64,000 bases of DNA from Chitinophagaceae bacterium. Its GTDB lineage: Bacteria; Bacteroidota; Bacteroidia; Chitinophagales; Chitinophagaceae. The stretch is from the NCBI GenBank assembly GCA_023957755.1, contig JAMLGT010000011.1, forward strand, positions 62,001 through 126,000, in the 5' to 3' direction. A program made the position numbers and the translations under genes. Positions 1 through 64,000 of the stretch are shown here, piece by piece. Position 1 is the first letter of the stretch. The number at the start of each line of letters is the position of its first letter. Below the pieces are notes generated by a model. It was not told the origin of the DNA. It was given only the letters and a program-made list of their open reading frames with translations, and did no database searches.

Positions 1-404
1 TTCTACGTACCCGTAGAGAAAGGATTATTCCTTATGTGGCGACCAATATCTTTTACTTCTGGATTTTTATGGTATTCAAAAACCAGCCTTATATACCGGC
101 GCATGCAACCTCTTTTATCCTTGGTGTTTTTTTAGCCTCTTCTGCCGGATTGGTTTTAAACAGTTTCTTTAAGATTAGTATGCATACTTTGGGTATGGGT
201 ACTCTGACAGGATTTCTGCTTCTTTTTATACTTACCGGATTCCCGGGGAGTACTTTTATGCCGTTTATGGTATTAATTTTGGTTTCCGGATTGGTAGGTA
301 CCTCGAGGATGATTCTTAGTGACCATACACTCTTTGATTTGGGGAGTGGTTTTCTGGTAGGGATTGTTTCTCAGGTTTTAGCGGCCTATATATTTTTCAG
401 TTAA
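1..404 (+). CDS. PAP2-like membrane protein, C-terminal part
   Basis: This gene enters from the left edge; the frame is open from base 3 with no start inside the window, so only the last 133 or so residues are seen. They form four to five hydrophobic segments. The stretch SMHTLGMGTLTG and the later SDHTLFDLGSGFLVG resemble the histidine-containing segments of membrane PAP2 (type 2 phosphatidic acid phosphatase) proteins common in Bacteroidota. The catalytic N-terminal part is not visible, so the enzymatic role is inferred. An Rrf2 regulator follows 30 bp downstream in the same direction. Confidence 0.6.
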   Translation, partial: LRTRRERIIPYVATNIFYFWIFMVFKNQPYIPAHATSFILGVFLASSAGLVLNSFFKISMHTLGMGTLTGFLLLFILTGFPGSTFMPFMVLILVSGLVGTSRMILSDHTLFDLGSGFLVGIVSQVLAAYIFFS

Positions 405-434
405 AGAATTTAACAGGCAATAAATAAATAACCC

Positions 435-866
435 ATGTTTTCAAAGACTACAGAATACGCGTTGCGTGCTGCATTGTACGTGGCAAAGGAAGGAAAAGAC
501 GGCCGAAAAATTTCAATTGATGAAATTGCAGAAGCCATCGGTTCTCCCAGGCATTTTACGGCAAAAGTATTACAGGCGCTCTCCAGGGACGGCAGGGTGA
601 TAGATTCAGAAAGAGGCCCTGGCGGTGGATTTTTCCTGGCCAAGGGGTCAGGGCAGTTACCTGTTAGTATTCTGCTGGAAGCTATGGGGGAAATGGAGGT
701 GCTGACCGGCTGTGTACTGGGTTTGCCTAATTGCTCAGCAGAACGCCCTTGTGCTATGCATAATAAATATGAAGGTATTAAGAAGCAATTGCTTCATCTT
801 TTTGAGACTACTTCAGTAGAATCACTGTCGGAAGAAACGAATATTCAAACCTTTTTTAAGCATTAG
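435..866 (+). CDS. Rrf2-family transcriptional regulator with Fe-S type cysteines
   Basis: A 143-residue regulator. The N-terminus (FSKTTEYALRAALYVA) and the winged helix ending in ERGPGGGFFLAK are hallmarks of the Rrf2 family. Three cysteines around residues 90-105 lie in the pattern C-x6-C-x5-C, similar to the [2Fe-2S]-binding cysteines of IscR and NsrR. It may therefore sense Fe-S status, redox state or nitric oxide; which of these is not shown. A nor cluster lies about 58 kb away in this window, but nothing in the sequence links the two. No isc/suf genes are adjacent. The ATG at 435 is the natural start. Confidence 0.85.
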   Translation: MFSKTTEYALRAALYVAKEGKDGRKISIDEIAEAIGSPRHFTAKVLQALSRDGRVIDSERGPGGGFFLAKGSGQLPVSILLEAMGEMEVLTGCVLGLPNCSAERPCAMHNKYEGIKKQLLHLFETTSVESLSEETNIQTFFKH

Positions 867-944
867 TTGCTTGCCTGGCCTGTTTGCGACTTGTTTGAGG
901 ATTTAATAGTTAGACGCTTATGCGGTTCAGAAATTGCAAGAGTA

Positions 945-2822
945 TTATTTGCGTATAAGGTCGATTAATTTTTGTCCCCGTACCAATATTTTCAATCCAC
1001 TTCTCCTGAGTGAAATAACTGGTTTCCTGTTAAAGTTATCTTCAATATCCTTTTTATAGACGTTCAGGATATCTTTATAAGAGATGATCCCGATAAGATT
1101 CTTGTTGGATGAAACCACAGGTAGTATATCCATATTTTCCTGAGCCATCAGTTCTACAGCCAGCCTGAGTGTATCGTTTTCGTTGACAGATATCGGAGTA
1201 CGCTTGATGAGTTCACTAACCAATTTTTGTTGCTGATGGTGTTCGCTAAATAGGTTGGAAGAACTGATGATTCCCTTAAACTCCTGTTTCTTATTTACTA
1301 TCACAAAGTAATTACTCTGGTAGCTTTTTTCTTTTTCAAGCCATCCGCGCACTTGTTCGATGGTATTATTTTCTTCAATAACAATACCGTTGTTACTCAT
1401 TACCTGTTTTACTGTCAGCGTAACCAGAATATCTGCCTCATAATGGTCGGGAGTCTGAACTCCACGGCGGGTAATTTTTTCCGTCATAATGGTGTTCTTC
1501 ATCAGGAAAAATGAAATGAAGTAAGCGGCCGTACAGGCAGCAAGGAGAGGAAGCAGTGCATGCGATTCACCGGTAACTTCCAATGCAAATACTATGGAAG
1601 TAAGCAAAGCCCGTGACGCACCGGCAAATAATGCGGACATACATACCAATGCTGTCATTGATATGGTGATTTCGCTGTTAGGAAAATAGTAGAGTATGAC
1701 ACCCGCGATAAGTGAACCCGCAGCTCCCCCTATAGTGAGCAAAGGTGCTAAGGTGCCACCCGAAGTGCCACTTCCTAATGCGATAGCCCAACTGACAAAC
1801 TTCAGCAGGCACAGTGACAGCACCACATTAAGTGCCAGGTGGCCGGATAATAAATCGGTAATATTTTCATAGCCTACGCCCAGCGTGCGTGGTGCAAAAT
1901 ATCCTACTATGCCTACAACAAGGCCTCCAATAGCAGGCCACCACATCCAGTGAACAGGGAGATGCTCAAACAAATCTTCTATCCAATAGACAACCTTTGT
2001 AATAAATATTGAAATAAAACCCATCGCAATTCCAATAATGCTATAGGTTAGAAGCGCGATATTAGAAGGCGTGGCCAGCTCGTGGTCAATCGGGAATACC
2101 GGGCCCGACCCGAAGAGAAAATGATGTCCTGCAGCACCCGTAATACATGCCAATGCAACCGGAATAATGCTTCGTGGACTAAATTCAAATAGCAGTAGTT
2201 CAATCGCAAGAAATACTCCTGCTATGGGGCTGCCAAAAATTGCAGACATCCCTGCGGTAGCTCCGGAAGCCAATAATATTTTTCGCTCCGTATGGGTAAT
2301 CCGAAGTATCTGCCCAAAAGTGCTCCCAAGTGCTCCTCCGGTAGCAATGATAGGCCCTTCAGCTCCAAAAGGTCCTCCGGTTCCGATAGCAATAGCGGAG
2401 GAAATGGGTTTCAAATAAGTAATTGTAGGTTTTATTTTACTCTGGTTTGTGAGTATCTGCTCCATTGCCTCAGGAATTCCATGACCGCGGATCGCTTTTG
2501 AACCGTACAAAGCCATCAGTCCTACGATCACCCCCCCGAGAGTGGGGATGGCAATAACCCACAACCCCAGATGATTCCCAGCCGGCGGTATATCAGCCAC
2601 AGAGAAATTTCCATAGAAGGTAATGTTTGTAATCAGGTAAATAAGGTGAATCAGGAACTTGGCGATAAAACTGATCAGTATAGCAATAAATACCGCTAAA
2701 GCGGAGATTGTTATGAGCCTCTTTTTGTCTTCTGCCAGACGTGGTTTGATATCTTCAGCCTCTAACGTCGAATTCAGACTTACCGATACCGGAATACCAC
2801 TCTTGATATTTTTAGAAACCAT
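945..2822 (-). CDS. ClC-family chloride channel/antiporter with CBS pair
   Basis: A 625-residue membrane protein of the ClC family. Residues from about 35 to 440 contain many hydrophobic helices and the selectivity-filter motifs GHGIPE, GGPFGAEGPI (which keeps the glutamate that gates ClC proteins) and GSGTSGGTLAPLL. The last 160 residues hold two CBS domains, which in this family bind nucleotides and regulate transport. Retention of the gating glutamate fits a chloride/proton exchanger or a gated channel; the sequence alone does not decide. It is a single minus-strand gene convergent with the Rrf2 gene. Confidence 0.9.
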   Translation of the reverse strand: MVSKNIKSGIPVSVSLNSTLEAEDIKPRLAEDKKRLITISALAVFIAILISFIAKFLIHLIYLITNITFYGNFSVADIPPAGNHLGLWVIAIPTLGGVIVGLMALYGSKAIRGHGIPEAMEQILTNQSKIKPTITYLKPISSAIAIGTGGPFGAEGPIIATGGALGSTFGQILRITHTERKILLASGATAGMSAIFGSPIAGVFLAIELLLFEFSPRSIIPVALACITGAAGHHFLFGSGPVFPIDHELATPSNIALLTYSIIGIAMGFISIFITKVVYWIEDLFEHLPVHWMWWPAIGGLVVGIVGYFAPRTLGVGYENITDLLSGHLALNVVLSLCLLKFVSWAIALGSGTSGGTLAPLLTIGGAAGSLIAGVILYYFPNSEITISMTALVCMSALFAGASRALLTSIVFALEVTGESHALLPLLAACTAAYFISFFLMKNTIMTEKITRRGVQTPDHYEADILVTLTVKQVMSNNGIVIEENNTIEQVRGWLEKEKSYQSNYFVIVNKKQEFKGIISSSNLFSEHHQQQKLVSELIKRTPISVNENDTLRLAVELMAQENMDILPVVSSNKNLIGIISYKDILNVYKKDIEDNFNRKPVISLRRSGLKILVRGQKLIDLIRK

Positions 2823-2880
2823 TCCGAGGGAATTGGATATAGAAAGGCCTCAAATTTAAGTGGTTTGAATAATATAGTGA

Positions 2881-3099
2881 TTGAATATATTGTATATAAC
2901 AGTATTGCGTCCGGTTAATAAACATTCAGTACTATCTTTTCTGATTATCAACATTCTTATTTTTCTGAGTAAACGTTATTATGATATCAAAATCCGGCGC
3001 ATACGAGACGCTTGGGCTATAGAGCGCCGGAAAGAAGTTTTTGAAAGGCACATGCAGGATGTTCCTTTTATGCAATTTCAATTCGTTGAAGGCAAATAA
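2881..3099 (+). CDS. possible small membrane protein
   Basis: The 430-bp gap between the ClC gene and the fucosidase holds one 72-residue reading frame. It has a hydrophobic segment (SFLIINILIFLS) followed by a charged tail rich in Arg, Glu and Lys, a plausible single-pass membrane protein. I do not recognise a family. The start codon choice is uncertain and no clear promoter is seen. It could equally be a chance frame; the rest of the gap shows nothing. Confidence 0.3.
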   Translation: MNILYITVLRPVNKHSVLSFLIINILIFLSKRYYDIKIRRIRDAWAIERRKEVFERHMQDVPFMQFQFVEGK

Positions 3100-3251
3100 A
3101 ATTGTTCCTTTACACGCAGATGAAATATTGGATTCAGGAAGTAAGACAGATATTGCAGGGGTATTGTCGCGGAGATAAGGGTAGTTGTAAGCGATAGTGC
3201 TTCATTTTCTAAGTAATAGCATTAAATTCAGAATAATAGAAAAATATAAAT

Positions 3252-4583
3252 ATGAAAAAGATGAAGGGGATTATCTTACTGGTCGTCCTGTCAGTTTCGC
3301 AGACTATAGGCGCCCAAACGAAAATTGATCCGTCAACAATAAAGGATAAGATGCAATGGTTTGCAGATGCCAAATTAGGAATCTTCATTCATGAAGGTAT
3401 TTATGCGGTGGATGGTATAGATGAATCGTGGAGTTTTTACAACAAAAAAATCAGCTATGCCGATTATATGAAGCAACTCAAAGGATTTACCTTAAAGAAT
3501 TATGATCCTGCTGCGTGGGCTGATTTGATTAAGGAAAGTGGTGCACGTTATTCAGTCATCACTACCAAACATCATGATGGGGTAGCCATGTACGATACCA
3601 AAATGAATGACCTTAGTATCGTTAAGAAAACACCGGCAAATAGAGATATGGTAGCGCCTCTGTTTCGCGAATTGCGGAAACGAGATATTAAGTGTGGCGC
3701 TTATTATTCATTGATTGACTGGAGCTATCCCGATTATCCGGGTTTTCTGAAAGACAGTTCAAGGTATCAGGTGTATAAAGATTATGGCAGATGGAATCGG
3801 TTCCGTGCTTTTTTCCAGGGACAGATAAAAGAAATCAGCGAAAAGTTTAATCCCGATTTATGGTGGTTTGATGGTGACTGGGAGCATAGCGCAGAAGAAT
3901 GGGAGTCGCAGAGAATCAGACACATCATTTTAGATCACAATCCTAACTCTATTATCAACGGACGGCTACAGGGGTATGGTGATTATGAGACACCTGAACA
4001 GAATTTTCCTGTGACGCGTCCGAAGTACAATTGGTGGGAACTGTGCATGACCACCAATGATAATTGGGGGTTTCATCACGATAATAATTGGAAGACCCCT
4101 TATGAAGTGATTTCAATTTTTGCAGATGTAGTTTCTAACGGTGGCAACCTGTTGCTCGATATGGGCCCCCGGGCGGATGGCACTATTCCTGATGAGCAGG
4201 TACATGTGTTAAAAGAACTCGGTGCATGGAACAGACGCAATGGGGAGGCTGTGTTCAGCACGATAGCCGGACTTCCACAAGGTCATTATTACGGGCCTTC
4301 CACACTTTCAAAAGATTCTACTACGCTTTACTTATTCCTGCATGGCAGTTCCGGCGGAAATATTATGATCAAAGGGCTGGTCAATAAAATAAATGACATT
4401 ACAGTACTTGGAAGCAATGCAGAACTGACACCTAAAATAGTGGGCAAAATTTCATGGAGCCCGGTGCCGGGCCTGGTCTATGTGAATGTACCTCGTGAGT
4501 CATTGGATGAATATGTAACTGTATTGCGGTTGAAATTGGACGGGCCATTAAAGCTGTATCAGGGGCATGGGGGATTGAACTGA
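3252..4583 (+). CDS. secreted alpha-L-fucosidase, GH29
   Basis: A 443-residue enzyme that removes terminal L-fucose from glycans. Residues 1-21 are a signal peptide ending near IGAQ, so it acts in the periplasm or outside. Family motifs are WFADAKLGIFIHEG near residue 35, YSVITTKHHDGVAMYDT near residue 100, and LWWFDGDWEHS near residue 200, where the Asp of WFDGDW matches the GH29 nucleophile. A C-terminal beta domain follows. No SusC/SusD pair or other glycan genes are adjacent, so it does not sit in a recognisable polysaccharide utilisation locus. Confidence 0.9.
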   Translation: MKKMKGIILLVVLSVSQTIGAQTKIDPSTIKDKMQWFADAKLGIFIHEGIYAVDGIDESWSFYNKKISYADYMKQLKGFTLKNYDPAAWADLIKESGARYSVITTKHHDGVAMYDTKMNDLSIVKKTPANRDMVAPLFRELRKRDIKCGAYYSLIDWSYPDYPGFLKDSSRYQVYKDYGRWNRFRAFFQGQIKEISEKFNPDLWWFDGDWEHSAEEWESQRIRHIILDHNPNSIINGRLQGYGDYETPEQNFPVTRPKYNWWELCMTTNDNWGFHHDNNWKTPYEVISIFADVVSNGGNLLLDMGPRADGTIPDEQVHVLKELGAWNRRNGEAVFSTIAGLPQGHYYGPSTLSKDSTTLYLFLHGSSGGNIMIKGLVNKINDITVLGSNAELTPKIVGKISWSPVPGLVYVNVPRESLDEYVTVLRLKLDGPLKLYQGHGGLN

Positions 4584-4730
4584 CAGGTAGCCCTATCGGC
4601 AAGCCGATTTACAGACAAAAGTCAGATTTTGAAATATTTCCTACCCCTTAATTCTAAATTGGAATAGGAAATGAAAATCATCAGTAAACCTGGTGGAGGA
4701 AATATGTTTTAATGGGTTTTAAATTTTACT

Positions 4731-4766
4731 TTTGACAGCGCCTGATTTTTTACGGCATACACTTTG
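4731..4766 (+). promoter_or_regulatory. candidate Bacteroidota-type promoter for transketolase
   Basis: A TTTG at 4731 is followed 23 nt later by TACACTTTG, close to the Bacteroidota -33 (TTG) and -7 (TAnnTTTG) elements, with one extra base in the -7 element. Transcription would begin near 4773, leaving a leader of about 35 nt before the start at 4809. The match is imperfect. Confidence 0.35.
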
Positions 4767-4808
4767 AATAACAAAAAAACACTTATAAAATTAAATGTTA
4801 TCTAAGAA

Positions 4809-6809
4809 ATGGAATTAATTGAACAATCCGGAATCAACACTGTCAGGGTATTAGCTGCGGATGCAGTACAGAAGGCTAACTCAGGGCATCCCGGTACCCC
4901 GATGGCACTGGCACCAATAGGGCACGTACTATGGTCTAAAGAAATGAATTACAACCCCAGGAATCCTGAATGGCCTAATCGTGATCGGTTTATTTTGTCG
5001 TGTGGGCATGCCTGTATGCTGCAGTATGCTTATCTTTTTCTAACTGGATACGACCTCACCTTGAATGACATTAAGAACTTTCGTCAGTTGCATAGTAAAA
5101 CGGCAGGGCATCCCGAGTATGGCTTACTGGGCGGAATTGAAGTGACCACAGGCCCGCTGGGTCAGGGATTTGCAAACGGTGTAGGTATGGCAATCGGCCA
5201 GCAATTACTTGCGAAGAGATATAACCGCCCGGGTTACGATTTGTTTAATTATAAGATTTATGCAATCGTAAGTGATGGCGATTTGATGGAGGGGGTATCA
5301 TCTGAGTCGGCATCGCTGGCAGGTACGCTGAAACTTGGTCAGATTATCTATATCTATGACGATAATAAAATAACTATAGAAGGATCTACCAGCCTTGCTT
5401 TCAACGAAAACGTGGATGAGCGTTTTCGCGGTTATGGCTGGCATGTGCAGTCGGTTGACGATGCAAATGATATCAGTGCACTGGCAACAGCAATTGACAA
5501 TGCAAGAAAAGAAACGACAAAACCCTCGCTCATACGGGTTCGTTCGCAAATCGGCTATGGTAGCCCCAATAAAGCAGGATCGGCCTCTACTCACGGAGCA
5601 CCGCTGGGTGAGGATGAGTTGCGATTGGTAAAGAAAAATTTTGGATTTGATCCGGATCAGAGTTTTGCGGTTTCTGATGAGGTATTAAATTATTACAGAG
5701 AAAAAGGTAAGGCCGGAATAAAGAAAGAAGAGGACTGGAATGAGCTTTATAAGAAATACAAAGAGGAATACCCCAAAGAGGCTGCTGAATACGAACTGTT
5801 GTCAGCCGGCAAGCTCCCCGCAGGGTGGGAAGAAAAATTACCTTCATTCCCGGCAGATGAGAAGGGTATGGCCACAAGAAAAGCATCCGGAATGGTTTTG
5901 AATGCAATTGCAGATGCGCTTCCCATGTTAGTCGGTGGTTCAGCCGACCTTGCTCCTTCAAATGATACTTTTTTGAAGAAATATGATTCCTTCAGCAGCG
6001 ACAATCACGCAGGCCGAAACTTTCACTTTGGCATCCGTGAGCATGCTATGGGTTCAGTGCTGAACGGACTTGCATTGACAAAAGGTATCGTACCTTATGG
6101 TGGCACCTTCCTGATATTTTCAGACTATATGAGACCTCCGCTCAGGTTGGCAGCCATTATGAAGATCAGGCCAATAATTGTATATACACATGATAGTATT
6201 GGACTGGGTGAGGATGGCACTACTCACCAGCCGGTTGAGCAATTAGCGGGATTGCGCAGTGTGCCCAACTTTACTGTGATTCGCCCTGCTGATGCAAATG
6301 AAGTTACAGAAGCCTGGAGGGCTGCCTTGTTACATAAAGACGGGCCGGTGAGCCTTGTGTTAAGTAGGCAAAACCTGCCGGTATTTGACCGGTCGGAGAT
6401 GGCTCCGGCTTCAGGATTACTGAAAGGGGCGTATATACTTAAAGATGCAGACGGTACGCCGGATATTATTCTGATGGCAAGTGGCAGTGAGGTGCAGTTG
6501 GCACTTGGTGCACAGAAGAGCCTGGCAGAAGAAAACATTAAAGTGCGTGTAGTTAGTTTTCCCAGTTGGGAATTATTTGAGGCACAGGATCAAGCTTACA
6601 AAGAATCAGTATTGCCCGGGTCAGTAAGAAAACGTTTAGCTATTGAAGCCGGATCGCCCATGGGATGGTGTAAATATACAACTGATGAAGGCGGTGTGCA
6701 GGGTATTGAAAGGTTTGGAGAGTCAGCCCCTGCCGGACAGTTGATGAAAGAATATGGTTTCACTGTGGAGCACGTTGTGGCAAGGGCAAAGGAAATTTTG
6801 GCGAAGTAA
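4809..6809 (+). CDS. tkt: transketolase
   Basis: A full-length, 666-residue thiamine-diphosphate enzyme that moves two-carbon units between sugar phosphates in the pentose phosphate pathway. Visible motifs are the N-terminal SGHPGTPMALAP, the ThDP/Mg site VSDGDLMEGVSSE followed by YDDNKI, the catalytic region DSIGLGEDGTTHQP, and the C-terminal domain with the usual HRHL-free bacterial layout. It lies upstream of transaldolase in the same co-directional run, which places both enzymes of the non-oxidative pathway together. The start at 4809 gives a standard N-terminus. Confidence 0.97.
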   Translation: MELIEQSGINTVRVLAADAVQKANSGHPGTPMALAPIGHVLWSKEMNYNPRNPEWPNRDRFILSCGHACMLQYAYLFLTGYDLTLNDIKNFRQLHSKTAGHPEYGLLGGIEVTTGPLGQGFANGVGMAIGQQLLAKRYNRPGYDLFNYKIYAIVSDGDLMEGVSSESASLAGTLKLGQIIYIYDDNKITIEGSTSLAFNENVDERFRGYGWHVQSVDDANDISALATAIDNARKETTKPSLIRVRSQIGYGSPNKAGSASTHGAPLGEDELRLVKKNFGFDPDQSFAVSDEVLNYYREKGKAGIKKEEDWNELYKKYKEEYPKEAAEYELLSAGKLPAGWEEKLPSFPADEKGMATRKASGMVLNAIADALPMLVGGSADLAPSNDTFLKKYDSFSSDNHAGRNFHFGIREHAMGSVLNGLALTKGIVPYGGTFLIFSDYMRPPLRLAAIMKIRPIIVYTHDSIGLGEDGTTHQPVEQLAGLRSVPNFTVIRPADANEVTEAWRAALLHKDGPVSLVLSRQNLPVFDRSEMAPASGLLKGAYILKDADGTPDIILMASGSEVQLALGAQKSLAEENIKVRVVSFPSWELFEAQDQAYKESVLPGSVRKRLAIEAGSPMGWCKYTTDEGGVQGIERFGESAPAGQLMKEYGFTVEHVVARAKEILAK

Positions 6810-6903
6810 TTGTAGGTACATTCTACGGTTTATCGTTTAGGTCAGAGGCTGTATCCTTTTAAAGACCTTCTTTATTCCAGAAAGTGTCAACAATCACCCA
6901 TTT

Positions 6904-7371
6904 ATGAAAAATATTCTTATAGCACTTGATTACGGTCCTTCGGCTATCGCAGTAGCTACAAAAGGAAAGGAACTTGCCGCGCAGTTGGGCGCAAAAGTTA
7001 TCTTGCTGCATGTCGTTGCGGAAGCTTCGTATTATAGTTCGCTCAATTATTCACCCATCACAGGGTTTGACAGTTTTAGCAGCATGGATATCCTTCAGGA
7101 AGATACGGTAGAGGAAGTGCGAAAGGCCGCCGGTGCTTTTCTGGAACGCTTTTCACAGAATATTTCGCTACCTGATGCCGAAAGGGTGGTAGGATCGGGA
7201 GATTTTGCAGATGAAATACTGAGGGTAGCAGTCGAAAAGCAGGCTGATGTGGTAGTGTTGGGCTCGCATAGCCGGAAAGGATTTGAAAAGATATTAGTAG
7301 GGAGTGTGGCTCAGAAAGTTTTGAGGAAAAGCGAACTGCCACTTTTTATTGTTCCGATTAGAAATAGTTAA
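6904..7371 (+). CDS. universal stress protein (UspA family)
   Basis: A single-domain, 155-residue UspA protein. The N-terminus (KNILIALDYGPSA) and the C-terminal GSHSRKGFEKILVGSVAQ give the ATP-binding variant pattern G-x2-G-x9-G-S in relaxed form, and the chain ends in PLFIVP as usual. It is soluble and probably binds nucleotide. It stands 95 bp after transketolase and is followed by a flavoprotein reductase in the same direction. The specific stress is unknown. Confidence 0.9.
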   Translation: MKNILIALDYGPSAIAVATKGKELAAQLGAKVILLHVVAEASYYSSLNYSPITGFDSFSSMDILQEDTVEEVRKAAGAFLERFSQNISLPDAERVVGSGDFADEILRVAVEKQADVVVLGSHSRKGFEKILVGSVAQKVLRKSELPLFIVPIRNS

Positions 7372-7419
7372 GAGTTACCTTTGCCAAAGGCAAAGTGCGA
7401 AGGATATTTTTTATTTATT

Positions 7420-8100
7420 ATGAGTGAAAATGCAGGGCAGAAGGTCAAAATACTGAATACGCTATGGGTGACGCACAATGTGAGGAGATTTCAGTTGGAG
7501 AAACCGGCAGCATTCAGGTACATACCCGGGCAGGCAACTGATGTCAGCATCAGCAGGGAAGGATGGGAGGATAAATTACGTCCTTTCACTTTTACCAGCC
7601 TGAACGATTGGGATTTCCTGGAGTTTACCATTAAGATTTATACTGATCATAATGGTGTAACCAACGAACTGGGAAAGTTGCAGGCCGGTGATAGTTTGAT
7701 TATTCATGATGTATGGGGCACCATTCATTTTGAAAAGCCGGGTGTCTTCATTGCGGGAGGAGCAGGAATTACGCCATTTATTGCTATATTAAGGCAGTTG
7801 CACAAGGATAATAAAATGGGGAGCAATAAATTAGTTTTTTCGAACCGGACAGAAAAAGATATTATCCTTAGAGAGGAATTTGAGAATATGCTTGGAGATA
7901 ATTTCATCAATCTGATTACAGGAGAGCCTGCATCTGTGTGGTATCATAAACGGGTTGACAGTGATTATCTTAAAAAGCTAATAGACGAAGGAGCCGGATA
8001 TTTTTATGTGTGTGGCCCTGATCCGATGGTGGATGGGATTACGCAGGGTTTGAAAGCGTGGGGTGTGGCACACAACCATATTATAAGAGAAGAATTTTAA
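7420..8100 (+). CDS. ferredoxin/flavodoxin-NADP reductase-like flavoprotein
   Basis: A 226-residue protein of the FNR fold. RPFTFTSL near residue 50 matches the FAD-binding R-x-[FY]-[ST]-x-[ST] motif, AGGAGITPFIAILRQL near residue 110 is the pyridine-nucleotide loop, and YVCGPDPMVDGI near the C-terminus is the NAD(P)-contact CGP motif. It should transfer electrons between NAD(P)H and a small carrier protein or ring substrate; the partner is not identified. I chose the ATG at 7420 because it gives a normal N-terminus; an upstream TTG at 7381 only adds a low-complexity leader. Confidence 0.8.
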   Translation: MSENAGQKVKILNTLWVTHNVRRFQLEKPAAFRYIPGQATDVSISREGWEDKLRPFTFTSLNDWDFLEFTIKIYTDHNGVTNELGKLQAGDSLIIHDVWGTIHFEKPGVFIAGGAGITPFIAILRQLHKDNKMGSNKLVFSNRTEKDIILREEFENMLGDNFINLITGEPASVWYHKRVDSDYLKKLIDEGAGYFYVCGPDPMVDGITQGLKAWGVAHNHIIREEF

Positions 8101-8136
8101 ATCTATTTTTATAACCAGACAGAAACAAGAACCAAG

Positions 8137-10920
8137 ATGGCAAAAGACCTATTCAACATTAAAAAGCAACTCAGTACTAAAGATGGAAAGAGTCTGACTT
8201 ATTACAGCCTCACCGAACTTGAAAAGCAGGGACATAATATTTCAAAGCTCCCTTTCTCGATTCGTATCTTACTGGAGAATGCGCTTCGCAACTTCGACGA
8301 TTTTGCAGTAACCAAAGAGAATGTGGAGACCTTGCTCAACTGGACACCGAAAGGATCAGACAAAGACATCCCTTTCAAACCGGCGAGGGTGTTAATGCAG
8401 GATTTTACAGGTGTGCCCGCAGTGGTGGATATTGCAAGCCTTAGAGCAGAATTGGCCAGGAAGGGAAAGAATCCTGAAGAAATCAATCCGCTGATCCCCG
8501 TAGATCTGGTGATTGACCACTCAGTGCAGGTTGATTTTTTTGGGACCAACTATTCTCTGGAAAAAAATATTGAAGAAGAATACGTTCGTAACAGAGAGCG
8601 CTATTCGTTTTTGAAATGGGCTCAGAAGTCGTTTGACAACTTTAGTGTGGTGCCTCCGGGAATGGGCATTTGCCACCAGGTAAATCTTGAGTATCTGAGC
8701 AAGGGAGTCATTGCCAGAAATGGTGAGGTATTCCCTGATTCGCTGGTAGGTACCGACAGCCATACCCCGATGGTTAATGGAATTGGTGTAGTAGCATGGG
8801 GTGTGGGTGGTATAGAAGCAGAGGCTGCAATTCTTGGTCAGCCATTGTATTTTATTATGCCTGAGGTGATTGGGCTTAAACTCAAAGGGAAGCTGCCTTT
8901 TGGAACTACCGCTACTGATCTGGTATTGACAATTGCCGAAACACTTAGAAAATACGGCGTGGTAGGAAAGTTTGTAGAGGTATTCGGAGAAGGGTTGCAG
9001 CATCTGACAGTGCCCGACAGAGCTACTATTGGTAATATGTCACCTGAGTTTGGGTGCACTATCACCTATTTCCCTATAGATGATAAGACGCTGGAGTACA
9101 TGCGTAAGAGCAACCGGAGTGAAGATCAGATTCACCTTGTTAAAGAATATTGTCAGGCAAATATGCTGTGGCGTACGGGTGAAGAAAAGATTACCTATAC
9201 TGACGTGGTAGAGTTGGATCTCGCTTCTATCAAACCATCGGTAGCCGGCCCTAAACGTCCGCAAGACAAAATTTTGCTGGAAAATTTTAAAGGCAAATTC
9301 ATTAGTCTGATGGATGAAGTGTATGGACGCACATGCGAACCCACACCTAAACAGATGTCAGGCTGGTTTGCAGAGGGTGGTAGCCAGCCGGTGGATGCGG
9401 TTCCTGAGCCTGCCGAGCATGTAAAAATGGAGGTAAAAGGGAAGGATGGCTATAAGAAAGTTTGGATTAATAAAGGGCACGAAAAATTTGAGGTAAGTGA
9501 TGGGGCTATTGCAATCGCAGCAATTACCTCTTGTACTAACACAAGTAATCCATTTGTAATGATAGGTGCAGGGCTGGTAGCCCGTAAAGCCCGTGAGAAA
9601 GGGATTGATGTGAAGCCCTGGGTGAAGACAAGTCTGGCTCCAGGCTCCAAAGTAGTTACCGATTATTTGAAGAAAGCCGACTTGCTGGGCGATTTGGAAG
9701 CATTGGATTTCCATCTGGTAGGTTATGGCTGCACATCCTGCATCGGAAACTCAGGTCCTTTGCCGGGATTTATGGCTAAGGCTGCTGACGATTACGATGT
9801 AGTACTTGTGTCTGTATTATCAGGAAACAGAAACTTTGAAGCGAGAATCCATCCTCAGGTGAAGATGAACTTCCTGATGTCGCCAATGCTGGTAGTTGCC
9901 TTTGCAATTGCCGGGCGTGTAGATGTGGACCTGATAAACGAGCCGCTCGCATACGACAGAAATCAGCAACCGGTGTATCTGAAGGATATCTGGCCTTCAG
10001 ATGATGAAATCATTGCACTGATGGACAAGGTTGTAACTCCTGAAGATTTTAAGAAAAACTATAGTACCATATTTGAAGGAAATGATATCTGGCAAAAACT
10101 GGATGCACCAACTGAGAAGTTGTATGATTGGGATAAGAACTCTACTTATATTAAAGAAGTTCCTTTCTTCTATAATATTTCTAATGAGGCCGGTGCCATA
10201 GAAGATATTAATAATGCACGCACTTTATTGTATCTGGGTGACAGTGTGACAACCGACCACATTTCGCCTGCAGGCCAGTTTAATGAAAAGTCTGCCGCAG
10301 GACAGTATCTAATCAGCCGGGGAGTAGAAAGAGCTGCATTTAACTCTTATGGTTCACGCCGTGGTAACGATGAAGTAATGGTGCGTGGCACATTTGCCAA
10401 TGTCAGAATCAAAAATAAGATAGCCACGAAAGAGGGTGGGTTTACCACCTATCTGCCCACCGGTGAAGAGATGACTGTGTTTGATGCCAGTAACAAGTAC
10501 AAAGAGCAGCATACTCCTTTGATCGTATTGGCAGGAAAAGAGTATGGTAGTGGCTCCTCAAGAGACTGGGCTGCAAAAGGCACCTTCCTTCTTGGTATCA
10601 AGGCAGTAATTGCAGAGAGTTATGAAAGGATTCACCGTAGTAACCTCGTCGGAATGGGTGTATTGCCGTTGCAGTTTAAGGAGGGCGAAAATGCAGCTAC
10701 GTATAATCTTACAGGTAAGGAAACTTTTTCAATTACAGGACTGTCAGATAATCTGACTCCGCTTAAAAAGGTACATGTGAAGGCTACAAGAGAGGATGGA
10801 AGCGAAGTAAAATTTGATGTGGTGGCCCGTGTGGATAGCGACATAGAGGTGGCTTACTATCAGCATGGTGGAATCCTTCAGTATGTACTTCGTCAGTTTT
10901 TGAAAGGAGCACATAATTGA
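8137..10920 (+). CDS. acnA: aconitate hydratase (AcnA type)
   Basis: A 927-residue aconitase that interconverts citrate and isocitrate in the TCA cycle. The [4Fe-4S] ligands are visible as SCTNTSNP near residue 465 and YGCTSCIGNSGPLPG near residue 530. The swivel domain near residue 800 carries GKEYGSGSSRDWAAKG. Length and order match the AcnA/IRP1 class rather than AcnB. It starts 36 bp after the flavoprotein gene and is followed 25 bp later by an AhpD-like gene, so co-transcription is likely. Confidence 0.97.
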   Translation: MAKDLFNIKKQLSTKDGKSLTYYSLTELEKQGHNISKLPFSIRILLENALRNFDDFAVTKENVETLLNWTPKGSDKDIPFKPARVLMQDFTGVPAVVDIASLRAELARKGKNPEEINPLIPVDLVIDHSVQVDFFGTNYSLEKNIEEEYVRNRERYSFLKWAQKSFDNFSVVPPGMGICHQVNLEYLSKGVIARNGEVFPDSLVGTDSHTPMVNGIGVVAWGVGGIEAEAAILGQPLYFIMPEVIGLKLKGKLPFGTTATDLVLTIAETLRKYGVVGKFVEVFGEGLQHLTVPDRATIGNMSPEFGCTITYFPIDDKTLEYMRKSNRSEDQIHLVKEYCQANMLWRTGEEKITYTDVVELDLASIKPSVAGPKRPQDKILLENFKGKFISLMDEVYGRTCEPTPKQMSGWFAEGGSQPVDAVPEPAEHVKMEVKGKDGYKKVWINKGHEKFEVSDGAIAIAAITSCTNTSNPFVMIGAGLVARKAREKGIDVKPWVKTSLAPGSKVVTDYLKKADLLGDLEALDFHLVGYGCTSCIGNSGPLPGFMAKAADDYDVVLVSVLSGNRNFEARIHPQVKMNFLMSPMLVVAFAIAGRVDVDLINEPLAYDRNQQPVYLKDIWPSDDEIIALMDKVVTPEDFKKNYSTIFEGNDIWQKLDAPTEKLYDWDKNSTYIKEVPFFYNISNEAGAIEDINNARTLLYLGDSVTTDHISPAGQFNEKSAAGQYLISRGVERAAFNSYGSRRGNDEVMVRGTFANVRIKNKIATKEGGFTTYLPTGEEMTVFDASNKYKEQHTPLIVLAGKEYGSGSSRDWAAKGTFLLGIKAVIAESYERIHRSNLVGMGVLPLQFKEGENAATYNLTGKETFSITGLSDNLTPLKKVHVKATREDGSEVKFDVVARVDSDIEVAYYQHGGILQYVLRQFLKGAHN

Positions 10921-10945
10921 TTTTTCAACCATAAAATATTATATC

Positions 10946-11293
10946 ATGGATCATGATTCATTGTATCCTCTTCCCGATGTGGAGAACTCAAAAAAGAGGG
11001 CAGCGCTGGCACCGGAAATTATTGATACCTGGAGGACATTCTCCAGGACAGTGTATCAGGAAGGGGCTTTATCTGAAAAAACAAAGCAACTGATTGCCGT
11101 AGCCGTGGCGCATGTCACCCAGTGCCCGTATTGCATTCGTGCACATACACGCATTGCCATGAGAAAAGGGGCTACGAAGCAGGAAATTATGGAAGCGGTG
11201 TGGGTGGCGGCCGAGATGAGGGCCGGAGCAGGATACTCTCACTCCATTCTTGCAATGGATGAGATGGAAAAGGTAGAAAGTAGTGCAAAATAA
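10946..11293 (+). CDS. carboxymuconolactone decarboxylase / AhpD-like protein
   Basis: A 115-residue helical protein of the CMD family. It carries CPYCIRAHTR near residue 55, the C-x2-C-x3-H motif of AhpD-like thiol peroxidase partners. The two cysteines suggest a redox function rather than a lactone decarboxylase. It follows aconitase by 25 bp and precedes transaldolase by 27 bp, so it is probably co-transcribed. Substrate unknown. Confidence 0.85.
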   Translation: MDHDSLYPLPDVENSKKRAALAPEIIDTWRTFSRTVYQEGALSEKTKQLIAVAVAHVTQCPYCIRAHTRIAMRKGATKQEIMEAVWVAAEMRAGAGYSHSILAMDEMEKVESSAK

Positions 11294-11320
11294 AAGTTCA
11301 ATTTTTTAAACAACAGGAAT

Positions 11321-12418
11321 ATGAATCCTTTAAAACAATTACATAAATTAGGACAAAGTATTTGGCTGGATTTTTTTGACCGTGAGGTGATGGATTCAGG
11401 ACAATTACAAAAATGGATTGATGAAGACGATCTGGCAGGGATCACAAGTAATCCCAGCATTTTTGAAAGTGCGGTAGCAAGTGGATCAGATTATGACGGA
11501 GATATTAAAAAACTTGCAGATTCAGGTAAGACAGGTGAAGAAATATTCTTCGGTTTTGCTGTGAAAGATATTCAGCGTGCCGCCGATATTCTAAGGCCCG
11601 TATATGATGCGGCGAAGGGAAATGATGGTTTTGTAAGCCTTGAGGTGTCGCCTTTTCTTGCAAACGATACAGAAGGGACAGTTGCGCAGGCATTACATCT
11701 TTGGAAAGAAGTGAATCGTGAAAATGTAATGATCAAAATTCCCGGGACCAAAGAAGGCCTCGAGGCCATCAGACAGGCTACTGCTGCCGGAGTCAATGTG
11801 AATGTAACACTGCTTTTTGGGCTCGATCGCTATCGTGCGGTTACGGATGCTTACCTGACAGGGCTTGAAGACAGGGTTGCCCGCGGAGAATCGATTGACG
11901 GTATTAAATCTGTGGCCAGTTTTTTCCTGAGCAGAATTGATGTGTTGCTCGATCCACAACTGAAGGCAAAAGGCCTTACTGATCTGGCAGGGAAGGCTGC
12001 AATTGCAAGTGCAAAGACAGCTTATCAGATTTACAAGGAAGTGTTTGGGAGTGAGCGATTCAGAAAACTGGAAGAAAAAGGAGCCAGAAAGCAGAAAGTG
12101 CTCTGGGCAAGTACGGGAACCAAGAATCCTGAATATAGCGACGTATTGTATGTGGAAACGCTGATAGGTGAAAACACTATCAATACGCTACCGGTGAAGA
12201 CGATTGATGCTTTCAGGGATCATGGTGTTGCGAAATCCACCCTTGAGGAAGGCATGGATACGGTGAAAGCGCAGTTGGAAGCACTCGCTGCAAATGGAAT
12301 TGATCTGGGTAAGGTAAGTGATGAGCTGGAGAAGGAGGGTATAGAAAAATTTAATGTAGCCTTTGAGAAATTGCTGAGTGCGATCAAGGAAAAGGCAGGG
12401 AAAGTGAAGGTATCCTAA
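11321..12418 (+). CDS. tal: transaldolase
   Basis: A 365-residue transaldolase, which transfers a dihydroxyacetone unit in the pentose phosphate pathway. Motifs include GITSNPSIFESAV near residue 40, VSLEVSPFLA near residue 105, and NVMIKIPGTKEG near residue 135, whose Lys forms the Schiff base. The length fits the longer transaldolase subfamily. It ends the run that begins with transketolase, and a strong intrinsic terminator follows 16 bp after the stop. Confidence 0.95.
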   Translation: MNPLKQLHKLGQSIWLDFFDREVMDSGQLQKWIDEDDLAGITSNPSIFESAVASGSDYDGDIKKLADSGKTGEEIFFGFAVKDIQRAADILRPVYDAAKGNDGFVSLEVSPFLANDTEGTVAQALHLWKEVNRENVMIKIPGTKEGLEAIRQATAAGVNVNVTLLFGLDRYRAVTDAYLTGLEDRVARGESIDGIKSVASFFLSRIDVLLDPQLKAKGLTDLAGKAAIASAKTAYQIYKEVFGSERFRKLEEKGARKQKVLWASTGTKNPEYSDVLYVETLIGENTINTLPVKTIDAFRDHGVAKSTLEEGMDTVKAQLEALAANGIDLGKVSDELEKEGIEKFNVAFEKLLSAIKEKAGKVKVS

Positions 12419-12433
12419 TAAAGAAAATTTTTT

Positions 12434-12467
12434 AAAAAGGTTCGTTATTTTGTACGAACCTTTTTTT
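12434..12467 (+). terminator. intrinsic terminator after transaldolase
   Basis: GGTTCGT at 12439-12445 pairs with ACGAACC at 12454-12460 around an 8-nt loop. An A5 run precedes the stem and a T7 run follows it, extending the pairing. It marks the end of the upstream transcription unit and lies only 12 bp before the next start codon. Confidence 0.9.
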
Positions 12468-12479
12468 CTGAGAATTCGG

Positions 12480-12905
12480 ATGAATAAGATAGAACATATA
12501 GGCATTGCGGTGAGTGATTTGGAAGCATCAATATCCTTGTTCGAGAAATTGCTGAATACGCCGTGTTATAAAAGAGAACTGGTAGAATCTGAAGGAGTGG
12601 AAACAGCATTTTTCAGGACGGGAGAAAGTAAGATAGAATTGCTGGCCGGCACTGATGCCGCAGGCACAATTCAGCGCTTCATTTCCAGGAAAGGGGAAGG
12701 GATTCATCACCTGGCATTTGAGGTTGACGATATTGAGGCAGAGATTAAGAGACTTAAGGAGGAAGGGTTTGAGTTTGTCAGAGAAGAAACCAGGCCGGGT
12801 GCCGATAATAAATTAGTTTGTTTTTTACACCCCCGGAGTACCAATGGTGTATTGGTAGAGTTGGTGGCTGAAAAAAATAAAGAACAAAGACCAAAAGAAA
12901 TTTAA
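12480..12905 (+). CDS. mce: methylmalonyl-CoA epimerase
   Basis: A 141-residue vicinal-oxygen-chelate protein that converts (S)- and (R)-methylmalonyl-CoA, linking propionyl-CoA and succinyl-CoA. The N-terminus IEHIGIAVSDLEASI with its metal-binding His, and GEGIHHLAFEVDD near residue 80, are typical. I chose the ATG at 12480; a TTG at 12450 lies inside the preceding terminator and is unlikely. No mutase or carboxylase gene is adjacent. Confidence 0.92.
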   Translation: MNKIEHIGIAVSDLEASISLFEKLLNTPCYKRELVESEGVETAFFRTGESKIELLAGTDAAGTIQRFISRKGEGIHHLAFEVDDIEAEIKRLKEEGFEFVREETRPGADNKLVCFLHPRSTNGVLVELVAEKNKEQRPKEI

Positions 12906-12948
12906 TATTTGCCGGAACCACATAGACATAGCATAAAATTTTATCATT

Positions 12949-14178
12949 TTGCCAATATCAAAAGCAACACTCGTACAAAAAAGGATTGATAGCCTGTCCA
13001 CCTTAACGGATAGTAATAAAAATTTAAGCCGGCAGTTTGGGACACCTGCATTTGTAGAGGCTGCCAGGAGAATTCGGGAGTATATGGAGCAGGCAGGGCT
13101 GGAAGCTACAATAGATTCAGCAGGCAATGTCAGGGGAAGGCTGATGTCAGCTTCGCCCAATGCAAAAAGCCTGGTAGTAGGGTCGCATTTTGATACTATC
13201 GAGAATTCGGGTAAGTATAATGGAGTGCTGGGGATATTGGTGGGAATCGCAGCGGCGGCATCTATTAACCGCCAGCAGTTTCAGTTGCCTTTTAATCTGG
13301 AAGTACTGGGATTTAGTGAAGGTGAAGGTGTAAGGTTTCACTCGGCTCACCTTGGAAGCAGGGCGTTGACCGGTACTTTTGATGAACAATTGGTCTTCCT
13401 GGAAGATGATAGGGGAATTACACTGAGGGAGGTGTTGAAGGAGCTGAAGACCGATTATGAAAAGATAAGTAAGGACTTCATCCCACGTAATAAATGGCTG
13501 GGGTTTCTGGATATACATATTGAGCCAGGAAATCAACTGGGAGATAAGAATATTCCTGTGGCAGTTGCGGAATCCATTTACGGGCATAAGAGGATAGATA
13601 TTAAATTTTCGGGAGTGGCGGCCCATGCCGGTTCAGTACCTATGGATGAGCGTAAAGATGCTCTCGCTGCCGCAGCAAAATTTGTATTGAAGGTAGAAGA
13701 ATATGCCTCCAAGGGGCGTAATAATATCCTGGCAACCATTGGAAGGCTAAAGGTTTTAAATGCTGCAACTAATATGATTCCTTCACAGGTTACCTGTTCG
13801 CTGGATATGCGTGGGCTGGATGCTTCAAAGTTGAGCGAAGCGTATGAAGACCTGTATAAGATATGTGAGAAGATATGTCATAAAAGAGGAATTTATTTTG
13901 AGTGGCGGTTATTGCAAGAAACTCCGCCAATTACCTGCGATGAGAAAATTAGCCGGTATTTGATGCAGGCTATTTCAGCGAAGGGGTATAAGCCGTTGAA
14001 TATTGTAAGCGGGCTGGCAACAGAAGCATCGGTAATTTCAGAAGTAGCACCTGTAACGGTAATGTTTATACGAGACTCGCAGGGAATCAGCTATAATCCG
14101 CATGAGGAGGTGACAACCGAGGATATACAGTTGGCCATAGATATCACTGAAGAGTTTATCAAGCAAGTAAAAGTCTGA
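12949..14178 (+). CDS. M20-family amidohydrolase (allantoate / carbamoyl-amino-acid hydrolase type), divergent metal site
   Basis: A 409-residue protein with the fold and order of AllC/HyuC enzymes: GSHFDTIENSGKYNG near residue 78, GFSEGEGVRF near residue 123, DIHIEPG near residue 188, and AHAGSVPMDERKDAL in the dimerisation domain. The neighbouring uraD suggests a role in ureide breakdown. Several expected residues differ: KYNG has Asn where the family has the bridging Asp (usually DG), GISYNP has Tyr where a metal-binding His is usual, and SGLATEAS replaces the SGAGHDA motif. Activity may be altered or lost. The start is TTG at 12949, because an in-frame stop lies just upstream and the first Met is at residue 46. 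Confidence 0.75.
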   Translation: MPISKATLVQKRIDSLSTLTDSNKNLSRQFGTPAFVEAARRIREYMEQAGLEATIDSAGNVRGRLMSASPNAKSLVVGSHFDTIENSGKYNGVLGILVGIAAAASINRQQFQLPFNLEVLGFSEGEGVRFHSAHLGSRALTGTFDEQLVFLEDDRGITLREVLKELKTDYEKISKDFIPRNKWLGFLDIHIEPGNQLGDKNIPVAVAESIYGHKRIDIKFSGVAAHAGSVPMDERKDALAAAAKFVLKVEEYASKGRNNILATIGRLKVLNAATNMIPSQVTCSLDMRGLDASKLSEAYEDLYKICEKICHKRGIYFEWRLLQETPPITCDEKISRYLMQAISAKGYKPLNIVSGLATEASVISEVAPVTVMFIRDSQGISYNPHEEVTTEDIQLAIDITEEFIKQVKV

Positions 14179-14203
14179 TCTAATTCAAAACATTATAGAA
14201 AGT

Positions 14204-14701
14204 ATGACTATTGCCGAATTCGACAATTTGCCTGCCGCGGAGAAGTACGCACTCCTTTTTAGTTGTTGCGGTTCAGCAGGATGGGTGGATTCCATGCTTG
14301 GCGTTTTCCCTGTGCAGGATCTGGTAGATCTGCTGGAATATGCCGAGGAGAAATGGTTTGAATGTAACCATTCTGACTGGCTTGAAGCTTTTGAGAATCA
14401 TGCCCGGCTGGGCGATAAGAATGCACTCTCGCAGGAGGATACACCTCAATTCGGGAAAGCAGAACAGGCTGCATTGCTTAGTTCGGATGAATCCGTCATC
14501 AAACAATTGGTAGCTGCCAATGCAGACTATGAAGAGGTGTTCGGATATATGTTTATTTCTTTTGCTCCCGGAAAAACAGGCGAGCAACTATTAGAGGAAA
14601 TAGAGGAAAGGCTGAATAATGACCCGCGGATGGAAATCGAAATTGCGGCAGCAGAGCAGGATAAAATCACCAAACACCGGCTTAAAAAATTATTCAGATA
14701 G
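14204..14701 (+). CDS. uraD: OHCU decarboxylase (UraD)
   Basis: A 165-residue protein resembling 2-oxo-4-hydroxy-4-carboxy-5-ureidoimidazoline decarboxylase, which makes S-allantoin from a urate oxidation product. FENHARLGD near residue 65 matches the catalytic H-P-R-[IL]-GD motif with Ala for Pro. The C-terminus (KITKHRLKKLF) has the usual R/K-rich ending. It starts 25 bp after the M20 gene in the same direction, so the two probably act in one pathway. Urate oxidase and allantoinase are not in the window. Confidence 0.8.
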   Translation: MTIAEFDNLPAAEKYALLFSCCGSAGWVDSMLGVFPVQDLVDLLEYAEEKWFECNHSDWLEAFENHARLGDKNALSQEDTPQFGKAEQAALLSSDESVIKQLVAANADYEEVFGYMFISFAPGKTGEQLLEEIEERLNNDPRMEIEIAAAEQDKITKHRLKKLFR

Positions 14702-14725
14702 CAGATGGGTGTTTCATCTGCGGTG

Positions 14726-15442
14726 CTACTTATTCAATAATGCTTTGATGTCAGGATCTGTCTCCAGATTAGCCATTTGCCTTAATATCCATGGATAGCG
14801 CGATGAAACTCTTCTGGACATGGGATTGATGGTAAATCTAACCGGGTTGGGCAGGCATGCCGCAATCTTTGCGGCTTCGGCCCGGGTGAGATTAGCTGCT
14901 TTCTTCTTAAAATGATATTGAGCAGCGGCCTCCACACCAAATACATTGGGCCCCATTTCAGCCACATTCAGATATACTTCCAGAATCCTCTCCTTGCTCC
15001 ACAGATGTTCAATCAGAAAAGTGAAGTACACTTCCAGTCCTTTTCGGAACCATCCGCCATGTTGCCAAAGGAAAACGTTCTTGGCTGTTTGTTGACTAAT
15101 GGTACTCGCTCCTCTCAGTGATTTTCCTTTTTGATTGTGCTTTATCGCTTTCTGGATACTTTTAAAGTCAAATCCGTTGTGGTCGGTAAACATTTGGTCT
15201 TCACCGGCCAGCACTGCAAGTTTGATTGGGTAGCCCATTTGGTCGTAATCAATATAATCCCGCTTAAAAAAATGGCCATGAACGAGGGAAGAGATCTGCG
15301 TGATCGTTATGGGTGGGTTAAACCATTTGCAGTAAAACGTATAGAGGATAGAGAACAGGAATCCATATAGCAATCCTTTTAATACCAGCCTGAAGAATCG
15401 CCTAAAGGCTGATCTTTTCTTTATAGTAACCGGTTCGTTCAA
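14726..15442 (-). CDS. mtgA: monofunctional peptidoglycan glycosyltransferase (GT51)
   Basis: A 238-residue GT51 enzyme that polymerises lipid II into glycan strands. One transmembrane helix (FRLVLKGLLYGFLFSILYTF) anchors it in the inner membrane. Motifs in order are GEDQMFTDHNGFD with the catalytic Glu, GASTISQQTAKN, KERILEVYLNVAEMG and FGVEAAAQYHF. There is no transpeptidase domain, so it is the monofunctional form. It is the last gene of a minus-strand group behind the LysE-type exporter and a secreted hypothetical protein, starting 15 bp after the latter. Confidence 0.93.
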   Translation of the reverse strand: MNEPVTIKKRSAFRRFFRLVLKGLLYGFLFSILYTFYCKWFNPPITITQISSLVHGHFFKRDYIDYDQMGYPIKLAVLAGEDQMFTDHNGFDFKSIQKAIKHNQKGKSLRGASTISQQTAKNVFLWQHGGWFRKGLEVYFTFLIEHLWSKERILEVYLNVAEMGPNVFGVEAAAQYHFKKKAANLTRAEAAKIAACLPNPVRFTINPMSRRVSSRYPWILRQMANLETDPDIKALLNK

Positions 15443-15457
15443 GGCGGCAGTGCGTTA

Positions 15458-16009
15458 TTAGTGAGGATTTATGTATTCCAGGGTGAATTTCCTTCCTATT
15501 TTCATCTTGTGTCCCTTTGCGCTTAAGAGCAGATAACCAATTCCGGTCGCTGCTGCGGAGGCGGCTACAAACCCGGGACGGGCATAATATCTGGTATCTT
15601 TTTCTGCGAATACCCAGGTGGCCAGCCCTGCAATTGTCAGCAGGCTGCCTCCTCCAAAAAGTGAAGCACCAGCCGCATTCCAGTTCCACCCCTTCTGTGC
15701 TTTTCCGATTGCCACTATGTCTCTGTATGGAAAACCATATCTGTAGCTACTTACCGTATCTGAAATAGTGATACCCAGACTGGTCATAACCGGCCTTACA
15801 TCGTACCAGACAAGAAATACTGAATCGTTTTTGAACTGATAGATATTGCCTTTCTGCATACCCATTCCCAGATCGAACCACATTTCACTGCCTTTGAAAA
15901 AAGACTTTTCCACCTTGCCCTTCTTTTTCAGAATGAGCATTTCGCCCTGAGCGAATGCACTTGCGGGAAGTATGAGGATGCTTAAGAATATGATGATTTT
16001 GTGGATCAT
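15458..16009 (-). CDS. secreted/membrane hypothetical protein
   Basis: A 183-residue protein with a signal peptide (MIHKIIIFLSILILPASAFA). Two Gly/Ala-rich hydrophobic stretches follow near residues 110-160 (AGASLFGGGSLLTIAGLATWVF and GFVAASAAATGIGYLLLS). Its start overlaps the stop of the LysE-type gene by 4 bp (ATGA), so the two are translationally coupled. I do not recognise a named family; similar small proteins are frequent in Bacteroidota. Confidence 0.7.
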   Translation of the reverse strand: MIHKIIIFLSILILPASAFAQGEMLILKKKGKVEKSFFKGSEMWFDLGMGMQKGNIYQFKNDSVFLVWYDVRPVMTSLGITISDTVSSYRYGFPYRDIVAIGKAQKGWNWNAAGASLFGGGSLLTIAGLATWVFAEKDTRYYARPGFVAASAAATGIGYLLLSAKGHKMKIGRKFTLEYINPH

Positions 16010-16650
16010 ATATGATTGATGAAGAACAAAACTCCTGCCAGCAGGATTGCGCCAAAGATAAAGAGTATCATGCCTGACAGTTTGTTTATCAGTCTAATGT
16101 TTTTCAGTGTCAGTTTTTTCCTGAGTTTGCCTGCAAGAGTTACTTTGATGATGTCAATCACCATATTAAATCCGATGGCTGTGCCGAAGATGATTACCCT
16201 GTCTCTGACGGAGTGCCCTACAGAAATTGCAGTAGCTGCTGTAAGCCAGAATATCATTACCGCAGGGTTGAGGGTGTTTAGCAGAAATCCCTGAATTGCA
16301 ATCTTTGCGTGGTCATAGTTTCGCAAACCTGGAACAGATACATCTTCAGGATGAATGTGCACTTTCTTAAGAAACAGGTAATAAATACCCATTGCCATCA
16401 ACACTGCACTTCCTGCTATTCCTATCAATTGTTTAAAATCGAGCAGCCGGGTTAGCAGTTCTGAAAAGAGGTTTGCAAGCACAATGAGTAAGAGGTCGCT
16501 AAACCATACACCGGCAATAAAACTGAATCCACCTTCGCGCCCGTTATTAATGCTCTGCTTAATTACCGCAAAGATTACAGGCCCTACTGACAAAGCCAGG
16601 AGCATGCCCATTGCCAAACCTTTTCCAATAGCTTCAAAGGCAGTTGTCAT
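16006..16650 (-). CDS. LysE/RhtB-family exporter
   Basis: A 214-residue inner-membrane protein with about six hydrophobic helices. The N-terminus GLAMGMLLALSVGPVIFAVIKQS has the GPV motif typical of LysE/RhtB amino-acid exporters. The substrate cannot be read from the sequence. It is the first gene of a minus-strand group with a secreted hypothetical protein (4-bp overlap) and mtgA. Confidence 0.88.
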   Translation of the reverse strand: MTTAFEAIGKGLAMGMLLALSVGPVIFAVIKQSINNGREGGFSFIAGVWFSDLLLIVLANLFSELLTRLLDFKQLIGIAGSAVLMAMGIYYLFLKKVHIHPEDVSVPGLRNYDHAKIAIQGFLLNTLNPAVMIFWLTAATAISVGHSVRDRVIIFGTAIGFNMVIDIIKVTLAGKLRKKLTLKNIRLINKLSGMILFIFGAILLAGVLFFINHI

Positions 16651-16724
16651 TCAATTGTACGTGATATAATATTCAATAAATACTAAGAAAAGAGAAAGGT
16701 AAGATATAAGGTGCAATGCTGCAA

Positions 16725-18260
16725 TTATTTCGAAGACATTTCAGTTTTTAAGAATGTCTGCCACTCTTCGAGTAACTTTCCTTTTAGCACTCTCGGAAAC
16801 TTATGCTGGCCACCAATCTTGCCTTTGCTTTTCATGAAGTCGAGAAACACTTCCTCCCTCATTACATCCACAAATACTTTTTGAAGTGCATGTTTGCGTT
16901 CAACAGCATAGTCATCATTGAGTTCCCTGAGGTAATTATCGATGAGAGTACTGAGAGTTTCCGAACTTACGTTTTCCTCTGTAGCGATATACCAGTGGTG
17001 TGCAAAAAAGTTTCCGAAAGGGACACCTGCTACTGTAAACTCACCGATGGAAATGTTTAGTTCTTCACTAACCATTTTAATAGCACGATTCATATTATCT
17101 ACACTCAGGTGCTCACCTACCAGGCTTAGGAAATGACGGGTGCGGCCGGTGATAATGATCTCGCTTTTCTCAATATCCACAAACTGAATTGTGTCGCCTA
17201 TCAGGTATCTCCATGTGCCGGCGTTGGTGCTGATGAGGAGTGCATAATCCTGATTGGGCTTCACTTCGTGTATGAGTAAGGCTTCAGGATTTTCAACCAT
17301 GTTGCCTTCGCTATCAAAATTTTTCTGATCGAAAGGCACGAATTCAAAAAAGATATTATTGTTTAATACCAGCTTCATTCCGACAGCGTCCTGTCTGCTT
17401 TGGTAAGCAAGAAATCCTTCGCTTGCCAGATAAGTTTCGATGTAGGTAATCGGTTTGCCTAATAATTTGTTGAACCCCGATTTGTAAGGTTCCAGCGCCA
17501 CACCTCCATGCACATAAAATGCAAGGTTGGGCCATATTTCATGTATATTTTTAAGGTTATACCTCTCAATCACCTTTTCCATACATAACTGTACCCAGGC
17601 AGGTACGCCTACAATAAAGGAAATATCCCAGTTAGGTGCATTCTCAACGATTTCGCTCAGTTTCTTTTCCCAGTCTTTTTCTTTTGCGATCTTTTTACCG
17701 GGTTTATACAGGCCCTGGAACCAAAAGGGAATATTCTTAGCCTGGATGCCGCTCAGGTCGCCCGCAAAATAGGTTGGTCCCTTCTGTAATTCCGTGCTGC
17801 CACCCAGCATCAACCAGCTTTTCCCTACAAACTGCTTAGGTACGTTATTGTAGTATGCAAGGCTCAGGAGTTGCCTCACACTGGTATGGGTGTTAGACTT
17901 AATAAGGTCTTTGGTAATCGGGATGTATTTACTACTGGCTTCACTGGTACCACTGCTCAGCGCGAAAAATTTGATTACACCGGGCCAGCAGACATCGGCT
18001 TTCCCTTCCCGGGCGCGTATCCACCAGTCTTTGTAGATTTTGTCATAATCGTAGGTAGGTACAAATTTCTGAAAGGTCTTTCCCGGGTGCCGACTGAGCA
18101 AAATTTCATCAAAGAAAAACTCCTGTCCGAACTCCGTGAATCTGGCTTTGGTAAGCAGCTTTTTCAACACCTTAAGTTGCTGACGCCTCGGCGGTGAACT
18201 CCCTTTGATATCGAGAGCCTGCCGAAGTGATTTGGGCAGCTTTATGTCAATAAATGCCAT
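16725..18260 (-). CDS. GH3-family (auxin-responsive promoter type) acyl-adenylating enzyme
   Basis: A 511-residue protein of the bacterial branch of the GH3 family, related to plant acyl-acid amido synthetases. FFALSSGTSEASSKYIPIT near residue 95 is the AMP-binding loop, and YLIGDTIQFVD and IITGRTRHFLSLVGEHLS are further conserved motifs. It probably activates a carboxylic acid as an adenylate; substrate and acceptor are unknown in bacteria. I prefer the ATG at 18260, which gives the usual MAFIDIKLPKSLRQ start, over an upstream ATG at 18299. Confidence 0.85.
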   Translation of the reverse strand: MAFIDIKLPKSLRQALDIKGSSPPRRQQLKVLKKLLTKARFTEFGQEFFFDEILLSRHPGKTFQKFVPTYDYDKIYKDWWIRAREGKADVCWPGVIKFFALSSGTSEASSKYIPITKDLIKSNTHTSVRQLLSLAYYNNVPKQFVGKSWLMLGGSTELQKGPTYFAGDLSGIQAKNIPFWFQGLYKPGKKIAKEKDWEKKLSEIVENAPNWDISFIVGVPAWVQLCMEKVIERYNLKNIHEIWPNLAFYVHGGVALEPYKSGFNKLLGKPITYIETYLASEGFLAYQSRQDAVGMKLVLNNNIFFEFVPFDQKNFDSEGNMVENPEALLIHEVKPNQDYALLISTNAGTWRYLIGDTIQFVDIEKSEIIITGRTRHFLSLVGEHLSVDNMNRAIKMVSEELNISIGEFTVAGVPFGNFFAHHWYIATEENVSSETLSTLIDNYLRELNDDYAVERKHALQKVFVDVMREEVFLDFMKSKGKIGGQHKFPRVLKGKLLEEWQTFLKTEMSSK

Positions 18261-18483
18261 TACTTTTTTGGGTGTTGTTACCGGTGCAAAACTAAGCAAA
18301 TTGTTTCTGTAATGGTGTTTCCGTATTACTTTGGTTGAAGATCGTAAATATGTATTCGCCTCTGGTATTCAGTGCTTTCGGCAAGAAAGACCTTAACATC
18401 TTTCAATTTTTTCTAAAATAAAAAATAATTCATTTCGTTTTTATTAAATCATAATATTGTATGCAGAAACAAACCCCCATCCA

Positions 18484-21400
18484 ATGAAAATTATTCAATT
18501 GGCCAGCCTATCACTGGCTCTTTTAATTTCAGCATTTTCGGTAAAGTCTCAAACATTGTCAAAGAACACTAATGGGCCAATGTCAGGACATCAGTCAGGG
18601 TGGACATTTGGTGCAGGCTCCGGTGGTGCATTTGGCCTAAAGGGCGGAGAGGCCGGTTTGTTCAGAGGAAGCAGTTTCGCTGCCAAAGTGTTTGGAAGTT
18701 ATTATTTCGGCAAGGTTGGATTGTCAGGAACTACAGGGGTGATTGGAGGTGCGGTCGACAATGGAGCCTTACATAGTTTTATTAAGGACAGAGGAATGCA
18801 GCCGGAAGATTTGTCAATTCATGAAGCAAAACCTTTGAATAGTTTCTTGATGATTGGCCCTTCAGTGCGTTTTGGGAGCAGGCTTTTGGTGAATGCCGGC
18901 GTTCAAGGAGGTGTTTTTCTGAATAATCCGGGCTCAATCAATGTTTCCAATATCGGATCCACTTTTCCTATTTATAGAATAGAAGGCAGCGGAAAAAATG
19001 CTTTTCCTGGATTCTCCGGAAATATTAGTCTCCATTATCCGCTGGGAAACTCCTTTCATATTTTTCTGGAAGGGAGTTATCTGCAATCGCGTACTACAAC
19101 TAATCTCACAGACCCTAAAAATGGTATTGATATGCCAATACTGATCAATAGAGATTTGAAAATGGCTACAGCGGGAATAGGTATTACTAAATCTTTCGGG
19201 AGCAGCCGCTCAGAAAACAAACAGAAACATATAGGGAAGCCGCATTATGGCAATCTTGTCCGGAATGATGCAAATAGCTGTGGAGCTGTACTACTTACTA
19301 TCACCAATCCTGATGGGAGTGTGGAAAGGCTTGAGTTTGAAAATCCTGATGGTGCATTGGCATACTACGAATCGAGAGCGGCAAAACTGAAGGCTATGAA
19401 AGAAGGGGCTGCCGAAAGCAATACTTCAAAGGCAGCAGCGCAGGGAAGTGAAGCAAATGAAAGTGCGGGTAAGGTAGGTTATACCCTGGAATATCCGGAT
19501 GGAAGTATAGAACGAATTGTATTTGCCTGCGCTGCCGATGCAGCCTATTATTCCGCACGCAAAGGGTGGGATGGCTCTGTAAAGGGAAACTATAAGGTTA
19601 CAGAGGAGACTGCCTTGCGTAAAGGATGGGATGGTTCAGTGAAAGGTAACTCCATCACTACAGAGGAGGCTGCCCGAAAGGGATGGGATGGTTCAGTGAA
19701 GGGAAATTCTAAGGTTACAGAGGAGACTGCCTTGCGTAAAGGATGGGATGGTTCAGTGAAAGGAAACTCAAAGGTTGCTGAAGCTAATAAAAGCAGAGAA
19801 AATAAAAAGAGGACAGATGAAGAGGGATATAATCCCTGGGAGATGGACGAAGAAGTAGAAGGCACAGTAATGAACCCAATTCGTGGTAGTAATGACTCTG
19901 CGCAATCTCAAAGAGAAACAGGTGTCATTCTTGGAAATATTTTTTGGGGTGATGGCAACCTTCCCGGAATTGAGACAAATCAAATGGCTGTTTCCTCAAA
20001 AAATAAAAGTAAGACCGAAACTCAAATGGAGGATGGGGTAAAAATAATTTTTAGGGAAGCAGGCGATCCATCGTGTGCTGATTGTGGAATTATTGCTAAT
20101 GCATCCTATTCAGGAAAGGGAAGCCCTCTGTATCAGTCGCTGAATAATACTCATGAAAACCCGCTATACCGTGGCAACAAATTGGGAGGAAACAATCCCT
20201 CCGGGCGGCAAACAAATAGTAAGGGAGTAAATCCACTGTATGATAAGTCTGACAAATCCGGCGATAACCCAATGTTTGAGCCAAAAGGAATCGGGAAGAA
20301 TAATCCATTATATCAGGGAAGCAGTAAAGGTGAGAATCCTCTGTATGAATCAAATGCACTAAGGGGGCAGAATGGCGGAATTTGTGGCACTACGAGCCAC
20401 TTCGAGATAGTTTTGGTAAGCCCTGTTACAGGAAGGCAAATAGCAAGAACAACTGCCGATGAGTGTGGCAGTTTCTGGTTTACCAATGTGCCTGTCGGTA
20501 AATATGGAATTCGTATATACGGCAATGTGATATCGCATGAGGTGTATGATGTATCTTTCAGAAATGACAATGCGCAAGAATTGTCGGGCCATTTGCTGGT
20601 GAGCGACAGGCAGCTTATGGTACAGTTGAATACTAAGTTTGGAGAATCACGGCAGGAGGGTTATGTGGTTATGCGTGGATGGAGTAATATGAATGGAGGA
20701 GTTCCTGAAAACGAAACCGGTGGTCACACTACAGGGAATCAAAGAGTAGCCGGTCAGCCTATCAGAGGTATTATTGTAAAGGGTGGCAGGAATCCGCCCG
20801 GCCAGATTCAGACAGTGCAAACTGATGATAATGGTCACTTCAGCTTTGGTAATATGGCAAAAGGTAATTACATCATTACCGCAGATATACCCTTTTATGT
20901 AGATGAAAAGGTATTGATTCCGCTTGGGAACAAACAAGTATGGGGTGATCCACATGAAAATTTAAACGGAAAACAAATAAATGAAGAAAGTAAGGGAAGT
21001 GCGAGGGGAACTGCTCAGGACTTCAATACCACTCGAAGCAACCGTGAGCGTGGTCAGGACCTAGCTACGCATCCCGGAGGTAACAATCCTTCTTCTGCAG
21101 ATACGGGAAAGTCAGCCATCGGTCAGGCTCAGGACTTCAACACCACGCGAAGCAACCGTGAGCGTGGTCAGGACCTAGCTACGCATCCCGGAGGCAATAA
21201 TCCTTCGTCGGCAGATACGGGAAAGTCAGCCATCGGTCAGGCTCAGGACTTCAATACCACTCGAAGCAACCGCGAGCGTGGTCAGGACTTAGCTACGCAT
21301 CCCGGGGGCAATAATCCTTCGTCGGCAGATACGGGAAAGTCAGCCATCGGTCAGGCTCAGGACTTCAATACCACTCGAAGCAACCGTGAGCGTGGTCAGG

Positions 21401-21825
21401 ACTTAGCCACGCATCCCGGAGGAAATGATGGATCACCGTCGGGTATGGTGCGTCCGGTTGATTACAAAGCTCATTTAAGTGCTGCGGGAAGTAACCTGAA
21501 TGGTATGCTTTCCGACCTGAGTAGCCTTGAGAAACGGTTGAATAGTGATCGGAAAAGTAAAGCTTCAGCCATCGGCGATTTGCGCAATCAGGTAGCCAGC
21601 CTGAAATTGAAAATTGCCGGTGTGCAACAGGCAGTGAGTCAGGCATCACAAAAAAATAATGTGGCTGCAATAAAAGACCTGAATGCAGCTATGGAATTGC
21701 TCAATGTGCAAACAACCGTGCTACAGAAAAAACTATCAGCCATGGGGGTAGATTATGCGGATATCTCAACTGCAATAAAAACAAAGCATGACACTGTGAA
21801 GAACTCCATTAGCAATGTGCGGTAG
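18484..21825 (+). CDS. large secreted repeat protein
   Basis: The ATG at 18484 gives a signal peptide (KIIQLASLSLALLISAFSVKS); the whole chain has about 1113 residues. Residues 25-250 are Gly-rich and resemble an outer-membrane or barrel-like domain. Then come four RKGWDGSVKGN repeats, a run of NPLY/NPMF-centred repeats, two beta-sandwich segments of carboxypeptidase-regulatory/CNA-B type (DECGSFWFTNVPVGKYGIRI and DDNGHFSFGNMAKGNYIITA), almost four tandem copies of a 38-residue repeat, and a C-terminal helical coil of about 120 residues. A surface or adhesin-like role is likely but not proven. No type A/B T9SS sorting domain was recognised. Confidence 0.75.
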   Translation: MKIIQLASLSLALLISAFSVKSQTLSKNTNGPMSGHQSGWTFGAGSGGAFGLKGGEAGLFRGSSFAAKVFGSYYFGKVGLSGTTGVIGGAVDNGALHSFIKDRGMQPEDLSIHEAKPLNSFLMIGPSVRFGSRLLVNAGVQGGVFLNNPGSINVSNIGSTFPIYRIEGSGKNAFPGFSGNISLHYPLGNSFHIFLEGSYLQSRTTTNLTDPKNGIDMPILINRDLKMATAGIGITKSFGSSRSENKQKHIGKPHYGNLVRNDANSCGAVLLTITNPDGSVERLEFENPDGALAYYESRAAKLKAMKEGAAESNTSKAAAQGSEANESAGKVGYTLEYPDGSIERIVFACAADAAYYSARKGWDGSVKGNYKVTEETALRKGWDGSVKGNSITTEEAARKGWDGSVKGNSKVTEETALRKGWDGSVKGNSKVAEANKSRENKKRTDEEGYNPWEMDEEVEGTVMNPIRGSNDSAQSQRETGVILGNIFWGDGNLPGIETNQMAVSSKNKSKTETQMEDGVKIIFREAGDPSCADCGIIANASYSGKGSPLYQSLNNTHENPLYRGNKLGGNNPSGRQTNSKGVNPLYDKSDKSGDNPMFEPKGIGKNNPLYQGSSKGENPLYESNALRGQNGGICGTTSHFEIVLVSPVTGRQIARTTADECGSFWFTNVPVGKYGIRIYGNVISHEVYDVSFRNDNAQELSGHLLVSDRQLMVQLNTKFGESRQEGYVVMRGWSNMNGGVPENETGGHTTGNQRVAGQPIRGIIVKGGRNPPGQIQTVQTDDNGHFSFGNMAKGNYIITADIPFYVDEKVLIPLGNKQVWGDPHENLNGKQINEESKGSARGTAQDFNTTRSNRERGQDLATHPGGNNPSSADTGKSAIGQAQDFNTTRSNRERGQDLATHPGGNNPSSADTGKSAIGQAQDFNTTRSNRERGQDLATHPGGNNPSSADTGKSAIGQAQDFNTTRSNRERGQDLATHPGGNDGSPSGMVRPVDYKAHLSAAGSNLNGMLSDLSSLEKRLNSDRKSKASAIGDLRNQVASLKLKIAGVQQAVSQASQKNNVAAIKDLNAAMELLNVQTTVLQKKLSAMGVDYADISTAIKTKHDTVKNSISNVR
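19561..19770 (+). repeat. four RKGWDGSVKGN-coding repeats
   Basis: Four copies begin near 19561, 19621, 19678 and 19738, at spacings of 60, 57 and 60 bp. Each encodes the core KGWDGSVKGN followed by a variable TEE/TAL linker. The nucleotide copies are nearly identical, which points to recent duplication. Confidence 0.85.
21013..21426 (+). repeat. 114-bp tandem repeat, about 3.6 copies
   Basis: Copies begin at 21013, 21127, 21241 and 21355, exactly 114 bp apart, and differ at only a few positions. Each encodes 38 residues including AQDFNTTRSNRERGQDLATH and PGGNNPSSADTGKSAIGQ. The last copy breaks off after the PGGN segment. The frame is kept throughout, so copy number could change without disrupting the protein. 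Confidence 0.95.
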
Positions 21826-21845
21826 AAGGTTTGAGAGCAGATTCT

Positions 21846-22002
21846 TTATCCTTCTTTTTCCCTGGATCTGAAAAGCAGGGTTACAAGTGAAGTGCCCACA
21901 GATACCACCAATGAAGTAGCCAGATCAAAGCGGGCGCCAAAGTAAAGCCCGCTAAATAATAGTATTGCCGAAAAAAAGAAGATGAAGGTTTGGGTAATGT
22001 AA
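21846..22002 (-). pseudogene. remnant of a small membrane-protein gene next to the IS
   Basis: On the minus strand an open frame of about 52 codons runs out of the insertion-sequence end and stops at 21846. It encodes YITQTFIFFFSAILLFSG, then LYFGARFDLATSLVVSVG and a charged tail RSREKEG, which looks like two transmembrane helices. It has no start of its own. On the far side of the IS, the minus-strand sequence from 23284 reads MFTRKNQTLV and then stops, a plausible N-terminus of the same gene. That joining is inference. Confidence 0.5.
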
Positions 22003-22017
22003 TCAAAAATGGTTGGT
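22003..22017 (+). repeat. IS terminal inverted repeat, left
   Basis: TCAAAAATGGTTGGT, the exact reverse complement of 23234-23248. Confidence 0.8.
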
Positions 22018-22184
22018 GGTTATTTGAATAAAAACCCCTAAACTGCATTTATCAACCTGAAGAGGAAGCAGGCTCTGCTGGAGAGCAACCTGTCAGAAAT
22101 AAGGTTGAAGCTTATACGAAAAAAGAGGGTTGGACTTTTAGTTCAGCCCTTACTTTTTTTGGTAAGCCTTATGTCTTAAAAAAC

Positions 22185-23155
22185 TCATTTCTTGTTAGAG
22201 AGGTAGATGTACCATTTGATAAAATTTATCCGGTGTTTTATACTCAAGCCACGATGTAAATCCAAATGATTCTTTAAGTGTCCAAAGTATCCTTCAATGC
22301 CATTGGTGGTGTTAGGGATTTTCTCATTAGTAAGATAATGAAACATGTTGGGTAAAGCCCGTTTAATGGTTAGATATGAACGCCTTACTAACCTGTGAGT
22401 GTACCAATATCTGCCGGTTGGTTCATTAAAGGTTTTCTCGTTCAGGTAGCTCTTGTATTTTTTATGCCAACTGTCCAACTCTCTGGTCCACCACAGGCGA
22501 TCATTTTCAGTTTTTATTTTCAGTAGCATAAGTACAAGAGTCCTGAGTTCTATACCAGCAGGATGCTTTGGAAACCGCGTCAGCCAAAGGATACACATTC
22601 TTTGGATATGTACCAGGCAACGCTGGATGGCAACATCAGGAAGAGCCTTTTTTATGGCTTTAAGAGCGCTTTTGTGGCCATCGGTAGTAATACTTTCTAT
22701 CTGTACTCCCAGCTTAATAAGATTGTCTAAATCTTCTTTTATTTCTATAAAATGTTCACCATCTGTAATCCTAATCAACTGGGTATAATTAATTTCATCA
22801 TCCTGATAACAAACAACACAGAACTTCTTGAAATAGGTTGCATCCATGCGTAAATGCACTCCTTTGCGTTTGATTATTTTAACCTCAGGAGAGCGCTCAA
22901 GGAATGTGTAAAAAAGTCTCTGTAGAGTCTGCCTGGATAGCCCACTATCCCGACTTAAAGTTGCATAAGTCTGTCTCTCCAGAATCCATTTTTTAAACCA
23001 AATAAAGCGATTTTCTGTTCGCTGCTTGGGTAAATTTCTGGTGAAAAGAATACCACAATTCTTACATTTAAATCTTTGTTTCCCGTCTCGTTTTCCCCAC
23101 CGGATTACATCGGTAAAACCGCAGGCCCAACAGCGCTTTTTTTAAACTTTTTCAT
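22185..23155 (-). pseudogene. IS1249-like DDE transposase, frameshifted near its start
   Basis: From 23138 down to 22185 the minus strand encodes an intact transposase: an N-terminal zinc ribbon (CWACG then CKNCG), a helix-turn-helix (LSRDSGLSRQTLQRLF), and a DDE core seen as MDATYFKKF, TTDGHKSALKA, QRCLVHIQRM and NTTNGIEGYF. This frame has no usable start upstream of GTG 22859, which would cut off the ribbon and HTH. An ATG at 23155 begins MKKFKK in the wrong frame; a -1 shift in the A7 run at 23137-23143 would join the two. This may be a mutation, programmed slippage, or a homopolymer sequencing error. Confidence 0.75.
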
Positions 23156-23233
23156 TTGCAAAAAAAGTTTACTGAAAACGTTTTCACTTAACTTCTTTCA
23201 AACCCTCACCCCGACTTATTTACAGAGGATTTT

Positions 23234-23248
23234 ACCAACCATTTTTGA
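23234..23248 (-). repeat. IS terminal inverted repeat, right
   Basis: Exact reverse complement of the left repeat at 22003-22017; lies about 80 bp upstream of the transposase ATG. Confidence 0.8.
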
Positions 23249-23322
23249 GTATTATACCAAGGTTTGATTCTTCCTTGTAAACATAATACAGGCTTATGAG
23301 TACTTAAGTTAACGGTTTTGAG

Positions 23323-24549
23323 TTACTCGTTTACAAGGTGCACTAACAATCCGTCTCTGAGCTTGGGTTCAAACCAGGTACTCTTGGGTGGCATCACATT
23401 GCCACTGTCTGCCACATCCAGCAGTTGGTGAATAGAAACCGGGTATATGGAAAATGCAACGGCCGCCTCACCACTATCCACTCTTTTTTCTAATTCAGCC
23501 ATACCCCTGATTCCACCCACAAAGTCGATTCGGGGATCTGTACGCTGGTCGTGGATATTGAATAGTGGGGCTAATACATTGTACTGTAGGATTGATACAT
23601 CCAGTATGTTTACCGGATCGGTTGCATAGCTTCCCTCCCTTGATTCCAGGCTATACCATTGCCCTTTTACATACATTCCAAATTGGTGTGGCCGGGAAGG
23701 CTTGAGTGCTCCGTCGGCTTTTGTTACCTTAAAGTTCTTGGTGAGATTATACAGCAGGTGATCTGCTTCCATCCCGTTAAGGTCTTTTACCAATCTGTTG
23801 TAGTCAAGAATGTGTAACTGGCTGGCAGGGAACAGGGTGCACAAAAAGTGACCGGCTTCCTCGTAGTCAGGAAGCAGATATTTTGTCCTTGCCGCGGAGG
23901 CCGCCCTGTGGTGCCCATCGGCTATATAGGTACAGGGTACTTCCTCTTTAAAGAGTTCAGTAATGCGGTCTGTAGTTTTGTCGTCATTGATGATCCACAC
24001 CGCATGCCGGATACCATCGTCTGTATGGATATTATAAACAGCAGTCTTGTTTTTCTTCCAATTATCTATAATATCATTAATGTCGGTTATATCTCTGTAA
24101 GCAAGAAATACATTTCCCGTTTGTGCATTAGTGATAGTGATATGATCTACGCGATCCTGCTCTTTCTCAGGACGTGTAAATTCATGCTTTTTAATGAGTC
24201 CGTTTTCGTAATCTGATACGGAACTGCAGCATACCAGTCCGGTCTGAACGCGGCCATCCATCTCCAGTTCATAGATATAATAGCAGGGTTTGTTTTCCTG
24301 AAACAGGATTCCTCTTCCAATAAAAGCATTCAGGTTTTCTTTTGCCTTTTCATATACGGCGGCGCTATGTACATCTGTGTTGGCCGGAAGGTCAATTTCG
24401 CTTCGGGTGACGTGCAGGAATGAATAGGGCTTTCCCAACGACTCTTCCTTTGCCTCCTTCACATTCAGTACGTCGTAAGGCCGGCTGGCTACTTCGCGCG
24501 CATACTGAGGGTCAGGCCTGAGCGCTTTAAATGGTGAGATAGATATCAT
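23323..24549 (-). CDS. DUF1015 family protein
   Basis: A 408-residue soluble protein of the DUF1015 family. The N-terminus (ISPFKALRPDP, SRPYDVLN) and the central TYIADGHHRAASAART are characteristic; the GHHR motif recalls ParB-like domains. The biochemical role is not established. It follows serC by 42 bp on the same strand, and pairing with serine-biosynthesis genes is a repeated pattern as I remember it, so a link to serine metabolism is a reasonable guess. A TATATTTG -7-like element at 24578-24585 could give it its own promoter. Confidence 0.85.
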   Translation of the reverse strand: MISISPFKALRPDPQYAREVASRPYDVLNVKEAKEESLGKPYSFLHVTRSEIDLPANTDVHSAAVYEKAKENLNAFIGRGILFQENKPCYYIYELEMDGRVQTGLVCCSSVSDYENGLIKKHEFTRPEKEQDRVDHITITNAQTGNVFLAYRDITDINDIIDNWKKNKTAVYNIHTDDGIRHAVWIINDDKTTDRITELFKEEVPCTYIADGHHRAASAARTKYLLPDYEEAGHFLCTLFPASQLHILDYNRLVKDLNGMEADHLLYNLTKNFKVTKADGALKPSRPHQFGMYVKGQWYSLESREGSYATDPVNILDVSILQYNVLAPLFNIHDQRTDPRIDFVGGIRGMAELEKRVDSGEAAVAFSIYPVSIHQLLDVADSGNVMPPKSTWFEPKLRDGLLVHLVNE

Positions 24550-24591
24550 GTTTTCATTTATTTTGTACAGGGGGCGGCAAATATAGCTAAA

Positions 24592-25662
24592 CTACCCATT
24601 GTACCCAGACTCAAATTCTTTTATCACTGAAATAAGGTGTTTCACACTTTCCAATGAGACGGCATTGTACAAGGAGGCTCTGAAACCGCCTACCAGCCTG
24701 TGCCCCTTAATTCCGTAAATATCTTTTTGTTTTGCAAAATCCAGAAATGCCTTTTCGGCCCCAGAATTTGTAGCCACAAAGGACACATTCATGGTACTTC
24801 TGTCTTCCTTCTTTGCCGTACCTCTGAAAAGACTACTGTTATCGATAGCATCATAAAGGAGGGCCGCTTTTTCTTTATTAAGCGGTTCTATAGCCTCTAT
24901 TCCTCCAAATTTTTTGAGCCATCTCAGTGTCAGCAGGCTCATATAAATTGCAAATACGGGGGGTGTATTGAGCATACTATTTGCCTTTATATGTTCGCGA
25001 TAGTCCATAATTGGAGGGATGTCGCGGGTAACATTGCCCAGTAACTTTTTATTTACTACTACAAGGGTTGCACCGGCTACTCCGATGTTTTTTTGTGCTC
25101 CTGCATAGATTAGCTCAAACGCATTGAAATCTATCCGGCGGCTCAGAATATCGCTCGACATATCAGCTACAAGCGGTATGGGCGACTCAGGTATCCGGTG
25201 CCATTGCGTTCCATAGATGGTATTGTTTGAAGTAATATGGAAATATTTACCAGATTCAGGCACGCAAAAATCTTCAGGGATGTAGTTGAAATTATTGTTT
25301 TCGCTGCTGCAAAGAATATTGACTTTGCCGAAGCAACTAGCCTCACGGATAGCCTTCTTGCTCCATACACCCGTATGGGCAATGTGCATGGTTTCATCTG
25401 CATCCAGCAGATTCATGGGCACCTGCATAAACTGAGTGGTAGCGCCACCATGCAGGAAAAGTACTTCGTGATCGTCGTCGAGTTGCATGAGTTCGCGTAC
25501 CAAAGCTCGTGCTTCAGCTACTGACTCTTCAAAAAGTGGGGTACGGTGGCCGATTTCCAGGATAGAAAGACCGCTCCCCTTAAAATTAATAATTGCCTTT
25601 TGCGCTTCTTCTAACACCTCTGCAGGCAGATGCGAGGGTCCTGCATTAAAATTGTGAATCAT
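24592..25662 (-). CDS. serC: phosphoserine transaminase
   Basis: A 356-residue PLP enzyme that converts 3-phosphohydroxypyruvate to phosphoserine in serine synthesis. Motifs are HNFNAGPSHLP at the N-terminus, FLHGGATTQFMQVPMNLL near residue 75, and YAGAQKNIGVAGATLVV near residue 195 with the PLP-binding Lys. I chose the ATG at 25662, which gives the family N-terminus, over an in-frame start at 25683. DUF1015 lies downstream; serA is not in the window. Confidence 0.95.
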   Translation of the reverse strand: MIHNFNAGPSHLPAEVLEEAQKAIINFKGSGLSILEIGHRTPLFEESVAEARALVRELMQLDDDHEVLFLHGGATTQFMQVPMNLLDADETMHIAHTGVWSKKAIREASCFGKVNILCSSENNNFNYIPEDFCVPESGKYFHITSNNTIYGTQWHRIPESPIPLVADMSSDILSRRIDFNAFELIYAGAQKNIGVAGATLVVVNKKLLGNVTRDIPPIMDYREHIKANSMLNTPPVFAIYMSLLTLRWLKKFGGIEAIEPLNKEKAALLYDAIDNSSLFRGTAKKEDRSTMNVSFVATNSGAEKAFLDFAKQKDIYGIKGHRLVGGFRASLYNAVSLESVKHLISVIKEFESGYNG

Positions 25663-25995
25663 TATAATATCTAGTTCCGACAAAAGTAATCAACCCGGAG
25701 GATGCGGAGGTAAAACTTATTCAGTGGTTTGTTGAAAAAAAATCCAAATGAGGATATCGTGATTGTCCGCGGTAATGCATGCAGTGCGGCGGAGAGAAAT
25801 GGAATATACAGATCAGTTTTGGGAAGTATGGATACCACATGGATAGATAGTTGAGAAAAAAAGTATATTTTTATAGCATTGAAGGGATGGGTAAGGTAAT
25901 TCTTTACAACTGGCAATCAGCGGCTTAGCCGGTAGTTGCAGGAGGTGTCACTTATGAGGATGTGATTTTTCTCTCAGCCAATTAAATTGTTTTTC
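25663..25995. other. 333-bp intergenic region
   Basis: No convincing gene. On the minus strand, TACTTTTG (25688 to 25681) fits the Bacteroidota -7 consensus TAnnTTTG and would start serC transcription about 12 nt before its ATG; the -33 element is weak. The rest shows no repeat or hairpin that I can support. Confidence 0.4.
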
Positions 25996-26304
25996 ATGCG
26001 ATCACAAATTTGGGAAAAGTACATTCCCGTTATTAAAATTTTATTGAAAAAAGCAGCTACTGCGCCGCAAACGCTGGAACTGAACCGTATTGACTTTGAA
26101 GGTGCCGGTGTAAGAAAAACAGGTTTTAAATTTAAAATTGAGTTCCGGAATGGAAAGGTTGAAAATATTATCAGCAGTGCACCGCTCGCCACAGCCCTTG
26201 CCACTGAGATGTTGAACAACGAACAGATCGGAGAGATACTCAGGGAAAGAGATTACACTGTTTCGCTGAATCCGAAGTATGAATTGACGATTAAGTCCGT
26301 GTGA
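25996..26304 (+). CDS. conserved hypothetical protein
   Basis: A 102-residue soluble protein beginning RSQIWEKYIPVIKILLKK, followed by a short beta-rich core and ending in LTIKSV. I recognise this type of small protein as conserved in Chitinophagaceae-like genomes but know no function. The ATG at 25996 is preferred to the TTG at 25987. It lies 45 bp before cas6 in the same direction but is not a known Cas protein. Confidence 0.65.
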   Translation: MRSQIWEKYIPVIKILLKKAATAPQTLELNRIDFEGAGVRKTGFKFKIEFRNGKVENIISSAPLATALATEMLNNEQIGEILRERDYTVSLNPKYELTIKSV

Positions 26305-26349
26305 CTGGCGCAACGTAACTTTTTGTATTTTTAAAAATAACTAAAGCTT

Positions 26350-27129
26350 GTGAGGTTCCTGATTCATTTAGGACTGATAGACACCCCTTGTGAGATACCT
26401 GTAAATTATCAGTATCCCCTATCGGCTGCTATTTATAAGATTATCAGCAAGGGCGATGCTGACTATGCGGCTTTTCTTCACGGAAAAGGCTACGGGAAAG
26501 GGTTCAAATTCTTCTCGTTTTCGCAAATAGAAGGCCAGTATAGAATAGAAGGAGACCGGTTCAATATCCTTTCCCGGGATATCTCCCTGCAGATTTCTTT
26601 TCATCTGCCGGAGGCTGCACAAGGTTTTATCAAAGGCCTGTTCTCAAATGAGACGATCGAAATTGCGGATAAGAAGTCAAAAGGTGTTTTCAGAATAGAA
26701 AGGGTGGAGTCAATGGCAAATCCATTAATTCGCTATGCGGATAACGACGTGGAAATGGTGTGGCTGAAACCGATGTCTCCAATAGTGGCAGTGATGCCAA
26801 ACGAGCGTGGTAAAGATGACTATCTGGCTCCGGATGATCCGGCATTCGTCGAGAACCTGATATATAACTGGAGACAAAAGATCACTGCCATTTTCGGCAA
26901 AGAAGCAGGTGATGAAGCGCTTTTGCTTATGGAAGCAGCTTTTTATAATAATCCTCCCAAATCAAGGCTGGTGGCCATTAAGGAAGGCGCCAGGGAGCAG
27001 ACGCGAATTCGCGGATGGATGAATTTTAAACTGAAAGTAACTGCAGAGAAAAGATTTTTGGAATTGCTTTTAAATGGAGGCGTTGGAATCAATAACGCTA
27101 CAGGCTTTGGCTGTGTTTGGGTAGTTTGA
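26350..27129 (+). CDS. cas6: Cas6 crRNA-processing endoribonuclease
   Basis: A 259-residue Cas6, the RNase that cuts the array transcript inside each repeat to release crRNAs. The N-terminal ferredoxin-like fold begins MRFLIHLGLIDTPCEIPVNYQYPLSAAIYKII in pattern, and the C-terminus has the Gly-rich loop GVGINNATGFGCVWVV. The start is GTG at 26350. It is the first gene of the cas operon, 20 bp before the WYL regulator. G+C looks like that of the host flanks, unlike cas8b-cas3. Confidence 0.92.
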   Translation: MRFLIHLGLIDTPCEIPVNYQYPLSAAIYKIISKGDADYAAFLHGKGYGKGFKFFSFSQIEGQYRIEGDRFNILSRDISLQISFHLPEAAQGFIKGLFSNETIEIADKKSKGVFRIERVESMANPLIRYADNDVEMVWLKPMSPIVAVMPNERGKDDYLAPDDPAFVENLIYNWRQKITAIFGKEAGDEALLLMEAAFYNNPPKSRLVAIKEGAREQTRIRGWMNFKLKVTAEKRFLELLLNGGVGINNATGFGCVWVV

Positions 27130-27149
27130 AATTATTTTAATAAGAGATA

Positions 27150-28049
27150 ATGAAAGAGAATCGGAGCTACAGGGTACTTAAGATGTTAGTATTGCTGGCC
27201 GGGAACAGATATTATTCCCTGCAGGAACTGATGGAGAAGTATGAAAATTCAGAGCGCAATATTCACAGAGACCTGGCGCTAATTGAGGAATGTGGATTTG
27301 CATTGGAACGCGACAAGAGAGGATACCGGTTGCAACAAACAGGGAATAAAAATGTGAAAACCCTGAGTGGGTTGCTGCATTTTACTGAAGAGGAAGCCGC
27401 CATACTTTATCAGACGCTTTTAAAACTGGAGGGCGATTCTGCGGTAAAGGAAACACTAAGGAAAAAGATGAATGTCTTTTATGACCTGAAGGTTATAGAG
27501 CTTTTAAGGCAAAGGGATGACCTTGCAAAGATTCAGGTAATAAGAGATTCTATCGTAGAGAAGAAACAGGTAAGGTTCAAGGCTTACCGCTCGTCGCATA
27601 GTGGTAGCATTGAAGACAGGGTAGTGGAGGTGTTTGATTTTCTCGAGGATTATAGTTCGGCCTGGTGCTATGATTGTGAGAGCCATTCGTGCAAGCAATT
27701 TAAGATGTCCCGCATAGAAACAGTAGAACTATTGCCCGGTGGCTGGCGTTATGAGGCACATCACAAAAAATTTTTTACGGATATCTTTCGGTTTTCAGCA
27801 GAAAAGCCAGTGTGCACCGTAGAGATGGCACTGTCACTTAAGGCATATAACTTTTTAATAGAATTGTACCCGTCGGGAAGGGAATTGATAAAGCGGGAAG
27901 GGAACAAATACCGGTTAAAAGTACCCATAGCAGATTATGAAGGCATTAGCATATTTGTGCTGGGGATGCTGGAAGAAGTAGAAATTCACAAGCCGGTTCG
28001 CTATAAAAAGTACCTTCAGGAAAGAGTCAGAAAATATTTAAAAACATGA
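27150..28049 (+). CDS. WYL-domain transcriptional regulator of the cas operon
   Basis: A 299-residue regulator. Residues 5-60 form a winged helix (YYSLQELMEKYENSERNIHRD), and a WYL domain of about residues 130-210 includes VRFKAYRSSHSG and FKMSRIETVELL. A WCX-like C-terminal part follows. WYL regulators commonly sit in cas operons and control them, often as repressors sensing nucleic acid ligands. It lies between cas6 and cas8b. A 15-bp palindrome overlaps its stop codon and is a candidate binding site. Confidence 0.88.
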   Translation: MKENRSYRVLKMLVLLAGNRYYSLQELMEKYENSERNIHRDLALIEECGFALERDKRGYRLQQTGNKNVKTLSGLLHFTEEEAAILYQTLLKLEGDSAVKETLRKKMNVFYDLKVIELLRQRDDLAKIQVIRDSIVEKKQVRFKAYRSSHSGSIEDRVVEVFDFLEDYSSAWCYDCESHSCKQFKMSRIETVELLPGGWRYEAHHKKFFTDIFRFSAEKPVCTVEMALSLKAYNFLIELYPSGRELIKREGNKYRLKVPIADYEGISIFVLGMLEEVEIHKPVRYKKYLQERVRKYLKT

Positions 28050-28061
28050 CAGAATCTGTCA
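28047..28061 (+). promoter_or_regulatory. 15-bp palindrome, candidate operator before cas8b
   Basis: TGACAGAATCTGTCA consists of perfect 7-bp arms around a single central base. It begins at the TGA stop of the WYL gene and lies about 70 bp upstream of the cas8b ATG. Its position fits an operator for the WYL regulator; there is no U-run, so it is not an intrinsic terminator. Binding is inferred. Confidence 0.5.
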
Positions 28062-28129
28062 GAGTGGGGTGGTAGGTTTGTGAGTGAGAAAGCCGGAGGT
28101 GGGGGTAGGGGAATATAAAGAATCAATAT

Positions 28130-30121
28130 ATGAGTCTAGATACAGTTTTAAAGATTGGTAAGGCATTAAGGAATGCACCAGACAACTTAAGATATTTCAA
28201 GTATGTATCGCCGTGCCCAACAGATAAAGATGGAAACTATCCCTTTTGTATTTCTATTCCGGTGTTAGAGAATTTTAGCTTTGATTGGAATAATATAAAA
28301 GAAACTTCTGAGATTGAAAGGAGCAAACTCTTTTATCTAAGATTTAAAACATCTAATAGTGATGGTTTGATGAAATATATTTTCGGAGATATTTATTATG
28401 AAAAACAAGCGACTATTAAGAATAACAACTCAATAGAAACTTCGGAAGCAGGAGGTTACCGTTTAGAAAATCCTAATCATAGCAATGCTGCATATCGCCC
28501 AAGTTCTTTTAATCGGGGTAGTAATGATTATGACGAAATTATCAAGAATAAGGAGAATACTGAACTTACTCTTATCAAATTCAGAAATGCCGTAAGTAAG
28601 GATTTATTAATCATAGAGACAATTCTAGCAAATATTTCTGCCGTAGAATATTTTTTAAAGAACCCATCCGGCAACGATTTTCTTTCTCTTATTCAGAATG
28701 AAGAAATTATTAAGGACTTCACGATAAAACAATTGTTAGAAAAAACGAGTAAAGCAACTTTGAAGAAATTAGGAATTGAGATGGATAATAATCCACTGAA
28801 CGAAGAACAGCAAAGTAAACTATTGGCTTACGACAATGGCGAAATCTTTATCCACTTTGAATTTCCTGGCAACAAGCATTGGTATGGCTATAAAGAAGAT
28901 TTTGAACTCATCAACAAAAAGATGCTTTCTGATTTTGTTGACAATACTTCTAAAGGGTTAGTTTTAAAGAAAGCACTTTATAAAACGCTTTGTTCAGGAG
29001 ATAAGAAGAATGATATTCAGTTTCCTGATTTTAAAATGGAAGCCAAATATAAATCCAAATCTTTTTCTGATGAATCGATGCAAGACTTGTTTTATGCTGT
29101 GGATTATTCCCAAAAGGGAACCTTTATACCAGGTACGGATATAAAGATTATCATTCTGCCTTGCGGTGAAAATTTATCAGCAGACGACTATATAGTTTTT
29201 CAGAGCAAGGGTGATGAAGAACAGATAATTCAGGCAAATTCTGATGAGCAAAAAGAAGAAGGAGAGCCATTATTTGACATCTTTGAAAAATCAGCCCACG
29301 AGAATATCACAAGTTTTGATGTAGTTTTTTCAAAAAAAGGTGAAAGAACCGATGTTGATTTATCTGAAATTTCAGGAATTACAAAGAGCAAAATAAGAGA
29401 TACCAAAGAAAGGGTTCGTGCCATTGGACTGAAAGTATTCCCGAAAGGAAGGCAATTTAAACTACACTGGTCTTTAACAAATATTTTGGGGAAGGCAATT
29501 TTTGACAAGAATGAGAATATTGTAAAGTTCGTCAATAGAACGAAAACAAGTAATGGATTAAAACCTGTTCCAACTTACCAATCTCATTTCTTGAAAATTC
29601 TGCCATTGATATACATGGATAATTATCATTATGATGGAATTTTATTACCGCATTTAATCCAAAATGTTGAGTTTTCTATCAGGGCAGGTGACCCGAAATA
29701 CAACTTTCTAAAATTTGATTTAGAGTTTCTTATATCAATTCAAAATAACAAAAACAACAGGTATATGGATATTATTACTTCAAACAGCTATCAGATAGGC
29801 GTACTATTGGGAAGTTTAGCCAAAAACTTTGCCGGTGATAAATCACCGATAAAATCTTTTGAGAAAAACTATGTGGGAAACTTATCCCGAAGGATAAGTA
29901 CAATTGATGATTTTATTAAACTCAAAAATGATATTGAGCAAAAGCTCATCATGCACGAAAAGACAAAGTTTACTTTTCAAACTTCTTACCAATTATCTGA
30001 AAAGATAAAAACATTTCAGGGAGCTTACGATAAAGAAGAAGCCACATTCGGGTTCTTTGAATCTTATTTTAAACCGCTTCCCAAGAAAAAAGAAGTAGAA
30101 ACAGAAGAACAATCTATTTGA
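28130..30121 (+). CDS. cas8b: Cas8b large subunit of type I-B Cascade (TM1802/Csh1 family)
   Basis: A 663-residue protein in the position of the large Cascade subunit, which recognises the PAM and recruits Cas3. The N-terminus (GKALRNAPDNLRYFKYVSPCP, KLFYLRF, GDIYYE) matches the TM1802-type Cas8b family as I know it. A CPTDKDGNYPFC pair near residues 30-40 could bind metal. The family is very variable, so the call leans on synteny with cas7 (23 bp downstream) and cas5. The gene is A+T-rich compared with cas6 and the regulator. Confidence 0.82.
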   Translation: MSLDTVLKIGKALRNAPDNLRYFKYVSPCPTDKDGNYPFCISIPVLENFSFDWNNIKETSEIERSKLFYLRFKTSNSDGLMKYIFGDIYYEKQATIKNNNSIETSEAGGYRLENPNHSNAAYRPSSFNRGSNDYDEIIKNKENTELTLIKFRNAVSKDLLIIETILANISAVEYFLKNPSGNDFLSLIQNEEIIKDFTIKQLLEKTSKATLKKLGIEMDNNPLNEEQQSKLLAYDNGEIFIHFEFPGNKHWYGYKEDFELINKKMLSDFVDNTSKGLVLKKALYKTLCSGDKKNDIQFPDFKMEAKYKSKSFSDESMQDLFYAVDYSQKGTFIPGTDIKIIILPCGENLSADDYIVFQSKGDEEQIIQANSDEQKEEGEPLFDIFEKSAHENITSFDVVFSKKGERTDVDLSEISGITKSKIRDTKERVRAIGLKVFPKGRQFKLHWSLTNILGKAIFDKNENIVKFVNRTKTSNGLKPVPTYQSHFLKILPLIYMDNYHYDGILLPHLIQNVEFSIRAGDPKYNFLKFDLEFLISIQNNKNNRYMDIITSNSYQIGVLLGSLAKNFAGDKSPIKSFEKNYVGNLSRRISTIDDFIKLKNDIEQKLIMHEKTKFTFQTSYQLSEKIKTFQGAYDKEEATFGFFESYFKPLPKKKEVETEEQSI

Positions 30122-30144
30122 TTCATAATTAAAATAACTTTAAA

Positions 30145-31104
30145 ATGGAAAATATCAATAACATTCAGCACAAGTCCGAAATGCTATTCTTGTATGACAG
30201 TACGTACAGCATTCCCAATGGCGACCCCTTCACGGGAGAGCAGCGCTATGATGAAGAAACAAAAAAAATTTTGATAAGCGATGTGCGAATCAAGCGCTAT
30301 GTAAGGGATTATCTTTCTGCACAAGGGAAAGACATCTATGTGGTTGGAGATAAGAGTTTTGCAGAAGGAGATGAATCCGGTTCGGCTGCACGTATAAAAG
30401 CTTTACAGGACAAGTTTAAAAAAGAATTAGAAGAGTCAGAGAAAGTTGCTAAAGAAAAAAAAGAAAACTTTAGTAAGGCATTGTTTGTGATGAGACAGTG
30501 TGTTGACGTGCGTCTTTTTGGTGGCATTGCAACAGGTAAAGGAGATGCAGTAAATCTAACAGGTCCGCTTCAATTTGCTCTACTTAATCCATCATTGAAC
30601 CAAACAACATTACGGATGCACCAAAACACATCTGTATTTGTGTCAAAAGGCTCTAATGAGCAAGGGGCTATTGGTACCACAACTCTTGTCCCATATTCAA
30701 TTGTACAAATTCACGGTTGGCTAAATCCCAAAGTTGCTGAAACTACTGGGTTGACAAAAGATGATATGAAACTTTTATTTGAGGGACTGTGGTATGGCAC
30801 AAGCGGTGATGGGAGTTCTCATTCTCGGACCAAATCTGGACAAAATTCCATTCTGCTTTTGGAAATTATATATGCAGAGAAGAATAAAAAAGTATATGGT
30901 ATTGACCATCTTATCAAACTGAAAAACAAAGACGGCAAAAAGGATGAACAACTACGTTCATTAGATGATTTTGAATTTGATTTTAGTAAGCTAATAAGCA
31001 TTGCTGCGTCCGTCAAAATTGCAAAGATTAAATTCTATACGGAGATTGACGATATTAAGAGGCAATTCAGCGGTATGGATAAATTTGAAGAAATGAAATT
31101 TTAA
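30145..31104 (+). CDS. cas7: Cas7 backbone subunit (type I-B, Csh2)
   Basis: A 319-residue RAMP protein that forms the crRNA-binding backbone of Cascade. It shows the Csh2/DevR-type N-terminus MLFLYDSTYSIPNGDP, and RQCVDVRLFGGIATGK near residue 115, the conserved [VF]R-[LM]FG segment. SYAVSKGSN-like loops follow (TSVFVSKGSN, IGTTTLVPYSIVQIHGW). It lies between cas8b and cas5 with 23-bp and 11-bp gaps, consistent with one operon. Confidence 0.92.
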   Translation: MENINNIQHKSEMLFLYDSTYSIPNGDPFTGEQRYDEETKKILISDVRIKRYVRDYLSAQGKDIYVVGDKSFAEGDESGSAARIKALQDKFKKELEESEKVAKEKKENFSKALFVMRQCVDVRLFGGIATGKGDAVNLTGPLQFALLNPSLNQTTLRMHQNTSVFVSKGSNEQGAIGTTTLVPYSIVQIHGWLNPKVAETTGLTKDDMKLLFEGLWYGTSGDGSSHSRTKSGQNSILLLEIIYAEKNKKVYGIDHLIKLKNKDGKKDEQLRSLDDFEFDFSKLISIAASVKIAKIKFYTEIDDIKRQFSGMDKFEEMKF

Positions 31105-31115
31105 AGCTCTAAAAC

Positions 31116-31823
31116 ATGGAAGCATTTCAGTTTATAATTGAAGGCAATTGGGGGCACTTTAAAAAGCCGGAGACGAATAATAATCCACTCACGCATGACC
31201 TGATTACTAAAACCGCGTTAATCGGATTAATCGGTGCTGTTCTAGGGGTTGAAAGACAGGATATGAAATTGGTGTTTCCAGAATTGTCCGAAAATTTATT
31301 GTATGGTGTAGAATTGCTTAGTCCTGTAAAAAAAGTATCATGGGGATTTACAAGCAGAACAGCAATAAATCCTACAGAAGCTGGTTCACCTAAATATTTT
31401 GAATTTCTGAAAAACCCATGCTTTAAGATAACATTGGTATTGAAAAATAATGATTCTCAAAGCAGGTTTAAACAATTTTTAAATGCAATTAAAAATAACG
31501 AAGCTGTTTACACACCTGTTTTGGGCTGGCACAACTGCCCTGCGAATTTGCAGTTTGAATCGGAAGGAACCGTAACTGAAATGCAGGAAGCTGAGTTTGA
31601 AACTGCCACTTTTGTTTCTACTGAACATAAGCCTAAAATTACAGGTGCATTTAGGGTGGGATTTGACAAACTTCCAACCTATCAAAATGATGATTTTTGG
31701 AATTTACCAGAAAAATACCAGCAAATAATCTATCCTGATTTTCCACACAAACTGACTGTTGAAGGAAAATATTATGAATACAAAAGCAATCTTCAGGAAA
31801 CGGAAAAATTATGGTTGATGTAA
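31116..31823 (+). CDS. cas5: Cas5 subunit of type I-B Cascade
   Basis: A 235-residue RAMP protein that caps the 5' handle of the crRNA in Cascade. The N-terminus FIIEGNWGHFKKPETNNNP and the segment TKTALIGLIGAVLGVER are typical of Cas5 in I-B systems. Its last 13 bp overlap the start of cas3, indicating translational coupling. Confidence 0.9.
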   Translation: MEAFQFIIEGNWGHFKKPETNNNPLTHDLITKTALIGLIGAVLGVERQDMKLVFPELSENLLYGVELLSPVKKVSWGFTSRTAINPTEAGSPKYFEFLKNPCFKITLVLKNNDSQSRFKQFLNAIKNNEAVYTPVLGWHNCPANLQFESEGTVTEMQEAEFETATFVSTEHKPKITGAFRVGFDKLPTYQNDDFWNLPEKYQQIIYPDFPHKLTVEGKYYEYKSNLQETEKLWLM

Positions 31824-34291
31824 ACGCCTTAAAGTCACATCCTGACAAAAAATTGTTCGATCATGTCATGGGCGTGATTACTAATGTGCAAAAGCTTACA
31901 GAAGGGTTATCTGTTTACAAATTAGCAGAGATAGCAGCTGTTTTCCATGATTTGGGAAAGATTAACCCAAACTTTCAGAAGAAAATAAATCATAATCCAA
32001 CTATTGATTATAGTCATCATGCCTATCTTTCGGCCTATACTTTTTTTGTATTTTGTATTGATAAAAACAATCGGGAATTAATAAAATCTATTCTAAATGA
32101 AGATAATATTCAAAACGAATTAATCTCATTAATTATACTCATAGCGAAACATCATGGTCATTTGCCGGATTTTTGCCCCAAATCAGAATTAGAAATTGAG
32201 CCTTACATTCTGAGTAAAGATGAAATTAAATCACTTTATAAATTCCTGAAACAAGAAGTACAGTACCTGCCTGTTGAGGAATACACAAAAGGCTTTAAAC
32301 AATATGAAAATTTAAAGGTATCTCAACAGCTTTTAACTGATGACAAAGTACAACAGCATTTTATTGACAAATTAAAGTTTGATGCAAGGTATACCAAGAG
32401 CCATCTGGATTTTTTTCTGACAACTCAATTTGCTTTTGCCACTCTTATCCAGGCAGATAAATCAGATGCTATGGATGTTGCTATTATTGATGAAGACAAG
32501 GCTAAAGTCAAAAGTTTTTGTAAAATTTATCCCGAAACACTTCAACAGTATATTTCAAAATTTAAGGCAGACAATACTTTAAATAAAATAAGAACAGAAA
32601 TCAGAAAGGAAAGCGTTAACAATATACAGTTGCTATTGACACAAGGAAAAAGGGTTTTTGAATTGACTGCACCAACCGGTTCTGGAAAGACAATAATGCT
32701 ACTTTGCTTAGCATCAGAAATTCTCAAAGTTAAAGGTAGTTACCGGATAATGTATGCGCTTCCATTTCTATCTATTACGGAGCAGGTGGAAAAAGAAGTT
32801 TTAGATATATTCAAAGATTTTCAACAGGATAATTTTATACAGCGGATTGATTCCAAATCAAATAGCAAACAGTTTGATGAGATTCAGCAACAATTAGATT
32901 CAAATCCAATGCCTGAGAAAATGGAAGAGTTAGACTTTTTAGCTTTTCGAGAACAAGTGTTTGCGTACCCTTTTGTGATAACCACATTTGTGAGATTTTT
33001 TGAAACCTTATTGAGCAATCACAATGCAACACTTTTAAAATTGCCCAACTTTTCAAAATCTATTTTTCTGTTAGATGAAATCCAGTCTTTGCCACCACGC
33101 TTATATACATTTTTTGTTGCCTATCTGACGAAGTTTTGTGAAAAATTTGACTGCTATGCAATTATCTCAACCGCTACACAGCCCAATCTTGTATTACCAA
33201 ATGAGGACAGGATAAAATCTTTTTTTGTTGATTATGAGAAACCAGTTTCTCTACTTGAACACAAGAAGTATTTTGAAAGTGATGTTTTCAATCGCTACCG
33301 GATAGAATACCAGAGAGAAGGAATAAATATTGAGAAATTAGCCGATAAAGTTATTGCCGAAGACAATTCGGTGCTGGTAATTGTAAACACTATTGATGAC
33401 AGTAAAGATTTGTTCAAACAATTGGAACAAAGGTTTAGTAAAAACGAGTTGTACTTACTGAATACCCATTTTATACCAAATGATAGGAAAGAAAAAATTA
33501 GGATAATAAAAGAACGACTAAATCAAAATAAAAAAACTATTTTAATTTCAACCCAACTAATTGAGGCGGGAGTTGATATAGATTTTCCTGTTTTATATCG
33601 GGATTTTGCACTTGTTTCAAGCATTGTACAATCCGCTGGTCGATGCAATAGAAATGGTAAATTGAACGGTTTAGGGAGAGTGGTTCTATTCAATTTGTGC
33701 AAAGAGGGAAAATTACGCGCTAACCTGATTTATGGACGCGGAAAAGACAAGGATATTTTGACATTTACGAATGAAGCACTTGGTCATGAGAATTCATTCG
33801 AAGAAAAGAATTTGTTTAATATTCAAAAAGTATTTTTTGACAAAATAGCTGCTAATTTACATTTTGCAAAACACAAACAAAATAAATTCAATATTGAGTT
33901 TGATTTTTTAGAAGATATAAAAGAATGTTCCTTCGGTAAAATTGGAAAATTTCAGTTGATTGATGAACAGGATTTCGGCGAACAACATCAATATTATGTT
34001 CCACTTGATGATAAGGATTCGAAATTTGAGATTTTATTTGAATTAAGGAGTGATGCAACAATGCTGATGAATTCCCCAATAAAAGATTGGAATGCTATTA
34101 AGTCTTTGAATTTTAAGATTCAGAACCTATTAAAGAAAATGTCCAACCAAATCGTTTCAGTGAGATTAAGAGATAGAGAGCAACTGCCAATCTTAGCCCA
34201 TGCTGCGAATTATAATGGGATTTATAAAATTGGGTTGGATTTTTACTCTTTTGAGAAGGGATTGAATGTTTCTGCTGAATGTTTAATATAG
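31811..34291 (+). CDS. cas3: Cas3 nuclease-helicase
   Basis: An 826-residue Cas3 that unwinds and degrades DNA marked by Cascade. The N-terminal HD nuclease shows FHDLGK at residues 46-51, a YSHHAYLS segment and KHHGHLPD. The helicase has the P-loop TAPTGSGKT near residue 287, the Walker B LLDEIQ near residue 420, STATQPN, and motif VI AGRCNRNG near residue 610. All key residues are present, so it appears functional. It begins inside the cas5 stop. The gene is markedly A+T-rich. Confidence 0.95.
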   Translation: MVDVNALKSHPDKKLFDHVMGVITNVQKLTEGLSVYKLAEIAAVFHDLGKINPNFQKKINHNPTIDYSHHAYLSAYTFFVFCIDKNNRELIKSILNEDNIQNELISLIILIAKHHGHLPDFCPKSELEIEPYILSKDEIKSLYKFLKQEVQYLPVEEYTKGFKQYENLKVSQQLLTDDKVQQHFIDKLKFDARYTKSHLDFFLTTQFAFATLIQADKSDAMDVAIIDEDKAKVKSFCKIYPETLQQYISKFKADNTLNKIRTEIRKESVNNIQLLLTQGKRVFELTAPTGSGKTIMLLCLASEILKVKGSYRIMYALPFLSITEQVEKEVLDIFKDFQQDNFIQRIDSKSNSKQFDEIQQQLDSNPMPEKMEELDFLAFREQVFAYPFVITTFVRFFETLLSNHNATLLKLPNFSKSIFLLDEIQSLPPRLYTFFVAYLTKFCEKFDCYAIISTATQPNLVLPNEDRIKSFFVDYEKPVSLLEHKKYFESDVFNRYRIEYQREGINIEKLADKVIAEDNSVLVIVNTIDDSKDLFKQLEQRFSKNELYLLNTHFIPNDRKEKIRIIKERLNQNKKTILISTQLIEAGVDIDFPVLYRDFALVSSIVQSAGRCNRNGKLNGLGRVVLFNLCKEGKLRANLIYGRGKDKDILTFTNEALGHENSFEEKNLFNIQKVFFDKIAANLHFAKHKQNKFNIEFDFLEDIKECSFGKIGKFQLIDEQDFGEQHQYYVPLDDKDSKFEILFELRSDATMLMNSPIKDWNAIKSLNFKIQNLLKKMSNQIVSVRLRDREQLPILAHAANYNGIYKIGLDFYSFEKGLNVSAECLI

Positions 34292-34529
34292 AATAGGAAC
34301 TCTACAAATAGGATGAATAATTTAAAAGCATTTCTTATCAATTTCTCAGAATTTAAGAAGCGGATAGTCCAGAGAATTACTAGAAATTTTTTAAATTCTT
34401 GAGTCCACTTATTGTTGTTTCATTAAAGTCTATAATATTCATTGTACCAAAGAAATGTAAAAATATTTTCATTGGGGAGGCTTAAACGGCAATTCTTTCG
34501 GTTTCATAATTTCCCAATAAATTTTATAT

Positions 34530-35066
34530 ATGCACATCACCGCCACCCATATTAATTACTTCCGGATTTGTAAACGCAAGCTCTGGCTATTCAGCAATGG
34601 AATCAATATGGAGCAGACGAGTGATACTGTGTATGATGGCAAGTTACTTCAAGATACAAGCTACCCTCAACGGAATGAAAAACATACAGAGTTACCTGTA
34701 ACATTCACTTATTCGGGATTAAAACTTTATGGAATAATCGATTTTTATGATGCGAGAAAAAAGGTGATCCATGAAACAAAAAGAAGTAATAAAATTGAAC
34801 AGGCTCACATCTGGCAGGTGAAGTTTTATTTGTGGCTGCTGAAACTGAACGGGGTAGAGGATGTGACGGCTATAATAGAATATCCGGTATTGCGCGAGAC
34901 TTCAGAGGTAACTCTGACGGATATGGATATCCTGGAACTTGAAAAGGTGCTTTCAGGCATCAGGAAGGTTTTGGAATCCGACCAATGTCCTCCGGTAATC
35001 CACTCAAAAATTTGCAAGAGCTGCAGTTACTATGAGTTGTGTTATGTAGCAGAGGAGAGTGAATGA
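34530..35066 (+). CDS. cas4: Cas4 adaptation nuclease
   Basis: A 178-residue RecB-like exonuclease that helps choose and trim PAM-containing prespacers. Cysteines at residues 14, 162, 165 and 171 (RICKRK and CKSCSYYELC) fit the [4Fe-4S] cluster. GIIDFYD and IHETKRS give the Asp, Glu and Lys of the RecB core. A 238-bp gap separates it from cas3; that gap is A+T-rich and holds only a 29-codon frame from 34314 that I would not call a gene. Confidence 0.93.
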   Translation: MHITATHINYFRICKRKLWLFSNGINMEQTSDTVYDGKLLQDTSYPQRNEKHTELPVTFTYSGLKLYGIIDFYDARKKVIHETKRSNKIEQAHIWQVKFYLWLLKLNGVEDVTAIIEYPVLRETSEVTLTDMDILELEKVLSGIRKVLESDQCPPVIHSKICKSCSYYELCYVAEESE

Positions 35067-35097
35067 GGCGATTGGGATGATTGGGGTGATTGGGGTA

Positions 35098-35496
35098 ATG
35101 AATAAGCACGATGAACTAACGGTTTATGGAGAGAGAAGATTGGGGAATTATAAAATTTTAATCCGGGAGAGGTTGCGGTTGTTTGACCTGGATATAATTT
35201 TACTCTCGACAAGATTGCCATCTTTTACTTTTTCAAAGATGGTCGGTTATCAACTAACTAAATCTGATACTTCGGTCTATGCAAATTACAGAGCTGCATA
35301 GCAAGGAAGATCGGAAGCGGAAATTGTCAGTAAATTATCGATTTGTATTGAAGAAGGAGACGTAGCTGGAATGTGGTTAGAATTGTGGATTGCTTCAAAA
35401 ATAAAAGATGAGGAGCTCGTAAGAAAACTGCATCACCAGTACTGGGAGTTAGTAAAAATCTTGTCAGCAATGCGGCGACGTTTGTCCCAATCATAG
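35098..35496 (+). pseudogene. decayed four-helix-bundle (23S rRNA intervening-sequence type) protein gene
   Basis: From the ATG at 35098 one frame runs 132 codons to TAG 35494-35496, interrupted by an in-frame TAG at 35299-35301. Before the stop it reads GERRLGNYKIL and YQLTKSDTSVYANYRAA; after it, QGRSEAEIVSKL and ELVRKLHHQYWELVKILSAM. This follows the order of the family often called S23/four-helix bundle protein, which has a Q-x-RRA-x-SI-x-N-x-AEG-x-GR core, but that core is degraded. It sits between cas4 and cas1, so the adaptation genes are split by a dead gene. An upstream TTG-type start overlapping cas4 is possible. Confidence 0.6.
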
Positions 35497-35567
35497 CGAT
35501 CAGCCTGCGTATCAATCCCACTTTCCCTCGCAACCCACAACCCACACCTCACGCCCCTTCTTAAATT

Positions 35568-36572
35568 ATGAAAAAAACCTACTACCTTTTTAATCCCGGT
35601 CGCTTAAGCAGAAAAGACAACACGCTAAAGTTTATTCCCGTAAATGAGGATGGAGCCGAGGGCCCTCCCAGGTATATACCGGTAGAAGGAGTAAGTGATT
35701 TGTATTGCTTTGGGTCGCTGGATGCTAATAGTTCGTTGTTTAATTTTTTAGGAAAGCAACAGGTAGCCATTCACTTTTTTGATTACTATGAGCACTATAC
35801 CGGTAGCTTTATGCCAAAGGAATATCTGCTTGCCGGTAAGATGCAGATACAACAGACCACACACTATGCGAATAGAGCAAAGCGACTTTTGATAGCAAGG
35901 AAATTTGTTGAAGGAGCTGCTTTTAATATATTGAAAAACCTGCGCTATTATTTTTCCAGAGGAAAGGATGTGGAAGGAGTGTTAAGCGCAATAGAACAGT
36001 ACCAGATGGCCATTGAGGGGGCAGGGGAGATAGATGAATTGATGGGGATTGAGGGAAATATCAGAAAGGCCTATTACGATGCATTTGATGTAATTGTGAA
36101 TGATTTTATGATGGAAGGCAGGAGCAAGCAGCCACCTGCGAATGAGATTAATGCGCTGATTTCATTTGGCAACATGATGTGTTATGCCATGTGCCTGGGG
36201 CAAATTTATCATACCCAGCTAAATCCGACGATTAGTTTCCTGCACGAACCCGGTTACAGACGATACTCATTAGCATTGGATATTTCAGAAATTTTCAAAC
36301 CTTTATTGGTGGATCGGGTTATTTTTAAGGTGTTAAATAAGAAGGAGATTCAGGATAAGGATTTTGATATGGAGGTAAATGGGGTAAGATTGAAGGAGTC
36401 AGCCCGAAAAATATTTGTTAGGTCATTTGAAGAAAAGCTGAATGAAACTATCCGGCATCGTTCCTTAAAGAAAAGTGTGAGTTATAAACATTTGGTGAAA
36501 CTTGAATGCTACAAACTGACAAAGCATATCTTAGGGCTGGAAGAATATAAGCCGTTTAAGGCATGGTGGTAG
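35568..36572 (+). CDS. cas1: Cas1 integrase (type I-B)
   Basis: A 334-residue Cas1, the integrase that inserts new spacers at the leader end of the array. The expected metal ligands are visible: Glu162 in GIEGNIRKAYYDAF, His226 in SFLHEPGYRRYS, and Asp238/Glu241 in LALDISEIFKP. The N-terminal beta domain (YYLFNPGRLSRKDNTL) is typical of I-B. It precedes cas2 by 27 bp and lies next to the array, so the adaptation module seems intact apart from the upstream pseudogene. Confidence 0.96.
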   Translation: MKKTYYLFNPGRLSRKDNTLKFIPVNEDGAEGPPRYIPVEGVSDLYCFGSLDANSSLFNFLGKQQVAIHFFDYYEHYTGSFMPKEYLLAGKMQIQQTTHYANRAKRLLIARKFVEGAAFNILKNLRYYFSRGKDVEGVLSAIEQYQMAIEGAGEIDELMGIEGNIRKAYYDAFDVIVNDFMMEGRSKQPPANEINALISFGNMMCYAMCLGQIYHTQLNPTISFLHEPGYRRYSLALDISEIFKPLLVDRVIFKVLNKKEIQDKDFDMEVNGVRLKESARKIFVRSFEEKLNETIRHRSLKKSVSYKHLVKLECYKLTKHILGLEEYKPFKAWW

Positions 36573-36599
36573 TGGGGATAATTGAAAATACAAAGTGTT

Positions 36600-36863
36600 A
36601 TGTATGTAATTTTGGTTTATGATATTGGAGAAAAAAGAGTGGGCAAGATGCTCAAGCTTTGCAGGCAATATCTGAACTGGATTCAGAACAGTGTATTTGA
36701 AGGCGGAATAACTGAAGTGAAACTAAAGGAACTTGAATTCAAGGCAAAAGGAATCATGAATTTGGAGGAGGACAGTTTGATTATTTTTAAGAGTCGGGAA
36801 GAAAAATGGTTAGAAAAGAAAATTGTAGGGCTTGAAAAAAACGAACTGGATTCATTTATTTGA
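36600..36863 (+). CDS. cas2: Cas2
   Basis: An 87-residue Cas2 beginning MYVILVYDIGEKRVGKM, with the conserved Asp in YDI. It forms the structural core of the Cas1-Cas2 integration complex. I chose the ATG at 36600; a TTG at 36582 only adds six residues and the ATG gives the standard N-terminus. The array leader begins immediately downstream. Confidence 0.94.
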   Translation: MYVILVYDIGEKRVGKMLKLCRQYLNWIQNSVFEGGITEVKLKELEFKAKGIMNLEEDSLIIFKSREEKWLEKKIVGLEKNELDSFI

Positions 36864-37070
36864 TCGTCGCTGATCTTGAAAAACAGTCTGAAAGATCTTT
36901 GAAATATGGTTAAGGTGAAAGAAGTGGATAATAGTCAGGGTTTTAGGGTAGTCGTCTGTCCGGGCGGTGAATTATATTATTGGGGATAGACGATTTTTAT
37001 GTCTGATAAACCTTACTTTTGAAATTATAAAGCTCTGGGGATGAGCTATTTTTTTCGGTCGTTTTGACGG
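36864..37070 (+). promoter_or_regulatory. CRISPR leader
   Basis: The 207 bp between cas2 and the first repeat form the leader. A 10-bp inverted repeat (TCGTCTGTCC at 36952 and GGATAGACGA at 36984, one G-T pair) brackets an A+T-rich stretch. TACTTTTG at 37014-37021 matches the TAnnTTTG -7 element, with only a weak TTT at the -33 position, so transcription may start near 37028. AGCTC/GAGCT (37031-37047) followed by T7 forms a short terminator-like hairpin just before the array. Leader placement fits the degenerate repeats being at the far end. Confidence 0.7.
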
Positions 37071-40000
37071 CTTTTAATCGCACCACATAGGAATTGAAAC
37101 ACTGTTCGGGCGATGCAGATACATATAGTGCGGGCCTTTTAATCGCACCACATAGGAATTGAAACAACGAAGCACCCGTGGCAATAGGAGATACTTTCTT
37201 CTTTTAATCGCACCACATAGGAATTGAAACCCTGGGAGGGGGAAGACGGCAAATTCTCGTACAACTTTTAATCGCACCACATAGGAATTGAAACTAGACA
37301 CCGTTACGGAGGGCAATCTTTATCTCACCACTTTTAATCGCACCACATAGGAATTGAAACAAGTGATTGTAATAATATTACCAAACAGGTACCTTTCTTT
37401 TAATCGCACCACATAGGAATTGAAACTGCATTTTTTGACTTAAGAGATTTCCTGGTACGTGAACTTTTAATCGCACCACATAGGAATTGAAACGGTGAAG
37501 GAAGTAAGTCATCTTTTTGTTCTCTATTCATCTTTTAATCGCACCACATAGGAATTGAAACTTAAGAGCGATGGATTATCAGGCAAAGATTGCTGACCTT
37601 TTAATCGCACCACATAGGAATTGAAACTCGTGGGATTGAATAATGTGATGGTGGAGGCTAACTACTTTTAATCGCACCACATAGGAATTGAAACTTCAGA
37701 GCGATTGAGCCGGTTATGTACACACACAATCTTTTAATCGCACCACATAGGAATTGAAACCATAGAATTAAAAATCGCCAGGAGGCTTGTAGAAATCTTT
37801 TAATCGCACCACATAGGAATTGAAACAAACCTTCAGGTCGGTTTTTACTTTTTTGCTTACGTTCTTTTAATCGCACCACATAGGAATTGAAACTACATAT
37901 TGATGACTCGGGATCCCTCACTGTGGAACTTTTAATCGCACCACATAGGAATTGAAACTTCTGATGATTTTAAAGGTATTAGGCAGCAGCAGTCTTTTAA
38001 TCGCACCACATAGGAATTGAAACAGCCTGGCAAAAGACTATATAGATGCGCAATGTAGCTTTTAATCGCACCACATAGGAATTGAAACTTCAAAAATGCG
38101 TGAATTATGACTAAAAAAATGGATCTTTTAATCGCACCACATAGGAATTGAAACTTTATTGATTGGTAGATATTAAAATGAGAATGCTTCCTTTTAATCG
38201 CACCACATAGGAATTGAAACGGTATATTAAAAGTATCGCAATGGAATGTAATGTGCTCTTTTAATCGCACCACATAGGAATTGAAACGCAACAGCCTGGC
38301 CAAGCGGAACGGAAGTACACAACTTTTAATCGCACCACATAGGAATTGAAACTTCAAAGTATAATGAAGACGTGGAAACAAACCGACCGGCTTTTAATCG
38401 CACCACATAGGAATTGAAACAAACGTATTCGGTAGCAAACCGACCTTTCAACGAGTGCTTTTAATCGCACCACATAGGAATTGAAACGTTGAATCAAACC
38501 TTGTCAGAAATAAAAAATGTCACTTTTAATCGCACCACATAGGAATTGAAACGTCATTGTTAAACCAAAATCTTTTTCCTGCTTGCAGCTTTTAATCGCA
38601 CCACATAGGAATTGAAACTGTCAGAAATAAAAAATGTCAGAGATGAAGCTAAACTTTTAATCGCACCACATAGGAATTGAAACGAAATCCTACCCGGCAA
38701 TTCTGTTTATACCCGGGCCTTTTAATCGCACCACATAGGAATTGAAACGCTTTCAGCAACTTCAACAACAGGCGCCCAGCTCGCTTTTAATCGCACCACA
38801 TAGGAATTGAAACATGGTGAATCGCCTGACTTTTTGAGAAACCGGATTTTCTTTTAATCGCACCACATAGGAATTGAAACGTCATAGCTCTAAGTCAATT
38901 GAGTCGTGAGGGTTCACTTTTAATCGCACCACATAGGAATTGAAACACCTCTTTTCTACGTTCTTTGATGTAATCGGCTATCCTTTTAATCGCACCACAT
39001 AGGAATTGAAACCATTGTTGGGGTTAAAATCATTTATTCGGGCAGAACTTTTAATCGCACCACATAGGAATTGAAACTACTTTTTAAAAAACATTCGCCG
39101 GTTGAAGGATTCCTTTTAATCGCACCACATAGGAATTGAAACAGAGTACGACATCAATTATGGATTTGATTACGAACACTTTTAATCGCACCACATAGGA
39201 ATTGAAACGGTTGAATTTAATCAGAAACTTAGAAGATGGGAAGTCTTTTAATCGCACCACATAGGAATTGAAACGGAGTTCTTTATTCTTTTGCCTGAAA
39301 CTTTTTATTTCCTTTTAATCGCACCACATAGGAATTGAAACGAATGATAAAGTATCTTGACGATTATGGCATTGCTACTTTTAATCGCACCACATAGGAA
39401 TTGAAACGTTGTGATACAGCGCACTGGCGACAGATATCCGGTTCTTTTAATCGCACCACATAGGAATTGAAACTTCGTAACATTGATTGCGGTGATGACA
39501 CCTGCAACCCTTTTAATCGCACCACATAGGAATTGAAACTGATCTGTGTAACACCGGCTCTCTGGTCTTTCATCCTTTTAATCGCACCACATAGGAATTG
39601 AAACCATGATGGGGTCTTGTTTAGTGATAGCAGCGTCCACTTTTAATCGCACCACATAGGAATTGAAACTGCTCAAGCCGGTCATGAATACTGCTCCGAT
39701 CCGGCTTTTAATCGCACCACATAGGAATTGAAACGCCGTCAACTTTGATAAGTCGATGGCCGCAAAATGCCTTTTAATCGCACCACATAGGAATTGAAAC
39801 TCTGGTGATTGAATAGGTTGCGTTGTAGCTTCTTCGTCTTTTAATCGCACCACATAGGAATTGAAACGGGATGGGAACCCCGGATTTGTTAGTGACTGGA
39901 GCTTTTAATCGCACCACATAGGAATTGAAACCATTGATTGCACTTAAAAACACAACAGGTGCAAAACTTTTAATCGCACCACATAGGAATTGAAACGGGC

Positions 40001-42381
40001 AGATCTTCTGCAGCACGAAGTGTTGGCAGTATGCCTTTTAATCGCACCACATAGGAATTGAAACCCTTACCAGTGACATCAGTAGCGGCGGACAATTCTT
40101 CTTTTAATCGCACCACATAGGAATTGAAACCTCTCAATTTCGCATCATTAATTTTCATCGCATCTTCTTTTAATCGCACCACATAGGAATTGAAACGCAT
40201 CGCTCAAAGATGCCAATGCAGCCGCATCCGTCGCTTTTAATCGCACCACATAGGAATTGAAACGCAAATCTGAGTTCTCGTCAATAAGATCGTTGTTCTT
40301 TTAATCGCACCACATAGGAATTGAAACGACTGGGATAGTTCTTCTGTATCTTGTGAATTGGTACTTTTAATCGCACCACATAGGAATTGAAACTAAAGAA
40401 TACGATTGATGCAGCAAGGAAAGAAAATGCCTTTTAATCGCACCACATAGGAATTGAAACCTGATCCGCGCACATTTGAAGACGGTAATGAACATGACTT
40501 TTAATCGCACCACATAGGAATTGAAACCGGCACAGGGCGCATTTTACAATCCGCGGGGCATTGCTTTTAATCGCACCACATAGGAATTGAAACTCAGCAG
40601 AGAGGTCAAATATGGCACTGCAATCAACTTCTTTTAATCGCACCACATAGGAATTGAAACACTTGTGCTTTGCTTTTGAAAAAGCATAGTGTAAATCTTT
40701 TAATCGCACCACATAGGAATTGAAACGCTGCATTCGGCTTATGATACCGAAGTATTTCCATACTTTTAATCGCACCACATAGGAATTGAAACGCGGAAGG
40801 GTGCATTTAAATATAATCCGGCGATGGCTTTTAATCGCACCACATAGGAATTGAAACGAAATAACGGTATGAAACCGACATAAAACAATATTTCCTTTTA
40901 ATCGCACCACATAGGAATTGAAACACGATGAGATGGCTCACATGGTGCTTCAATGGGCGGCTTTTAATCGCACCACATAGGAATTGAAACAACATACAAT
41001 TAAAGGCAAGAGGTGGACAGAAAGGACTTTTAATCGCACCACATAGGAATTGAAACAAAGTGAATCTCACTTTCTGCAAATCGGATGGCGATCTTTTAAT
41101 CGCACCACATAGGAATTGAAACCCTGTATTTGCATACACTGCCTCTGCTCCAACACTGCTTTTAATCGCACCACATAGGAATTGAAACTCCGGGAGGTAA
41201 TGCGCCCTCGTGCCTTTCGTCGTCTTTTAATCGCACCACATAGGAATTGAAACGATTCAATGAACTGATTGATGGTGATGGGGGCACGTCCTTTTAATCG
41301 CACCACATAGGAATTGAAACAAAGTATCCCAAAAAGCACCTACTTTGACGGCTCCCCTTTTAATCGCACCACATAGGAATTGAAACCTGCGAAGCAGGAT
41401 GCAAAACAACGACTGAATGGGCTTTTAATCGCACCACATAGGAATTGAAACGAAATTGAAAATCATTTAAAAGTTTTATTGAAGATTCTTTTAATCGCAC
41501 CACATAGGAATTGAAACAGTTCTTTCCAGCCCACAAGTCGCAGACGTGTTCCTTCCTTTTAATCGCACCACATAGGAATTGAAACTTATTCTCAGGCTGA
41601 AGTGTTTGCTCTCTCACGGGCTTTTAATCGCACCACATAGGAATTGAAACAATACAACGAGCGCGTTATCACAGCGATGAAGCAGGCTTTTAATCGCACC
41701 ACATAGGAATTGAAACGATGTCGCTACGACTTTCAATTCATCGCCATTGGGATCTTTTAATCGCACCACATAGGAATTGAAACCAGTAGCGCTCATCCAT
41801 GATGGGAGTGTGCTGCTATCCTTTTAATCGCACCACATAGGAATTGAAACTCATTTATATCCTTGCCAGCCTTTATGGAATAAAGCTTTTAATCGCACCA
41901 CATAGGAATTGAAACGAATCTGATCCCTTTCTTTTGTGAGTAATGCATTCTCCCTTTTAATCGCACCACATAGGAATTGAAACGTGCAGCCATATCAACT
42001 GTATAGCTCACTTCAAATGCTTTTAACCGCACCACATAGGAATTGAAACGCTGTATAGCCTCTGCCTCTTGCTACTTCTGATAGCTTTTAATCGCACCAC
42101 ATAGGAATTGAAACGATGGGGGTTACTGTGTCATTGGCACAAAGAGAAGACTTTTAATCGCACCACATAGGAATTGAAACCAAAAATTCAACAATATTTT
42201 TGCTCAAACAGACCTAACTTTTAATCGCACCACATAGGAATTGAAACATCAGAGGCACCACTGAATTGCCCGAGGGTGGCACCGCTTTTAATTGCACCAT
42301 ATAGGAATTGAAACTAATCTGTCCACACGTTGAATGCACCTGCTCCTGAAACTTTTAATCGCACCACATAGGAATTGAAAC
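37071..42381 (+). CRISPR. CRISPR array, 81 repeats and 80 spacers, type I-B
   Basis: The 30-bp repeat starts CTTTTAATCG and ends GGAATTGAAAC, the ending common in type I-B arrays. Counting by eye gives 81 copies at a mean period of 66 bp, with spacers of about 34-38 nt. Nearly all copies are identical. The copy at 42020 has T to C in its first half, and the copy at 42285 has two changes (AATTGCACCATATAGG); the last copy at 42352 is again perfect. The variant copies lie at the leader-distal end, which supports transcription and growth from the cas2 side. Spacers after 38488 and 38619 overlap in sequence. Confidence 0.98.
38488..38653 (+). other. two CRISPR spacers from one overlapping target
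   Basis: The spacer at 38488-38522 and the spacer at 38619-38653 share a 21-nt run (38502-38522 and 38619-38639) in the same orientation, offset by 14 nt. Merged, they read as one open frame, LNQTLSEIKNVRDEAK, which looks like a helical protein segment. One unrelated spacer lies between them. Confidence 0.85.
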
Positions 42382-42502
42382 TTAGGCGAGAAATGTTTTT
42401 GCCACGAAAATAACCGAGCTTTTAGTCTGCTAAACCGGAATTTACCCTGTTATAATCAATCAAGAAAAAGAGCTTTATATCCGATATTGAACTTTAAATA
42501 AA

Positions 42503-42700
42503 ATGACACAAAGATTAAATCAGTTAAAAAGTAAGCAGCCGCAGTTGTTCCCCACAGAGAAGAAACATATAGACTATAGGAAAAAGAGAAAAGAGACAGA
42601 ATTAAAGGCAATATCTGAGATGCTGAATCGGCCATACTCTTTTCAGGAGGCAGTAGAAAATTTGAACAGATTAAAAAGGCAGAGGAATGAGGCAACTTAG
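42503..42700 (+). CDS. possible small hypothetical protein downstream of the array
   Basis: A 65-residue, highly charged frame (TQRLNQLKSKQPQLFPTEKK at its start) with a probable helical C-terminal half. No family recognised. It lies 120 bp past the last repeat, in the array's direction. The flanking bases 42382-42502 and 42701-42854 show only A+T-rich sequence and a weak hairpin (GAGCGC/GTGCTC near 42737). Confidence 0.35.
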   Translation: MTQRLNQLKSKQPQLFPTEKKHIDYRKKRKETELKAISEMLNRPYSFQEAVENLNRLKRQRNEAT

Positions 42701-42854
42701 CAGATAGTTTAAACTAACGACGATAACTCAGGGAGCGCATTTGTGCTCACTTAAATCTTCTTGTTGACTTTTTTTTACTCTGTTAAACCTTTTATTTTTT
42801 TTATCGTCAATGTTTTCGTTGTCTTTTGAATAAAAAATTTAAACCTTAAGCTTT

Positions 42855-43760
42855 ATGAAACCTACATTTAAGCCGTTACAGGCAGCCGCTGTATCGGCAT
42901 TTTTTCTGGCGCTGTTGTTTGTATCATGCAAAAAGGAAAATCAGGAACCTGTCCCTGATAATCAGGAAGAACTGGATCCGGGAATTGAGGCTGTTCAGAG
43001 TAATGCGGTCGCATTCACTCAGTTTGATGATGTGTTTTCTATTACTCAAAGTGTATCTGCCGATGATGCAGGTGAGGATGTGAGTCTGGGCCTCATAAGT
43101 TCATTTGACGGACTTACTGAAGGCCGGCCGATGGGTACTGATGGTGGAAGATGCTACACTGTGAATGTGGTCCCGAAAATAAGGGGTGAGTGGCCTAAAA
43201 CAGTTACTATAAACTTTGGTGATGGGTGCAAAGGGAAAGATGGTAAAACGAGAAAGGGAAAGATAGTTTCAATTTTTACCAAACCGGCTTTCCTGCCCGG
43301 AGCCGTGGTCTCCACTACATTTATTAATTATCAGGTGGATTCTTTCTCAATTGAGGGTACACATAAGGTGACGAATACCAGCAACGGGAACAAATTGAGT
43401 TTCCAGATAGAAGTAATAAACGGGAAGATTACCAATAACAATTCAGGCTTCTGGGTAAAGCACGAATCAAAGAGAGAATATACTCAATTGGATGGCTCAA
43501 TTATTGGCCAGAATCCATTCCCACACGGATATAGAATCACCGGATGGACAAAGGGTAGTAATTCTAATGACAAGACCTGGAGGACAGAGATTGTAAATCC
43601 ATTGGTGAAGAAATTTGATTGTAAGTGGATATCGAAAGGAAAAATGAAGATTTGGTGGAATAATAATGATGTAGCTGCTACATTGGACTTTGGAAATGGA
43701 GATTGTGATAATAAAGCAATGCTGACTTATAAGGATAAATCGAAGGAGATTACACTTTAA
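42855..43760 (+). CDS. lipoprotein, hypothetical
   Basis: A 301-residue protein with a lipoprotein signal (FFLALLFVSCKKE; lipobox Cys at residue 26). The mature part is acidic at first, then beta-rich and Gly/Lys-rich, with a repeated pattern FGDGC/FGNGDC. It should be anchored in the outer membrane or periplasm. No named family recognised. A strong terminator follows 22 bp after the stop, so it is probably a single-gene unit. Confidence 0.75.
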   Translation: MKPTFKPLQAAAVSAFFLALLFVSCKKENQEPVPDNQEELDPGIEAVQSNAVAFTQFDDVFSITQSVSADDAGEDVSLGLISSFDGLTEGRPMGTDGGRCYTVNVVPKIRGEWPKTVTINFGDGCKGKDGKTRKGKIVSIFTKPAFLPGAVVSTTFINYQVDSFSIEGTHKVTNTSNGNKLSFQIEVINGKITNNNSGFWVKHESKREYTQLDGSIIGQNPFPHGYRITGWTKGSNSNDKTWRTEIVNPLVKKFDCKWISKGKMKIWWNNNDVAATLDFGNGDCDNKAMLTYKDKSKEITL

Positions 43761-43782
43761 TTTTGGTGGTCTGATTTTTACA

Positions 43783-43809
43783 GCGCCTCTCTCAGGGAGG
43801 CGCTTTTTT
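43783..43809 (+). terminator. intrinsic terminator after the lipoprotein gene
   Basis: GCGCCTCTC (43783) pairs with GGGAGGCGC (43795) with one G-T pair around a 3-nt loop, followed by T6. Confidence 0.85.
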
Positions 43810-43858
43810 GTGTGGATGTAGGAATGTTTTACAGGATGTATAAGTTGTGGATGATGGT

Positions 43859-44195
43859 TATTATCCTGATAAGATTCTGCATCGGAGTGCGGAATGCCCC
43901 CGTCATTGCAGACTCCGATCCGCAATCTCAATTTGTATGCTGATGAGATCCCGTGTCAGAGCACGGGATGACTGTGTTTTTATTCCCCTCCTTTGGAGGG
44001 GTGGCTGACGAAGGAAGACGGGGTGGTCTTACCTCTGCTATTGCGGGCGCTGACGTGCAGTCTTGTGTATCATCCTGATGAGATCCCGTATCAGGCACGG
44101 GATGACGCTGGGAAAGTGATGAGATCCCGTGTCAGAGCACCGGATAACAACCCCCCGTCATTGTGGATGCCGATCCGCAATCTCATGTCAGAGTA
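43859..44195. repeat. REP-like intergenic repeat cluster 1
   Basis: The gene-free gap 43761-44275 holds several short hairpin repeats: ATCCCGTGTCAGAGCACGGG-type units at 43941-43972, 44070-44105 and 44118-44149; a CATCGGAGTGCGGAAT-type unit near 43871; a CCCCTCCTTTGGAGGGG hairpin leading into a conserved GACGGGGTGGTC tail at 43983-44030; and GACTCCGATCCGCAATCTC-type units at 43911 and 44165. The same families recur at 56701-57025. No coding function is likely. Confidence 0.85.
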
Positions 44196-44275
44196 GCAAT
44201 CCCACTAAATATACACTTCTGTTAAACCTTTCGGATATTTTTCTGTCTGTTAAGATTGCATATTAATTTCAAGAT

Positions 44276-45706
44276 ATGATTTCCAACCGTTTAAAAAATC
44301 AGCACTTACTTTGGCGTGCAGCCTTTGGCCCCATGACCGAGAATGTGAATCAGATACAGGATATCTCACAAGTAGATTTATTAAAACTACTGATAAAGAC
44401 TTCTGATAAGAAGGTGTCCTTTGTGCATGTGACTGATAACACAACTGATGGGCTTTACAAGGGGGTGCAGGATGTACTTCAGATGGATAAGCTTACTAAA
44501 GAACAAAAAACGAAGATGCGAAGGCAATCGGCTACAGACATTAGGAATCTTAACCTTACATGGCTTTCGGAAATGGTCAATAGTGAAGCCCAACTGAGAG
44601 AAAAGTTAAGCCTCTTCTGGCATGGGCATTTTGCATGCAGGGTAGTGAACATATTCTTTCAGCAACAGTTACTCGATGTGATTCGGCAGAATGCTCTTGG
44701 CAATTTTGGTGACCTTTTAAGGGAAGTGAGCAAGAGTCCTGCCATGCTTTCCTTTCTGAATAATCAGCAAAACAAGAAGCAGCATCCGAATGAGAATTTT
44801 GCACGTGAAGTGATGGAACTGTTTACAATGGGAAGGGGTAATTATACCGAGCAGGACATAAAAGAGAGTGCCAGAGCCTTTACCGGATGGGGATTCAATA
44901 TGCAGGGTGAGTTTGTAGAGCGAAAGAATCAGCACGATACAGGCAAAAAAACTTTTCTTGGAAAAACGGGAAACTTTAATGGAGATGATGTGTTAAATAT
45001 CATCCTGGAGCAGAAGGCTACCGCACATTTTATAACTAAAAAACTGTATTCCTATCTTGTAAACGAGGAGGTCGACGAAGGGCAGATAACGCGCCTTGCT
45101 GATGGATTTTATCAGAGCAATTATAATATTCTTCAACTGCTTGCAGATATCTTTTCATCGGATTTGTTTTACGACCCAAAAAATATTGGTACAAGAATTA
45201 AGTCGCCCGTGGAATTGATAGCCGGAATTCAACGGATGATTCCTATGACAATCGGGAGGCCTGAAACCCAGTTGATTTTCCAGAAATCACTGGGGCAGTT
45301 GTTGTTTTATCCTCCGAATGTAGCGGGGTGGCCCGGGGGAAAAAGCTGGATCGACAGTAGTACACTCATGTTACGATTGAGGTTGCCTCAGATACTCACT
45401 TTTGACCAGGAAGTGACTCTTAACAACAGAGCTGATGACGATGTGGCTATGGGTAGAGAAGGGGTGGATGAAGTTGCCAAATCTTTCAGGGTGCACTCGA
45501 AGGTGGATTGGAAGGCTGTCGCCGGTGCTTTTAAGAAAGTGAAACGAAATGATCTGGCTCCTTACCTCGCAGATTGCCTGTTGCAGACCAGCAGCAGAGT
45601 GCCTGAGACAGTGATGGATCGCTATGTAGATGATGACTCCAGGGAGGATTTTATACGAACTACTATAGTGCAATTGATGAGTACACCCGAATACCAGTTG
45701 TGCTGA
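44276..45706 (+). CDS. DUF1800 family protein
   Basis: A 476-residue protein of the DUF1800 family. LLWRAAFGPM near residue 12, LFWHGHFA near residue 118, and PNENFAREVMELFTMGRGNY with DIKESARAFTGW near residue 170-205 are characteristic. The function is unknown. It is followed 24 bp later by DUF1501, its usual partner; the pair is probably exported or envelope-associated. No signal peptide is visible on this protein itself. Confidence 0.9.
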   Translation: MISNRLKNQHLLWRAAFGPMTENVNQIQDISQVDLLKLLIKTSDKKVSFVHVTDNTTDGLYKGVQDVLQMDKLTKEQKTKMRRQSATDIRNLNLTWLSEMVNSEAQLREKLSLFWHGHFACRVVNIFFQQQLLDVIRQNALGNFGDLLREVSKSPAMLSFLNNQQNKKQHPNENFAREVMELFTMGRGNYTEQDIKESARAFTGWGFNMQGEFVERKNQHDTGKKTFLGKTGNFNGDDVLNIILEQKATAHFITKKLYSYLVNEEVDEGQITRLADGFYQSNYNILQLLADIFSSDLFYDPKNIGTRIKSPVELIAGIQRMIPMTIGRPETQLIFQKSLGQLLFYPPNVAGWPGGKSWIDSSTLMLRLRLPQILTFDQEVTLNNRADDDVAMGREGVDEVAKSFRVHSKVDWKAVAGAFKKVKRNDLAPYLADCLLQTSSRVPETVMDRYVDDDSREDFIRTTIVQLMSTPEYQLC

Positions 45707-45730
45707 ATAATTAATTAAAAATTCATTTTT

Positions 45731-46924
45731 ATGTTGATAAAACGGAAAGAATTTCTTCAGTTAGGTTCACTGGCTACTGCAAGCCTTTTTCTGCCTAAAT
45801 TTTTGAAAGCATTTGAAACAGGCCGGCTGGTGCCTCCGGGAAATAAAGTGTTGGTAATTCTGCAACTCAGTGGTGGTAATGACGGGTTGAATACTGTAAT
45901 TCCCATCAGAAACGATATTTATTATAAAGGCAGGCCGGGATTAGGTGTGCAGAAGTCTGAAGCCTTACAGCTTACCGATGAAGTGGGGATACATCCTTCA
46001 CTTTCCTTCTTTAAGGAACTCTATGATGATGGTTCATTGGGAATCATCAACAGTGTAGGGTATCCTAATCCTGACAGATCACACTTCAGGAGTATGGATA
46101 TCTGGCAGACTGCGAGCGAAAGCAATCAGTATCTTACTACCGGTTGGGTTGGGCGTTATCTGGATGCACAGTGTGATGGTTGTGGCCATCCTACTCAGGC
46201 TCTGGAGATTGATGATGTGCTGAGCCTGGCCATGAAAGGAGATAAACAGAAAGCGCTGGCACTGACTGACCCGAAAAAGTTGTTTAATGTAGGTAATGAA
46301 AAATATTTCAGGCAGATAAACGAATCGCATGATCACGAGGAAGCCGCTGCGGATTATCTCTACAAGACTCTGAGTGAAACGCTAAGTAGCGCAGATTATA
46401 TCTACCAGCAAAGCAAAAGAAGCCCTGCGCTACAAATGTATCCGGCTACGGCCATAGGAAAGAACCTGAAAACCATTGCTTCCCTGATCCTGAGTGATAT
46501 TAATACTAAGGTGTACTATCTGAGCCTCGGAAGCTTCGACACACATGTGGGTCAGAAGATACAACAGAAGCGGCTTTTTACTGAATTGAACGATGCTATA
46601 AAACCTTTTGTTCAGGATATGAAAAAGAATGGCCGATTTGAAGACGTAGTATTGATGACATTCAGTGAGTTTGGTAGAAGAGTAGCACAGAATGCCAGTG
46701 GTGGCACCGATCATGGGACAGCTAACAACATGTTTTTTGTAGGAGGTGGCCTGAAGCAAAAAGGACTTATTAATGGCATGCCCGATCTGGCTGATCTCGA
46801 TAATGGAGACCTTAAGTATCAGGTCGACTTCAAGTCTGTCTATGCTACCGTGTTAAGCAAGTGGCTCGATGCAGATGCTAAATCGATTCTGGGGAAGGAG
46901 TATGACCTGCTTCAGTTTGTATAG
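45731..46924 (+). CDS. DUF1501 family protein
   Basis: A 397-residue protein of the DUF1501 family, related to the alkaline phosphatase/sulfatase fold. The N-terminus KRKEFLQLGSLATASLFLPKF looks like a Tat-type or atypical signal. LQLSGGNDGLNTVIPIRND near residue 35 and TFSEFGRRVAQNASGGTDHG near residue 312 are family motifs. It probably acts outside the cytoplasm with the upstream DUF1800 protein; the substrate is unknown. Its stop codon lies inside a 20-bp palindrome shared with the convergent serS gene. Confidence 0.9.
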   Translation: MLIKRKEFLQLGSLATASLFLPKFLKAFETGRLVPPGNKVLVILQLSGGNDGLNTVIPIRNDIYYKGRPGLGVQKSEALQLTDEVGIHPSLSFFKELYDDGSLGIINSVGYPNPDRSHFRSMDIWQTASESNQYLTTGWVGRYLDAQCDGCGHPTQALEIDDVLSLAMKGDKQKALALTDPKKLFNVGNEKYFRQINESHDHEEAAADYLYKTLSETLSSADYIYQQSKRSPALQMYPATAIGKNLKTIASLILSDINTKVYYLSLGSFDTHVGQKIQQKRLFTELNDAIKPFVQDMKKNGRFEDVVLMTFSEFGRRVAQNASGGTDHGTANNMFFVGGGLKQKGLINGMPDLADLDNGDLKYQVDFKSVYATVLSKWLDADAKSILGKEYDLLQFV

Positions 46925-46936
46925 CATGCTATACAA
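46917..46936. terminator. 20-bp perfect palindrome at two convergent stops
   Basis: TTGTATAGCATGCTATACAA is a perfect palindrome. The DUF1501 stop (GTA TAG) and the serS stop (GTA TAG on the other strand) both lie in it. A bidirectional 3'-end hairpin is likely, although neither side has a U-run. Confidence 0.5.
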
Positions 46937-48200
46937 TCCAACTGCTTCCGAAATACGGACGGAGGCTGTCGGGAATGCGAATATTTACTTCTGTCTGATG
47001 GTTTTCCAGCAACGCAGCTACAATTCTTGGAAGTGCAAGGGATGATCCATTCAGCGTGTGAGCCAGGTGGTTTTTGCCCTCTGCATCTTTATAGCGAATT
47101 TTTGCCCGGTTGGCCTGGAAACTCTCAAAGTTGCTGACGGAGCTTACTTCCAGCCACCTTTTTTGAGCAGCGCTATACACTTCGAAGTCGTAAGTTAATG
47201 CTGAAGTGAAACTCATGTCACCACCGCATAGCCTTAGAATTCGATAGGGAAGCTCTAAGGAAGCGAGTAATTTTTCAACGTGTGCTACCATCCCCTCCAG
47301 TGCCTCATAGCTCTTGTCGGGCTCGCAGATCTGCACGATTTCCACCTTGTCGAACTGATGCAAACGGTTGAGCCCGCGTACATCTTTTCCATAGCTTCCT
47401 GCTTCTCTTCTAAAGCATGGAGTGTAGCCGGTGAGTTTGACAGGTAATTTTTCCAGATCAATGATTTCACCCCGGTAGAGATTGGTTAGTGGCACTTCGG
47501 CTGTGGGAATCAGATAGAAATTGTCAATCTGTACATGATACATTTGTCCTTCCTTATCAGGCAATTGTCCGGTACCATAAGCACTGGCTTCATTTACCAT
47601 CAGCGGAGCTTCATATTCCAGGTATCCCGCCTCTGTATTATAGTCCAGAAAATATTGTATCAGTGCACGCTGAAGTTTAGCGCCACGTCCTTTATAAAAT
47701 GGAAAGCCACTGCCTGTAACTTTATTTCCTGCTTCAAAATCGATCAAATCGAATTTTTTTGCAAGGTCCCAGTGCGATTGCGCGCCTTCATATAAGTCAG
47801 GCTTTACCCCCCCTTCTCTCACCACAACATTATCTTCAGGAGTCCTGCCTTCCGGTACGGAATCGTGTGGCAGGTTGGGCAGCAATACCAGTAATTCGTC
47901 TGCCTCTTTTTCAGCAGCGGCGAGTTGACCCGATACCGGTGCCATACTGTTTTTCAGTTTTAACACTTCTGCCTTCACTTCTTCTGCCTTTTCTTTCTGT
48001 CCGGAGGACATGAGTTCTTTGATTTGCCTTGAGGCATTGTTTATCCTGGACTGTGCTTCTTCTTTTTCAAATAGCAATTTCTTGCGAAGGTCATCAGCCT
48101 GCAAAAGCTTCTCCACAATCTCGTCGGCCTGAAAATGCTTTTTGGCGAGCCTTTTTAATACCTCTTCTTTGTTTTGTCTGATATAAGGAATCTGTAACAT
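46929..48200 (-). CDS. serS: seryl-tRNA synthetase
   Basis: A 423-residue class II synthetase that charges tRNA-Ser. The N-terminal coiled-coil arm spans about residues 25-100. Motif 2 (PCFRREAGSYGKDVRGLNRLHQF in pattern) and motif 3 (LNGSSLALPRIVAALLENHQ) are intact. The start at 48200 (MLQIPYIRQN) gives the family N-terminus; an upstream ATG at 48218 adds six residues. Downstream it converges on DUF1501. Confidence 0.97.
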   Translation of the reverse strand: MLQIPYIRQNKEEVLKRLAKKHFQADEIVEKLLQADDLRKKLLFEKEEAQSRINNASRQIKELMSSGQKEKAEEVKAEVLKLKNSMAPVSGQLAAAEKEADELLVLLPNLPHDSVPEGRTPEDNVVVREGGVKPDLYEGAQSHWDLAKKFDLIDFEAGNKVTGSGFPFYKGRGAKLQRALIQYFLDYNTEAGYLEYEAPLMVNEASAYGTGQLPDKEGQMYHVQIDNFYLIPTAEVPLTNLYRGEIIDLEKLPVKLTGYTPCFRREAGSYGKDVRGLNRLHQFDKVEIVQICEPDKSYEALEGMVAHVEKLLASLELPYRILRLCGGDMSFTSALTYDFEVYSAAQKRWLEVSSVSNFESFQANRAKIRYKDAEGKNHLAHTLNGSSLALPRIVAALLENHQTEVNIRIPDSLRPYFGSSWIV

Positions 48201-48245
48201 GGGTGCAAAGGTAATCAACTACAAAATACGCTCAGAACGGTTATT

Positions 48246-48272
48246 TTGAACCTTCCTGGTTGCATATCTTTG
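48246..48272 (+). promoter_or_regulatory. candidate promoter, possibly leaderless start
   Basis: TTG at 48246 and TATCTTTG at 48265-48272, 16 nt apart, fit the Bacteroidota -33/-7 elements. The ATG at 48278 lies only 5 nt after the -7 element, where transcription would begin, so the mRNA may be leaderless. Confidence 0.45.
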
Positions 48273-48277
48273 CAGTT

Positions 48278-48637
48278 ATGGCTCAATACGATGATGATCT
48301 GCAATCGCGGTGGCAGAAACTGGAGGATCGGTTCAGAGATAAATTTAATAAAGAACCTGACCTTGAAACTGTCCTGATGCTGGTTGGTATGCAGGAACTG
48401 CGAAATACGCAGCACAAATTTAATAAAGAAGAAAAGCAGGACCTGATGCATATTGCTACCTGTACGGTGCTTGCTCAAAGCGGCTATTACAACCTCACAA
48501 GGTACGACGAGCAGGGGTGGCCCTATTTTGAATTGGCCAAGCCCTTACCTGAGCTGATCGGGAAGGAGCAGGAAGATTTTATTAAAGATCATGTATTGCT
48601 GTATTTTGAGAATATGGAAAGAGAGTGGAGTGCCTGA
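48278..48637 (+). CDS. conserved hypothetical protein
   Basis: A 119-residue soluble, acidic, mostly helical protein (AQYDDDLQSRWQKLEDRF at the start, YFENMEREWSA at the end). No named domain recognised; similar small proteins are found in Bacteroidota. The ATG at 48278 is preferred to an in-frame start at 48260, because a promoter-like -7 element ends at 48272. It is divergent from serS. Confidence 0.7.
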   Translation: MAQYDDDLQSRWQKLEDRFRDKFNKEPDLETVLMLVGMQELRNTQHKFNKEEKQDLMHIATCTVLAQSGYYNLTRYDEQGWPYFELAKPLPELIGKEQEDFIKDHVLLYFENMEREWSA

Positions 48638-48706
48638 AAAGTATTGGCAATAGTCCGGCTATGAAAAAATCATTAACTTCATAAGCGTTAGCAGATACGG
48701 TAGCTT

Positions 48707-49078
48707 ATGGTTTCTACTTCTCCCATGCAATGCCTCTTTTGTGGTAAGCCTGTAAGGGGCCGTACAGACAAGAAGTTCTGTGATGATTACTGCCGGAACA
48801 ATTATAACAATCGATTAAAGAGCAAGACTACTAATCTTGTACGCAATACAAATAATGCACTAATGAAAAACAGGCGTGTACTGGAGTCGCTGTTGCCTGA
48901 GGGTGAGGAGATGGGTAAGGTGCACAAAGAGAAGCTCGTGGAGCATGGGTTTCATTTTAAATACATTACACATCTTTATACTAACAAGAAAGGAAATACC
49001 TACTTTTTCTGTTATGATATGGGGTATCTGCCCCTGGAAAACGACTGGTATTTGCTGGTAAAACGCAAGGAGGAATAA
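48707..49078 (+). CDS. zinc-ribbon hypothetical protein
   Basis: A 123-residue protein. The N-terminus CLFCGKPVRGRTDKKFCDDYC gives C-x2-C-x12-C-x3-C, a likely treble-clef zinc site. The rest is basic with a C-terminal beta segment (GNTYFFCYDMGYLPLENDWY). Nucleic-acid or protein binding is plausible. Start at 48707 or 48725. No named family beyond the zinc ribbon. Confidence 0.7.
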   Translation: MVSTSPMQCLFCGKPVRGRTDKKFCDDYCRNNYNNRLKSKTTNLVRNTNNALMKNRRVLESLLPEGEEMGKVHKEKLVEHGFHFKYITHLYTNKKGNTYFFCYDMGYLPLENDWYLLVKRKEE

Positions 49079-49161
49079 GCGCTTATTAAAGGCTTGTGAA
49101 ATCTTAACCGACTGCAATTTGCATTAGATTTTTTCTAATTTTCCTTTGTAACTTGAGGGTT

Positions 49162-50205
49162 ATGAGATCTGTTTTTTACCTATGGGTATGCCTGCTTATG
49201 ACAGGGAATGTTTCGGCACAGAAGGTGGCGACTGTGCAGGAGCTGGCACAATGGATCGATTCACATTATAAGGATTCTGCCCTGAAGGTAAGTGCTGCCT
49301 ACAGATGGGTTACAGAAAATATTAGTTACAGTACTGAGAAGGCTTTTGCCATTAACCACGGGTTGGATAAGCGCGCAGTGATAGATGTGGCTTTTGAGAG
49401 GCGGAAGGGAGTGTGCGAAAATTTTGCGGCAATCTTTTCGGAGCTATGCAAGCTCATGGGGTTTCGGTCTGAGGTAATAGAAGGATATACGGTGCAGCAT
49501 GGTGCTATGGATGAAGTAGGTCATGCATGGGTAGCTGTGAATATGGAAAACGACTGGTATTTGTTTGATCCCACCTGGGATGTACAGTACAGGCCTGCCT
49601 ATAAATATTATAAGTTGAGAGGCGATGAGTTTATCAGTTCACATGTGCCTTATGATCCTATCTGGAAACTGTTGCCCTACCGCGAAGAAAGCCGTAAGAG
49701 GGGGGGCATTGCCAACAATTATAAAGATTCTTTAGAAATATTTCTTTCCATGGATAGTGTAGCAAGGTTCAGGTCGGCTGCAAAGCGAATAGAATCAGAT
49801 CGGGCAAAGAACCGTTTGGTTAATGCTAATTATAAAGTAGTAAAAGGCCGGTTGGAAGAACAGTTACAGGAGCTACAGGTGAAAGATTATGAAAAGAGTG
49901 TGTCATTTATGAATCTGGCTGCCGAAAAGATGAATGACTTTGTGGATTATCGCAATGCAAGATTCAAACCTTTGAAAAGCGAAACGGAAATTCGTATGAT
50001 GCTCTCCGGTGTGGAAGGTATGCTGGATTCTGCACTTGTTTATCTCACTAAAGTAGATCACAGCGAAGCGGTGCTGGTGTATGGCACCGGCCCGGCACGA
50101 GAGAATGAATCTGCTTTAAGAAAGAAATTGAAGACTCTGGAGGCTTTCGTCAATCAATATTTTGCTACCGCAGCCAATGAAAGAGAAAAGTTGTTCAGGG
50201 AGTGA
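49162..50205 (+). CDS. secreted transglutaminase-like protein
   Basis: A 347-residue protein with a signal peptide (RSVFYLWVCLLMTGNVSAQ). The transglutaminase/peptidase core shows KGVCENFAAIFSELCKLMG near residue 77 (catalytic Cys), DEVGHAWVAV near residue 118 (His) and WYLFDPTWDV near residue 135 (Asp), so the triad is complete. The C-terminal half is helical and of unknown role. It may act as a protease or amide-bond enzyme in the periplasm. ATG 49162 is preferred over the TTG at 49153. Confidence 0.82.
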   Translation: MRSVFYLWVCLLMTGNVSAQKVATVQELAQWIDSHYKDSALKVSAAYRWVTENISYSTEKAFAINHGLDKRAVIDVAFERRKGVCENFAAIFSELCKLMGFRSEVIEGYTVQHGAMDEVGHAWVAVNMENDWYLFDPTWDVQYRPAYKYYKLRGDEFISSHVPYDPIWKLLPYREESRKRGGIANNYKDSLEIFLSMDSVARFRSAAKRIESDRAKNRLVNANYKVVKGRLEEQLQELQVKDYEKSVSFMNLAAEKMNDFVDYRNARFKPLKSETEIRMMLSGVEGMLDSALVYLTKVDHSEAVLVYGTGPARENESALRKKLKTLEAFVNQYFATAANEREKLFRE

Positions 50206-50230
50206 CTTTCAATTGGTTACAGGCAGCCAG

Positions 50231-52546
50231 TTATAACAGATCAACCTGGCTGTAATGAATTACACTATAGATTTCAGATGATGAAGTATAGGTGTTGGTG
50301 TTAAAAGTGTTTGCTCTAATTGCAGCTATGTCATCCGATTCAGGTGTACACAAATTCCCTGTGATTTCCTGTGAATCGTCAGAAAAGGCTACCAGCGAAA
50401 TCCTGTTCCAGTTCATAAAATGAGTTGACTGGCATTTCTCTGCGATTGGCAACAGCGTGCCGTACTTTACCAGAATGATTCCCGGCAGGTAGTGGCTTTG
50501 GATAGTATGCCATTTACCTCCCTCAAGGATATGCTTCGTCTGCAAATCAATCCACCTGCCTTCAGGCAGATAAACTTTTCTTTCTGAAGTTTCGGATTCC
50601 ATTAAGGGTGCAATGAGCAGGTCATTTCCTAGCAGGTAGGCATCTTCGATAGTCCATACTGTGGGGTCTTCAGGGTAGTTTAGTAGTAAGGCTTTTAGCA
50701 AAGGTAGTCCTGCATCGGCACTCAGCTTAGCTTGGGTGTAGATATATGGAATCAGCCTGTAGCGTAGTTCCGAAATCTTTCTGAACTGTTTTTGGAATTG
50801 GGTGCTAAAGTGCCACGGTTCGCGTGGTGGAAATCCGTGTACACGGCTGTGTGAGCTGAGTAAACCAAAGAATGCCCATCGTGCAAATAGGGCTTCCAAA
50901 GGCGATTCAGAGAATCCACCGATATCATGGCTCCAGAAAGTGAAGCCGCTAAGCCCGAGAGAAAGTCCCCCTCTGAGTGTTCCGGCCATTCCGGCATCAG
51001 ACACTTCTGCGTCTCCTCCCCAGTGAATGGGATATCGCTGGCTTCCGGCCCAGGCACTTCGTGCCCAGATGATTCTTTCGCCGGTTGTTTCTGCCGCAAG
51101 GTCAGATACGGTCTTGTTATATCTAAGTGGGTAAAGGTTATGCTCGGTCAACCCGTCTGCTCCTGAGGAGTAATGTCCATTCAGCGGAGCTGCTTCACCA
51201 AAATCTACTTTGATGTTAGAGGCGCCAAGCCGGTAAAGTGTCCTTAATTTATTCTGATACCACTCAATTGTCTGCGGGTTTGAGAAATCCAGAATTGCAT
51301 CCTCAGTGGGAGGATTGCCTTTGGCATCTTTGATATGAAGCCCTTTGCTTATTATTTCAGGGAACAGGGTATTGCCCGGCCTGAAATAAGGTATTTGCCA
51401 GAGTGATGTCCGAAATCCTTGTGCCTTTAAGCTGCTCATCATCTCAACGGGGGCCGGAAATTTCTCTTTATTAAATTTAAAGTCGCAGTTGGTGCCATTT
51501 TCAAACCACCCCGCATCGATGTGAATCACATCGCATGGGAATTTCATTTCTCTCATTCTGGAAGCTACTTCCATTACTTCGCTTTGTGAAGTATAGGTAA
51601 GGCATCCCATCCACAAACCAAACGACCAGAGTGGAGGCATGGCAGCTCTTCCTGTCAGTGAGGTGTATTCGTAAAGTATTTCAGCGGGATTTCCGATGAA
51701 CAAGAATAGGTCCAGCGTATCATCTCCCGAATAAATTGTATTGGCTCCCTGATGTGTGTTCCCAAAGTCAAAAGTGAGTGGTGCAGATGTATGGACAAAC
51801 ATGCCGTATCCCCGATTGCTGAAAAAGAAGGGTATCGGCTTGTACATCTGTGGAGAAGCAGCGCTCTGTGCATCTGCTGCGAACAGATTTAATTTTTGCC
51901 CCCTCTTATTGAGGGATGTAAAGGACTCTCCACAACCGTAAATCTTTTCGTCTGCAAGAAGTGAGAATGTGGCCGCTATTTTCTTAGCATAGTCTGCCGT
52001 ATCTCTCATAAAGCAAAAAGGTGGGTACTTGGAGTGCATAGCCTTCAGGTCGGGTGTACTAAGTGTTTCAGTCAGAATCCTTCCGGATCGGTCTTTCAAC
52101 CTGATAGAGAAATGTGTAGTATTTATTTCAACATAGCCGAAAGGACTTTTGTAAGTGACTTTTTCTTCTTTCCGGGTTGTCGTCCATGAATTGGACTGTG
52201 GTATCTTACCGGGAACCATCAGCGAGTCGCGTTCTGTAATAGGCTGTTTGCCCGTTTGCATACGTAGCCGAATGGTCCGGGGGGTCAGAAAAGAAACAGC
52301 AAATTCGGTGGTTGGATGAAGTTCATAATCCTGAAATGGAGCGCCTTTTTCTGTCTGCAATTCAAGGTGCTTATCAATTTTATTGAAAAACCAGTCTGAT
52401 ACGTATTTATGAAACAGCCATTTTAATTTTCCTTTTCCGCTATCCGGGTCAAATGAAAGGGCGTCATGTGCTACGAAGAATTCATTGTCGGTGTCTCTGA
52501 ATCCTTCGCTCATATCTAAGGGCTGATTAAGGAGGTATTTTTTCAT
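50231..52546 (-). CDS. alpha-glucosidase-type glycoside hydrolase, GH31
   Basis: A 771-residue GH31 enzyme. LWMGCLTYTSQSEVMEVA, CDVIHIDAGWF and NIKVDFGEAAP are visible; the Asp of KVDFGE is the nucleophile position. HWGGDAEVSDAGMAG carries the acid/base Asp. There is no signal peptide, so it is probably cytoplasmic. Specificity between alpha-glucosidase and alpha-xylosidase is not settled by the motifs. It is followed upstream in the same direction by GH13, 18 bp away, with a divergent AraC regulator: an alpha-glucan module. Confidence 0.9.
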   Translation of the reverse strand: MKKYLLNQPLDMSEGFRDTDNEFFVAHDALSFDPDSGKGKLKWLFHKYVSDWFFNKIDKHLELQTEKGAPFQDYELHPTTEFAVSFLTPRTIRLRMQTGKQPITERDSLMVPGKIPQSNSWTTTRKEEKVTYKSPFGYVEINTTHFSIRLKDRSGRILTETLSTPDLKAMHSKYPPFCFMRDTADYAKKIAATFSLLADEKIYGCGESFTSLNKRGQKLNLFAADAQSAASPQMYKPIPFFFSNRGYGMFVHTSAPLTFDFGNTHQGANTIYSGDDTLDLFLFIGNPAEILYEYTSLTGRAAMPPLWSFGLWMGCLTYTSQSEVMEVASRMREMKFPCDVIHIDAGWFENGTNCDFKFNKEKFPAPVEMMSSLKAQGFRTSLWQIPYFRPGNTLFPEIISKGLHIKDAKGNPPTEDAILDFSNPQTIEWYQNKLRTLYRLGASNIKVDFGEAAPLNGHYSSGADGLTEHNLYPLRYNKTVSDLAAETTGERIIWARSAWAGSQRYPIHWGGDAEVSDAGMAGTLRGGLSLGLSGFTFWSHDIGGFSESPLEALFARWAFFGLLSSHSRVHGFPPREPWHFSTQFQKQFRKISELRYRLIPYIYTQAKLSADAGLPLLKALLLNYPEDPTVWTIEDAYLLGNDLLIAPLMESETSERKVYLPEGRWIDLQTKHILEGGKWHTIQSHYLPGIILVKYGTLLPIAEKCQSTHFMNWNRISLVAFSDDSQEITGNLCTPESDDIAAIRANTFNTNTYTSSSEIYSVIHYSQVDLL

Positions 52547-52564
52547 AAGTTCAAAATTTCAAAG

Positions 52565-54163
52565 TCAATCTTTTACAACTACTTCATACACCAGCACAGC
52601 GTATGGAGGCAGTGTGATTTTCCATTCGTTCGCATTTTCTTCAGGTAGTTGTTTGCCCCATAAGATATCAGGCTTCCCTGTGAGGCCGGTACCACTCAAG
52701 TTGAAAATAGTATTCTTTTCAGTACTGCTAAGGTTGGTGATGATGACTGCTGCCTTTTGTTTATCCCTCCTGATAAAACTGAATACACTATCCTGATTAT
52801 TAAGAAGAGGCTTGTAAGTTCCGTTGACCAGTGTGGAATGAGTACGCCTGAGTTGAATCATCTTCTTGTAGAAGTTCCACAAAGATTCAGGATCATCTTT
52901 TTGTTCCTCGTACGAGATACCATCGTTAGGTTTTACTAAAGTGCTATCCCACCAGGGGCCGGTATCCTTATACCAGAATGCCATTCCCATGCCGGTATCA
53001 CTCTTATACCATTCAAAGGCTTCCCTTTCGGGGATTTCGTTGGCATCGGTCATCCCCCATTTCATGAATCCTCCTGCGCCACGCATTCCTATTTCCTGGC
53101 CATAATAGATGGAAGGCACACCACCTGTGAGGAGGTTGAGGGCCGCACCAATCCTGAGTTTTCCCGGATTTTCACCTACTACGGTAGCGAAGCGGGGCAT
53201 GTCGTGGTTTTCTATAAAGACAATCTGATTTTTGCCTTTAGGGGTAAGTAGAAAGGTGGAGTCCATCATTGTACTCAGCTTTTCTTTATCCATGTCTCTT
53301 ATAGCAAATGCGATACGAAAAGCAAATACCCAGTCCACATCGGCCCTGGTCAGGTAGTCATCCCCGAAAGAAGCCCAGTCAGCTTGCTCTGCTATAATTC
53401 TTATTTTAGGATTGATGGCTTTTAGTTTCAGGATTAGCGGTTTCCAAAAGGATTCGAATTGATTGGTCCAGCGCCCTTTTTTGTCCAGGTCATCCATCAT
53501 GTGGTCAAGTCTGAATCCATCAACTCCGTCTGAAAAATCGCCATCTCCATTCGGGTCGAGCCAATGGCTGAATAGTTTATAGTTATATTCTTTTACTTTC
53601 TCACTGTTAAGATTCACGGTGGTGATCTTCTTAAATACACCATCGTACCCCTTTAATCCATCGAGGTCGTACACAATGGTGGATGGTTTCGTGTGAGCAC
53701 TATCGTCATAGGTGATATAATCACTGTAGGGAGAAGATAAATTTCCGTAAGAATCTTTATACCAGAGGTGATCTTCTGTAACATACTGTGTTTCCATGTC
53801 CATATATATCTTCATACCTCTGCGGTGAATTTCTTTTACCAATTTGAGGTAGTCATCCATAGTGCCAAAACGGGGATCAATTTCTTCAAAACTGTCAGCA
53901 AAATAATTATGATAATAAGGCGATTGGTAAAGTGGAAGCATCAGAATGGAAGTAATTCCCAGATCCTGCAGGTAGTCTAATTTATCGTACAAGCCATTCA
54001 GGTCACCGTGCTGATCACCATTACTATCGTAAAAACTTCTCTGTACCACATGGTAAATGACTTCGTTGTCGGGTGCTGGTACGAAGGTGGAAGAATTTTG
54101 GTTTCCCTGACTGCATCCGAAAATGAGAATTGCAGTGATTATGGGAAGGAAATATTTTTTCAT
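52565..54163 (-). CDS. lipoprotein alpha-amylase-family enzyme, GH13
   Basis: A 532-residue GH13 enzyme. The ATG at 54163 gives a lipoprotein signal (FLPIITAILIFGCSQ; lipobox Cys), so it is membrane-anchored. Motifs are DGFRLDHMMDD (nucleophile Asp), IRIIAEQADW (acid Glu) and VFIENHDMPR (transition-state Asp). It should degrade starch-like or maltodextrin substrates, with the GH31 enzyme 18 bp downstream acting on the products. A longer start at 54220 would hide the lipobox. Divergent from the AraC gene. Confidence 0.9.
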   Translation of the reverse strand: MKKYFLPIITAILIFGCSQGNQNSSTFVPAPDNEVIYHVVQRSFYDSNGDQHGDLNGLYDKLDYLQDLGITSILMLPLYQSPYYHNYFADSFEEIDPRFGTMDDYLKLVKEIHRRGMKIYMDMETQYVTEDHLWYKDSYGNLSSPYSDYITYDDSAHTKPSTIVYDLDGLKGYDGVFKKITTVNLNSEKVKEYNYKLFSHWLDPNGDGDFSDGVDGFRLDHMMDDLDKKGRWTNQFESFWKPLILKLKAINPKIRIIAEQADWASFGDDYLTRADVDWVFAFRIAFAIRDMDKEKLSTMMDSTFLLTPKGKNQIVFIENHDMPRFATVVGENPGKLRIGAALNLLTGGVPSIYYGQEIGMRGAGGFMKWGMTDANEIPEREAFEWYKSDTGMGMAFWYKDTGPWWDSTLVKPNDGISYEEQKDDPESLWNFYKKMIQLRRTHSTLVNGTYKPLLNNQDSVFSFIRRDKQKAAVIITNLSSTEKNTIFNLSGTGLTGKPDILWGKQLPEENANEWKITLPPYAVLVYEVVVKD

Positions 54164-54226
54164 TGCAGATAATTCTTTTGATGGTCTTACAAAGATGAAT
54201 TTATTTTTTATTGAACCCATCCACTA

Positions 54227-54253
54227 TTGTGGCCATCATGTGTACTATATTTG
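54227..54253 (+). promoter_or_regulatory. candidate promoter for the AraC-type regulator
   Basis: TTG at 54227 and TATATTTG at 54246-54253, separated by 16 nt, match the Bacteroidota -33/-7 elements. Transcription would begin about 10 nt before ATG 54270. The spacing equals that seen at 48246-48272. Confidence 0.5.
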
Positions 54254-54269
54254 CTTTACCTGATTATTG

Positions 54270-55130
54270 ATGATTATGAAGCCATTTTTAGAGCGAGTGG
54301 AAACAGACTCGGCAAACTCCATAAGGGTGCAGCGTTACGAACAGACTATGATTGAGGTGCCATTGCACTTCCATCCGGAGCATGAATTGGTATATGTACA
54401 AAAAGGACATGGCAGGCTCTTGCTGGGTGATGTAGAGGGGCGTTTTGGTGCAGGAGAAATGTTTTTTATTCCCGGGAGTGTCCCTCATCTTTTTTCAGAT
54501 GAGTTTATGCGCACGGGCAAACATGTGGCTACGAAGGTGTTTGTGATTCAGTTTAAGGAATCGCTGATCGGGAATTTTATGAGCCTCCCTGAGTTTGGCC
54601 GTGTGCGGTCTTTCATCGAGTCGGCCGGTGCAGGCTATCGGATTCAGGCCACACCCACATTGGTTAGGGGAGTCAGGAGAATGGAGTTGTTAAGAGGACT
54701 GGCAAGGTTTATTTTGTTGATTGAAATGATCAATGATGTGGTGGAAGGCCGCAGGTATGAGCCGCTGGGCGTTTTGGGCAACAAACCGTTGAACAACCAT
54801 ATTGCTTTTCTTCGATTGAAAAAGCTGAATGCGTTTCTCAATGAGTATGCAGAGAATGATATCACAATCAGAGAGGCTTCGGATTTATTGAACATGAACA
54901 CTACATCTTTTTGCAGGTTTTTGAGACGAGAAACCGGAAAAACATTTAGTGAGCACTTGTGTTTTTATAGGATAAACCATGCTTGCAAACTGCTTAGGGA
55001 GACAGATAAGCCGGTAGTTGAAATTTGCTATGATGCCGGTTTTAACAATCCATCCTATTTTTTCAGGAGGTTTAAAAAACAGATGGGGAAATCCCCGGCA
55101 TTATACAGGCAACACTACGGAGGTGTATAG
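54270..55130 (+). CDS. AraC-family transcriptional regulator
   Basis: A 286-residue regulator. The N-terminal cupin-like sensor domain includes VPLHFHPEHELVYVQKG and FIPGSVPHLF. The C-terminal double helix-turn-helix spans about the last 100 residues (ITIREASDLLNMNTTSF; VVEICYDAGFNNPSYFFRRF). It is divergent from the GH13/GH31 pair and probably regulates it in response to a glucan-derived sugar. Start at 54270 or 54276. Confidence 0.9.
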   Translation: MIMKPFLERVETDSANSIRVQRYEQTMIEVPLHFHPEHELVYVQKGHGRLLLGDVEGRFGAGEMFFIPGSVPHLFSDEFMRTGKHVATKVFVIQFKESLIGNFMSLPEFGRVRSFIESAGAGYRIQATPTLVRGVRRMELLRGLARFILLIEMINDVVEGRRYEPLGVLGNKPLNNHIAFLRLKKLNAFLNEYAENDITIREASDLLNMNTTSFCRFLRRETGKTFSEHLCFYRINHACKLLRETDKPVVEICYDAGFNNPSYFFRRFKKQMGKSPALYRQHYGGV

Positions 55131-55263
55131 AATAATTGTAATATGTGAATCTGTGCCGGATAAATCTGATTGAACGTGAAAAAGAGGTGCTTATCCACTT
55201 ATATAATAGCTCTCTAAGCCTTAAAATTATTATTCCTAATTTTGACGCCGTAAAATGTAATAT

Positions 55264-56625
55264 ATGAGTTTGGTAGATTTAATATTACCCCGATTAGGAG
55301 AAAGTATTGTGGAAGCAACCATATTGAGGTGGCACAAGAAACCGGGTGATAAGGTGGCAATGGATGAGTCTGTTTTGGATATTGCAACGGATAAAGTAGA
55401 TAGTGAAGTACCATCTACTGCTGATGGAATCATTACTGAGGTATTATATAAAGAAAATGATGTGGTACCCGTAGGAGCTGTTATAGCACGCATTGAGACA
55501 AATGCTGAAGCTGCCATTGCTACTCCTGCTTCTGCTTCTGCTCCTGCTTCTGCTCCGGTTGTAACACAGCCGGCGCCGGTTGAACATGAAGAAGCTGATG
55601 TATTAGAGGAGGTGCCTTATACACCAGAGGAAAAAGAAGCTACCAGGCAGGCAAGTTCAGGTGTGCGTTTTTATTCACCCCTGGTGCTCAATATTGCGGC
55701 GAGTGAAGGTATTTCCATGAGCGAACTGGAAAATATCGCAGGGACAGGGCAGGATGGAAGAGTCAGCAAGAAAGATATTCTTAATTATTTAAAAAACAGA
55801 AAGGTTGCACCGGCAGTCGTTGCGCCTGCGCCTTCACAAGCTGCCGCACGCCCTTCGCAGACAGAGGTAGCACCGATGGCACAATCGCAGCCTGCAGTTC
55901 CTGTTTCCTATTCGGGTAACGTGGAAATTGTAGAGATGGATCGCATGCGTAAGATGATTGCCAAACACATGATTGACAGCCAGAATACCAGTGCACATGT
56001 AACGAGCTTTGTGGAGTGCGACGTGACTAATATGGTGTTGTGGAGAGAGAAGATTAAAAAAGATTTTGAGAAGAGAGAGGGGGAAAAACTGACGTTCACT
56101 CCATTATTTATAGAGGCGGTAATTAAGTCGATTAAGAAGTACCCCTGGCTTAATAGTAGTGTAGATGGCGAAAAGATAATCATCAAGAAGGATATCAATA
56201 TTGGTATGGCTACAGCTATGCCTACCGGAAACCTGATTGTTCCGGTTATCAAGAGTGCAGATCAGCTTAATCTGACCGGCCTGGCCAGGAGGGTAAACTT
56301 TTTGGCCAATGCAGCAAGGAACAATAAGTTGAAACCCGATGATACGGCAGATGGCACATTCACTCTTACTAATGTGGGTACATTTGGCAGTATTATGGGG
56401 ACACCCATTATCAATCAGCCGCAGGTAGCTATCCTGGCTGTAGGGGCCATTAAGAAGCGCCCGGTTGTGGTAGAATCTGAACAGGGTGATAGCATTGCTA
56501 TTCGCCACATGATGTATCTGTCTCTTAGTTATGATCACCGGATTATTGATGGTGCGCTGGGTGCTACTTTCCTGAATGCAGTTTCTAAAGAACTGGAGAA
56601 TTTTGATATTAACAGGAGTTGGTAA
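55264..56625 (+). CDS. 2-oxo acid dehydrogenase E2 (dihydrolipoamide acyltransferase)
   Basis: A 453-residue E2 acyltransferase. The N-terminal lipoyl domain carries ATDKVDSEVPS with the lipoylated Lys. An Ala/Pro/Ser-rich linker follows, then the peripheral-subunit-binding domain (SPLVLNIAASEGISMSELE) and the catalytic domain ending in SLSYDHRIIDGALGA with the DHRxxDG motif. Whether it serves pyruvate, 2-oxoglutarate or branched-chain acids cannot be told, and no E1 or E3 gene is adjacent. Confidence 0.93.
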   Translation: MSLVDLILPRLGESIVEATILRWHKKPGDKVAMDESVLDIATDKVDSEVPSTADGIITEVLYKENDVVPVGAVIARIETNAEAAIATPASASAPASAPVVTQPAPVEHEEADVLEEVPYTPEEKEATRQASSGVRFYSPLVLNIAASEGISMSELENIAGTGQDGRVSKKDILNYLKNRKVAPAVVAPAPSQAAARPSQTEVAPMAQSQPAVPVSYSGNVEIVEMDRMRKMIAKHMIDSQNTSAHVTSFVECDVTNMVLWREKIKKDFEKREGEKLTFTPLFIEAVIKSIKKYPWLNSSVDGEKIIIKKDINIGMATAMPTGNLIVPVIKSADQLNLTGLARRVNFLANAARNNKLKPDDTADGTFTLTNVGTFGSIMGTPIINQPQVAILAVGAIKKRPVVVESEQGDSIAIRHMMYLSLSYDHRIIDGALGATFLNAVSKELENFDINRSW

Positions 56626-56700
56626 GAGTTCAGCCCGGGTATAGGTCTGGCGCAATACATTTCCCCCGGTTTTGCCTTTGCAGGAGTGATTTTCGGATAA

Positions 56701-57025
56701 CATCTCGTCATTGCAGGTGCTGACCCGCATCTCGTGTATCATCCTGATGAGAGCCCGTGTCGGAGCACGGGATGACTGTGGGTATGTTGATGAGATTCCG
56801 CATCGGAGTGCGGAATGACTGTCCTTTTTATTCCCCTCCTCTGGAGGGGTGTCTGACGCAGGAAGACGGGGTGGTCTTTTATTAGTGGTTGGTGTCCTCA
56901 CCAACCACTAAACTGTCGTCATTGTGGACTCCGATCCGCAATCCCGTGTACCATCCTGATGAGATTCCGTGTCGGAGCACGGAATGACAGAGGGAATGTT
57001 GATGCGATTCCGCACCAGGAGCGAA
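56701..57025. repeat. REP-like intergenic repeat cluster 2
   Basis: The gap 56626-57115 repeats the elements of 43859-44195. Hairpins of one design are ATTCCGCA/TGCGGAAT, ATTCCGTG/CACGGAAT and AGCCCGTG/CACGGGAT around TCGGAG-type loops. A CCCCTCCTCTGGAGGGG hairpin with the GACGGGGTGGTC tail occurs near 56832, and a perfect 13-bp stem (TTAGTGGTTGGTG/CACCAACCACTAA, loop TCCT) at 56882-56911. No gene seen. Confidence 0.85.
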
Positions 57026-57115
57026 AAGATGGAGAGGAAAATGTAGTATAATGCACTTGTAGCGTAATGCTACATTACTGTTATGAAGACGGGTGATGTT
57101 CTCTAACAAAACTGC

Positions 57116-58432
57116 TTATACGTTCTTTGTCCATGCATCCCTGTCATCAGGATTAAATTTCCATGGGGCAAAGTTGTTCTCGATATTATTGAACAATAGA
57201 TTCCATTCAGGTGGGGCATCGCTTTCTTCCATAATAAGCCCTCTTCTGAGTTGGAAAATAATATCCAGCGGACTGATACTCACAGGGCACTCCTGCACAC
57301 AGGCATTGCACGATACGCATGCCCGTAATTCCTCTGGGGTAATATAGTCGTGTAGTAATTTTTTCCCATCGTCCTTAAATTCACCACCATTGGAATTCAT
57401 ATTTTTTCGTACCTCTTCCATCCGGTCGCGGGTATCCATCATAATCTTTCTGGGATTTAGCAATTTCCCTGTTTGGTTTGCAGGGCATGCATCCGTACAG
57501 CGTCCACATTCTGTACAAGTGTAGGCGTCCAGAAGGTTTTTCCAGCTAAGGTCAAAAATATCCCTTGCTCCAAATCCGCCCATAGGTGCCTGCTCTCCCT
57601 GAGGAGCCAGCTCGGGTTGAAAGACGTATTGTACTTCCTTCTGCACCTGAGGCATATTATCCATTTCGCCCCAGGGCTGAAGGGGTTTGAAATAAGCATT
57701 CGGGAATGCGAGTATGATGTGCAAATGTTTACTGTAGGGCAGATAATTAAGGAATGCAAGAATACCTATAATATGCAACCACCAGGCCGACCTCTCTAAT
57801 GCAATCAGCGATGAAGCTGACCAGTCTGACAGTACTGGAGCAATTAATCCGCTTATCAGAAAGTTGCCCTGGTCTGTGTAGTGGGGAACTCCTTGTAACT
57901 GCAATGCCCTGTCTGCACTGTTCATGGTGATAAAAAGCGTCATCAGTACGACTTCTGTAATCAGGATTGCGTTTGCATCTGTTCTGGGCCAACCATCCAG
58001 ATCATGTTTGGCAAAGCGTGACAACCTGATAATGTTTCTTCGGATTAGGAACACAGCACATGCGACTATTACCCCCACTGCCAGCAATTCGAAGAAGTCT
58101 ATTACAAATGTGTAAAAGCTACCCAGCGATTCGGAGAATAACCGGTGTGTTCCTAAAATACCATCCAGGATGATTTCCAATATCTCTATATTGATGATGA
58201 TAAATCCGGCATACACCAAAAAATGCAAAACCCCTACCAGCGGATTTCTGAACATTTTCTTCTGCCCGAATGCCAGAAGGAATACATATCTCCACCTGAC
58301 GTTTTTCTGATCGGTCAGATCACGGTCCTTTCCAAGATTAATATTTGCCTTAATCTCCTTCACCTTGCGTGTGAACAGGTAAACAGCGATTAGAAACAGT
58401 AGTACAAACAGTATTTGTTGCAGTATAGCCAT
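57116..58432 (-). CDS. membrane Fe-S oxidoreductase (NarI-like helices plus 4Fe-4S domain)
   Basis: A 438-residue protein. The first 250 residues have several transmembrane helices, resembling the NarI/HdrE-type cytochrome b subunit. The C-terminal part has two [4Fe-4S] sites, CTECGRCTDACPANQTGK and CVSCNACVQECPVSISP. It should pass electrons between a quinone pool or b-haem and Fe-S partners. Its own partner gene is not adjacent. It is divergent from the nor cluster by about 316 bp. Confidence 0.85.
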   Translation of the reverse strand: MAILQQILFVLLFLIAVYLFTRKVKEIKANINLGKDRDLTDQKNVRWRYVFLLAFGQKKMFRNPLVGVLHFLVYAGFIIINIEILEIILDGILGTHRLFSESLGSFYTFVIDFFELLAVGVIVACAVFLIRRNIIRLSRFAKHDLDGWPRTDANAILITEVVLMTLFITMNSADRALQLQGVPHYTDQGNFLISGLIAPVLSDWSASSLIALERSAWWLHIIGILAFLNYLPYSKHLHIILAFPNAYFKPLQPWGEMDNMPQVQKEVQYVFQPELAPQGEQAPMGGFGARDIFDLSWKNLLDAYTCTECGRCTDACPANQTGKLLNPRKIMMDTRDRMEEVRKNMNSNGGEFKDDGKKLLHDYITPEELRACVSCNACVQECPVSISPLDIIFQLRRGLIMEESDAPPEWNLLFNNIENNFAPWKFNPDDRDAWTKNV

Positions 58433-58748
58433 GATAAATTCTTAGTAAAGCAATTATAGCAGCAAAGTAGCACAAAAAGCGGATTCTGAAAAGAAATGAA
58501 TCCTTCGGGAGATTTCAGTTAAATGGGTGGGAGTGTGATATTATTCTCCGTGATGAATCAGGGAGAGGGGCCTAGTGATAAATTGGGTGATGTCGAGAAA
58601 GGGAAAAAAAATAGACGATAAGTCCATGTAATACAATATGTTATGAATTGTCATCAGAATATCATTTTTTCCCAAAATAGAAGATGTAAAAGTCTTTTAT
58701 TTGCTTTTGACTTATTACATTGCCTTTCAAATTCAAAAAAAACTGAAA
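58433..58748. other. 316-bp divergent intergenic region
   Basis: Between the Fe-S protein gene (minus) and the nor cluster (plus). It is A+T-rich toward the nor side. I found no convincing TAnnTTTG element or FNR/NsrR-type palindrome by eye. It must hold promoters for both sides. Confidence 0.4.
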
Positions 58749-58988
58749 ATGAAATCTAAAAAGCAGGTCATTATCATTGCGTTTCTGCTCAACACCTTCT
58801 TTGTGTTGGTCTCAACGCCCTGGACTTTTGGACTCAGCTATTTCGGAGACTCTACGCTAGCCTGGGTACTTTATTACGTAATCGGATTTATCATCGGATG
58901 GTATGTGACTTATGTATTCATAAGGGCACTAATTATTCTGGTAAATCACACTTGTGAACAATTTAAAGAGATAAACAATGGACATTGA
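58749..58988 (+). CDS. small membrane protein, nor cluster
   Basis: A 79-residue protein with two hydrophobic segments (VIIIAFLLNTFFVLVSTPW; LAWVLYYVIGFIIGWYVTYVF). Its last 11 bp overlap the start of norC, so the two are translationally coupled. It may be an accessory factor for nitric-oxide reductase assembly, but no known family is recognised. ATG at 58749. Confidence 0.6.
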   Translation: MKSKKQVIIIAFLLNTFFVLVSTPWTFGLSYFGDSTLAWVLYYVIGFIIGWYVTYVFIRALIILVNHTCEQFKEINNGH

Positions 58989-59952
58989 AAAAGAGCAAAA
59001 GGCTCGTAAGGTTGCAATATGGGTAATCGGGCTGATGACTGCGATTTGGGTGGTATTAAGCGTTTTTTCTTTTACCGATACTAAAGACAGAGTGCGCCCG
59101 CGGACGGAGAATATCACCTTTGAAGGGGTAACTGCGTTGAAAGGAAAACAGGTTTTTCAGGCATACAGCTGTATGGACTGTCACACTATCGTAGGTAATG
59201 GTGCCTATTTTGCACCTGACCTTACCAAGATTTATGAGAAAACCGGTCCTGCCTGGCTAAAGGCTTATCTGGGATCGCCCGGAACATATCCTACAAAGGC
59301 AATTGTAGATATACAGTTGAAGCAAATGCTTTCAAAAGGTCAGCAACTACCTGCAGATATTAACACCTATCTGGAAGAATTTCCCGGCGCTAAAGAAAGG
59401 GTAGAAGACCGGGGAGGGATTAAGGCACTGATGCCCAATCTGCAATTCAGCGCGGAAGAGATTGATGCGCTAATCGCTTACTTTATCTATACAGGAAAAA
59501 TTAACACTGCCGGATGGCCTCCCAGGGTGATTGCTGATCCGGAAGTGGTAGCGGATCAGGCCAGGAAACTGGAAGAGCGCAGTGGCATTTTCAGGTTTAT
59601 GTCGCCTTCGGCAGCCAATACCTCACAGTCGGCGGATAATAGCGCTGCGACTGCCGCTTCCCCTGCCATACTCGGTGCACAGGTGGCTAAACAATATGCA
59701 TGCACAGCGTGCCATTCGGCTGATGGTTCCAAAGTGGTGGGTCCTACTTTTAAAGGGTTGTATGGGACTACTGTACCGCTGGCTGATGGCACTACAGCGA
59801 TTGCAGACGATGCCTATCTGGCGCAATCCATCCTGGAACCCAATGCGCATGTGGTGAAAGGATATCAGCAGGGGGTGATGCCTTCGTTCAAGGGGACTAT
59901 ATCCGACGATCAGGTCTCTGCACTAATTGCATATATCAAGTCTTTAAAATAA
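58978..59952 (+). CDS. norC: nitric-oxide reductase cytochrome c subunit, two-haem fusion
   Basis: A 324-residue protein. An N-terminal helix (VAIWVIGLMTAIWVVLSVF) anchors it; the first c-type haem motif SCMDCHT lies near residue 65. This part matches NorC. After a linker rich in Ser/Ala, a second cytochrome c domain carries ACTACHS near residue 243 and PSFKGTISDDQ near the C-terminus, where VMPSF could supply the axial Met. Ordinary NorC is about half this length, so a cytochrome domain has been fused. It passes electrons to NorB, 15 bp downstream. Confidence 0.85.
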   Translation: MDIEKEQKARKVAIWVIGLMTAIWVVLSVFSFTDTKDRVRPRTENITFEGVTALKGKQVFQAYSCMDCHTIVGNGAYFAPDLTKIYEKTGPAWLKAYLGSPGTYPTKAIVDIQLKQMLSKGQQLPADINTYLEEFPGAKERVEDRGGIKALMPNLQFSAEEIDALIAYFIYTGKINTAGWPPRVIADPEVVADQARKLEERSGIFRFMSPSAANTSQSADNSAATAASPAILGAQVAKQYACTACHSADGSKVVGPTFKGLYGTTVPLADGTTAIADDAYLAQSILEPNAHVVKGYQQGVMPSFKGTISDDQVSALIAYIKSLK

Positions 59953-59967
59953 AATAACTGACTACTA

Positions 59968-61890
59968 ATGGAAATTAAATATAATTCGCAACGTTTAGCA
60001 TATCCCTTTTTCGTTTCCATGCTGATTCTTTTTGCCTTGCAGATTGGCTTTGGGTTGCTGCTGGCACTCATTCAGATGGATCCTGATTTGCTGAAAGGGA
60101 CTTTCAATTTTAATGTGGCCCGTGCTTTTCATCTGAATCTGGCTATCGTATGGATAGTGACAGGTTTTATCGGTACAATTCTATTTGTGGGGCCTATTCT
60201 CGGTCAGCGTGATGTGCGTCCCAGATGGCTGGCAATCCTGTTGCTTATAGCTATCTGGATCGTCGTATTATGGAGTATCGCCACGCTGCCGCTGGCTCAG
60301 GTGGGCATTGCAGGATGGGTAGGTAATACGCCCTGGTTACAACAAGGAATGGAATTTCTGGAAGGAGGCCGTGTGACAGATATCCTGCTATTTATTGGAT
60401 TTGGGATTTTTGCCTATCTCACTCTGGTGATGTTTCCCAAAAAAGTGAAAAGATGGAATGAACTTCATTGGGGGCTGGCTATCGGAGTGGTGGGCTTGGT
60501 GGGAGTATGGGTTTTTACCATGATCCCTACAAAGGAACTCGACCTACAGGAATATTTCCGCTGGTATGTAGTGCATTATTGGGTAGAAGCCGTTTGGGAA
60601 ATTATTCATATTACGCTGATAGGTTTCTTGCTGGCCAGATTTTTTGGTGCGGATGATAAAGAAGTGGGCTTTGCTGTGTTCTGGGGAATTAGCCTGGTGG
60701 TGTTGAGTGGTCTGATAGGTAATTCTCACCACTATTTCTGGATAGGCACACCGGCATTCTGGCAATTCTGGGGCTCTCTTTTCAGTGCGCTTGAACCACT
60801 GCCTTTAATCTTTTGTATTTGGCACGTATATCTTGACGAAAAACATGGTGTAACTCCGATAAAGAATAGGGCTGCATTTTACTTCATTTTTGGGTCAGCT
60901 CTCTTTGAGTCAGTTGGAGCCGGAGTATTGGGCTTTACCATGACGATGGCCTATGCCAATCTTTGGGAACACGGTACATGGCTGACCGCCGCTCATGGCC
61001 ACATGGCATTGTTCGGTGCTTTCGGGTTGTTGGTGATCGGTGCAGCTTATGAGGCTGTAAGGCAGATCAAAGGAATCAATCGGTTCAAAGATGGGATGTC
61101 CAAACTCAGTTTCTGGATGCTTTTTGTGGGCCTTTCAGGTATTGTGGGCAGCTTTGCTTTCGGTGGCACCAAACAAATATATGTGTATAGGATTCTGGGG
61201 CTCGACTGGTGGGGACATCAGATACGTCCTGCAATGTCACAGGCAAGAGTGTTGCTTGGAGTCTTTGCATTCCTATTTGTGCTGGGAGGAATCATTGTAA
61301 TATATGACTTACTGACGCTGAAAGACAGGGCTATTTCTGAAACAAACCAAAAGCTATTAGACAGTAAACTCCAGACTCGCGGTACTATAAGTTGGTGGCG
61401 AAGGTCTATGACTCAGTTTGAGTTTGCAGTATGGCTTTCGGGTATCTGGCTGTTTGGCCTTATTGTGACAGCAGGTGTTTTTTCATTTAACCTGCATAGT
61501 GTAAGGCTGGGTGACCCTACGATTCCCTATATCATACTGGGAATTGGTTATCCGGGCTTGTTAATCATCACACTTGTATTTGCACACCGGTTTCTGATGG
61601 CTTTTGAACAACGACAGGATTTGCTTCAGGTAGTCCAGAACTTCTCTGTAGGTGGTCAATTACAGATCGTGGATATACGTAACAAGGCAGAAAAAGGCGG
61701 AGAGCGGGAACAGTTGATTCTTGATACGTTTAACCGTTTGAGTTATGGTGAAGCCTTTATGGTCTTGTCTGACCGCGAGACCGGTTGCCAGCATCATACG
61801 CTGCACAAAATACTCGGTACCACCTTTGCGTGGGAAGTACTGGAAGCGGGGCCTCAACAATGGAAAGTGAAAGTAGGTAAGCTGAATTAA
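59968..61890 (+). CDS. norB: nitric-oxide reductase large subunit with C-terminal DUF2249-like domain
   Basis: A 640-residue NorB that reduces NO to N2O. Catalytic ligands are visible: AFHLNLAIVW (haem b His), VVHYWVEAVWE (FeB His and Glu), GNSHHYFWIG (two FeB His), and AAHGHMALFGAFG (haem b3 and b His). Normal NorB ends around residue 450; here two more helices and a soluble tail follow. The tail (VDIRNKAEKGGEREQLILD, LSYGEAFMVLSDRETGC, WEVLEAGPQQWKV) resembles a DUF2249 domain. A terminator follows at 61921. Confidence 0.88.
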   Translation: MEIKYNSQRLAYPFFVSMLILFALQIGFGLLLALIQMDPDLLKGTFNFNVARAFHLNLAIVWIVTGFIGTILFVGPILGQRDVRPRWLAILLLIAIWIVVLWSIATLPLAQVGIAGWVGNTPWLQQGMEFLEGGRVTDILLFIGFGIFAYLTLVMFPKKVKRWNELHWGLAIGVVGLVGVWVFTMIPTKELDLQEYFRWYVVHYWVEAVWEIIHITLIGFLLARFFGADDKEVGFAVFWGISLVVLSGLIGNSHHYFWIGTPAFWQFWGSLFSALEPLPLIFCIWHVYLDEKHGVTPIKNRAAFYFIFGSALFESVGAGVLGFTMTMAYANLWEHGTWLTAAHGHMALFGAFGLLVIGAAYEAVRQIKGINRFKDGMSKLSFWMLFVGLSGIVGSFAFGGTKQIYVYRILGLDWWGHQIRPAMSQARVLLGVFAFLFVLGGIIVIYDLLTLKDRAISETNQKLLDSKLQTRGTISWWRRSMTQFEFAVWLSGIWLFGLIVTAGVFSFNLHSVRLGDPTIPYIILGIGYPGLLIITLVFAHRFLMAFEQRQDLLQVVQNFSVGGQLQIVDIRNKAEKGGEREQLILDTFNRLSYGEAFMVLSDRETGCQHHTLHKILGTTFAWEVLEAGPQQWKVKVGKLN

Positions 61891-61920
61891 ACATTAATAT
61901 CACGGCTAACTGCTAAGCCG

Positions 61921-61957
61921 GAGGGGGGTGAGGAAGGCGCCTCCCTCTTAATTTTTT
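61921..61957 (+). terminator. intrinsic terminator after norB
   Basis: GAGGGGGG (61921) pairs with CCTCCCTC (61940) with one G-T pair, followed by TTAATTTTTT. It overlaps the 3' end of the convergent GNAT gene. Confidence 0.7.
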
Positions 61958-62640
61958 ATAAAACCTGCTCCGGCAAAATGCCAGAAACTTATTTTTCTTC
62001 TGAACCTGAAACCCAACTTCTCATAAAGTCTTATAGCCTTAAGGTTGGTTTCTGTAACATGCAGGTAAGGGGTTTTACCCTCAGCAAATATTTTATTACC
62101 TACGAAAGTGGTCAGTTGCGAAGCAAATCCTCTTCCTGCATAATTGGGGTGGGTTACGATAGCGCTTATTTCAGTAAACTCATTCATTTTCATTCGCTCT
62201 CCTGCTGCGCTAATCAATATCCCGTCTGCGTAGATACCGTAATAATTTCCAAGTAATGCAGTCTTCTTTCTGAAATAACCAGGCTGTACAAGATTTACCA
62301 GGCTGAATAAATCCCGTTGAGAAGATTCAGAGTTTAGGGCTACTATTTGTGCGTTGTCTTTTGGTGTTATGGGGGCGTGGAGTACCATCTGATTGCAGAT
62401 TAATTCCTGCACTATCTGAACCCTTTCGCTGAAGTGGGGTATTTGGCCTATGACGTAGAAATGATCTGTAAGAGAAGTGTATGCGTCGATCGCTTTTGAC
62501 GTATGCGTCACATCAGTGAATCCACCAAAAACGCAGTAATCTGGTTGGTAAAACTTTATTCCCTGATAGTCGATAACAAACTTATGGTGTGTTTCCGTCA
62601 GCGCATACCATCCAGGATTATCTAATTTATCGCTGTGCAT
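61948..62640 (-). CDS. GNAT-family acetyltransferase
   Basis: A 230-residue protein with a C-terminal GNAT domain. The acetyl-CoA loop HPNYAGRGFASQLTTFVGN and the motif HVTETNLKAIRLYEKLGFRF are clear. The N-terminal half does not match a known domain. The acceptor is unknown. It overlaps the terminator of the nor cluster at its 3' end. Confidence 0.85.
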   Translation of the reverse strand: MHSDKLDNPGWYALTETHHKFVIDYQGIKFYQPDYCVFGGFTDVTHTSKAIDAYTSLTDHFYVIGQIPHFSERVQIVQELICNQMVLHAPITPKDNAQIVALNSESSQRDLFSLVNLVQPGYFRKKTALLGNYYGIYADGILISAAGERMKMNEFTEISAIVTHPNYAGRGFASQLTTFVGNKIFAEGKTPYLHVTETNLKAIRLYEKLGFRFRRKISFWHFAGAGFIKN

Positions 62641-62786
62641 TATTATACAAAGTAATGTATCTTTTTATTATAGCCGGATAATCAGTGTGAGCAATAGCTA
62701 TTGCATATCATCATCCTTCGTGATAGTTAGATTTTTAAAGTTTTGCCGGTGCCACCAAAAATGGATTCTGATGTTTGGTTATTTCT

Positions 62787-64000
62787 CTACCTGATTAAAG
62801 TACTGGAACCCTTTAGTGAGAAAAATTTGCCCGTATCCCGGTGGGTGTATTTCAGCGTCCAGATATACACACCTGCATCCTGAGGCTCGCCTTTATAGGT
62901 GCCATCCCATTTTTCATCATACTTGTTGGATGAAAAAACCAGAAGTCCCGTACGGTTATATACCTTAAAGTCGAGGTCGTCTGCTTTGAATGCATTTAGA
63001 GGGTAAAGGTTGTCGTTTAGTCCATCGTTATTAGGGGTAAAGGCGTTGGGTACTGCTATGAAGCAACTGTTTAGTACTTTCAGTTTTTGTGTAAGGGTAT
63101 CCGAGCATGTACCGTCGGATGCAATGAGCCGTACAGCATAGTTGGTTTCTATTCCCGTCATCGGGTATCGCTGTGCAGCAGGGTTGGCGTCTGTGGAAAT
63201 AAATCCGTTGTCAAAACTCCATAGAAATTGAAGATTTTTCCCAATGCTTGTATTCTTAAACACGATGCTGTCTTCCGGGCAGATAATAGGGGCCATATCA
63301 AAGTCTGCCTTCAATTCGTTGTCCAACATAATTTTTGTGGTGACAGAGTCACTGCAGAATCCGTTGGATACTTTGAGGGTAATGGTTTTTTCTCCGAAGA
63401 TTGTATAGTAGGCAGTTGGATTTTGTTGTGTGGACTTCCCGAAATAATCCAGTTGCCAGTCCCATTGTGTAATACCATTTCCTCCCGGATGGGTGAAAAA
63501 TATAGTATCTGTATCGCACCCAAGATTGAGGATGTAATTGAAGTTGGCATTTACCGTATCCTTTAGTGTAAATGGGATTGTATAAATGGGCGGAGTAATC
63601 TGTGCACACATGTCTTCAAGTGTGCCACCATCTGAACCCATTTGGAGTGCGATAGTGTAGGTACCACCCTGTACAATAGGGGCACTTAGTTTGAGTGTAA
63701 TCATGTTCGTCAGCCCGTTGGTGCAGGTGCCTGAAGCAGATAGGATGGTAACTCCTGTAGGGCCTGTGACCCTGAAGTCGGTTCCATCCGGTGCTATAGA
63801 GGTGCATTTAATGGGTTTTCTGAATACCAGATACAGTTCGTCAGGTGCGCATTGCACTGCCATCAGGCTATCCATCGGAGTAGGTGTCAACGGAAGCACC
63901 TTGAAGGGAAGTGAATCATTTTCGGGAATTTCTCTATCACAATTGTCAAGCAACGTATTTCCGTCGCCTCCATTCTGAATTATTAATTGATAATTTCCGG
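62787..64000 (-). CDS. T9SS cargo protein, C-terminal part (type B sorting domain)
   Basis: The frame is open to the right edge, so the N-terminus lies outside the window; about 404 residues are seen. Beta-sandwich/PKD-like repeats (IYTIPFTLKDTVNANFNYIL and similar) are followed by a type B gliding-motility-associated C-terminal domain: AVPNAFTPNNDGLNDNLYPL, then WDGTYKGEPQDAGVYIW and a final GSSTLIR. It should be exported through the type IX secretion system and anchored at the cell surface. This also supports a Bacteroidota host. Confidence 0.9.
   Translation of the reverse strand, partial: GNYQLIIQNGGDGNTLLDNCDREIPENDSLPFKVLPLTPTPMDSLMAVQCAPDELYLVFRKPIKCTSIAPDGTDFRVTGPTGVTILSASGTCTNGLTNMITLKLSAPIVQGGTYTIALQMGSDGGTLEDMCAQITPPIYTIPFTLKDTVNANFNYILNLGCDTDTIFFTHPGGNGITQWDWQLDYFGKSTQQNPTAYYTIFGEKTITLKVSNGFCSDSVTTKIMLDNELKADFDMAPIICPEDSIVFKNTSIGKNLQFLWSFDNGFISTDANPAAQRYPMTGIETNYAVRLIASDGTCSDTLTQKLKVLNSCFIAVPNAFTPNNDGLNDNLYPLNAFKADDLDFKVYNRTGLLVFSSNKYDEKWDGTYKGEPQDAGVYIWTLKYTHRDTGKFFSLKGSSTLIR

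Follow-up and report, generated by a model that had tools for sequence, protein, structure and literature searches.

The 64,000-nt stretch of Chitinophagaceae bacterium DNA that we analyzed (the window; coordinates without a locus prefix are positions within it) carries a nor operon on its + strand, in which norB is a single open reading frame of 640 aa (59968-61890, ATG start). Read from the N-terminus, this frame encodes a NorB catalytic core, two extra helices, a linker, and a C-terminal tail (Table 1).

Table 1. Features of the nor operon in the window
Feature	Position	Strand	Evidence or remark
Small two-helix membrane protein	58701..58988	+	Upstream of norC, with which it overlaps by 11 bases
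NorC-like subunit, 324 aa	58978..59952	+	Pfam Cytochrom_C, two stretches; directly upstream of norB
NorB catalytic core, residues 1-455	59968..61332	+	Pfam COX1; alignment to PDB 3o0r_B
Two extra transmembrane helices (predicted), residues ~483-548	61414..61611	+	AlphaFold2 model; alignment
Linker continuing helix 14	61612..61671	+	Alignment; one helix 518-561 in model
DUF2249 domain, residues 569-637, without [K/R]H and [N/D]HDP	61672..61878	+	Pfam PF10006, hhalign, tail model

The core matched COX1 over residues 10-410 (E 4e-40), and its best solved relative was 3o0r_B (E 1e-59), an alignment in which the FeB histidines and glutamate and the haem histidines typical of cytochrome-c-type NO reductases (cNORs) were all present in the window NorB. 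H55, H203, E207, H254, H255, E276, H343, and H345, whose roles we take to be those of their counterparts in cNOR structures, were invariant across nine aligned members of the clade described below, and the NO-reductase active site of the fused NorB is predicted to be intact. Beyond the core, a low-confidence AlphaFold2 model (mean pLDDT 67) places the extra helices at residues ~483-508 and ~518-548; hydrophobic stretches at both positions are common to fused and unfused clade members, and the helices are absent from cNORs of 436-476 aa (among which L020 is truncated). The linker begins with a conserved RQDxLQ, its remainder being variable.

The small membrane protein upstream of norC more probably starts at an ATG at 58749. 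A tblastn search found the gene at the same place in eight of nine related loci, the ninth contig (L066) beginning inside norC, and the protein matched no Pfam family over its cut-off. Kinship with the small ORF that follows norB in Thermus was considered and rejected, there being no similarity. The NorC-like protein carries a hydrophobic stretch at its N-terminus and two motifs for c-type haem (CMDCH at residue 65 and CTACH at 242). Two CxxCH motifs were likewise found in the NorC of seven of the eight complete relatives (L066 excluded, its contig being cut), and nine ordinary cNOR loci from the window's order have a NorC frame of 144-164 aa with one CxxCH. The NorC of L065 (L065:5017-5994) reads GMDCH instead of CMDCH at its first haem motif; either the cysteine has been lost or the sequence is in error. 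Divergent from the operon lies a gene (57116-58432, - strand) for a membrane protein that carries 4Fe-4S motifs and weakly resembles heterodisulfide reductase, at a score below the model cut-off; a near copy adjoins in L064. The window genome also encodes NosZ (TIGR04246) and NirK (TIGR02376), both above their cut-offs, which makes denitrification from nitrite probable for this organism; among nine genomes, NirK passed its cut-off in four and NosZ in seven. NO reductases make N2O, a strong greenhouse gas, from nitric oxide.

We then assigned the tail to a family. When the whole 640-aa protein was compared with Pfam DUF2249 (PF10006), it scored 27.5 bits (E 3e-6), just under the cut-off of 29.5, and the last 100 residues scanned alone scored 32.4 bits (E 8e-8), above it. 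Among the five other complete fused proteins, L068 passed (33.0 bits), three scored 17.8-24.7 bits, and L066 was hardly recognised (12.3 bits, E 0.15). A profile of six tails was matched by hhalign to a profile of 22 non-tail DUF2249 domains with a probability of 98.3% over 59 columns; NCBIfam gave no match for NorB or its tail. The tail of NorB is a DUF2249 domain. The preliminary description of this DNA had read the end of NorB in the same way, as two extra helices followed by a soluble tail resembling DUF2249: the helices are borne out by the low-confidence model and the hydrophobic stretches shared across the clade, and the resemblance by hhalign and by a profile search of the C-terminal ~100 residues, the check suggested there, which found DUF2249 over its cut-off.

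A model of the tail, built from eight alignment rows of which two were canonical DUF2249 domains of L067 (mean pLDDT 80.6), predicts a beta-alpha-beta-alpha-beta-beta fold with pLDDT 86-92 over the domain. Folds were compared from this model only, the full-length one (nine rows; tail blocks at pLDDT 42-72) being too weak for placing the tail relative to the membrane part. The closest solved chain was YeeE-YeeD (Z 9.7), followed by TusA and SirA-like chains down to Z 9.1; since Alba-type chains reached Z 8.7-9.0, less than 1 Z below YeeE-YeeD, the fold does not point to TusA in particular. The Foldseek match to YeeE-YeeD was weak (E 0.008), with none at 0.001 or better, and as to the CPxP motif of TusA, no CP occurs in the seven tail sequences. 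Sequence searches with the tail alone (at E 10) and with the 22-domain profile (at E 1) found no solved DUF2249 structure.

How widespread is the fusion? A contig scan covering 84,980 species, which relies on short patterns that remote cases may escape, returned nine loci. Six were fused (L063-L068) and came from Chitinophagaceae, Weeksellaceae, and a "Flavobacteriia" MAG placed in the same family as the Weeksellaceae one; three matched residues 1-550 only and came from Gemmatimonadaceae (L069), Rhodanobacteraceae (L070), and Rubrivivax (L071). The survey of NorB homologues for the same fusion, also proposed at the outset, thus located it at six Bacteroidota loci besides the window, in two lineages of that phylum. 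The fused frame is uninterrupted in the window and in five other MAGs (L063, L065, L066, L067, and L068) at 67-85% identity; L064 is near-identical, with 10 Ns in the gene, beyond which a second frame encodes the tail. That norB was merely joined to a neighboring DUF2249 gene by a frameshift, a chimeric contig, or a wrong stop is vanishingly improbable when the same frame recurs in five other MAGs; we found nothing in favor of such an artefact and ruled it out.

The fusion is rare. Among 248 genomes sampled from the window's order, 36 had a NorB relative (E 1e-20), and only the window's among 40 matches passes residue 468. The tail region was matched in 14 of 395 genomes of a phylum sample (E 1e-6), the matches in the 13 genomes other than the window's lying in frames of 80-323 aa that are not NorB fusions. 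Clade NorBs were found in 3 of 294 genomes of the Chitinophagaceae family sample (all fused), 2 of 320 in the family of G864, 1 of 196 sampled from the order of G865, and 3 of 200 and 1 of 200 in samples around the unfused members; these samples overlap, and L065/L073, L068/L072, L067/L074, and L066/L136 are the same places. Viral contigs contained nothing matching the search patterns, and 317 plasmid records had NorB relatives, with 0 of the matches listed (20 of 317) covering 80% of the query. The literature passages on DUF2249 covered here describe no NorB fusion.

To place the fused protein among NO reductases, we used a tree of 41 NorBs, in which the long NorBs grouped together (100/99). 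Their sister group consisted of 21 other cNORs, Thermus among them (98/96 for those 21), and outside references were few; long branches were flagged by the tool, and the depth of the clade is uncertain. Quinol-type enzymes (qNORs; NorZ) share the NO-reductase core but lay far off in the tree and are single chains, nearly every survey row having an open frame of 750-828 aa (one has 485); tree position and length ruled out a qNOR identity for the fused NorB. With cNORs (NorCB; PDB 3o0r, 4xyd) it has in common the NorB core, the active-site residues, and a cytochrome c subunit gene just upstream. It differs from them in that the clade has NorBs of 14 helices instead of 12 and a NorC bearing two haem motifs where theirs bears one, in that the operon adds a DUF2249 tail to NorB and a small membrane gene, in that no norQ was found nearby, and in falling on a deep separate branch. 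The fused protein is predicted to serve a divergent cNOR as its catalytic subunit. Its relatives make up a rare, deeply branching NOR clade in Bacteroidota, Gemmatimonadota, and Pseudomonadota (window 58701-61890; loci L063-L071, L075, and L077), whose traits are a 14-helix NorB, a two-haem NorC, a small membrane protein, no norQ found nearby, and no GVDRE motif; the counts for norC and the small gene cover the window and L063-L071.

Within this clade, the fused NorBs formed one group in the 41-NorB tree (99/95) and in the first tree (100/97), the tails formed one group among 54 DUF2249 domains (99/100), and the same three sister pairs appeared in the NorB trees and the tail tree. Both NorB trees were built without L064 (because of its Ns) and the duplicates L072, L073, L074, L076, and L078, the second also without L032, L020, and L021, and the domain tree without the L064 tail. 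Since NorBs and tails each form one group with the same sister pairs, core and tail were joined in a single fusion event and descended together thereafter. The unfused clade members (Gemmatimonadota and Pseudomonadota) have the extra helices and no DUF2249 domain, and the three that were aligned end 21-28 residues past the last conserved arginine of helix 14. The helices, being common to fused and unfused members, are thus older than the fusion.

We compared the tails with 48 other DUF2249 domains, comprising eight from the window's own genome and 40 of the 43 non-NorB places in eight related-locus genomes (the three lowest-ranked were omitted). An early [K/R]H was present in 33 of these domains, [N/D]HDP in 32, and both in 29; both motifs were absent from all seven tails, near-duplicate L064 included. 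Since HDP is also missing from 16 of the 48, among them DrpB-like proteins and the middle domain of a 251-aa protein described below, its absence does not exclude the tails from the family. They retain a C-terminal WExxExGPxxWKxKxGKxN-like stretch and an SD, together with a QH in six of seven (QR in L066), and this partly conserved QH pair could be a new ligand site. The tail is under purifying selection: dN/dS was 0.155-0.185 in three of five pairs with finite dS, ratios that are rough, dS being saturated or nearly so, and 18 of 82 columns were invariant across six tails. Loss of the motifs combined with a dN/dS well below 1 suggests a degenerate DUF2249 whose domain is maintained and whose chemistry has changed. 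Change has been faster in the tail than in the core (50% versus 79% identity between the window and L065), and this, with the vanished family motifs and one member that Pfam hardly recognises, is what would be expected of a tolerated appendage, left by a chance fusion and having no role beyond folding or stability. We consider such an appendage unlikely, since the tail has been retained at all seven loci in two Bacteroidota lineages (six uninterrupted, L064 with Ns) and both the dN/dS and the invariant columns argue for constraint.

The motif counts also bear on what the tail might sense. DUF2249 proteins had been described beforehand as known near nitrogen-oxide genes, and this is documented in Thermus, where the DUF2249 proteins DrpA and DrpB accompany such genes and are proposed nitrate sensors (PMC6282519), and in Haloferax, where a DUF2249 gene is induced under denitrification with a log2FC of 8.65 (PMC11218638, which cites Pei et al. 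2014 for a link between DUF2249 and heme-copper enzymes). The NorB tail has in common with this family its profile, its predicted fold, and the WExxExGPxxW part of the C-terminal stretch, and differs in being fused to an NO reductase and in missing both histidine motifs. By analogy with the proposal for DrpA/DrpB, the tail might itself bind NO, nitrate/nitrite, or a metal and gate the reductase or relay a signal, to which the Thermus and Haloferax reports and the retained SD and QH residues lend some weight. Sensing through the tail's motifs is improbable because the canonical ones are missing from every tail, and the sections of the two papers covered here show no ligand for any DUF2249; a direct sensor is therefore a reading that we rate as decidedly improbable. 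The preliminary description had taken the covalent link to suggest a direct sensory or assembly role: the link itself stands, as a fused domain, and sensing by the usual DUF2249 motifs is weakened. DUF2249 recurs with denitrification genes in bacteria and archaea, and the fusion supplies a concrete enzyme partner and a likely location, the covalent link making DUF2249 function testable via one tail.

We next considered on which side of the membrane the tail lies. The N-terminus of cNOR is cytoplasmic. With helices taken by hand from the model, the seven "in" loops that precede the tail contain 19 lysines and arginines and the seven "out" loops 6; an even number of helices (fourteen) and the positive-inside rule would return the C-terminus to the cytoplasm, where the tail should therefore lie. 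A similar arrangement is found in YeeE-YeeD (TsuA-TsuB), where the TusA-like YeeD sits against the membrane protein YeeE on the cytoplasmic side (PMC11073785). The two systems differ in that YeeD has the CPxP cysteine, which the tails do not, and in that the membrane proteins are unrelated; identity is 16-19%. A DUF2249 domain was added once to the C-terminus of NorB and probably lies on the cytoplasmic face, where, we propose, it may act analogously to YeeD on YeeE as a noncatalytic docking module that holds a cytosolic partner at the reductase. Its likeliest use would be in maturation (assembly), repair, or regulation, and not in metal or NO binding by the tail itself. A putative docking module of this kind, its partner left unspecified, has in our estimate a little short of an even chance of being correct. 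Against it stand the faster change of the tail, which a tolerated appendage would show too, as well as the QH pair, the weak Foldseek match, and L066, barely recognised as DUF2249.

Since maturation is among the proposed uses, we examined the known route to FeB. In Paracoccus denitrificans, NorQ and NorD are needed for FeB insertion, as are two NorB residues, D220 and E222, where helix VII ends on the cytoplasmic side, and qNOR needs no NorQD (all reported in PMC9976466). A norQ probe found the gene downstream of norB in six of seven ordinary cNOR loci and gave no match in the window or in the flanks (0.5-6 kb) of nine clade loci. A norD probe gave no match in the window or clade flanks either, a silence that says little, as the probe matched its own record only; a search of nine genomes for CbbQ_C (the norQ family) returned nothing, and its control matched nowhere. 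Outside the clade, the motif GVDRE occurs in 22 of 23 cNORs (Thermus being the exception); at the aligned position, 0 of 10 qNORs and 0 of 11 clade rows have it. We equate its acidic pair with D220/E222 by inference, the spacing to the His pair being a misfit (25 versus 33 residues). The six fused rows have GAD[DE]xE, an acidic pair ([DE]-x-E) shifted by one residue, so that only the five unfused clade rows are clearly without the pair. The tail does not simply stand in for NorQD, because no norQ or norD was found near unfused clade members either. The clade as a whole may show how FeB iron is inserted without NorQD.

One more specific version of docking would have the tail serve as a tether for maturation or repair, recruiting RIC-type proteins (DUF2249-ScdA_N-hemerythrin) through DUF2249-DUF2249 contact so that iron reaches FeB, perhaps in a clade without NorQD. 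RIC proteins are reported iron donors (PMC8117158), and RIC-type DUF2249 proteins were found in five of the six fused genomes examined (the window's, G863, G864, G865, and G866, with G862 as the sixth); the distribution of norQ by probe and the missing GVDRE would fit as well. Such a tether is nonetheless quite unlikely. Unfused members, too, have no norQ in their flanks, the fused rows keep a shifted pair, the Thermus cNOR is also without GVDRE, the equation with D220/E222 has its spacing misfit, and the norD probe and the genome-wide norQ search behaved as described. RIC-type proteins, moreover, track phylum: none was seen in fused genome G862, and they made up 0 of 8 DUF2249 ORFs in three unfused genomes (one scanned as a bare domain), a weak contrast that also separates phyla. 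YtfE and ScdA are reported to be NO-generating nitrite reductases (PMC9052748, PMC12412097). A homotypic dock for DUF2249-ScdA_N-hemerythrin di-iron proteins, serving either FeB loading and repair without NorQD or the handover of nitrite-derived NO, is conceivable, and we regard it as very doubtful. The wider docking module that we favor leaves the partner unspecified.

The window genome contains nine DUF2249 domains over the cut-off: the NorB tail, five on contig C12, and three on contig C23. On C12 (L079:5854-10797), what is likely an NO-stress cluster encodes a 484-aa protein with three DUF2249 domains followed by ScdA_N and hemerythrin and a DrpB-like DUF1858 protein with two DUF2249 domains, then a membrane protein of 426 aa that matches nothing in Pfam, a protein of the FeS-assembly type, and an Rrf2 regulator; a similar gene order was seen in L127 and L128. 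On C23 (L080:5656-6408) is the 251-aa protein of three DUF2249 domains, the outer ones with HDP and the middle one without, a pattern that recurs in L083/L107/L118 and L084/L103/L115 of related genomes. In a Gemmatimonadaceae genome, a membrane protein of 444 aa that matches COX1 weakly (L121:170-1501; 23.3 bits, under the cut-off), possibly from one of the heme-copper-oxidase-like families, adjoins DUF2249 genes. One of the products encoded there (L121:1405-2355) is a DUF1858-DUF2249-DUF2249 protein with a final segment that scores over the cut-off for Pfam TusA (30.6 bits), uniting the DUF2249 and TusA families in one chain.
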